A DNA stretch of 33,108 nucleotides from Candidatus Hydrothermota bacterium (lineage in GTDB: Bacteria; Hydrothermota; Hydrothermia; B15-G9; DRBW01), in contig JAGGUL010000113.1 of the NCBI GenBank assembly GCA_021158525.1, forward strand, positions 1 to 33,108, read 5' to 3'. This document shows positions 1 through 33,108 of this stretch, piece by piece. Within the stretch, counting starts at the first letter, position 1, and each line of letters opens with the position of its first letter. The notes beneath the pieces were generated by a model, which had not been told where the DNA came from, did not search any database, and saw only the letters and a list, made by a program, of their open reading frames with translations. The position numbers were made by a program, and so were the translations under genes.

Positions 1-2
1 AC

Positions 3-791
3 ATGAGGCCGGCCAAAGCCTACCCGGGCAACCCGCTCAATTACAGGGACGACATAGACCTGGTGATCTTCAGGGAGAACACCGAGGGAATGTACGCCGG
101 CGTGGAATTCTATCCCCTCCCCGACGAGGTGAGGGAGGTGCTCCTCAAGCACCATCCCAAGATGGCCAGGTTCAAGGATGTGCCTGCCGATGAGATAGCC
201 ATCTCCACCAGGATAATGACGAAGAAGGGCTGCGAGAGAATAGCAAAGGCCGCCTTCGAATACGCCCGTAAAACCGGAAGAAAATCGGTGACCGTCGTCG
301 AGAAACCCAACGTTCTGAGGGAAACGGGCGGCCTTATGCTCAAGGTCACGAGGAGCCTGAATGAAAAATATCCGGAAATCGAGTACATGGAGGCGAACGT
401 CGACGCCATGGCGATGTGGCTCGTGAAGAACCCCGAGAGGTACGACGTGCTCGTGGCCGAAAACCTCTTCGGCGACATAATCTCAGACCTTGCGGCGCAG
501 CTCGTGGGCGGTCTGGGCTTCGCCTCGGCGGGCAATATAGGAGACAATTACGCCGTCTTCGAGCCCACCCACGGCTCAGCTCCCAAGTATGCCGGACAGT
601 ACAAGGTCAACCCGATGGCGATGCTGCTCGCCACCAAGATGATGCTGGAGTGGCTCGGTGAGAAGGAGATGGCCGACAACCTGGAAAAGGCCATCGCCGA
701 TGTCATAAAGGAAGGAAAGGTCAGGACCTACGACATGGGAGGCGACGCCTCCACGCTGGACGTCGCTCGCGCTGTGGCAGAACGGCTCTGA
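3..791 (+). CDS. icd: Isocitrate dehydrogenase-type enzyme, 5' truncated
   Basis: This is the C-terminal 262 residues of a beta-decarboxylating dehydrogenase of the isocitrate/isopropylmalate family. The gene runs off the left edge. The ATG at base 3 is almost certainly internal, because family members have roughly 80-150 more N-terminal residues, including the glycine-rich start. FRENTEGMYAG (about residues 23-33) holds the substrate-binding arginine region. NLFGDIISDLAAQ carries the metal-binding aspartates. FEPTHGSAPKYAGQ closely matches the coenzyme loop of isocitrate dehydrogenases rather than isopropylmalate dehydrogenases. Its Lys-Tyr pair is the one associated with NADP preference in the E. 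coli enzyme, but the second determinant, an arginine after TYD, is glycine here, so cofactor choice is open. The expected reaction is oxidative decarboxylation of isocitrate to 2-oxoglutarate, or its reverse in a reductive cycle. A strong terminator follows the stop. Homoisocitrate or isopropylmalate specificity cannot be fully excluded. Confidence 0.88.
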   Translation: MRPAKAYPGNPLNYRDDIDLVIFRENTEGMYAGVEFYPLPDEVREVLLKHHPKMARFKDVPADEIAISTRIMTKKGCERIAKAAFEYARKTGRKSVTVVEKPNVLRETGGLMLKVTRSLNEKYPEIEYMEANVDAMAMWLVKNPERYDVLVAENLFGDIISDLAAQLVGGLGFASAGNIGDNYAVFEPTHGSAPKYAGQYKVNPMAMLLATKMMLEWLGEKEMADNLEKAIADVIKEGKVRTYDMGGDASTLDVARAVAERL

Positions 792-812
792 CAGGCATTT
801 AAAATGTTTGAT

Positions 813-847
813 GGGGGCGGCTCCTTCGGAGCCGCCCCCCTCTTTTT
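813..847 (+). terminator. Rho-independent terminator after the dehydrogenase gene
   Basis: A perfect 12-bp stem, GGGGGCGGCTCC (813-824) and GGAGCCGCCCCC (828-839), closes a TTC loop and is followed by CTCTTTTT. It lies 21 nt after the stop codon and ends the plus-strand transcript entering from the left edge. Confidence 0.93.
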
Positions 848-963
848 AGAGCAATCAAATGAAATGATCCTTAAAGGAAGCGACAAAACCCATTGTGATG
901 AGTAAGGGTGACTCAGGATAAAGCTCAGAAACAAAATCGGATCCCAGCTGTCCCCCCAGGTTG

Positions 964-993
964 TTGACAAAATGAGAAAGATGGTTTTAGAAT
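964..993 (+). promoter_or_regulatory. Sigma-70-type promoter of the small SPW-like gene
   Basis: TTGACA at 964-969 is a perfect -35. It is followed by an 18-nt spacer and TAGAAT at 988-993 (5 of 6 matches to the -10 consensus). The predicted start of transcription is near base 1000, giving a leader of about 35 nt with an AAAGGGGG ribosome-binding site. Confidence 0.65.
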
Positions 994-996
994 TAG

Positions 997-1238
997 AAAA
1001 GGGCGCTGGAGAACGGAGAAAGGGGGTATAAGCTATGTGGCAAAACTGGATAAACTTCATCATCGGGATAATTATTTTTATCGCAGCGCTTGCCAAGGTT
1101 GAAGCGAACTGGATCTATTGGTTAGGTGGAATAATCGTAGCCATTCTTGCCCTCTGGGGCGGCCTTTCCAAGAAGTAGTTTGATTTCCTCCTCAGGGGGG
1201 AGATCGAAAATATCTCTAAATCTCTCCAGCGCCCTTTT
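997..1238. repeat. 16-bp perfect inverted repeat flanking the small membrane-protein gene
   Basis: The left arm AAAAGGGCGCTGGAGA (997-1012) is matched by its exact reverse complement at 1223-1238, followed by one more T. The arms enclose the 47-codon gene at 1035-1178. The left arm begins where the mRNA is predicted to start and the right arm lies 45 nt past the stop, so the transcript could fold into a closed loop by pairing its ends. No target-site duplication is visible next to the arms, so a transposable-element origin is not supported by the sequence alone. Confidence 0.7.
1035..1178 (+). CDS. 47-residue two-helix membrane protein, SPW-repeat-like
   Basis: The product begins MWQNWINFIIGI, contains a polar turn around KVEANW, then a second hydrophobic stretch WLGGIIVAILALW, and ends with two lysines. 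Two short transmembrane helices with tryptophans at their edges, and a W-x-x-W-[IL]-N opening, resemble the SPW repeat family of small bacterial membrane proteins, in which this unit often occurs once or twice. The family's function is not established. The start is supported by GAGAAAGGGGG about 9 nt upstream and by a good promoter at 964-993. The gene stands alone between the terminator at 813-847 and the convergent protease gene ending at 1291. It is enclosed by a 16-bp inverted repeat. That it is a real gene is likely; the family assignment rests only on pattern likeness. Confidence 0.72.
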   Translation: MWQNWINFIIGIIIFIAALAKVEANWIYWLGGIIVAILALWGGLSKK

Positions 1239-1290
1239 TCTATGGGTAGAAAGGTGAGTTGTCTCCCTCTATTTCTGAACTTTTACGGTT

Positions 1291-4200
1291 TCACCTCGTG
1301 ATGGCGAGTTTCAAGATGTGTGGCTTGTTTTCTCTCTCAAACTTCACCCTGATAAAATAGACTCCGCTCGGAAGGTCTGAGAGATCCAGCTCTTTATCCT
1401 CGAAATCGCCGCCCTGCGCCTGAAAGTCGAACTGAGCAACCCTCTCTCCGGCAAAGGTATACACTCCAACGTGGAGCCCCGAGGGGCTCGAAGCCCTGAA
1501 ACGGAGCCAGCTCACGCCCGTACGGGTGGGATTCGGATAGAGATAGATCCTATTGACATTAAATTTGCCTTCGGTTGTTGGCGCGTTGCCGACAGGGGCC
1601 CAGAAGGAGTTATGTTGCGGGCCGTTTCCGAAGGAGATCCATTCCGCCCTCGTCGAATTTAGATCCCAGGCGGAGAGAAAGCCAGTGGAATCCCCGACGA
1701 TCAACTCGATGTCCCCATCGCCGTCCAAGTCGCTGAAGGAAGGAGGGTATTGAGCGCCTCCCGGGAAGTTCTTTTCAAATTCAACCCTGTGCCCCTCGCC
1801 GTCGAAAGCGAGAACGCCTCTTCTGCTCACCGAAAGGACGACCTCAACCTGTCCGTCGCCGTCGACATCACCCAGCACTGGCGATGAGACGAGGACCGTA
1901 TCGGGAGCCAGCTCTATCGGATAGCCCGAGAGAAGCGATCCTGTGTGGTTAAATCCATAAAGATAACTCGCGGAGACGAAAAAGGCCTCGCCATATCCGT
2001 CGCCGTCAATATCGCCGATCGCAGCTGAGGAGACGGCGCCTTTCCTCGTCCTTCTTGTCCATTTCTCAATGCCGTTCAGGTCGTAGCAGGTAAAAAAGCC
2101 ATCGGATCGCGGAACAAGGGCCTCTATCGATCCATCCCTGTCGATGTCGCCAACGGCTGGCGATCCGGTCGACTCAATCACATAGGGCTCTCCGACCGTC
2201 GTCAACACTTCGCCCGACGGAGAAATAACAAAGAGCCTCCCGTCGGCTGAGAGATAGAAGATCAGCGAATCAGCCCAGGCCGGCGTGGTCCTGCCCGGTG
2301 CACCGGCCATGACCTCGAAATATTCCGTGCCGTCGCTCCGAACGACGTGTAACTTCTGGTCTTCACAGGGAACCAGTATCTCCTTGAGTCCATCGCCATC
2401 TATGTCGGCCGCAGACAGAGCGGCCCTGATCTGATCGGGCATCGACAGAGGGAACCCCGGAAAAGCGGTTAATTCAACGGAATCCGGCGAGTAAAACTTT
2501 ATACTCCATGCGTAGAGCCTTCCCTCGGTGCTGCCGGTAAGAAGCTCAAGGGTGTCGTCGGAGTTGAGGTCGACGACCAGCGGCCCGCCGAGGAAAAGCC
2601 CCCTGTTGCGGATCGTATCGCCGAAGAGGCATCTCCCATCAGGACCAATAATGTGAACCTCCATCAGGGTATCGACAGCTATGGTATCCTCCTCGCCCGT
2701 CTGGTAATCGAACCTCACGGTATCCACGATGACGTTCTCGAGAACAGCGATTCCTCCCTCAAAGGGCTGCGCGAAAAGAGCAGCGGGTTCGTGAGTTATA
2801 TCGAACTCGAAGGTACCGTATTCGATCTTCACGTAGGAATATCCCAGTCTCTGGGGAAAACCCGCCTGAACTTGCTCCCTCTTCACCTTAAAGGTCATGA
2901 GTGTCCCCGGAGCCGAGATCTCGAAAAAGGTAAGCCCCGTCTCGCCGCCGTAATTGTCCCTGGTGGAAGGCATCGTCGTGTCACAGGCGAGCGTGTTGTT
3001 CCCCTCGAAATAAGCATCATAGGGACAGCCGAACCATGCATAGAGATAGGGGCTGAAATCGGTCCACCTCTCGAGGTCCTGAACGTGATCGGCCTCGAGT
3101 AGGTCCACAGCCATAGGCCTCACAGCGTTACACGTGTTATAGCTATAATTGTTCCAGAGGATATCCTCGTCCACGTGCCAGATGAGAAGTCCTTTGCCCG
3201 GCAGGAGGTAATCGTTTTCCCCGTAGAAGTGAACGAAAATGCCGTCTTTCCATTCCCCGTAGATATAGACAGTGTCGGTATCGCAAAGAACTGAATCGTT
3301 CTGAGGCAAATTGTCCAGCTTGTTTTCCACAAGAAAATATTCGTGGCCGTTGATCGGCACCTTGTAGAACCTCGGCGCGCTATATGGATCCTCGAGAAAA
3401 CGGAGAAGGCTGTCGGTCAGTATGGAGGCAGGCTTAACCGTAAGGGACTCGGGAGAAGGGCCCGGTTCGAGTGTCGCCAGTATGTTCTCGTTGAGAAAAC
3501 CCGCGTGTTCTCCCCATATGTACCTGAGATTCCAGTCTATCCAGGTACGCTCCCAAGCATTGGGCAGGGGCGGTATAAGTCCTTCCGGAATTGACCCGGG
3601 AATTCCCACATAGGGGCCTGTCGCCATAATTCCCCAGGCGCCGATTCCTGCGCCGTGTCCGTAAGTGTCGTAGAGATCGGGGAAGTAAAAGAGATTGTGC
3701 ATGTTCTCGTGGAAAAGAACCCCCTGCAACCGCGATTCCACCCCATCCTGACTCATCTCCTCCGGCATGACCGAGGCCCCCCAGAGGGTATCGGTCCCGT
3801 CGTTGGCGAGAACATAGGGATAACCGAGGTAGTACATGAAGTTCCCTGGCATCACGGTGACAGCGGCGATGTCGTAAGGCGTATCGTTCATGATGTCGGT
3901 CTGCCAGGCCGATCCAGCGTGGAACACAACATATCTGTCGAGAACGCCCTCTTGGGGATCCCTGATGCCATTGCCATCGAGATCGTCAAAATCTATCGTG
4001 GAATCCTCATCGGCGGCCTTAAAGGCGTCCCGAACGAGATAGACGAGCCCATAATCATAATTATCGGGATCGCCGTAATATACCATGGGATGAGGAAGCT
4101 GATAGGACAGGGTATCATCGTCGGGCTTGACCACCCACTCGATCCTGACCTTCCCGAAGGTGGCCACTTTTATGTAATTCGAATAGGCCTCCATGAGATG

Positions 4201-4623
4201 TTCGAAGTACTTTTTGTCGTGAGGAGGATCGTAGTACATGTTGTACACGCTGTCCCTGCATGAGGTCGTGTCGAACATTGGCTCTCCGTTGGACGTTAGC
4301 CTCATCTTTCCGTTCCCAGTGGTCCTGGGATCGTCCGGATCTTCCTCGACAAACTCCACTCTGATGGCCAGGATCCTGATAACTATGGTATCGTTCTGCA
4401 TTATTCTCGCGTTGTCCCCTACCTCTCTCAGGGTGGGAATATCCAGCGGGTTATAAAGGCGCCAGTATGGTAACATCCGCCTTTTCACTTCCAGGCTTTT
4501 CTCCACAACTTTTCTTTTCCAAAGCGCATCGTCTGGCCCCCGATTGGGCCTCCTTATGGGAACCTTCACGGCCAGAAGCGGCACTCCTATAAACAGCAGA
4601 AAAAAGATTTTCCAGGACTTCAT
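1291..4623 (-). CDS. Secreted M6-type metalloprotease with FG-GAP repeats and T9SS sorting domain
   Basis: The 1110-residue product starts with a signal peptide (MKSWKIFFLLFIGVPLLAV). The catalytic part is M6 (immune inhibitor A)-like: HENMH at 305-309, PDLYD at 315-319 and a Met-turn-like WGIMATG near 330-336. The zinc motif is unusual. Family members have HExxHxxGxPD, but here the glycine is Phe and one extra residue precedes the Asp. A calcium-loop-like DFDDLDGNG lies near 211-219. The second half has about six FG-GAP/VCBS-type motifs such as GDIDGDG and SDLDGDGD, typical of beta-propellers. The last 85 or so residues (YLYPNPTRTG ... LPSGVYFIRV) form a T9SS type A sorting domain, so the protein is expected to be exported and then released or anchored at the surface. 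AAGGAGGT lies 8 nt before the ATG, and a near-perfect promoter lies 141 nt upstream. Activity on proteins is inferred from the family. Confidence 0.93.
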   Translation of the reverse strand: MKSWKIFFLLFIGVPLLAVKVPIRRPNRGPDDALWKRKVVEKSLEVKRRMLPYWRLYNPLDIPTLREVGDNARIMQNDTIVIRILAIRVEFVEEDPDDPRTTGNGKMRLTSNGEPMFDTTSCRDSVYNMYYDPPHDKKYFEHLMEAYSNYIKVATFGKVRIEWVVKPDDDTLSYQLPHPMVYYGDPDNYDYGLVYLVRDAFKAADEDSTIDFDDLDGNGIRDPQEGVLDRYVVFHAGSAWQTDIMNDTPYDIAAVTVMPGNFMYYLGYPYVLANDGTDTLWGASVMPEEMSQDGVESRLQGVLFHENMHNLFYFPDLYDTYGHGAGIGAWGIMATGPYVGIPGSIPEGLIPPLPNAWERTWIDWNLRYIWGEHAGFLNENILATLEPGPSPESLTVKPASILTDSLLRFLEDPYSAPRFYKVPINGHEYFLVENKLDNLPQNDSVLCDTDTVYIYGEWKDGIFVHFYGENDYLLPGKGLLIWHVDEDILWNNYSYNTCNAVRPMAVDLLEADHVQDLERWTDFSPYLYAWFGCPYDAYFEGNNTLACDTTMPSTRDNYGGETGLTFFEISAPGTLMTFKVKREQVQAGFPQRLGYSYVKIEYGTFEFDITHEPAALFAQPFEGGIAVLENVIVDTVRFDYQTGEEDTIAVDTLMEVHIIGPDGRCLFGDTIRNRGLFLGGPLVVDLNSDDTLELLTGSTEGRLYAWSIKFYSPDSVELTAFPGFPLSMPDQIRAALSAADIDGDGLKEILVPCEDQKLHVVRSDGTEYFEVMAGAPGRTTPAWADSLIFYLSADGRLFVISPSGEVLTTVGEPYVIESTGSPAVGDIDRDGSIEALVPRSDGFFTCYDLNGIEKWTRRTRKGAVSSAAIGDIDGDGYGEAFFVSASYLYGFNHTGSLLSGYPIELAPDTVLVSSPVLGDVDGDGQVEVVLSVSRRGVLAFDGEGHRVEFEKNFPGGAQYPPSFSDLDGDGDIELIVGDSTGFLSAWDLNSTRAEWISFGNGPQHNSFWAPVGNAPTTEGKFNVNRIYLYPNPTRTGVSWLRFRASSPSGLHVGVYTFAGERVAQFDFQAQGGDFEDKELDLSDLPSGVYFIRVKFERENKPHILKLAITR

Positions 4624-4932
4624 CTAAGAGACCTCCTTATTTTCTTATGGGGAAGGACAGAATTTGACATCTTCACCATTATCGGACCGCCATCGCCCCC
4701 TTCACGGATAAAAGGATATCAATCCACAAAATAATCACTTCCTTTCTCGAATTTCAAATTTTCATTATAAGGTCTACAAAAGGGGGCGTCAATCAGCGAT
4801 CTTCTGTGTCTCCGAAAGGTTCCTTCCGAATATTGAGGAGAACCCTCCGTTGTCGGACCCCAGATTCAGACCGGGGATATTCGGGAAAAGGTTCCCCATT
4901 AAATCACAAAATCGTAGACGTCCCGAAAAAGT
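4624..4932. other. 309-bp intergenic region with long 5' leader of the protease gene
   Basis: No open frame with a start and ribosome-binding site was found here on either strand. The minus strand carries the protease promoter (4764-4792) and an untranslated leader of about 134 nt ending in AAGGAGGTCTCTTAG before the ATG. The leader matched no riboswitch consensus I could recall. Between the promoter and the stop of the 338-residue gene there is only a weak imperfect inverted repeat around CGAATAT/ATATTCG with a long loop and no U-tract, so no clear terminator for that upstream gene is visible. Confidence 0.6.
4764..4792 (-). promoter_or_regulatory. Near-perfect sigma-70 promoter of the M6 protease gene
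   Basis: Read on the minus strand: TTGACG (4792-4787), a 17-nt spacer, then TATAAT (4769-4764). Eleven of twelve hexamer positions match consensus with ideal spacing. The predicted transcription start is near 4757. Confidence 0.82.
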
Positions 4933-5949
4933 CTAATTTATCTTGAGCACTTTCCGCGTCAGAGAGCCATCTCCGCGCGATAAACGCAGGTAATAAACCC
5001 CCGAGGGAAGCTTCCCGATTTTTTCCCAATTAAAAACATGGAAGCCGGGTCCGAAGTATCCACGGGCAACCCTGTCCACAAGGGAACCCTTTGCATCAAA
5101 CACCGAGAGCTCTATCTCGAGGGGCATATCCAGAGCGAGTCGGATCTGTATGGGTCCTCGCCTGACAATGGACTTTGTGACGGTCATCTGCTCGTCAGAA
5201 AGAGCTCCTTGTCCTTCATTCACTTCGACGAAAAAGAGCCTCGATATTATCCAGCTCACCAGCGTCTCCGGGGGCACGGTCCCGGCCCTGTATCCGCCGA
5301 GCTGGCCCGTGGAGGCAAAGGTCCTCCATGTGCCCTGAGAATAAGCAACGCCCGTGTAATAGTATTGATCTGCATCCTGAAGAACATCGTATGCCTCTCC
5401 ACCGTAAGCCGGTGTGGGATCGGCCTCGATGTGATCTATCCAGTCATTCCCGCCCTCATAATCCCAGCTCTGCCCCACAAGCTGAGGGATCAGCGGATTC
5501 TCAAGCCCCCTTACGGGCCCCAGATCGCTGGTCCCGTCATCCTGAGCCACGGTCCCCATATATTCGTTTATCTTCTGCCAGCCGCCGTGGCCAGGGTCCC
5601 AGAAAAAAACATCACCTCCCTCCACATAGAGATTCCCGCCGGAGCTCAGATAGCTCTCGAGCTTAGAACCCTGGGAGGGGCTTATCATGCTGGTATTTGG
5701 CGAAACGCCGAGAAGGACCCACACTGTCCTGTAATCCACCAGGTTCCAGAAATAAGTCGTGTCCCTGGTGTAGGTCCCTGTATACCCCAGACCCTCAAGG
5801 GTCGCGTTCAGCCATGGACCCGTGACCGTATCGGGGTCCACGTCGATGATAAGGTAATCCATCTCACCTTCTGAGGCTTGAAAGCCCGTAGCAGTTCCAG
5901 CAGCCACGAGGAGTAGAAAAATCATCCCCGCCAAACTGAGCTTTGTCAT
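4933..5949 (-). CDS. Secreted protein of unknown function with T9SS sorting domain
   Basis: The 338-residue product has a signal peptide (MTKLSLAGMIFLLLVAAGTATG). Its body (about 30-240) begins DYLIIDVDPDTVTGPW and reads as an alpha/beta fold. Elements such as YRTVWVLLG and LESYLSSGGNLYVEGGD resemble glutamine-amidotransferase-like/ThuA-type folds found in many secreted proteins, without a catalytic triad I could identify. The last 85 or so residues contain VFDAKGSLVDRVARG and LPSGVYYLRLSRGDGSLTRK, the typical T9SS type A sorting domain. I chose the ATG at 5949 over the in-frame ATG at 5973 because AGGAGGT sits 8 nt before the former and nothing comparable precedes the latter. It lies between the protease and the glycan genes, all on one strand, but has its own promoter at 5983-6011. 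Function unknown. Confidence 0.85.
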   Translation of the reverse strand: MTKLSLAGMIFLLLVAAGTATGFQASEGEMDYLIIDVDPDTVTGPWLNATLEGLGYTGTYTRDTTYFWNLVDYRTVWVLLGVSPNTSMISPSQGSKLESYLSSGGNLYVEGGDVFFWDPGHGGWQKINEYMGTVAQDDGTSDLGPVRGLENPLIPQLVGQSWDYEGGNDWIDHIEADPTPAYGGEAYDVLQDADQYYYTGVAYSQGTWRTFASTGQLGGYRAGTVPPETLVSWIISRLFFVEVNEGQGALSDEQMTVTKSIVRRGPIQIRLALDMPLEIELSVFDAKGSLVDRVARGYFGPGFHVFNWEKIGKLPSGVYYLRLSRGDGSLTRKVLKIN

Positions 5950-5982
5950 CACCCTGAACCTCCTATTTCTCATCTGCCTTAT

Positions 5983-6011
5983 AGTAAATACCCATTTGAA
6001 ATTCCTGTCAA
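5983..6011 (-). promoter_or_regulatory. Promoter of the 338-residue T9SS cargo gene
   Basis: On the minus strand, TTGACA (6011-6006), a 17-nt spacer and TTTACT (5988-5983; 4 of 6 matches). The -35 lies within ATTCCT-N4-AGGAAT (6001-6016), an inverted repeat that could be an operator. The promoter overlaps the end of the upstream transferase gene. Confidence 0.55.
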
Positions 6012-6015
6012 GGAA

Positions 6016-7446
6016 TCAGTAAGCCCCTTCCTTTTTGAGGACCGATCCCAGCGTCTTGAGAAGAATCGTGACATCGAGCCATAGAGACCAGTTCCTCACG
6101 TAATACTCGTCGAGAAGTAGTCTGTCCTTGAAAGAGAGCTCGTTCCTACCTGAGACCTGCCAGAGCCCTGTCAACCCGGGCCTTGCCGCTATCACGAGAT
6201 CATAAGAGCTCCCCATGTGCTCGATCTCTCTCGGGAGATAGGGCCTCGGACCGACGAGGCTCATGTCCCCCTTGAGGACGTTAAAGAGCTGGGGAAGCTC
6301 ATCTATGCTGTATTTCCTGAGAAATCCCCCGATCCCGGTGAGCCGCGGATCCGGGAAGGACCTCAGTTTCATGAAATTCTCCCATTCCTCCCGTGCCCGG
6401 GGATTCTCGTCGAGAAAGCGCCGCAGCCTTTCCTCGGCATCCAGATACATCGTCCTGAACTTGAAACACTTGAAAGGAACTCCTCCTTTTCCTATTCTGT
6501 CGTGAACGAAAAAAACGGGCCCCTTCGAGTCAAGCTTTATCAGGAGGGCCACGAGTCCCATAAAGGGCGCGAGTATCAGAAGAGCAATGACCGAGAAAAG
6601 TACGTCGAGCGTCCTCTTCAAAGCCCTGTTCCAGGGATTAAAGAGGTTGTTCTTGAACTTGAGTATGACGAGGCTGTTCAGGTTTTCGACCTCAAGGCCC
6701 TGAGTCCTCAGCCCGAGAAAATCAGGGAGGACGAACACGTCCTGAGTATACCTCTCGGTAAGAGCCAGTATCTCCGAGAGTTTCTCCTTGTCTATGTCGG
6801 GATTGGCTATGAGGACGCCATCGACCCTGCTCCTCCTCAAAATCTCCGGAATGCTCCCGAAATCGCCTATGACGGGAGCTCCCTCCAGGGTACTTCCCCT
6901 CTCCAGGCTTTCATCCACAACGCCGACAACCCTGTATCCCAGCGATCTCGTCTTGTTCAGGCTCCTTATGATGAGCCTGCCTTCTCTTCCCCCGCCCACC
7001 ACGATTATCCTTCTGTCCCATATTCCCGTCCTGTAAAGAAGGGCTTTGACTCCGCTTCTTATAAGGGGGAAAAGTACAAAACTCACGACAAGGGCTATGA
7101 GTATGACGAGCCTCGAGATCAGATAGACCTTCAGGGCGAATATCGAGATCACCACGATCCCGGTTGAGATGAGGCTGCCCCTCCAGAGCCTGATGGTCTC
7201 GTCGCTCAGGGGCATCCGCCTCGTATAAAGACCCTCATAGGCGAAAACAAGGGGCCAGATGAAAAACAGGTAATAATACTTCAGGTAGAAGGAAAAGGGC
7301 ACGTCCCTGAAGGGCACCCTGAGGAGTGGACCCAGGATATCCATACGGATGAAATAAGCGATATAGAAGGAAAGGAGCACTATTCCCACGTCGGTGATGA
7401 AGAGGACCGCCGTGAAGATGAATTTTCCGGGAAGCTCCTGCCTCAA
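6016..7446 (-). CDS. Polyprenyl-phosphate sugar-1-phosphate transferase (WbaP/WcaJ type)
   Basis: This 476-residue enzyme should start surface-glycan synthesis by moving a sugar-1-phosphate from a nucleotide sugar onto undecaprenyl phosphate at the inner membrane. The N-terminal part has four predicted transmembrane helices, followed by a Rossmann-like domain (IIVVGGGREGRLIIRSL) as in the CoA-binding-like region of WbaP-family proteins. The C-terminal catalytic domain begins KRTLDVLFSVIALL and has KCFKFRTM, PRLTGIGGFLRKYSIDELPQ and GDMSLVGPRP, with the conserved Asp-Glu pair in IDELPQ. The likely start is the TTG at 7446: GGAGGG lies 6 nt upstream and the codon begins 1 nt after the stop of the preceding glycosyltransferase. 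A GTG at 7476 in the same frame would overlap that gene by 29 nt and has no ribosome-binding site. The sugar cannot be told from sequence. Confidence 0.92.
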   Translation of the reverse strand: MRQELPGKFIFTAVLFITDVGIVLLSFYIAYFIRMDILGPLLRVPFRDVPFSFYLKYYYLFFIWPLVFAYEGLYTRRMPLSDETIRLWRGSLISTGIVVISIFALKVYLISRLVILIALVVSFVLFPLIRSGVKALLYRTGIWDRRIIVVGGGREGRLIIRSLNKTRSLGYRVVGVVDESLERGSTLEGAPVIGDFGSIPEILRRSRVDGVLIANPDIDKEKLSEILALTERYTQDVFVLPDFLGLRTQGLEVENLNSLVILKFKNNLFNPWNRALKRTLDVLFSVIALLILAPFMGLVALLIKLDSKGPVFFVHDRIGKGGVPFKCFKFRTMYLDAEERLRRFLDENPRAREEWENFMKLRSFPDPRLTGIGGFLRKYSIDELPQLFNVLKGDMSLVGPRPYLPREIEHMGSSYDLVIAARPGLTGLWQVSGRNELSFKDRLLLDEYYVRNWSLWLDVTILLKTLGSVLKKEGAY

Positions 7447-7447
7447 T

Positions 7448-8338
7448 TTAAACCCTCCATTTCCAGTAGGGCTCACTGGTGAAGAGCCCCAGAAAATCTT
7501 TCAGAGCGAGGGATAGAAGATAGAAAGAGAGTCCCAGGTCGAGGATCACCCTTCCCGCCAGGGAAAGCTTCTGGTGCTTAGAAATGAACCTCCTGGCAGA
7601 ACGGGCTTTTTCCCATTCAGTGCGAAACCGCAGTTTTTTTCTGCTCATCCCGTGATAGTGAATGACCTTCGCTCCCCTGTGAAGGTAGACCTTCCAGCCG
7701 GCATCCCAGAGCCTTTTGCAGAAATCGAGGTCCTCGCCGAAGAAGAAAAATCCTTCGTCGAGCAGTCCAACTCCCTCCAGGGCCTCTCTTCTGAGGAACA
7801 TAAAGGTGCCCAGTATGGACTCCACCTCCATAGGCGACTCATCATCGGCCACTATGTTCTTGTAGAGAAATTCGGAGCTGAGGGGATTTCGGGGGAATAG
7901 CTTCGTCAGGAAGGACCTCCTCCCGGAGAGAAGGTATTTCAGCCTGGGAAACCTCCTAGCCGAGTCCTGGGGCGTGAAGTCCGGATACAGGAGCTGGGGA
8001 GAAACTGCACCGGCCTCGGGGTTTTTCTCCATGAAGTCGACCAGCCTGTCAACGGTATCGGCAAAAAGCACCGTATCGGGATTTACGAGGGCGATGTAAT
8101 CTCCCCTCGCCATCCTTAGCCCCTGATTCACAGCTCCTGCAAAGCCCCTGTTTCTCCTGTTTCGAATGAGCTTGACCCGCCTGAACCTGTCGAGAATCGA
8201 CGTATCCTCACGGGAGGCATTGTCGATAATGATTATTTCATCCCCCTCCTCCAGGCGCAACGATTGCAGTGAGCATAGAAGCAGCTGCGTGGAATTATAG
8301 TTCACGTATATGAAGGAAACAGAAGGCCTTTTTCCCAC
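7448..8338 (-). CDS. Family 2 glycosyltransferase, rhamnosyltransferase-like
   Basis: The 296-residue product has a GT-A fold opening (SFIYVNYNS at about 8-16), IIIIDNASRED (about 35-45), NRGFAGAVNQGL, and LVNPDTVL, whose Asp is the usual nucleotide-sugar/metal site. FFFGEDLDFCKRL gives the catalytic ED pair common in dTDP-rhamnose-type GT2 enzymes. A hydrophobic C-terminal segment (LSLAGRVILDLGLSFYLLSLAL) may sit on or in the inner membrane. It probably adds the next sugar to the lipid-linked intermediate made by the adjacent transferase, with which it forms a two-gene operon. The start is a GTG with no Shine-Dalgarno. A promoter places its -10 box 8 nt before it, so the mRNA may be leaderless. 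Donor and acceptor sugars are unknown. Confidence 0.9.
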   Translation of the reverse strand: MGKRPSVSFIYVNYNSTQLLLCSLQSLRLEEGDEIIIIDNASREDTSILDRFRRVKLIRNRRNRGFAGAVNQGLRMARGDYIALVNPDTVLFADTVDRLVDFMEKNPEAGAVSPQLLYPDFTPQDSARRFPRLKYLLSGRRSFLTKLFPRNPLSSEFLYKNIVADDESPMEVESILGTFMFLRREALEGVGLLDEGFFFFGEDLDFCKRLWDAGWKVYLHRGAKVIHYHGMSRKKLRFRTEWEKARSARRFISKHQKLSLAGRVILDLGLSFYLLSLALKDFLGLFTSEPYWKWRV

Positions 8339-8346
8339 GATTTTAT

Positions 8347-8375
8347 AATTTACCTGATTGGGCTTCCACAGTCAA
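8347..8375 (-). promoter_or_regulatory. Promoter of the glycosyltransferase operon, probably leaderless
   Basis: Minus strand: TTGACT (8375-8370), a 17-nt spacer and TAAATT (8352-8347; 4 of 6). The GTG start codon follows after only 8 nt, so transcription is predicted to begin at or next to it. Confidence 0.55.
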
Positions 8376-8400
8376 CACCACAGGGCGCCTTTGTGCAAAT

Positions 8401-9390
8401 TCATATCTCTTTCAGCGTGGTTACCCCCCCGATTATGGCTCCCAGGTAAAAAGTGAAGAACCTCCACAGGACGATAAAAACCCCCAGGATGTGCTTGGGA
8501 CAGATCAGGGAGTAAAGGGCGGCTCCCCCCGCCTCGGCGATCCCCCCGGCCCCCGGAGTGGGTATAAAGAGGAGGAGGGCCATCAAAATGACCTGCGCCA
8601 TCATTGCCTTCAGCACATTGGGAGAAAGCCCGAGCCCGTAGAGAAGAGCTGGAACAAGCCCCACGTAAAAGAGCAGGGAGAAAATGGAAATCAGCGCAGC
8701 CAGAAGAAGGTGCTTGAGGTTGTGGTTCTTGAGAAACAGGCCGAGGCCGATCCTGAATTCCTCCAGTTCCACGATCAAAAAATCGAGAAGCCGCCTTATG
8801 TTCCCGTGACTCCTGTCCCTGATCTTCTCGAGAAATTTCTCGGTGACGGCCGGCTTGAGGAGGGACAGCCCTATGATCAGAATCCCTATGAAGAGAATTA
8901 TGAAAAAGTACCTGACCAGAAATCTCATTACGAAGCTGTCCGAAAAAGAAAAAAATGTCAGGCCGAATATCGGAGCGAGGATGTAAATGGGGGCATAGAT
9001 CAATATGCCCCTGAATGCCAGAAAAGCCATAGCCTTTCCCGGATTGATGCCTTCCCTGTTTAAAAGGTAAAGCTGTACCGGAAATCCCCCCGTCTGGAAG
9101 GGAGTGACTGCGGCCAGGAAATTGCCCGTCAGGATCACCTCGATGGCCTTTCTAAGGCTGATCTCCTTGTCCCCGGCCCTTGTCAGGATCTTGAACCTGA
9201 GTCCATCCAGAAGGGTGTAAATAACCCACATTGCGGACAACAAAAAAAGACCCATGGGCCTTATCTTCCCAAGGGCCACCCAAGTTTTTCTCTCCACAGT
9301 GAGGAGCAATATTATCAGGGAAACGCCGGCCGAAATCCCGACCGATATCTTAATTCCGCGCTTGAGTTTCCTTCTAAACGATTCCTCCAT
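8401..9390 (-). CDS. UPF0104/YbhN-like (LPG synthase transmembrane domain) protein
   Basis: The 329-residue product is almost entirely hydrophobic with about eight predicted transmembrane helices. It carries family marks of the lysylphosphatidylglycerol synthase transmembrane/UPF0104 group: AVTPFQTGGFPVQLYLLNREG around 95-115, and PTPGAGGIAEAGGAALY near the C terminus. It lacks the cytosolic aminoacyl-transferase domain of MprF, so a role moving lipids or lipid-linked intermediates across the inner membrane is plausible but inferred. It is on the same strand as, and just upstream of, the two glycan genes, though each unit has its own promoter. The ATG at 9390 has no Shine-Dalgarno upstream. 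Its -10 box ends 8 nt before the ATG, again suggesting a leaderless transcript. Confidence 0.85.
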   Translation of the reverse strand: MEESFRRKLKRGIKISVGISAGVSLIILLLTVERKTWVALGKIRPMGLFLLSAMWVIYTLLDGLRFKILTRAGDKEISLRKAIEVILTGNFLAAVTPFQTGGFPVQLYLLNREGINPGKAMAFLAFRGILIYAPIYILAPIFGLTFFSFSDSFVMRFLVRYFFIILFIGILIIGLSLLKPAVTEKFLEKIRDRSHGNIRRLLDFLIVELEEFRIGLGLFLKNHNLKHLLLAALISIFSLLFYVGLVPALLYGLGLSPNVLKAMMAQVILMALLLFIPTPGAGGIAEAGGAALYSLICPKHILGVFIVLWRFFTFYLGAIIGGVTTLKEI

Positions 9391-9398
9391 GGATATGG

Positions 9399-9428
9399 AT
9401 TTTAAACCCGCCTCATTGTGCCGTTCAA
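9399..9428 (-). promoter_or_regulatory. Promoter of the UPF0104 gene, probably leaderless
   Basis: Minus strand: TTGAAC (9428-9423; 4 of 6), an 18-nt spacer and TAAAAT (9404-9399; 5 of 6), then 8 nt to the ATG at 9390. It is back to back with the plus-strand promoter at 9440-9468. Confidence 0.55.
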
Positions 9429-9439
9429 GTTAATCGGAA

Positions 9440-9468
9440 ATGAAATTAGAAGATGGTCGCTTTAAAAT
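9440..9468 (+). promoter_or_regulatory. Promoter of the BNR-protein/lptD operon
   Basis: ATGAAA (9440-9445; 4 of 6), a 17-nt spacer and TAAAAT (9463-9468; 5 of 6). Transcription should begin near 9475, which puts the upstream in-frame ATG (9453) outside the mRNA and supports the start at 9492. Confidence 0.5.
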
Positions 9469-9491
9469 TAGCTCAGATACAAGGAGGAGCG

Positions 9492-11915
9492 ATGTCGATA
9501 ATCGCGATTCTGTCTATATTATGTTTGACTTCAGGGGCAGAAAGTCTTCCCCCTTCACGGCCCCATATCCAGCGTATGACGCGCCGGGAGCTGTCCTCCA
9601 TCGCGGCCGGAATACCCGACCGAGCCCCAAAAGGCTCCTCTTTTCGACGTGTCGTGACAGAAGGAGGCTGGGAATTTATAGGCCCCATGCCCATCGTCGA
9701 CGAAGGCTGGTCCGGATACGCGCCGGCCTCCGGGAGGGTAACTGCAATTGCGGTAAACCCGGACAACCCCAACGTAGTTTACATCGGCGGAGCTCAGGGA
9801 GGCATATGGAAAACCTACGACGGCGGTGAAAACTGGATACCGCTGACCGATCACCTCTCTTCTCTGGCCACAGGAGCCATAGTCCTCGTGCCCGGCAACC
9901 CGGACGTGATCCTCTACGGCACCGGCGAGCAGCATTTCTGCGGCGATTGCTTCTACGGCGATGGACTCTTCGTCTCCTATGACGGAGGTGCCACCTGGAG
10001 CAAACTCGGAACGAAGGAGGAAGTGGGAAATTACATCGCCCGGATCGTCGTTAACCCCGAGAATCCCGACATTTTCTACGTGGCGAGCGATCTGGGGATC
10101 GTGAGGACGACGGATTTCGGAAACACATACGAAACAATTATATCGGGCTACTGGTGTACAGATCTGGTCATGCGGTCCGACAGCCCATCGGTCCTGATCG
10201 CAGCCCTCAGCGGATACGGCCTGCTCAGGACGTCCGATGGCGGGGATAGCTGGCAGAATCTGACTGCCGGACTGCCGACATCGGGCTTCGGGCGCATCAA
10301 CCTGGCCATCTCTCAAAGCAACCCCGATGTAGCCTATGCCAGTTTCGTATCCTCGGCGGATTACAGCCTCCTCGGAATGTACAGGACCGACGACGGAGGC
10401 GACAGCTGGTCATATCTCTCCAACACTCCCAATTACCTGGGCTCTCAGGGCTTTTATGACAACTGTCTCTATGTCGATCCCTCGGATCCATATACGATAT
10501 ACGCCGGCGGAGTCTGGCCTTACGACGAGAACACGGCGGGATTGATAAAATCCACCGACGGCGGTGTAACCTGGACAGACATAACCATAGGACAGGGGGG
10601 CGGCCAGCTCCACCCCGATCAGCATGCCCTTTTCGTGACCCAGGATGGAACCATCTGGGTGGGAAATGACGGGGGCGTGTGGAAATCGACCAACGGAGGC
10701 TATTCCTGGATCGATCTGAACAACACACTGGGCGTCACCCAGTTTTACACTGTCGCCCTCCACCCCGTGGATTCGACCTTCCTTCTCGGCGGAACCCAGG
10801 ACAACGGGACGGTCTATTATTCCGGCGATATAGGCTGGCACCAGCAGAACGCCGGCGATGGGGGCCCTTCCGCCATCGAGTGGGACAGCCCTCAAATATT
10901 CTACACGAGCTATGTGCTTTTAAATCCTCTCTACAAGTGGATCAACGGCAATTTCGCCGGGAACGTCACCGGCCCCTGGGACTACGACAGGGTAAGCTGG
11001 TGCAATGCACCGCTTCTGACCGATCCAAATCAGCCCAACACCCTGCTTGCGGGGACCCACAGGGTCTGGAAGACATCGAACAGCGGCTCATCGTGGGTTC
11101 CCCTCAGCGGAGATCTCACCCGCGGCAACGGCCATCTCAGAGCAATAGCCATGGCGAGCGGATATCCAGATCTGATCTTTACGGCGAGCTCCGACGGAAA
11201 GGTCTACAAGACAACCGACGGCGGAAACACATGGATCTCCGTGGACAGCAACGCCTTTTTCTCCAAGACGATAACCGATCTGTGGATCAACCCACAGGAT
11301 ACAAGTGAGATATTTTTGTCGGTGGACAGGTCCTTCGGCGACCGCGTATTCAGGTCGACCGATGGAGGGGGACACTGGACTCCCCTGACCGACTCGCTGG
11401 AAAACGGCTTGAGAGGGCTTTCCCTGGCCGTGGACTTCCGATGGGAACCGCCTGCCCTCTGGCTCGGCACCGATTACGGCGTTTATCGCAGCTCCGACCT
11501 TGGCCTGACCTGGACCAAAGACCCTTCTCTGCCGAATGTCGCCGTCTATGATCTCGGGCTGGACACCTATCACAACGTCATCATCGCGGCCACCCACGGC
11601 CGTGGCATGTGGAGAAAATCGATTCAGGTCGGCATCGCCGAGGGCAGTAACGGGCTGAAAGGGGATAAAAAGGCCCTTCTGATCGAGTTTTCACCTGAGA
11701 GAAAAGGCATCCTGCTGAAGGCCGAGGAATTTGTCGGACACCCGGCAGAGATAACCCTTTATGCTGAAAACGGGAAAATGGTCAAAAGCCTCTCGGTGCC
11801 GGGGCTTCCCGATGAATTGTTCATCTCAACGGCCGGATTGAAGAGGGGAATCTACTTCGTCAGACTCAGCGCAAAGGGACGAAGCCTTTCGGCCAAATTG
11901 GCCGTTTTTAACTGA
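9492..11915 (+). CDS. Secreted Asp-box (BNR) beta-propeller protein with T9SS sorting domain
   Basis: The 807-residue product has a signal peptide (MSIIAILSILCLTSGAES). Its body contains about eleven Asp-box motifs of the S/T-x-D-x-G-x-x-W kind, for example YDGGENW, SDGGDSW, STDGGVTW, STNGGYSW, TTDGGNTW and SSDLGLTW. These are found in sialidase, sortilin/VPS10 and photosystem-assembly-type propellers, and two stacked propellers are likely. The C-terminal 85 or so residues (ITLYAENGKMVKSL ... LKRGIYFVRLSAKG) are a T9SS sorting domain. The start at 9492 is preferred over 9453 because AAGGAGG lies just before it and the predicted promoter overlaps the earlier ATG. There is no evident catalytic triad, so binding or an exo-glycosidase role is open. 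lptD follows after 2 nt. Confidence 0.9.
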   Translation: MSIIAILSILCLTSGAESLPPSRPHIQRMTRRELSSIAAGIPDRAPKGSSFRRVVTEGGWEFIGPMPIVDEGWSGYAPASGRVTAIAVNPDNPNVVYIGGAQGGIWKTYDGGENWIPLTDHLSSLATGAIVLVPGNPDVILYGTGEQHFCGDCFYGDGLFVSYDGGATWSKLGTKEEVGNYIARIVVNPENPDIFYVASDLGIVRTTDFGNTYETIISGYWCTDLVMRSDSPSVLIAALSGYGLLRTSDGGDSWQNLTAGLPTSGFGRINLAISQSNPDVAYASFVSSADYSLLGMYRTDDGGDSWSYLSNTPNYLGSQGFYDNCLYVDPSDPYTIYAGGVWPYDENTAGLIKSTDGGVTWTDITIGQGGGQLHPDQHALFVTQDGTIWVGNDGGVWKSTNGGYSWIDLNNTLGVTQFYTVALHPVDSTFLLGGTQDNGTVYYSGDIGWHQQNAGDGGPSAIEWDSPQIFYTSYVLLNPLYKWINGNFAGNVTGPWDYDRVSWCNAPLLTDPNQPNTLLAGTHRVWKTSNSGSSWVPLSGDLTRGNGHLRAIAMASGYPDLIFTASSDGKVYKTTDGGNTWISVDSNAFFSKTITDLWINPQDTSEIFLSVDRSFGDRVFRSTDGGGHWTPLTDSLENGLRGLSLAVDFRWEPPALWLGTDYGVYRSSDLGLTWTKDPSLPNVAVYDLGLDTYHNVIIAATHGRGMWRKSIQVGIAEGSNGLKGDKKALLIEFSPERKGILLKAEEFVGHPAEITLYAENGKMVKSLSVPGLPDELFISTAGLKRGIYFVRLSAKGRSLSAKLAVFN

Positions 11916-11917
11916 AG

Positions 11918-13927
11918 ATGTGCTCGGCCCTCTTCCTCCTTCTCCTGATCGGCGGAACGGTGGAATTCAGGGGAGGAAGGATGTCCTACGATCCCAAGAA
12001 AGAGGAGGTATTCCTCACAGACTCGGCCGAGATAAGGACCGGCAGGGTTACCCTGATCGCAGACAGCATGATCTACAGAAAGAGGGAAAAGGAGCTCCTG
12101 GCCTACGGTTCTGCTCTGCTCATAATCGAGAACGACACACTGCAGGCCGAAAGCCTGCTCTATCACACGGAAACGGGAAAAGGCGTGGCTTTTCACGGCA
12201 GAACGCACACCGAAAAGGGCTACCTGACCGGGAAATACATATACCGCGTATCGGATGAAGTTCTCCTCGTCGAGGACGGCACCTTCACCACCTGCGATAA
12301 GGTGTCCCCTCATTATTGTTTCTATTCCCCGAGGATGAAGATCTTCAAGAACGAGGAGGCCGTCGTCTCCCCCATATTTCTGAAAATCCGGAAAATACCG
12401 ATTCTCTGGGCCCCATTCTGGTTCTTTCCCCTGAAAAAGGGGAGGAAAAGCGGCTTCCTGACCCCGAGAATAGGCTACAACTCCTTCGACGGGAAATACC
12501 TCCGAAATGTCTCCTACTACCTGGTTTTGAGCAACTATGCCGATGTCACCTTGGGCCTAGACATAATCGAAAGGCGCGGCGTGAGGAGCTATTGGAATTT
12601 CGTCTATAAGAGGTACAGGAGTTTCTCCGGAGCTTTCACCTTCACCTTAGCCCAGGAATTCTCGCCCATAAGGCGCAGGTGGAGCCTCTTCGGGAGCCAT
12701 TATCAGACTCTTCCCTGGGGGTTTACCCTGAGGGCAAGGTCGAACCTCCTGTCCGACGTCTCCTATATGGAGGATTATTCGGAGGAAAAAGAGGAGTGGA
12801 TAAAGAGCTCCCTTCATTCCTTCATTTCACTCTCAAAACGTTGGTCATCGGGAACCTTTCTGGCCTCCGTCGATGAGGAGAGGGATGTCCGAGAAAACAC
12901 CGTTAAGAGAACTCTGCCTGATGTTTCCTTCAAGCTATTTACCTTTTCACTGGGCCCCATTCGAATAGATGGCTCATCACGCTTTCTGAGAAAGGAGACA
13001 GAGGAAGAAGGGAGGTATTACCTGGACAACAGGGCATCCTTTAACTCGGAGTTCTCCCTGTTGAGATACCTCAAGCTGCGCCCCGAGCTCAATCTGCAGT
13101 CCACTCTGTTCGACAAAGACGCCCTCGGGAGGAAAAACATCCTGAGGAACGTTTACAGCACTTCCCTCTCATTCTCTACCGTCTTCTATGGCATGTCCCT
13201 CTTCGGGCTCGGCCCCTTCGAGCGGTTTCGGAGCACCATCAGGCCATCCATAAGCTTCAAGTATACCCCGGAAATAGACCAGGAAAACCTCATTCCTTTC
13301 GGAGAAATCTCCGCCGTTCCGCCCCAGAAAAGCGGAGTTCTCTCGCTGTCAACATCCATCGAGGGCAAAACTAGGAAGAACAAAAAGCTCACGCTTTTGA
13401 CTGTCAATCTGAACGAGAGTTACAATTTCCTGAATAAAGACAGGCCCTTTTCATCCATCTCATGGAGCTCCAGGCTGCTGCCGGAGTTTCCATTGAGGAG
13501 CAGGATCTCCGGCGCTTATGACATCGAGGAGGGGAAATTTTACAACATAGACCTCGTGACCGAGGCGGAGCTGAAAATAAGCGTCGCCGAGGACACCTCG
13601 ACCGGGAAAAAATCGGGCTGGCGGATCAGGCTCACCCACTCCATGAGCAGCCTCGAGACGGGCGAGGGCGAACAGAGGCTCAGGGGGTCCATCTCCGGAC
13701 ATCCCACGACGAACTGGAAGATGAGGATCTCCTTCAACTACGACCTGAAGAGGGGAGAGCTCATAGATGAGAGGATTGAGCTCGAGAGGGACCTCCACTG
13801 CTGGGCCTTCAACTTCAGGTGGTCCCGTTACGGGGACACATGGAACTACGACTTCAAACTCTGGATAAAGAAGCTCCCCGACGTAAAATTCAAACGGAGC
13901 CTCTTCGAGATCTTCCTGCCGGGGTGA
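11918..13927 (+). CDS. lptD: LPS-assembly protein LptD (OstA/Imp) homologue
   Basis: The 669-residue product starts with a short signal sequence (MCSALFLLLLIGGT) and an OstA/LptA-like beta-jellyroll domain (about 15-115; phrases like VFLTDSAEIRTG and LLAYGSALLIIENDTL). Then comes GTFTTCDKVSPHYCFYSPRM around 121-140, the signature FTTC-x-PHY region at the start of the LptD barrel, with Cys126 and Cys134. The rest is alternating beta-strand sequence typical of the large barrel. LptD inserts lipopolysaccharide into the outer leaflet of the outer membrane, normally together with the LptE lipoprotein, which is not in this window. Its start lies 2 nt after the BNR gene stop, with no separate promoter, so translation is probably coupled. 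Its stop codon abuts that of priA. It is shorter than the E. coli protein (784), as is usual outside Proteobacteria. Confidence 0.87.
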   Translation: MCSALFLLLLIGGTVEFRGGRMSYDPKKEEVFLTDSAEIRTGRVTLIADSMIYRKREKELLAYGSALLIIENDTLQAESLLYHTETGKGVAFHGRTHTEKGYLTGKYIYRVSDEVLLVEDGTFTTCDKVSPHYCFYSPRMKIFKNEEAVVSPIFLKIRKIPILWAPFWFFPLKKGRKSGFLTPRIGYNSFDGKYLRNVSYYLVLSNYADVTLGLDIIERRGVRSYWNFVYKRYRSFSGAFTFTLAQEFSPIRRRWSLFGSHYQTLPWGFTLRARSNLLSDVSYMEDYSEEKEEWIKSSLHSFISLSKRWSSGTFLASVDEERDVRENTVKRTLPDVSFKLFTFSLGPIRIDGSSRFLRKETEEEGRYYLDNRASFNSEFSLLRYLKLRPELNLQSTLFDKDALGRKNILRNVYSTSLSFSTVFYGMSLFGLGPFERFRSTIRPSISFKYTPEIDQENLIPFGEISAVPPQKSGVLSLSTSIEGKTRKNKKLTLLTVNLNESYNFLNKDRPFSSISWSSRLLPEFPLRSRISGAYDIEEGKFYNIDLVTEAELKISVAEDTSTGKKSGWRIRLTHSMSSLETGEGEQRLRGSISGHPTTNWKMRISFNYDLKRGELIDERIELERDLHCWAFNFRWSRYGDTWNYDFKLWIKKLPDVKFKRSLFEIFLPG

Positions 13928-16114
13928 TCAGAGAAAATCGAGGGGATCGACATCCACGGTGATCCTGATATCCCCCCTGCGTGGCATCTCCATTTTTTTT
14001 AGCAGATTCTGGATCTCGAGGGGCCTGGATGATCGAAGCAGAAGCCTCCTCCTGAAATAGCCCCTGACTTTCTCCACCGGAGGAATAAGGGGGCCCTCGA
14101 TATCCAGCGTCAGCCTGAGCTCATCTCGGATTTTCAGCATCTCACCGTGAAGCCGTGAGGCTATTTCCCCGGCTCTCCCGGCGTCTCTGGAGCGTATCTC
14201 CACAAAGGCGAGCCTGTAAAAAGGCGGATAGCGGAATTCCTTTCTGGATTCAAGCTCCCTCTCGTAAAAAGAGGGATAATCCCCCTTGACCGCGAAAACC
14301 ACAGAGGGAGCTTCAGGAGAATAGGTCTGGATCAGGCACCTTCCGCCCTTTCTTATCCTGCCAGTGACCTGTGTCAGGATCTGGAAGGTCCTCTCCTCGG
14401 CCCTGAAGTCCGGCAATCCGAGCCCCACGTCTGCGTTGAGCACCCCAACCAGCTCCACCTCCGGGAAGTCGAATCCCTTGGTCACCATCTGTGTCCCTAT
14501 CATGATCTTCTCTTTCCCCTTCAGGAACCTCCTGTAAAAGCGGTCCACTGCGCCCTTTCTGCGGGTGGTATCCAGGTCCATCCGCAGATAACTCTCTTCG
14601 GGGAAAAGCCTCCTCACCTCTTCCTCCACCCTCTCGGTTCCGAAGCCGAGAGGCTTTATCCTCTGAGAGCCACACCTCGGACAGAGGCTGGGGGCATCCT
14701 CCGTATGTCCGCAGAGATGACAGACGAGTTTTCTCTCCTTACGGTGGTAAACCAGGCTGACGCTACAATGGGGACATTTGGGGACATACCCGCAGTCAGG
14801 ACAATGAAGTACGGGAGAAAATCCCCTCCTGTTCAGGAAGAGGATCACCTTGCCCCCCTTTCTTAACGTGCGTCTCATGGATTCGGCGAGCCTGATACTG
14901 ATTATGGACGAGCTGCTCTCCTCCCTCATGTCAACCACGTCGACATCGGGCATCCTGTACCCCCTGATCCTCTTTTTGAGCTCGAGCAAGACGTACTTTC
15001 CCTTTCTCGCGTTGAAATAGCTCTCGAGGGAAGGGGTGGCACTTCCCAGAACCACGGGAATTCCCTCTATTTTCCCCCTCATTATCGCCACATCCCTGGC
15101 ACTGTAAAAGGGTGCCGACTCGTGCTGCTTGTACGAGGGATCGTGTTCCTCATCCACAACTATTATCCCGGGATCCCGGACGGGCAGGAAAAGGGCGGAA
15201 CGCGGGCCTATAACCACCCTCCTCTCCCCTCTCTTCAGCGCTTTCCACGCCCATAACCTCTCCTCGGGCGGAAAGGAACTGTGATAGAGGACAACGTTGT
15301 CCCCGAAGCGCTTTATGAAAACAGAGGCTATCTGTGGAGTAAGCCCTATCTCCGGGACGAGCACTATGGCTCCCCTGCCCCTGGCCAGCGCGCGCTCCAC
15401 CAGCCACAGGTATAGGGCAGTCTTGCCCGATCCGGTAACACCGTGGAGGAGAAAGGGCCTGAACGCCCCCTTCTCGATAAACGGGATCACGCGGTTCATG
15501 GCTGCCCTCTGTTCCCGAGTGGGAACCTCCGGCAGGGAAAGGTCAACTCCGGGAATAGACGACAGCTCTTTCTCAGCACTTCTGCCCGCTCTCACCCTCA
15601 CCTCGATTGCGCCGAGCCTCCTCAGGGCAGAAACCTGATCCCTGTAGTCCCGTCCAAGCTCCTTCTCGATCCCCCGGAGCGTGATCCACCTGCGTCCCCT
15701 TCTCCTCAGAAACTCGAGGAGTTCCCTCTGCCTGTCGCCCCTCAAAGGCCTCTCGGGATCCGACCGGAACCTGATCATGATCTTCTCCCCAGCGAGGGTT
15801 TTGGGCGGAAGAAAGGCCCTGAAGACATCTCCAAGGGGCGTCAGGTAATATTCCGACGTCCATCGGGCCAGCTCCAGAAGTTTCTCATCGACCGAGATCT
15901 CTGGATCGGGGATGCCGAAGATCGCCTTTATTCCTTCAACGCTCGGGTGCTCAGCCTGAAGGCCCACCACGACCCCTCTCTCCCTCTTGTTCCTGAGCGG
16001 AACCTCAACGAGGTGCCCCACAACGAGGTTTTCCCGGAGCTCAGGGGGAACCCCATATGTCAGGACCTCGGGAATCCCGGGAAGGGCCACATGTGCATAA
16101 ACTTCGTAGTCCAT
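13928..16114 (-). CDS. priA: Primosomal replication restart helicase PriA
   Basis: The 728-residue product has the PriA layout: an N-terminal DNA-binding domain (YEVYAHVALPGIPEVLTYGVP), a winged-helix region, Walker A GVTGSGKT at 225-232, DEEH at 321-324, GSATPS at 358-363, and eight zinc-binding cysteines at 438, 441, 447, 450, 465, 468, 478 and 481. The helicase C-terminal motifs include GTQMVTKGFDFP, followed by the conserved C-terminal domain. It reloads the replisome at stalled forks by 3'-5' unwinding and primosome assembly. The start at 16114 is chosen because family proteins begin here and the ATG comes 1 nt after the tamB stop. A longer in-frame reading back to 16222 would overlap tamB by over 100 nt. 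It is transcribed with tamB and probably rpmB. It meets lptD tail to tail with no gap. Confidence 0.97.
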   Translation of the reverse strand: MDYEVYAHVALPGIPEVLTYGVPPELRENLVVGHLVEVPLRNKRERGVVVGLQAEHPSVEGIKAIFGIPDPEISVDEKLLELARWTSEYYLTPLGDVFRAFLPPKTLAGEKIMIRFRSDPERPLRGDRQRELLEFLRRRGRRWITLRGIEKELGRDYRDQVSALRRLGAIEVRVRAGRSAEKELSSIPGVDLSLPEVPTREQRAAMNRVIPFIEKGAFRPFLLHGVTGSGKTALYLWLVERALARGRGAIVLVPEIGLTPQIASVFIKRFGDNVVLYHSSFPPEERLWAWKALKRGERRVVIGPRSALFLPVRDPGIIVVDEEHDPSYKQHESAPFYSARDVAIMRGKIEGIPVVLGSATPSLESYFNARKGKYVLLELKKRIRGYRMPDVDVVDMREESSSSIISIRLAESMRRTLRKGGKVILFLNRRGFSPVLHCPDCGYVPKCPHCSVSLVYHRKERKLVCHLCGHTEDAPSLCPRCGSQRIKPLGFGTERVEEEVRRLFPEESYLRMDLDTTRRKGAVDRFYRRFLKGKEKIMIGTQMVTKGFDFPEVELVGVLNADVGLGLPDFRAEERTFQILTQVTGRIRKGGRCLIQTYSPEAPSVVFAVKGDYPSFYERELESRKEFRYPPFYRLAFVEIRSRDAGRAGEIASRLHGEMLKIRDELRLTLDIEGPLIPPVEKVRGYFRRRLLLRSSRPLEIQNLLKKMEMPRRGDIRITVDVDPLDFL

Positions 16115-16115
16115 A

Positions 16116-19100
16116 TCAGAACCTGAGAGTGAGCTCAAGGCCGGCCGAAAAGGCTCCTTCTTTATCCCTTTCAGCGTAAAGGGAAACCCTCCGAGACAGC
16201 CTGTACCTCGCCTGAAAGACATCCTTCTCCACGGCCAGGATGTCGTGGGTGTAGCGCAGGTAGAAGTTGCGGGAAAGATAAAATCCCACAGTGAAACGCG
16301 GGTCCTCGCCGGTGAGCCCGGTGGTAACCTCCAGCTCCTGGATCCTAAGCCTTCTCCTCAATTCCTTCGATATGATACCCTCGGCCAGATTAAGGGCTCT
16401 CCTCTTTATCAACTCCACATCGGAAAGGGAAAGGGGAACCTCGTTAAAGGGCTTTCCGAAGGAAAGATAGGAGATAATATCCTCTTCGGAAAGCGGGGGC
16501 ATCGAGGTGAGGTGGATCTCAGGCTCCTGCAGCGTCCCCTGAACTTTCAGGGTTATGAGGATGGATTCCGCGACCGTCGTCTCACCCTCTATGTTCAGGG
16601 TGGGATTTATCTCCTTCTGGTTGTAGAAGACAACTTCCCCGCCTGTCAGGTTAAAGCTCCTGTCGAGATAAAGGAAGGAACCGCCCAAAAGCTCAAGTTT
16701 CCCTGAAAGGAGGGTATTTATATCGTCCTCCTTTTTCAGTTCGAGGTCCGCGGAAAATTCCATCTCGGCCAGCTCATTGAAAAGAAATACGTTATGATCT
16801 GCCTTTATCCGCAATCTGTAGCGAACCGGGGAAGGAGAAGGCCCTCCCCCACCGCCTCTCCTTCCGAAGGGCGCAAAAAAGGCAAACTCATCGAGATAGA
16901 TGTCTCCTATTATCCAGAACCTCGGGAGAGGTCCTCTCAATATGACAGTTCCGGAAGCGACCCCGTTCATATCGGGGCCGAAGCTGACCGGTATTTTCCT
17001 CGTCCTGAAAGTCAGGTCAAGGGAATCGGCGGCAAGGCCCTTCATTTTCAGCCTCCCGAAACCGAGAAGCCTGCCTTTCTCGGAAAGGCCGGTGATGGTG
17101 TCGAAGTAAACAGTTTCACCGTCAAAATGCCCCCGTGCGTATATGTCGCTGAGATAGCTATTGATAGAGGTTATCGTCCCCTCCCTGGCCTTCAGAGAGA
17201 AATTCCCGGCAAAGACGGGATTCTTCACGTCCCCCTCCACCTTGATGTCCAGGGAGAGGGTCCCTCCGTCGACCACGAGGAAATTGCCCAGGTGCTTCAG
17301 GAAGGGTGTGGGATCTATGCCTTCCGTGTAGGCTCCGCTCCTTATGTCGCCGGAATCGAGGACTTCAAAATGCAGGGGGCTCAGCGAGAGCAGTGCAGGC
17401 ACCTCGGCGTAAGCCCAGGAAGGCCTGCCGGCCTCGTAAATTTTCAAAGTCGAAAGCACAAGGGCCCCGCTGCCATAACGGCCCTTGAGTTCTAAGCTGT
17501 CGAAGGCAAAATCCCCGAAAATTGGCCTCTCCATCCGCGCATCTATTATGACATAAGGATCGGAAAGGGCACCTTTCAAAGTCAGCCTGAAGTCGGCGTT
17601 CCCTTCCAGAGGAGTCCTGGCCTTCAGCAAACGCCTCAGATAGGAGAGATCAAAGTCCCGAGCTTCGACCTCCAGGGAGACCTCCTCCCTGTTCCTCCGG
17701 AAGAAGCCCCTGAAGCTCTTCAACATGCCCTCTTTTCCCAGATAGACATCGTTGCCGCTCAGGAAAACCGTGTCGGCTGTGATCTCAAATCGGACTGGGG
17801 CCCCGAGAGCGACCCTCAGAAGGGGACTCCTGAATTGCCCCTGACTGAGTTCGAGGACACGCGCCCCGCCTCTGTCCTCCCACTTGCCCCTCAGGTTGAA
17901 AAAGGCGTCCCTCCCCTTGGCTTTGGCTGCGAACCAGTTCTTCCTTCCGAAAAGAGCGAGGAAATTGAAGGAATCGAACTTCGCCTCCTGAAAGGCCAGG
18001 GGGCGGGCGGAAAGCCTTAGCTTTCCGCCCGCCCCTTTTTTCTCATAATAAACCGATACTGAACCGGCTTTCACTTCGTGAAACGCGAGTCCAGCGACTA
18101 CGCCGCTAACTTCTGCATCCACGGGTTTCCCTCTCTCAAGGGAGAGAAACCCGCCGAACTCAGATGTGCCCTCGCTCCCTTTTAGCCCGAAGACATCGAG
18201 AATCGAGAGATCCAGGAATTCGGCCCTGAAATCCAGATCCTGTCTCGTGGCAGAAAAAGTCCCCTTCAGAGTTAGAAGGACCTTCTGGTTTTCAACTCGA
18301 AGCTCATCGGCCCTGAAAAGTCCCCCATCATATCTCGCCCTGATGTAAATTCCGGGCAGGGACAGCTCCTTCCAGTTAAGATAGCCCTCGTCGACGATGA
18401 GATCAAAACTGCCGGGTTTCCCCTGAAGATCGACTTTGCCTCCCAACAGGTAATCCCCGCGGAACGCCATATCCCTGACATCGGCATGGATCTCCGCCCG
18501 GGGTTCCCTCAGCGATATCCTGCCCCTGCCTTCCACATAGCCCTTTCCCTTTGATACGAGAAAGTCGGAGAGGTAAAGGGTATCGCGCCCCCCATAGCTC
18601 CCGAGAAGGAGAAAACGGTCAAAGGTCTCGCCCCACAAATTGAGATCTTTGACGTTGACCCTGAAGGTCAAATCGGCCGTGTTCAGCGTGAGCTGGAGAT
18701 CCCCCGCCCTTATTTTCCTTCCGTAACGGATGTCGGTGGCCTCAAAGCCGAATTTCCTGCCTCTCCCCGAAAAAGACAGCCTGAACCCGAGGTCAGGACC
18801 CGACGCCAGGACATCTTTGAGAAGTACCCGGTCGGCCCGCCTCTCAAACCGTCCCTTAAGACTATCGAGGGAAAAACGGGAGGTTCTGAGCCCGACCAGC
18901 CTCCAGTCCACAAAGATGAGCGCCCCTCCCATTCGCAGGCTGGCATTCAGAGAATCGGCCGATAGAGCCTCCCCTCCTCTTTTGACCTTTAGATCCCTCA
19001 GGCTGATTTCTCTGATCCTGAGTCTGGGCAGAACAAGGGGTTCGCCTCCTCTCTCCTCACTGGAGGCAGATTTTGGAAGGGAATCGAGGTCAACGCTGAT

Positions 19101-19379
19101 CCCTTCCGCGAGAATTCTACACACTTCCCTCTTCCGGATAAGATCGGGGAGCGAAAAGGTAACGGTTATTCTGCTCGCTTTGAGGAAACCCCTCACATCG
19201 AGATCCTCGATCTTTATCTCTTTGAAAGGGTTAAAAAGATAACGCCCGACGGATAGCTCCCGGCCGAAAGCTCCTTTCAGGGCTCTCAGCGGAATGCTCC
19301 TCAACAACAGGTATCCACCGGCAATCAGCAAAGCTAAGAGGGCGAGCGCAACTATAGCAAACTTCTTCCTCTTTGTCAT
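16116..19379 (-). CDS. tamB: TamB-like translocation and assembly module protein
   Basis: The 1087-residue product has one N-terminal membrane anchor (about residues 7-27, FAIVALALLALLIAGGYLLL). It is followed by a very long run of beta-strand repeats of the AsmA/TamB kind and a C-terminal TamB (formerly DUF490) domain, with NLTGGEVVFYNQKEINPTLNIEG, a LSFGKP segment and RFTVGFYLSRNFYLRY near the end. TamB-family proteins span the periplasm and help move phospholipids or assemble outer-membrane proteins. Its usual partner TamA/BamA is not in the window. The ATG lacks a Shine-Dalgarno, and TATAAT ends 9 nt before it, so it may be leaderless from its own promoter, besides read-through from rpmB. 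priA follows with a 1-nt gap. Confidence 0.92.
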   Translation of the reverse strand: MTKRKKFAIVALALLALLIAGGYLLLRSIPLRALKGAFGRELSVGRYLFNPFKEIKIEDLDVRGFLKASRITVTFSLPDLIRKREVCRILAEGISVDLDSLPKSASSEERGGEPLVLPRLRIREISLRDLKVKRGGEALSADSLNASLRMGGALIFVDWRLVGLRTSRFSLDSLKGRFERRADRVLLKDVLASGPDLGFRLSFSGRGRKFGFEATDIRYGRKIRAGDLQLTLNTADLTFRVNVKDLNLWGETFDRFLLLGSYGGRDTLYLSDFLVSKGKGYVEGRGRISLREPRAEIHADVRDMAFRGDYLLGGKVDLQGKPGSFDLIVDEGYLNWKELSLPGIYIRARYDGGLFRADELRVENQKVLLTLKGTFSATRQDLDFRAEFLDLSILDVFGLKGSEGTSEFGGFLSLERGKPVDAEVSGVVAGLAFHEVKAGSVSVYYEKKGAGGKLRLSARPLAFQEAKFDSFNFLALFGRKNWFAAKAKGRDAFFNLRGKWEDRGGARVLELSQGQFRSPLLRVALGAPVRFEITADTVFLSGNDVYLGKEGMLKSFRGFFRRNREEVSLEVEARDFDLSYLRRLLKARTPLEGNADFRLTLKGALSDPYVIIDARMERPIFGDFAFDSLELKGRYGSGALVLSTLKIYEAGRPSWAYAEVPALLSLSPLHFEVLDSGDIRSGAYTEGIDPTPFLKHLGNFLVVDGGTLSLDIKVEGDVKNPVFAGNFSLKAREGTITSINSYLSDIYARGHFDGETVYFDTITGLSEKGRLLGFGRLKMKGLAADSLDLTFRTRKIPVSFGPDMNGVASGTVILRGPLPRFWIIGDIYLDEFAFFAPFGRRGGGGGPSPSPVRYRLRIKADHNVFLFNELAEMEFSADLELKKEDDINTLLSGKLELLGGSFLYLDRSFNLTGGEVVFYNQKEINPTLNIEGETTVAESILITLKVQGTLQEPEIHLTSMPPLSEEDIISYLSFGKPFNEVPLSLSDVELIKRRALNLAEGIISKELRRRLRIQELEVTTGLTGEDPRFTVGFYLSRNFYLRYTHDILAVEKDVFQARYRLSRRVSLYAERDKEGAFSAGLELTLRF

Positions 19380-19388
19380 ATAGCATTG

Positions 19389-19417
19389 ATTATAAGCCGA
19401 ATTGCCCTACTCATAAA
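19389..19417 (-). promoter_or_regulatory. Possible leaderless promoter of tamB
   Basis: Minus strand: a perfect TATAAT (19394-19389), 9 nt before the ATG. The -35 is poor (TTTATG, 3 of 6, at 19417-19412 with 17-nt spacing), so this call depends mainly on the -10 box. Confidence 0.4.
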
Positions 19418-19500
19418 GAAAAACCATCTATCAGGACGTGGAACAAACTTCCCCGGGGATAAAAAGCCGTTGAGGGGGAAAGGCGGACAGGCAGGAAACC

Positions 19501-19683
19501 TTACATTTTCTCCAACTTTCTAAGGCATTTGGTGCAGACCTTCAGCCTTCTTTTCCTGCCATTAATGGTGACAGTGACCTTGTGGAGATTGGGTTTCCAA
19601 TTTCTCCGGGTCCTGTTGTTAGCATGGCTGACCCTGTTTCCAAACATGACTCCCTTACCGCAAATGTCGCACCTTGCTGCCAT
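19501..19683 (-). CDS. rpmB: 50S ribosomal protein L28
   Basis: The 60-residue product matches L28 throughout: a CDICGKG opening, NRVSHANNRTRRNWKPNL in the middle and LKVCTKCLRKL at the end. Four cysteines (5, 8, 50 and 53) form the zinc-ribbon version of the protein. L28 binds the large ribosomal subunit near the E site. GGAGGAGAGAT precedes the ATG and a perfect consensus promoter lies about 27 nt upstream, fitting high expression. No terminator is visible in the 121 nt before tamB, so read-through into tamB-priA is likely. Confidence 0.97.
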   Translation of the reverse strand: MAARCDICGKGVMFGNRVSHANNRTRRNWKPNLHKVTVTINGRKRRLKVCTKCLRKLEKM

Positions 19684-19709
19684 ATCTCTCCTCCGAATTG
19701 GTGGAGCGA

Positions 19710-19738
19710 ATTATATTGTTTCCAGCCCTCTCTGTCAA
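19710..19738 (-). promoter_or_regulatory. Perfect consensus sigma-70 promoter of rpmB
   Basis: Minus strand: TTGACA (19738-19733), a 17-nt spacer, TATAAT (19715-19710). All twelve positions match consensus. The predicted transcription start is near 19703, leaving a leader of about 20 nt with GGAGGAG. Confidence 0.9.
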
Positions 19739-19838
19739 GGTGTAAGGGATACACGGCTGTTTCCGATCATCCCCAAACCGCAAACAGCGAGGGGCCCCCG
19801 ATTTTTCAAAGGGGGATTCCCGAAAGAGAGGAGGGATC

Positions 19839-19861
19839 GAGACACAATTTTCCTGTGTCTC
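19839..19861. promoter_or_regulatory. Inverted repeat between divergent promoters
   Basis: GAGACACA (19839-19846), a 7-nt gap and TGTGTCTC (19854-19861) form a perfect 8-bp inverted repeat. It ends 21 nt before the -35 of the plus-strand lipoprotein promoter. There is no T-run, so it is not a terminator. A regulator-binding site is possible. A weaker GTGTA-N5-TACAC lies at 19740-19754, just behind the rpmB -35. Confidence 0.35.
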
Positions 19862-19882
19862 AAGAACTTATGAAGATGCTCC

Positions 19883-19912
19883 TTGCCCTTTCACGGCTTT
19901 TGGATAGATAAT
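19883..19912 (+). promoter_or_regulatory. Promoter of the lipoprotein/barrel operon
   Basis: TTGCCC (19883-19888; 4 of 6), an 18-nt spacer and GATAAT (19907-19912; 5 of 6). The -10 overlaps an earlier in-frame ATG at 19911, which supports translation from 19941. Confidence 0.5.
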
Positions 19913-19940
19913 GACAAAAAACCCGGAAAGGGGGACAGAG

Positions 19941-21896
19941 ATGACATTCAAGGGACTCCTTAAGATATCACTCCTTCCTGTTCTTGTGGGCGCAATTGTA
20001 TCGGCTTCTTGCCTCAAGAAACCAAACTCGCCCAACTGGGACGTCGATCTGAACATGCCCCTTCTGGACACAACCTACTACGTCCAGGATTTCCTCGAAG
20101 ATGGGCCTTTTTCGGTGAATCCAGGGGATTCAGTTCTCATACTCGACCTAAGTTTCGATCTGGATACAATGCGGATCGAAGAGAACCTGGACCTGGAGGA
20201 TTGGGACACTACAATTGCTCACACAATAGGTACCTTCAAATTGACCGACCGCAAGACCTTCGGCACGGGGCTGGCTCTGCCTGATCTCGGGGTCCCGGCC
20301 TGGATGGCCGAAAGTCTTGCCGTGAACGACAGCATTTACACACCCGTGCCTCCCATTTACGACCAGAGCAAAGAACTCTCCGACTCCGTTGAAAACCTGA
20401 GGAAAGCATACGTCATCAGGGGTGTTATGGACCTCAGGCTTGAGAACGAGTTTCCCTTCGAGCTGAATCCCTTCATAATAACGGTCTACAACGTGCTTGA
20501 TGATACCGTTGAACTGAAATCGGTGGAGACCGTTCTCCCTCCAGATACGACTGTCGTGATCGACTTCGACACATCGGACATACACCTGGGCAATACTTTT
20601 ATTTTCCTGCTTCAGTACGGAACCCCGGGGTCATCTCAGCCAGTCTGGATCAAGGAGGGCGACTCCGTCAGGATAAATATCGGGATAGACACGGTGGAGG
20701 TAGAGAGCGCGGTAGCTTACATAGACGAACTCCAGATATCCGATTCTACGGAGCTATTCCCCGAAATAGAGCTGGCAGAGATCGACACCGCAATCTTTGC
20801 ATCGGGAACCATAGACTTCGACGTCGTAAATTCCTCGGAGGTAAGGGGCCTACTCAACATCGTCATTCCTGAGCTCGAGCTCGATACCGCTCTCCCTATT
20901 GAAGGGGCTCAGGGGTCCCCGTGGAACGGAGATTTCTCTATCCCCCTTTCCGGGAGAGCCCTCTGTCCCGGGCAGGGCAACAGGCTCTCGGTTATCTACA
21001 ACGTAGACCTCACGCCCGACTGGTACACTCTTTCTGCCGAGGACAGATTCTCAATCGAAGCCGGCCTCAAGGGCATCCAGATAGCTCACCTCAGAGGAAC
21101 CATAGACTCCCTCATCATCGATATACCGGAGATAGACACTTCGGTAGATATCCCCGAGGGCTTCCAGAACATCTCATTCCAGGAAGTTTTCCTGTCGCCT
21201 TTCGTGGCAAATAGCATGGGATTTGAAGCCAATGCCCTCTTTCACGTGACGGTGATTAAGGGGAACGAGATTCGGTCCGATACCTTCCACCTCCATATAC
21301 CAGCTGCTCCCGGGAACGAACCGGCCCTCTGGGATACCCTCCTTGAGATAAGCGACCTCCTTGAGATAAGCCCGGAACGTATTCTCGCCGGCGGAAGTGT
21401 CCTCATAAGCGGACAGGGTACTGTCGACAGGGATGACTTCGTTTGGACAAAGGTCGAATTGAACGCTCCCCTCACGGTTTCCATCAGCCCCGACACAATA
21501 ACCACCGATGTATCAGTCGACAGTTCCGTCATAGACTCATCTCTCGGGGAGACAGTCAAATCGGGGGCGCTTTTCCTCATGCTCAGAAACAGGCTGCCCC
21601 TCGGCCTAAAACTGAAACTGCACGTGGAGGAAGAAGAGAGAGGAGACTCTCTCCTCAGGGTCATTGAGATACCGGCCGCCCCGGTATCGGAAGCGGGATG
21701 GTCGGAGAGGGACACGGCGTTTAACACAGAGCTAAGCCTGTCGGAAAAGGAGATAGAGATCTTCACGAGGAAACCGCGAAAATCCTGGGCCGAGATAATC
21801 TTTCCCGGAACCAACGGCATACCGGTGACATTACGTGCTTCTGACTACATAGACATCAGGGGATTTGCCCGATTCAGGGTGAGGATAGAGGAGTAA
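19941..21896 (+). CDS. Probable lipoprotein of unknown function, beta-rich
   Basis: The 651-residue product starts MTFKGLLKISLLPVLVGAIVSASCLKK, a signal peptide with a plausible though not ideal lipobox (SASC), so anchoring to a membrane by a lipidated Cys is likely. The rest has no cysteine-rich or catalytic motif that I recognise. It is acidic, rich in D-T/S-I-D phrases (TIDSLIIDIPEIDTSVDIPE, LDLSFDLDTMRIEENLDL) and strongly beta-patterned, perhaps with several similar sandwich domains. AAAGGGGG sits 7 nt before the chosen ATG, and an earlier ATG at 19911 overlaps the -10 box. The PorV/FadL-like barrel gene follows after 12 nt, so the two probably act together at the outer membrane. Function unknown. 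Confidence 0.82.
   Translation: MTFKGLLKISLLPVLVGAIVSASCLKKPNSPNWDVDLNMPLLDTTYYVQDFLEDGPFSVNPGDSVLILDLSFDLDTMRIEENLDLEDWDTTIAHTIGTFKLTDRKTFGTGLALPDLGVPAWMAESLAVNDSIYTPVPPIYDQSKELSDSVENLRKAYVIRGVMDLRLENEFPFELNPFIITVYNVLDDTVELKSVETVLPPDTTVVIDFDTSDIHLGNTFIFLLQYGTPGSSQPVWIKEGDSVRINIGIDTVEVESAVAYIDELQISDSTELFPEIELAEIDTAIFASGTIDFDVVNSSEVRGLLNIVIPELELDTALPIEGAQGSPWNGDFSIPLSGRALCPGQGNRLSVIYNVDLTPDWYTLSAEDRFSIEAGLKGIQIAHLRGTIDSLIIDIPEIDTSVDIPEGFQNISFQEVFLSPFVANSMGFEANALFHVTVIKGNEIRSDTFHLHIPAAPGNEPALWDTLLEISDLLEISPERILAGGSVLISGQGTVDRDDFVWTKVELNAPLTVSISPDTITTDVSVDSSVIDSSLGETVKSGALFLMLRNRLPLGLKLKLHVEEEERGDSLLRVIEIPAAPVSEAGWSERDTAFNTELSLSEKEIEIFTRKPRKSWAEIIFPGTNGIPVTLRASDYIDIRGFARFRVRIEE
21338..21371 (+). 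repeat. 18-bp tandem duplication inside the lipoprotein gene
   Basis: CCTCCTTGAGATAAGC occurs at 21338-21353 and again at 21356-21371, period 18, giving the repeated peptide LLEIS-D-LLEIS. It keeps the reading frame and looks like a recent slippage event. Confidence 0.85.
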
Positions 21897-21908
21897 GGAG
21901 AAAGGGCC

Positions 21909-23126
21909 ATGAACCTCTTTCTGATCGTATCGCTGTTTAGCTTCAACCCGGCGGGAATGGGCCTGGCAGATGCGCTACAGCCCTCTGGCCTCAATGGCCT
22001 GTGCATCAATCCGGCCGGGCTCACGGAAACCGCGGAATTCTCCGTCAGATTCCCCTCGCTCATCACCCCTATGGGAACATATCCCGCCTACAATTCCGCC
22101 TTTTCCATCTCCGAGATAGACCGATACATTTATTCCGGCGATTACCTCGCAGAGGAAGACAAAAACAGGATTCTCTCCAGGATAGGATCGGGCTGGGAGA
22201 TCGACGCGGAAGCCATGACTCATGCCGAAATAGCATACAGAAACTTCGGTTTTGGGATCTACGGTCTTGTTGGCGAGAGAGCCTATCTTCCCAGAGACCT
22301 TCTCGAGCTCGCCCTTAACGGCAACGAGCTCGGCAGGAGATATTCGGTGGAAGATCTGGAAAGCGAGATCTGTGCTCTGTTGAAGATGACCCTGGCCTAC
22401 GGAAGGGATTTCAGATGGAGGAACATCCCCCTGTCCGTCGGCCTGGGGCTCCATTATTACAGGGGTCTCGTCGAGGCCAGAGTTCTCCGCTCCGAAGGCT
22501 TCCTCGAAACGGATACGACGGAAATGCAGGTGAGCGCGACAGCTGACCTCCTGACCTCCAATGGAGGAAACGGTTTCGGCATCGACCTGGGCCTCATCCT
22601 CCCCGAAATGCCCTACAACCTGATCATCTCTCTCTCGATAACCGACATCTCTCCCGGCATCAGCTGGAACAGGAACACCAGGATCTACCACCTGGAGTTA
22701 TACGGAGACTCCATCAACCTCGCGAGGCTACTTGGACAGGAGGACGTCCTCGATACCGATACATCCTGGGAGGAGGAAAGGAAATCGTACAGAACCCATC
22801 TCCCCACGACGCTCCGGCTGACTCTCTCGAGAAAACTGAACGGAGAGCTGTCGTCCACTTTTCTTTACAGACAGGGCTTCCGGGAGACGATCTGGTCGAC
22901 GACAAAGCCCTACTTCGCCGTCGGTCTCGAATACCGGCCCGTGGAAGAAGTTCCCCTGAAATGGGGCATTGGTCTGGGCGGAAGAGAGGGCATCGTACTC
23001 GCTACGGGCTACGGGCTGAGGCTGGGGCCTTTCTCCATGGACTTTGCCTATCAGGCTTACCGAGGACTTTTCAAGAGCTCGAGAGGGGGGATGTTCGCCC
23101 TGGACTTCGGGTTGAACCTCCCTTAA
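21909..23126 (+). CDS. PorV/FadL-like outer-membrane beta-barrel protein
   Basis: The 405-residue product has a short signal region (MNLFLIVSLFSF) followed by NPAGMGLADALQPSGLNGLCINPAGL. This is the characteristic opening of the PorV/UPF0164/FadL-like barrel group, with A-G-M-G and N-P-A-G-L phrases forming the hatch. The remainder alternates polar and hydrophobic residues with many aromatic girdle residues (FGFGIYGLVG, SVGLGLHYYRG, PLKWGIGLGG, FSMDFAYQAYRG), fitting a 12-16-strand barrel. GGAGAAAGGGCC precedes the ATG. It follows the probable lipoprotein in one operon. PorV itself shuttles T9SS cargo to the attachment complex, and other members import hydrophobic compounds or have no known job. 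The sequence alone does not decide between these. Its stop overlaps the gltX stop (TTAA at 23123-23126). Confidence 0.75.
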   Translation: MNLFLIVSLFSFNPAGMGLADALQPSGLNGLCINPAGLTETAEFSVRFPSLITPMGTYPAYNSAFSISEIDRYIYSGDYLAEEDKNRILSRIGSGWEIDAEAMTHAEIAYRNFGFGIYGLVGERAYLPRDLLELALNGNELGRRYSVEDLESEICALLKMTLAYGRDFRWRNIPLSVGLGLHYYRGLVEARVLRSEGFLETDTTEMQVSATADLLTSNGGNGFGIDLGLILPEMPYNLIISLSITDISPGISWNRNTRIYHLELYGDSINLARLLGQEDVLDTDTSWEEERKSYRTHLPTTLRLTLSRKLNGELSSTFLYRQGFRETIWSTTKPYFAVGLEYRPVEEVPLKWGIGLGGREGIVLATGYGLRLGPFSMDFAYQAYRGLFKSSRGGMFALDFGLNLP

Positions 23127-24511
23127 GAAGCCCTTTTCAGGTACGAATCGAGCCTCTTAAGGCACTCATTTCGGCCGAGAGCTTCCATAAGCTCAAAGAG
23201 ACCCGGTCCCTGCGTTCTCCCTGTGAGAACGAGCCTCGTGGGATGTATGAGAAGGGCCGCCTTTATGCCGAGCTCCTCGGCCAAAGCCCTCAGCACCTCC
23301 TCGATCTTTTCCCTTCGGAACTCATTCTCCGAGACATCGGAGAGCTTTTCCCTGAGAAGCCTCAACCTCTGGGGGACATCGGGGTCCCCGAGGTATTTCC
23401 TGACTCCCTTTTCCTCGTATTCGAACCGATTGGTGAAGAAATAAAAGCCCAGCTCGACGAAATCGGGGAGAACCCTGACTCTCTCTTTCAGGAGGGGTAT
23501 AACCCTGAGGAGCTTCTCCCTGTCGGCCTCACCTCTCACGAGGCCTTTCTCCTCAAAAAGAGAAAGGACGAGCTCGAGGAGCTCCTCATCGGCCTTCATC
23601 CTTATGTAGACGGAGTTCATCCACAGGAGCTTGTTCATGTCGAAGACGGCTGACCTTTTGCCGACGCGCCTGATGTCGAAAAGGCGAATCATCTCGTCTT
23701 TCGGGACGATCTCCCGGTCCTCTCCGGGCGACCAGCCGAGCAGGGCAAGAAAATTAAAAAGCGCTTCGGGCAAAATTCCCATGTCCCTGTATTCGAGCAC
23801 CGCAGTAGCCCCGTGCCTTTTGGAGAGCTTTTTCTTATCGGGGCCGAGAATCATGGGGAGATGCGCGAAAAGAGGGGGTTCCCACCCGAATGCCCTGTAA
23901 AGAAGTATCTGCTTTGGAGTGTTGGGAATATGATCCTCCCCTCTTATGATATGGGATATACCCATGAAGTGGTCGTCGATCACACAGGCCAGCTGATAGG
24001 TCGGGGTCCCGTCGGATCTGAGAATGGTGAAATCGCCTATCTCGCTGTTCCTGAAAGTAATAAGGCCCCTGATCAGGTCCTCGTAAGATGTCTCGTCTTC
24101 GACGGGGACTCTGAACCGAATCGCCAGCGGGACCTTTCCGATCTCCTCAGGGCTGGCCTCAACCCACTCCCTTCTGGTCCTCTCCCCCGTCACCTCTTCC
24201 TCGAGGGTCTTCGCGTAATAGGCAAGTCCCCTCGCGACAAGATCCTCCGCGTGCTCCCTATAGACATCGAGGTGATGGGACTGGAAAATCGGCTCCTCGT
24301 CCCAGTTGAGGCCGAGCCAGCGAAGTCCCTCCACTATGTAATCCACCATCTCGGGGGTTGACCTCTCTCTGTCCGTGTCCTCAATGCGCAGGAGAAATTT
24401 CCCGCCCTCATGTCTGGCAAAAAGCCAGTTATAAAGGGCAGTTCTGGCGCCCCCCACGTGCAGATAACCCGTAGGAGATGGGGCAAACCTGACTCTGACT
24501 TCTTCCTTCAT
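23123..24511 (-). CDS. gltX: Glutamyl-tRNA synthetase
   Basis: The 462-residue class I synthetase has the HIGH-type motif in APSPTGYLHVGGART (HVGG at 18-21), the IEDTDRERS region at 43-51 and the KMSKS-type KKLSKRHG at 227-234, followed by the helical anticodon-binding domain. It charges tRNA-Glu, but whether it also charges tRNA-Gln cannot be told here. The zinc-binding cysteines seen in some GluRS are absent. The start at 24511 is preferred: AAAGGAGGTCC sits directly before it and family proteins begin here. A longer frame to 24598 would run through the terminator hairpin. Only 33 nt separate that terminator's U-tract from the start codon, so no separate promoter fits, and gltX expression may depend on read-through from porCDAB. 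Confidence 0.97.
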   Translation of the reverse strand: MKEEVRVRFAPSPTGYLHVGGARTALYNWLFARHEGGKFLLRIEDTDRERSTPEMVDYIVEGLRWLGLNWDEEPIFQSHHLDVYREHAEDLVARGLAYYAKTLEEEVTGERTRREWVEASPEEIGKVPLAIRFRVPVEDETSYEDLIRGLITFRNSEIGDFTILRSDGTPTYQLACVIDDHFMGISHIIRGEDHIPNTPKQILLYRAFGWEPPLFAHLPMILGPDKKKLSKRHGATAVLEYRDMGILPEALFNFLALLGWSPGEDREIVPKDEMIRLFDIRRVGKRSAVFDMNKLLWMNSVYIRMKADEELLELVLSLFEEKGLVRGEADREKLLRVIPLLKERVRVLPDFVELGFYFFTNRFEYEEKGVRKYLGDPDVPQRLRLLREKLSDVSENEFRREKIEEVLRALAEELGIKAALLIHPTRLVLTGRTQGPGLFELMEALGRNECLKRLDSYLKRAS

Positions 24512-24544
24512 GGACCTCCTTTGATCTTTCGCGGCCTGATTTCG

Positions 24545-24587
24545 AAAAAGGCGGGGAGTCCCGGCCTTTCGGCCGGGACTCCCCGCC
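24545..24587 (-). terminator. Strong Rho-independent terminator after porB, ahead of gltX
   Basis: A perfect 17-bp stem, GGCGGGGAGTCCCGGCC (24550-24566) with its reverse complement at 24571-24587, encloses a 4-nt loop. On the minus strand it is followed by TTTTT (24549-24545). There is no matching T-run on the plus side. It begins 15 nt after the porB stop. Confidence 0.94.
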
Positions 24588-24602
24588 CAGATTCTCATAT
24601 TT

Positions 24603-25547
24603 TCACTTCTCTTCTTCCTTCCTCGGCCGGGTCTCCAGCCAGAGGAGCCTCTCCCAGGTCTCGTTGACCTGTCTCTGAGCTTCAGCTATGAGGTCTGGCC
24701 TCTTGAGAAGGTGCTTGAACCGGCCCTGCATCTTGAACCACTCCTCGATAGGAACGTATTCTTTGGGCTTGTACGTTACCCTGTAATAGCCATTCTCGAC
24801 CTCATAGAGGGGCCATGCTCTCGTTTCCACGGCCATCTTCGCCACTTCCACCGTCATGTCGTCTGGTATGACCCAGCCAGGCGTGCAGGGCGAGAGCACG
24901 TTCAGGAAAGTAGGTCCCTCGGTGGTCAGGGCCTTCTCCGCCTTCTTCTGCAGGTCAAGCCAGTGGCTTATCGATGCCTGAGCAGCATAGGGTATCCCGT
25001 GAGCGGCGACGATGTCGGTTATCTCTTTCCTCTTCTGAAGCTTGCCCGGGATTACTTTGCCGGCCGGCGAAGTCGTCGTGTGCGCGCCGAAGGGTGTGGC
25101 CGAGGACCTCTGTATTCCGGTGTTCATGTATGCCTGGTTGTCGTAAAGCACATAGAGGAAGTTGTGTCCCCTCTCGAGGGCGCCAGACAGAGACTGGAGC
25201 CCTATATCATAGGTGCCCCCATCGCCTCCGAAGGCGATGAACTTTATCTCCTTGTCCGTCTTGATTTTGCCCTTTCTCTTCAGCGCCCTGTAGGCCGATT
25301 CCACTCCAGCGATGGTGGCGGCGGCGTTCTCGAAGAGGCTATGTATCCAGTTCACAGGCCATGCTGTGTAGGGGAAAATCGTCGTGACCACTTCCATACA
25401 GCCCGTCGCATTGGCCACCACCTTGGGATCAGTGGTGGCGCCGAGGACCAACCTTATAATCGAAGGAAAGCCGCACCCGGCACAGGCTCTGTGTCCCGGG
25501 GTGAGGCCCTGGGTTCTCTTTGAAAGTTCTCTGAGGCTTACCGGCAT
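24603..25547 (-). CDS. porB: Pyruvate:ferredoxin oxidoreductase beta subunit
   Basis: This 314-residue subunit binds thiamine pyrophosphate and a [4Fe-4S] cluster. Cys22 and Cys25 (CAGCG), Cys50 (ATGCME) and a later Cys in LSPCTPGW are the cluster ligands. GGDGGTYD at 107-114 and YDNQAYMNTG at 135-144 form the TPP/Mg site. The match to archaeal and Thermotoga-type PorB (CAGCGFPSI, NTGIQRSSATPFGAHTTTSPAG) is close. The enzyme interconverts pyruvate and acetyl-CoA + CO2 using ferredoxin. AGGAGG lies 6 nt before the ATG, and the gene follows porA after 10 nt. It is last in the gamma-delta-alpha-beta order known from Thermotoga and Pyrococcus. Another 2-oxoacid as substrate is less likely given the alpha subunit. 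Confidence 0.95.
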   Translation of the reverse strand: MPVSLRELSKRTQGLTPGHRACAGCGFPSIIRLVLGATTDPKVVANATGCMEVVTTIFPYTAWPVNWIHSLFENAAATIAGVESAYRALKRKGKIKTDKEIKFIAFGGDGGTYDIGLQSLSGALERGHNFLYVLYDNQAYMNTGIQRSSATPFGAHTTTSPAGKVIPGKLQKRKEITDIVAAHGIPYAAQASISHWLDLQKKAEKALTTEGPTFLNVLSPCTPGWVIPDDMTVEVAKMAVETRAWPLYEVENGYYRVTYKPKEYVPIEEWFKMQGRFKHLLKRPDLIAEAQRQVNETWERLLWLETRPRKEEEK

Positions 25548-25557
25548 TTTTATCCTC

Positions 25558-26751
25558 CTATTCTCTCACACCGACATATTCGATGAGTTCCGATGGTCTC
25601 TCGCCTTTCGCCGCCTTTATCAGCTTTTCGAAAATGTAAAGCGCATCTTCGACGAAGAAGTCCCTCCCTCCGAGCCCGTAGACGAAGTTCATCACGAAGG
25701 GCCTCCTCTCGAGGTCATAGAGCCAGGATCGCACCTCGTTGAAGACGGGCCCGCCTATGGTAGCCAGGGAATCAGCTCTGTCCATCACGCTGAGGACCTT
25801 CAGGTTACCCGTGTATTCCCTGAGCTTCTCATAGGGGAAAGGCCTGAATATCCTCATCCTGAGGGCTCCGACCTTTTCTCCCTTCTCCCTCAGGACGTCG
25901 ACGGCCTCCCTCACCGTTCCGGAAGCGGAGCCGAGAGAGATGACAGCGATTTCGGCATCCTCCATCCTGTAAGGCTCAAAGAAGTCCGGCATATTCTTTC
26001 CGAAGAATTCATTGTACTCCCTGTGAACCTCGGGTATGACCTTCTTCGCCTCTTTTATGGCCTCGATCTGGCCCCTCTTGTGCTCGAAGAAGTAGTCAGT
26101 GAGGTCCAGCGGGCCGATCGTTATCGGGTGCTCCACATCGAGAATCGTGTAGAGGGGCTTCCTCTCGCCGAGAAATTGGCGAACTTTTTCGTCGGGCAGG
26201 ATCTCAACAGGCTCCATTCCGTGGCTCACGATAAATCCGTCCATGGTGACCATGGCAGGGATGTTCGCCCTCTCGGCTATTTTGAGGGCGATGAAAAGGG
26301 ACTGGTATGCTTCATCGGCGTTCTCGCTGTATATCTGGATCCAGCCCGCGTCCCTTGATCCCATCGTATCGGAGTGGTCGCAGTGAATATTGATGGGAGC
26401 TGAGAGGGCCCTGTTCACCTCGGCGAGGACAATGGGAAGCCTCAAAGCAGAGGCAACATAGAGGACCTCGTGCATCAGGGCGAGTCCCTGAGAAGCTGTG
26501 GCTGTCATCACCCTGGCGCCTGCGGCCGAGGCTCCCACGCAGGCAGACATGGCCGAGTGTTCCGATTCAACAGGAACGAACTCCGTGTCGACCTCCCCGT
26601 CAGCCACGTATTTGGAAAAGATCTGAACGATCTCGGTGGCCGGGGTTATGGGGTAAGCGGCCACGACGTCGGGGTTTATCTGTTTCATGGCATAGGCATA
26701 AGCCTCGTTCCCCGTCAAAGCAAGAACTTTTTTCCTGATTTCGGTCGTCAT
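25558..26751 (-). CDS. porA: Pyruvate:ferredoxin oxidoreductase alpha subunit
   Basis: The 397-residue product holds the substrate and pyrimidine-side half of the TPP site: AAYPITPATEI at 31-41 with the conserved Thr, EFVPVESEHSAMSA at 57-70, TATASQGLALMHE, and EVNRALSAPINIHCDHSD at 111-128, a phrase specific to pyruvate rather than branched-chain or 2-oxoglutarate oxidoreductases. The C-terminal part (SLGSASGTVREAVDVLREKG, GALRMRIFRPFP) is the transketolase C-terminal-like domain. GGAGG precedes the ATG, which begins 1 nt after the porD stop. It acts in the cytoplasm as part of the four-subunit complex, allowing acetyl-CoA formation or, in autotrophs, CO2 fixation into pyruvate. Confidence 0.96.
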   Translation of the reverse strand: MTTEIRKKVLALTGNEAYAYAMKQINPDVVAAYPITPATEIVQIFSKYVADGEVDTEFVPVESEHSAMSACVGASAAGARVMTATASQGLALMHEVLYVASALRLPIVLAEVNRALSAPINIHCDHSDTMGSRDAGWIQIYSENADEAYQSLFIALKIAERANIPAMVTMDGFIVSHGMEPVEILPDEKVRQFLGERKPLYTILDVEHPITIGPLDLTDYFFEHKRGQIEAIKEAKKVIPEVHREYNEFFGKNMPDFFEPYRMEDAEIAVISLGSASGTVREAVDVLREKGEKVGALRMRIFRPFPYEKLREYTGNLKVLSVMDRADSLATIGGPVFNEVRSWLYDLERRPFVMNFVYGLGGRDFFVEDALYIFEKLIKAAKGERPSELIEYVGVRE

Positions 26752-26752
26752 C

Positions 26753-27043
26753 TCAGATCTCCTCCATTACCATTTCAAGGGCACTGAATTTGGGAGGACA
26801 TACCTTCACGCATATCCCACATCCCTTGCAGTGATCGTAGTCGATCCCAATCACCTTTCCGTCCTCAACGAGTATGGATGAATCGGGGCAATATAGCCAG
26901 CAGAAAAGGCAATGCTTACATTTGTCGGGGTAAAAAATCGGCCTCTGGGTCCTCCAATCGCCCGTCTTGAATTCCACGGCATTCCCGGCCTCCTCTATGA
27001 TGGCACCGGGCGCCAGTTCCTTCCATCCTTTGAGCTTGCTCAT
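26753..27043 (-). CDS. porD: Pyruvate:ferredoxin oxidoreductase delta subunit (2x[4Fe-4S] ferredoxin)
   Basis: The 96-residue subunit has two complete ferredoxin motifs, CKHCLFCWLYCP and CKGCGICVKVCP. Each gives CxxCxxCxxxCP and together they bind two [4Fe-4S] clusters that pass electrons from the catalytic subunits to ferredoxin. The N-terminal 35 residues (LKGWKELAPGAIIEEAGNAV) match the PorD-specific extension. The start overlaps the porC stop as ATGA (27040-27043), so translation is coupled. Confidence 0.96.
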   Translation of the reverse strand: MSKLKGWKELAPGAIIEEAGNAVEFKTGDWRTQRPIFYPDKCKHCLFCWLYCPDSSILVEDGKVIGIDYDHCKGCGICVKVCPPKFSALEMVMEEI

Positions 27044-27615
27044 AGACCCTTAACCTCCTCATAAGCTCTTCTTATGGCCTTCAGGTTTCCCTCGACGATC
27101 TCGGGCTTGAACTTCACGCTCAGCCTCTTTCCCACGGCTTCGATGAAATCCTCCAGGTCCATCAGCCCTGTCACCCGCATCACCGCCCCGAGCATCGGCG
27201 TGTTCGGAAGGTTTCTTTTGAGTATCTCCCTCGAAATTCCGGACGCGTTGACGGTATACATGTTGTAGCCGTCGATCTTGAATTTTTCCCTGAGCTCTTC
27301 CGGGGTCAGCTCCGAATTTACGATTATCTTGCCCTTCTCCCTGTCGAGTCCCTGGTAGATGTCCGGAGAAGACATAAAGGAGGGATCGAGCACCACGACG
27401 ATATCGGGGTTCGTTATTCCCGAATGGACGTTGATGGGCGTGTCCGATATCCTGTTGTAGGACTTAACCGGAGCTCCCCTTCTCTCCGGACCATATTCGG
27501 GGAAGGCCTGTACGTATTTGCCCTTCTGGATCAGAGCCTCCCCCAGGAGCAGAGCTGCCGTTTTGGCGCCAAGACCTCCTCGTCCGTGCCATCTTATCTC
27601 GAAAACCTTTTTCAC
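27040..27615 (-). CDS. porC: Pyruvate:ferredoxin oxidoreductase gamma subunit
   Basis: The 191-residue product carries the gamma-subunit signature EIRWHGRGGLGAKTAA (6-21), YVQAFPEYGPERRGAP (34-49) and DPSFM, with conserved C-terminal residues. This subunit completes the pyruvate-oxidoreductase complex and contacts CoA. The start is a GTG with AAGGAGA 6 nt upstream. It is the first gene of porCDAB, transcribed from a perfect consensus promoter at 27655-27683, which suits a central catabolic or carbon-fixation enzyme made in large amounts. Confidence 0.95.
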   Translation of the reverse strand: MKKVFEIRWHGRGGLGAKTAALLLGEALIQKGKYVQAFPEYGPERRGAPVKSYNRISDTPINVHSGITNPDIVVVLDPSFMSSPDIYQGLDREKGKIIVNSELTPEELREKFKIDGYNMYTVNASGISREILKRNLPNTPMLGAVMRVTGLMDLEDFIEAVGKRLSVKFKPEIVEGNLKAIRRAYEEVKGL

Positions 27616-27654
27616 TTCGCCTCTCCTTTTATTGAGACTTGTAAATTGGTGAAA

Positions 27655-27683
27655 ATTATAATTCTCGCCTTAATTCCTGTCAA
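27655..27683 (-). promoter_or_regulatory. Perfect consensus sigma-70 promoter of porCDAB
   Basis: Minus strand: TTGACA (27683-27678), a 17-nt spacer, TATAAT (27660-27655). The -35 lies inside AATTCCT-N9-AGGAATT (27672-27694), an inverted repeat that could bind a regulator. The leader is about 33 nt. Confidence 0.9.
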
Positions 27684-27852
27684 CTCAAGGAATTCAACGC
27701 CCGGACAAAGACATAAGACTGACGATAAAGCCGGGTTGTCGGGAACCGCCTCACGCTCACGACCTTGGCAGATAAAAACGCGGACGTTTATATCACAAGG
27801 CCGCTCTGAAAAGGAGTTCAGCCCGCTGGAGAGCTCCGGAAAGGCCCAGAAC

Positions 27853-27882
27853 TTGACAAAAGCGAGCCTTCTGTGGGATACT
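27853..27882 (+). promoter_or_regulatory. Promoter of the CBS/antiporter operon, near-leaderless
   Basis: TTGACA (27853-27858, perfect), an 18-nt spacer and GATACT (27877-27882; 4 of 6). The ATG follows 12 nt later with no Shine-Dalgarno, so the leader would be only about five nt. Confidence 0.55.
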
Positions 27883-27894
27883 TCAGAACAAACT

Positions 27895-28362
27895 ATGCTT
27901 AAAGTCAAAGATGTAATGAGAAAAAACGTGGTAGCGGTGTCCTCGTTCACACCGCTTGTGGGCCTCCTTGAACTCATCAGGCAGACAAACCACCGGTGTT
28001 TTCCTGTCACCGAGGAGTCGAAATTCAAGGGAATGATATGCATCGAGGATATCATGAAGGTGTTTTATCCTTACCTCCCCACCATAGAAAAATACCGGAG
28101 TCTCATGCCCTTTTACAAGGAAGACCTAGAAAACGACCTCTTCAACGTGGAAGTGGATCCAGAGCTCATCGACCTGCTCATGGCCGAGGACATCATGAAC
28201 TTCGACGTTCCCACCGTCTCCGAGGACGACGACCTCGAAAACGTATACAGGACCCTGAAAAATTCTCGTCTGTCGGTGCTTCCCGTTGTCAGAGGCGACG
28301 AACTCGTAGGTGTCATCGGCCTTTTTGATATAATCTACTACCTCCTGAAAAAAAAGGTATAA
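27895..28362 (+). CDS. CBS-domain pair protein
   Basis: The 155-residue product is essentially one CBS pair (Bateman module). The first repeat begins VKDVMRKNVVAVSSFTPLVGLLELI and continues NHRCFPVTEESKFKGMICIEDIM. The second begins MAEDIMNFDVPTVSEDDDLENVY and ends RLSVLPVVRGDELVGVIGLFDIIYYLL. An insert of about 40 residues (YPYLPTIEKYRSLMPFYKEDL ...) separates them. Such pairs bind adenine nucleotides or S-adenosylmethionine and regulate a partner. The partner is probably the antiporter, which starts directly at the next base after its stop. A longer reading upstream to 27424 is rejected because the promoter and the antisense por leader occupy that stretch. The ligand is unknown. Confidence 0.86.
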   Translation: MLKVKDVMRKNVVAVSSFTPLVGLLELIRQTNHRCFPVTEESKFKGMICIEDIMKVFYPYLPTIEKYRSLMPFYKEDLENDLFNVEVDPELIDLLMAEDIMNFDVPTVSEDDDLENVYRTLKNSRLSVLPVVRGDELVGVIGLFDIIYYLLKKKV

Positions 28363-29541
28363 ATGGCTAACGCCATCCTCGTCTCGGGGCTCATCTTCCT
28401 GTTCGGGCTGGCCCTCTCGAAAATACTGGAGAAGTTCAAACTGCCTGCCGTCACGTCCTATCTCATCGCCGGCGTGATAATAGGCCCCTATGTGTTGAAT
28501 CTCGTCCCTGCCAAATTGATAAACCTGACGACCCTCGTGGCGAACGTCATCCTGAGCATCGTGGCCTTTTCTCTGGGAAGGACTTTTACCAAAAAGCAGA
28601 TAGAGACGATTGGAAAGGCCGTCATGCTTATTTCCTGGGGGGAGGTTCTTGGGGCTTTCCTCCTGGTATCAACCGTTCTCTATCTCGCGGGAATGCCCCT
28701 CTACACGGCCATACTCTTCGGGGGGATCGCGCCTGCCACCGCGCCGGCCGCCACGATAATGGTGATTAGGGAATACAGGGCCAAGGGGATCTTCACCGAG
28801 ACGCTGCTCGGTGTGGTCGCCATCGACGATGCCTGGGGCATAATGGTCTTCGCCCTCGCCGAAGCTGTGGCCAAGGTCCTCGTCCTTCCGGGAGTCAGCG
28901 GGAGCATAATAATTCACAGCCTCATCTTCTCTCTCATTCACATACTGGGGGCCCTCGCCCTGGGGGCTGCCCTCGGAGTGCTTCTGGCTCTGGGCAGCAA
29001 ACTGGTGAAAAACGAGACCAACATCCTGCTCCTCGTTTTCGGTTTCATCCTCCTGAACACGGGCCTGGCGTTGCACTTCAACCTGTCTGACCTGCTTGCC
29101 AACATGGCCCTCGGAGCTGCCCTCGCCAACATAAAGTCCGACCAGATCTACTTCAACGTACTGAAGAGGATAGACTGGCCCCTTTACGTCTATTTCTTCG
29201 TCCTCACCGGATCCAGCCTGGAGATACCCCTCCTCAAACACATGGGGTTCTTCGGGCTCCTTTATCTCCTCTCCCGTCCCCTCGGAGAATACATAGGAGC
29301 CTTTCTGGGAGCTCTAATAGGAAAGATGGAAAAGAGGATAAGGAACTACATAGGGCTCGGCCTCGTGCCACAGGCCGGCGTGGCACTCGGCCTCGCCATA
29401 CTCGTCAGAAACGAATTCCAGAACACGATAGGCCACGCCTTCCTGACGACAATCGTGGCCACCACCATCCTCTACGAGATCTTCGGGCCCCTCTTCACGA
29501 AGTACGCCCTTCAGAAAACGGGCGAGATCTACACAGGCTGA
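28363..29541 (+). CDS. Cation:proton antiporter (CPA2/Na+-H+ exchanger family)
   Basis: The 392-residue membrane protein has about 12-13 hydrophobic helices. The pattern of monovalent cation:proton antiporters is clear: SYLIAGVIIGPYVL at about 32-45, the broken helix APATAPAATIMVIREY around 123-138, and GVVAIDDAWGIMVFAL with Asp155-Asp156. The paired aspartates mark the electrogenic antiporters, while Asn-Asp or Glu variants occur elsewhere. It exchanges Na+ or K+ for H+ across the inner membrane for pH or salt balance. It lacks the C-terminal TrkA-N domain found in many relatives. The separate CBS protein encoded immediately upstream, with no gap between stop and start, could supply that control. 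It converges on the PSP1 gene with 6 nt between stops. Confidence 0.92.
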   Translation: MANAILVSGLIFLFGLALSKILEKFKLPAVTSYLIAGVIIGPYVLNLVPAKLINLTTLVANVILSIVAFSLGRTFTKKQIETIGKAVMLISWGEVLGAFLLVSTVLYLAGMPLYTAILFGGIAPATAPAATIMVIREYRAKGIFTETLLGVVAIDDAWGIMVFALAEAVAKVLVLPGVSGSIIIHSLIFSLIHILGALALGAALGVLLALGSKLVKNETNILLLVFGFILLNTGLALHFNLSDLLANMALGAALANIKSDQIYFNVLKRIDWPLYVYFFVLTGSSLEIPLLKHMGFFGLLYLLSRPLGEYIGAFLGALIGKMEKRIRNYIGLGLVPQAGVALGLAILVRNEFQNTIGHAFLTTIVATTILYEIFGPLFTKYALQKTGEIYTG

Positions 29542-29547
29542 GTCTTC

Positions 29548-30387
29548 TCAGGACTTTACTATTTCCCAGGTCACCTCTTCGGAATCGAGGCTCAGGACCT
29601 CCGTCGAATCGTCCTCATACTGAACCTTGAAGGTCCCGAAGAGGACGTAGAGCTCCACCACCCTGCCGACTCCCTTCTGGGTCTCCACCATGGATCCCGG
29701 CTGCGGGAGTTTCTTGGAGAGCTCCTCGTAAACGGGAAGCTCAAAACGGAGGCAACACAGCAGCCTGCCGCACAGTCCAGAGAGCTTTTCGGGGGCAGCG
29801 AAAAGGTACTGCTGCCTCGCTATGTCCAGAGTTATTGAAGGTATTTCCTTCAGGAACACCCTGCAGCAGAGCTCCCGGCCGCATATCCCTATGCCGCCTA
29901 TCTCCCTCGCATAATCCCTGGCGCCGATCTGTTCGAAATCCACCCTTACGTGAAGCACCTTGGCCAGGCGAGCTGCCAGCTTGCTCAGGTTGTGCCTCTT
30001 CTCAGCTATGTAATTGAGAGAGAGGCTGCCCACCACTGTATCGAGTTTGCCGTTTACCAGCTTGATGTCGTTCAGCCCTTCCTTGAAAAGATAGGCCTTC
30101 ACGATATTTTTCATCAATCTGAGAACTCTCTCGTGCGAGACGGGAACAAGCTCTATCACCTCTTTCTTCGCGGGCCTGTCGGAAATCCCCCTTATCTTGA
30201 CCACGACGGGATTCTCCATTCCCTCGGCTAGGAGCTGACCGAAGGTGCCGGGAACAACTTCAAGGGGCTTTTTGATTATGAACCTCTCAAATCCTCCCCC
30301 GACAATGGAGACCTCCAGCGAATCCCTTTCCCTCGAAGGCGTCTTTTTATCGGTTTTTCTGACTTTTCCCTTAAAAAATTTTCTCAT
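29548..30387 (-). CDS. PSP1/RicT (YaaT)-like protein
   Basis: The 279-residue product contains the PSP1 domain with its diagnostic cysteine blocks: [12 protein letters not shown] (Cys169, 174, 175) and [16 protein letters not shown] (Cys206, 211, 212), and [18 protein letters not shown] before them. In Bacillus the homologue RicT works with RicA and RicF in a Fe-S complex that affects RNase Y processing, sporulation and competence. In other phyla the role is poorly known. The start at 30387 has AAGGAAG 8 nt upstream and overlaps the last 17 nt of uvrB, so translation is coupled. A longer frame to 30498 would lie within uvrB and has no ribosome-binding site. A stretch of basic residues ([10 protein letters not shown]) opens the protein. 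Confidence 0.92.
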
Positions 30388-32395
30388 CGTCGGATCTTCC
30401 TTTTTTTCTCCTTCCTTTGATCTCCCTGAGAGCATCCCTGTACAGGGCAGCTTTTTCGAACTCGAGAAGGGCAGCAGCCGTCTGCATTCTCCTCTCAAGT
30501 TCCTCCACTAGTTTAAACCTGTCGAGATTCCTCTTCAACTCCGCTATCTCCCGGCGGACATCTTCCTCGTCAGACTTCAGGATCCTCTCGTCGGCGACCT
30601 TGGTGGTCAGAAGCACCTCCTGCACCGATTTCTTTATTGTCCTGGGCTTTATACCATGTTTTCTGTTATACTCTATCTGCAACCTCCTCCGCCTTTCCGT
30701 CTCATCGATGGCTCTCTTCATGGCTTCTGAAATCTCATCGGCGTACATTATCACCTCGCCCGCTGCGTTTCTCGCTGCCCTGCCGACGGTCTGTATGAGC
30801 GCCGTCTCAGACCTCAAAAAGCCGGTTTTGTCGGCATCGGTGATGATCACCAGCGATACCTCGGGAAGGTCAAGGCCCTCCCTCAAAAGGTTCACCCCGA
30901 CGAGAACGTCGAAATTCCCAAGCCTCAGCCCCCTCAGGATCTCAACCCTCTCTATGGCATCGATCTCAGAGTGGAGATAGCGAACCCTGAAACCCGCTGA
31001 GAGAAGGTATTCCGAGAGGTCCTCGGCCATCCTCTTAGTCAGGGTCGTTATGAGGACCCTCTCGCCCTTCTCAACCCTTTTGCGAATCTCCTCGATCATG
31101 TCATCGACCTGATGCTCCGTGGGTCTCACGGTGATCTTCGGGTCCACCAGGCCTGTGGGCCTTATGATCTGTTCCACCACCAGGCCCTTTGAGACCTCGA
31201 GCTCATAGGGCCCCGGGGTTGCCGACATGAAAATCACTTTATCCCAGAGCTCTTCCAGCTCCTCGAATTTAAGGGGCCTGTTGTCGAGAGCAGATGGAAG
31301 CCTGAAGCCGTACTCCACCAGGGTCAGCTTTCTGGACCTGTCCCCGAGATACATCCCCTGAAGCTGAGGAACTGTGACGTGAGACTCGTCGATGATCATG
31401 AGGAAATCGTCGGGAAAATAATCGATCAGACACGCGGGCCGCTGCCCCGGTTTCCTACCGGAAAGGTGCCTCGAATAGTTCTCAATGCCGGGACAATAGC
31501 CTATCTCCCTGAGCATCTCAAGGTCAAATCGAGTCCTCTGTTCGAGCCTCTGGGCCTCGAGAAGTTTGCCCTGACCCCTGAGCTCCCGGAGCCTCTCTTC
31601 CAGCTCCTCCTCTATGGACTTTATCGCCTCCTCGAGCCTGGGACGAGTGGTCACCCAGTGGCCCGCGGGATATATAGCAACCCTCTCTTTCTCCTCTATG
31701 AGCTCGCCCGTCAGAGGATCCACGACCCTTATCCTGTCCACCACATCCCCGAAAAATTCGATCCTGACGAGATGTTCCTCGTAGGCAGGTATCAGTTCCA
31801 CCACATCGCCCCTGACCCTGAAATTGCCCCTTCTCAATTCGATGTCGTTCCTGGTGTATTGGATGTCCACTAACCGGCTCAAAAACTCGTCCCTGTCGAG
31901 CTCCTCTCCCTTCTTTACCACCACAAAGAGCTTCCGAACCTCCTCGGGGTCGCCCAAACCATAAATAGCCGACACGGAGGCCACGATTATCACATCGTCC
32001 CTCTCGAAGAGGGATTGGGTGGCCCTGAGCCTTAACCTTTCGATGTCGTCGTTTATGGTGGCTTCCTTCTCGATATAGGTGTCGGTTTCGGGAATGTAGG
32101 CCTCGGGGAGATAATAATCGTAATAGGAGATGAAATACTCCACGGCGTTGTGAGGGAAGAGGGCTTTGAGCTCCCCATAAAGCTGCGCCGCAAGGATCTT
32201 GTTGTGCGAGATGATCAGGGTCGGCCTGCCGTAATTAGCGATGACATTGGCTATTGTGAAGGTTTTGCCCGAGCCGGTAACACCCAGGAGAACCTGAAAC
32301 CTCACTCCCCTCTTCAGGTTCTCCATGAGTTCCTCTATAGCCCGCGGCTGATCCCCGGCCGGCTTATAGGGTGACACAAGTTTGAACTCTGCCAT
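30371..32395 (-). CDS. uvrB: Excinuclease ABC subunit B
   Basis: The 674-residue product shows UvrB throughout: [20 protein letters not shown], Walker A GVTGSGKT at 38-45, the damage-verifying beta-hairpin around [15 protein letters not shown] (91-105), the DESH helicase motif, [17 protein letters not shown], and [11 protein letters not shown]-terminal UVR motif contacts UvrC. UvrB verifies DNA damage delivered by UvrA and loads UvrC for incision. I chose the ATG at 32395 rather than the ATG two codons earlier (32401), because family members begin with about six residues before FKL and because the predicted transcription start falls on it. No Shine-Dalgarno stands at normal spacing from 32395; a GGGGG lies 10 nt before 32401. 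PSP1/RicT overlaps its 3' end. Confidence 0.97.
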
Positions 32396-32402
32396 CGCCA
32401 TA

Positions 32403-32431
32403 TTAATAATACCCCCTGCTCAGGAGGTCAA
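32403..32431 (-). promoter_or_regulatory. Promoter of uvrB, probably leaderless
   Basis: Minus strand: TTGACC (32431-32426; 5 of 6), a 17-nt spacer and TATTAA (32408-32403; 4 of 6), then 7 nt to the ATG at 32395. A TATTAT at 32411-32406 is a better hexamer but leaves only 14 nt to the -35. No LexA-like box was recognised. Confidence 0.5.
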
Positions 32432-32444
32432 GCCCGCATTTCTC

Positions 32445-32473
32445 TTGAAAACTCGTTGGCTTTCTGTCAAAAT
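32445..32473 (+). promoter_or_regulatory. Weak promoter candidate of the right-end gene
   Basis: TTGAAA (32445-32450; 5 of 6), a 17-nt spacer and CAAAAT (32468-32473; 4 of 6). It is divergent from the uvrB promoter and leaves a leader of about 22 nt containing AGGGGG. Confidence 0.38.
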
Positions 32474-32502
32474 AATTCGGTGAGAAACCAAGGGGGTCCG
32501 AA

Positions 32503-33108
32503 ATGATCTACATCCTGTTCTTTCTGGTTCTTTTAGGGCCCAGAAGGCCCGAGAGTGTTCTCTGTACCGAGAAGGGCATCTTCGTATCGGATATAGGAGA
32601 ATTCGGCTCCATGCCCGACGGGAAGATCTACGTCCTCAACGGGGATTCCGTCAAAATCTATGCCGACAGCCTGACCGATCCCAAGGGTCTGGCCTATTTC
32701 AACGGAAGGTTATATGTGGCCGACAAAGACAGGATATGGGAGATGACTGACAGCACGAGGTCAGTTTATATAGGCCCCGATTCCTTCCCAGCGAGGCCCG
32801 AGTTTCTGAACGATCTCGCCGTCGACAGCTCCGGAATCCTCTATGTCTCAGACACATGGATGGGGGCGGTCTTCAAGGTCGACACGGCAGGCAGGGCAGT
32901 GACATTCGTCAAAGTCGAGAGCCCCAACGGCCTCGCCTGGTGGAAAGGCAAGCTTTACTGCGTGAGCTTCACGAAGCCCGGAAAGCTATTTGTGGTGGAA
33001 AATGGCACCGCTGGCGAGATATTCAGCTCCGAAGACATAAACGGGGCTGACGGCCTCGCCATAAGAAAAGGGGAAATCTATATCAGCGGCTACAACTCGG
33101 GAAAAGTG
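32503..33108 (+). CDS. Secreted SMP-30/NHL-like beta-propeller protein, 3' truncated
   Basis: The visible 202 residues start with a signal peptide (MIYILFFLVLLGP) and then read as repeated beta-propeller blades: GKIYVLNGDSVKIYADSL, LAYFNGRLYVADKDRIWEM, NDLAVDSSGILYVSDTWMGAVFKVD, NGLAWWKGKLYCVSF and DGLAIRKGEIYISGYNSGKV. The D-P-x-G/N-D-L-A-V-D and L-Y-V-[AS]-D phrases are those of SMP-30/gluconolactonase-like and NHL propellers. The protein is exported to the periplasm or beyond. Its enzymatic role, if any, and its C terminus (possibly another sorting domain) lie outside the window. AGGGGG lies 7 nt before the ATG. It is divergent from uvrB. Confidence 0.85.
   Translation, partial: MIYILFFLVLLGPRRPESVLCTEKGIFVSDIGEFGSMPDGKIYVLNGDSVKIYADSLTDPKGLAYFNGRLYVADKDRIWEMTDSTRSVYIGPDSFPARPEFLNDLAVDSSGILYVSDTWMGAVFKVDTAGRAVTFVKVESPNGLAWWKGKLYCVSFTKPGKLFVVENGTAGEIFSSEDINGADGLAIRKGEIYISGYNSGKV

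Follow-up and report, generated by a model that had tools for sequence, protein, structure and literature searches.

A gene of 47 codons in the window (the whole stretch of DNA analyzed, 33,108 nt from a Candidatus Hydrothermota genome) is enclosed by a perfect inverted repeat through which the two ends of its predicted mRNA can pair, and homologs in three related genomes are enclosed by helices of other sequence. It is probable, and well supported, that part of this gene family has been selected for closure of the RNA by its ends: pairing in four genomes of three families, with different arm sequences, is rather direct evidence for selection on closure of the mRNA. The arms are present, they lie at promoter-like starts in two of the loci, and pairing is kept with changed letters. 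As to what closure achieves, we tentatively favor, at a little under an even chance, an mRNA that would protect its ends by closing, as is reported for the hbs mRNA.

The window makes up contig 45 of a genome assembly of 2.0 Mb (G000; 129 contigs, 97% complete), whose relatives go by the name candidate division WOR-3 or Candidatus Hydrothermota. The small gene sits between a gene for a dehydrogenase of the isocitrate/isopropylmalate type and a convergent metalloprotease-like gene (both names read from translations). The initial annotation described a 47-codon gene with its own promoter and ribosome-binding site, and all these elements are present on the forward strand: an ORF with an ATG start (1035..1178), the ribosome-binding site AGGGGG, read in the sequence 8 nt before the start (1021..1026), and a sigma-70-type promoter-like site, TTGACA-18-TAGAAT (964..993), which is a consensus match only, with 11 of 12 positions agreeing. 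The hydrophobic 47-residue product is, judging from its sequence, probably a two-helix membrane protein. Between G000 and a second genome of the same genus (G001), 34 of 46 residues are identical, and the differences between the genes fall as 10, 7, and 25 at the first, second, and third codon positions, which points to selection on the protein and thus to a real gene. Its description as SPW-like stands as a resemblance, but a weak one: the window protein scores 18.3 bits against Pfam SPW (PF03779) and 20.7 bits against DUF4383, below the respective cut-offs of 31.5 and 27, and SPW is matched at E <= 0.01 in three of nine family members. In G004, G006, and G008, the small gene does not come after the isocitrate dehydrogenase-type genes. 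The dehydrogenase gene of the window (3-791) has a second copy at the end of another contig (G000:C115:45-830), encoding a 97% identical protein; this copy is perhaps a strain variant or the outcome of an assembly break.

The two arms, AAAAGGGCGCTGGAGA where the mRNA is predicted to begin (997..1012, forward strand) and its exact reverse complement past the stop codon (1223..1238, forward strand), are 16 nt long, 100% complementary, and 210 nt apart, just as the 16-bp perfect inverted repeat had been reported. When positions 990-1250 were folded, a check proposed with the initial annotation, the energy was -90.1 kcal/mol versus -74.6 +/- 4.7 for 200 shuffles (z = -3.3), none of which was as low, and the enclosing helix appeared in both the minimum-energy and the centroid folds. 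The predicted pairing of the left arm is 0.95 per nt at 37 C. Both folds also hold a local hairpin just 3' of the stop codon (1179..1208, forward strand, borders counted by hand), with 13 pairs including wobbles and no T-run. The left arm begins at the fourth base after the -10 box. Transcription usually starts at +7 after the -10, here at about 1000; the placement of the arm at the predicted start therefore holds approximately, the usual start lying 3 nt inside the arm. The right arm had been placed 45 nt past the stop and before TTTTT-rich sequence; it lies 44 nt after the stop, and the T-run is there (T1239, C, and T follow the arm). Of 327 promoter-like sites sampled from G000, that of the small gene comes with the longest arm pair. 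An Rfam search of positions 700-1500 returned two matches, both far below their gathering scores.

A profile of the gene family matched 10 of 147 genomes of the phylum at E <= 1e-5 and 12 of 40 genomes of the class at E <= 1e-3, some of these hits being partial or weak; a pattern scan of 84,980 species genomes, a collection that may lack the record of the window itself, found 11 loci, 8 of them in WOR-3/Hydrothermota. Inspection of all 10 phylum loci (E <= 1e-5) with 150-nt flanks revealed a flank-to-flank helix around the gene in four: G000, G001, G034, and G019. The uninterrupted pairs number 16, 16, 13, and 11, respectively, with 9 more past a bulge in G019, and the loops measure 210, 208, 210, and 201 nt, though the length of the gene and of each spacer varies; this near-constancy of the loop is only suggestive. 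The neighboring genes differ among all four loci, which come from three families, and the arm sequences are largely different: AAAAGGGCGCTGGAGA in G000, ATGCTCGAGGCCGGGG in G001, GAGGGCGCCGGTA in G034, and GCACCGGGG..GGGGAGAGGCC in G019. Covariation of the arms, which the initial annotation had suggested looking for, is seen between G000 and G034, where 13 pairs aligned by eye comprise 9 unchanged, 4 changed on both sides, and none broken. The other arm pairs could not be aligned, and there the pairing was either replaced as a whole or gained independently. In G000, G001, and G034, the predicted arm pairing per nt is 0.94-0.99 for 37 C and, for 60 C, 0.92-0.97; in G019, the first 24 nt pair with the last 70 at 0.3-1.0 by base, except for a TT bulge. 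Since pairing is kept with different arm letters, selection appears to act on the pairing of the RNA ends, and the original suggestion that the mRNA could close on itself gains from the three relatives with enclosing helices of their own.

The position of the arms relative to promoters varies. In G034, the left arm begins at the ninth base after the -10 of a 12/12 promoter-like site, and with transcript starts assumed, pairing begins at nt 1-2 in G000 and nt 3 in G034. G019 has TTGACA followed after 17 nt by a -10, TAATCT, that matches only 3/6. In G001, no promoter-like site precedes the arm, and one 9/12 site overlaps the start codon; here the left arm coincides with the final codons of a TetR-like gene lying upstream, and the right arm directly precedes the ribosome site of the gene that follows, so that G001 shows no evident free 5' end. 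The remaining six loci keep the gene and lack the arms, which the initial annotation had named as a finding that would tell against it; the helix is therefore not obligatory. No more than 9 exact pairs span the gene at these loci, and no more than 8 at six weaker homologs. Of the six loci without a helix, three (G002, G006, and G008, family f2) combine a short leader with a local hairpin after the stop, of 10, 18, and 18 pairs; in two (G003 and G005), the gene lies closely 3' of a phosphoglycerate kinase-like gene (name read from translation); G009 is the sixth.

The claim that a 16-bp match would hardly arise by chance was examined against mechanically called ORFs of at least 150 aa, a set that is not all genes, by taking for each the longest exact helix that its two 100-nt flanks can form. 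The maxima were 11 in 333 ORFs of G000, 10 in 326 of G001, 11 in 299 of G034, and 11 in 408 of G019, i.e., no helix of more than 11 exact pairs among 1,366 ORFs sampled from the four genomes. The value of 16 at the window locus thus bears the claim out, and the value of the respective small gene was reached by no ORF in G000, G001, or G034 and by one of the 408 in G019. A loose helix score, for which the samples hold the locus itself, was equaled by 11 of 5,244 windows in G000, 6 of 6,147 in G034, and 98 of 5,905 in G019; because it separates the loci poorly in the GC-rich G019, a stricter score was added along with the ORF-flank count. With their own flanks, the four loci have strict scores of 41 (G000), 44 (G001), 36 (G034), and 31 (G019), versus 15-23 in five of the six loci without a helix (G009 was not scored) and at most 31 in 72 swapped flank pairs. 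Sample windows scoring as high numbered 14 of 14,428 in G000 (11 from a dispersed repeat and 3 being the locus itself), 1 of 13,214 in G001 (whose locus lies outside the sample), 8 of 16,917 in G034 (3 the locus itself, 4 from one contig end, and 1 other), and 116 of 16,254 in G019, with the locus in the sample. Hence, G000, G001, and G034 stand out from the null; G019 is weak on its own and stands out only once its second stretch and its position are taken into account. When promoter-like sites in samples of G000, G034, and G019 were tested for an arm of at least 10 near the start, the arm of the small gene of G034 ranked second in length among 1,050 sites, exceeded by an AT-rich 14-mer whose loop is 513 nt, and the site of G019 was absent from the 179 tested because its -10 matches only 3/6; mirrored-letter controls reached 10, 13, and 10.

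The layout was also sought at other genes in samples of the four genomes; of the hits, 10 high-scoring windows and two further pairs were inspected, and these proved to be dispersed repeats, sequence rich in repeats or at contig ends, or pairs inside ORFs. As a separate observation, an inverted pair, CAGGGACCTCGACAGG, of 16 nt and 434 nt apart, occurs at L068:18677-19142 in G000, inside a 458-aa ORF, and at L130:10481-10946 in G001.

The explanation that we favor would run as follows. A short mRNA of about 240 nt, with ends as predicted, would be made from the small gene; its first transcribed bases would pair with the stretch after the stop codon in a helix of 13-20 pairs, and the coding region would lie in the resulting loop of some 200-210 nt. 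Such a helix would hide the 5' end and seal the 3' side from exonucleases, and only the full-length message would be protected, with translation still possible. The closed mRNA would amount to a long-range form of the known 5'-terminal stabilizing stem, with the mechanism reported for hbs as its nearest counterpart. RNase E/G had no match over the cut-off in 40 genomes; weak hits occur in 17, the majority in frames around 700 codons long, and we take these hits to be S1 domains. RNase J scored below its cut-off in G000, the one genome to which this result refers. The known 5'-end-sensing nucleases may be absent from these genomes, in which case protection, if real, would be directed against another nuclease, e.g., RNase Y, as for hbs. 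Base-paired 5' ends resist RNase E and RppH, according to PMC3997798.

Control of translation by fold-back, as in the type I toxins hok and AapA, is rather unlikely, but it is the most probable of the alternatives. Here, the closed full-length mRNA would be silent until trimmed at its 3' end, and an antisense RNA would hold it in check. A small hydrophobic protein encoded by an mRNA with 5'-3' end pairing is common to these systems and the present gene, and its patchy occurrence at differing sites would suit such a role; according to PMC6733600 and PMC4147584, the hok and AapA3 mRNAs have a comparable layout (PMC3868564 is cited alongside these, PMC3997798, and PMC7821165). The ribosome site lies outside the arms here, and, in a difference from hok/AapA, folding without the 3' arm does not make it consistently more open, be it at 37 or at 60 C. 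At 37 C, its predicted openness in the closed form and in the form lacking the 3' arm is 0.35 and 0.35 in G000, 0.20 and 0.28 in G001, 0.52 and 0.41 in G034, and 0.34 and 0.26 in G019; the corresponding values for the start region are 0.41 and 0.40, 0.28 and 0.43, 0.53 and 0.25, and 0.30 and 0.26. Thus, in the folding predictions, masking of the translation start by the 3' end has no common direction in the four loci, and only G001, where the start region opens on loss of the 3' arm, leans toward it; within the limits of folding programs, this argues against repression by masking as a common trait. A further difference from hok/AapA is that an antisense RNA is hinted at only by weak promoter-like sites. 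Every one of the four helix loci has such a site (at least 9/12), as against none of five other loci scanned, which would rather suit fold-back control; the sites differ in place, however, from close to the start to within the gene or past its end, and were noticed after the fact. At least one occurs in 51 (G000), 36 (G001), 137 (G034), and 27 (G019) of 200 shuffled segments; each is ordinary alone and all four together would be unusual, in a comparison likewise made after the fact. The site of G034 (10/12) is situated just beyond the right arm. The three relatives with a short leader and no helix, and the lack of a match in a defense library, also speak against fold-back control.

A second competitor of protection, the reading we favor, concerns the 3' side of the message, and we consider it unlikely. 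In a split intrinsic terminator, the leader-trailer helix and a T-run would together release the RNA polymerase, with the coding region as the loop. The right arm of G000 runs straight into TTTTTCT, and that of G034 is followed by TTTAAATTTTG; in G000, a scan finds no other sense terminator-like site 3' of the gene up to position 1340, and the f2 relatives have an ordinary hairpin in the same place. More broadly, the scan detects no sense terminator-like site on the 3' side of the gene in the four helix loci, and apart from the arms, none of these has a local exact inverted repeat of at least 8 right after the stop; the scan misses the evident hairpin of L052, making its negatives weak. The trailing arm, whose partner is at the 5' end, may accordingly take the place of the usual 3' hairpin. 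Given its T-run, the helix of G000 could act as a split terminator, but G001 and G019 do not fit, no T-run following the arm in either (ACCAAATATG and CTCGTGATCC, respectively). Moreover, an intrinsic terminator has a hairpin with a short loop before its T-run; the loop here is of 210 nt and would have to close during the pause of the polymerase with ribosomes on it.

Processing by an RNase III-type enzyme, with the stem as the site at which the small mRNA is freed from longer transcripts, as in pre-rRNA, is very unlikely. The setting of G001 would suit it, since the gene lies there between two same-strand genes with the arms at its borders. The RNase III domain (PF00636) is unmatched in all 10 genomes of the order, in G034 and G019, and in each of the 12 class genomes in which the gene is matched, and TIGR02191 finds none in G000; processing by RNase III was rejected on these grounds, with a dsRNA nuclease of another kind still conceivable. 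PF00636 does match in 12 of the 40 class genomes, all lacking the small gene, and in 8 of 14 controls. As one control found by TIGR02191 escaped the Pfam search, and as the genomes of the order together with G034 and G019 have a completeness of 80-97%, absence of RNase III is not proven; and because the RNase III-bearing and gene-bearing sets also separate by family, their mutual exclusion is a remark rather than a test. Across the class, the domain is unmatched in 28 of 40 genomes, several of them more than 95% complete, and its matches are confined to families f4 and f9.

That the helices reflect chance, or operator sites acting at the DNA level, is highly improbable: six of 10 loci lacking a helix would agree with either, but the ORF-flank null opposes chance, and the differing arm letters would be unexpected for sites of one binding protein. 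Equally improbable is the short non-autonomous mobile element with terminal inverted repeats that had been put forward as the other reading of the repeat; it would account for the differing neighbors of the loci read (except G003 and G005, which have common neighbors), but the copy search suggested with it finds the exact 16-mer in G000 only at the two arms, the genome has one good copy of the gene (the next match has E 0.09), the arm letters are largely not common to the genomes, and no direct repeats lie beside the arms (by eye), so that a MITE, too, was rejected for want of multiple copies with the same terminal repeats and of a target duplication. No relatives of the gene were found in viral contigs, phages, or plasmids. 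Allowing up to two mismatches, the 16-mer has 14 sites in G000, versus 4 for the pattern read backwards: one, with a single mismatch, has no partner listed on its contig, and two on contig 60 face each other, 81% complementary and 577 nt apart, inside two ORFs and enclosing no gene. A true dispersed element of this genome has other ends. This repeat, of about 290 bp, is bounded on either side by a palindrome of 35 bp, GGGGTCGGGTCGTGCA-nnn-TGCACGACCCGACCCC (e.g., L067:322-610, 4399-4690, and 7789-8082, on contig 7); 9 near-full copies, the query included, are among its 71 hits, many of the remainder being end palindromes paired about 256 bp apart, and it looks like a MITE or a REPIN-like element.

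Protection by closure, the explanation we favor, has precedents among bacterial mRNAs. Braun et al. reportedly described the 5'/3'-UTR interaction of the Bacillus subtilis hbs mRNA in 2017. PMC7821165, a review, gives the hbs pairing as 14 nt long and protective against RNase Y, describes 5'-3' UTR pairing for a few bacterial mRNAs, and states that several functional 3' UTRs, including that of hbs, are not conserved in close relatives. Both hbs and the present gene have a short leader-trailer pairing within one mRNA, and complementarity of leader and trailer beyond chance, as expected of hbs-like protective pairing, is found here with transcript ends as predicted. Unlike hbs, the gene encodes another protein in another phylum, the arm lies at the predicted transcript start, and relatives show the pairing again in other letters. 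In the literature, as judged by titles and the beginnings of abstracts, we found no paper on the gene family or on such an mRNA in the phylum. Closure is a variant of the known 5'-3' UTR pairing, not a new kind. What might set it apart is a design specific to this gene, in which only complete messages are protected, the loop is held at about 200-210 nt, and both arms are replaced wholesale with pairing kept, in bacteria with no matched RNase III or full RNase E/G; this is possible, though we lean against it. The gene offers a small, clonable test case of whether closing an mRNA protects it, in genomes in which RNase III, an enzyme expected to cut a helix of this kind, is unmatched. In Staphylococcus aureus icaR, the 3' UTR likewise pairs with its own 5' UTR, but it does so over the Shine-Dalgarno sequence, and RNase III cleaves the mRNA. 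Masking of the icaR type was rejected for two reasons: the arm of the present gene stops short of the ribosome site, and a search for RNase III domains gave no match. In the 5' stems of ompA and papA, the partner adjoins in the leader. These stem-loops are 5'-terminal and stabilizing, going by titles cited in PMC3997798. They share a base-paired 5' end with the present mRNA, in which the partner of that end lies instead after the stop codon.
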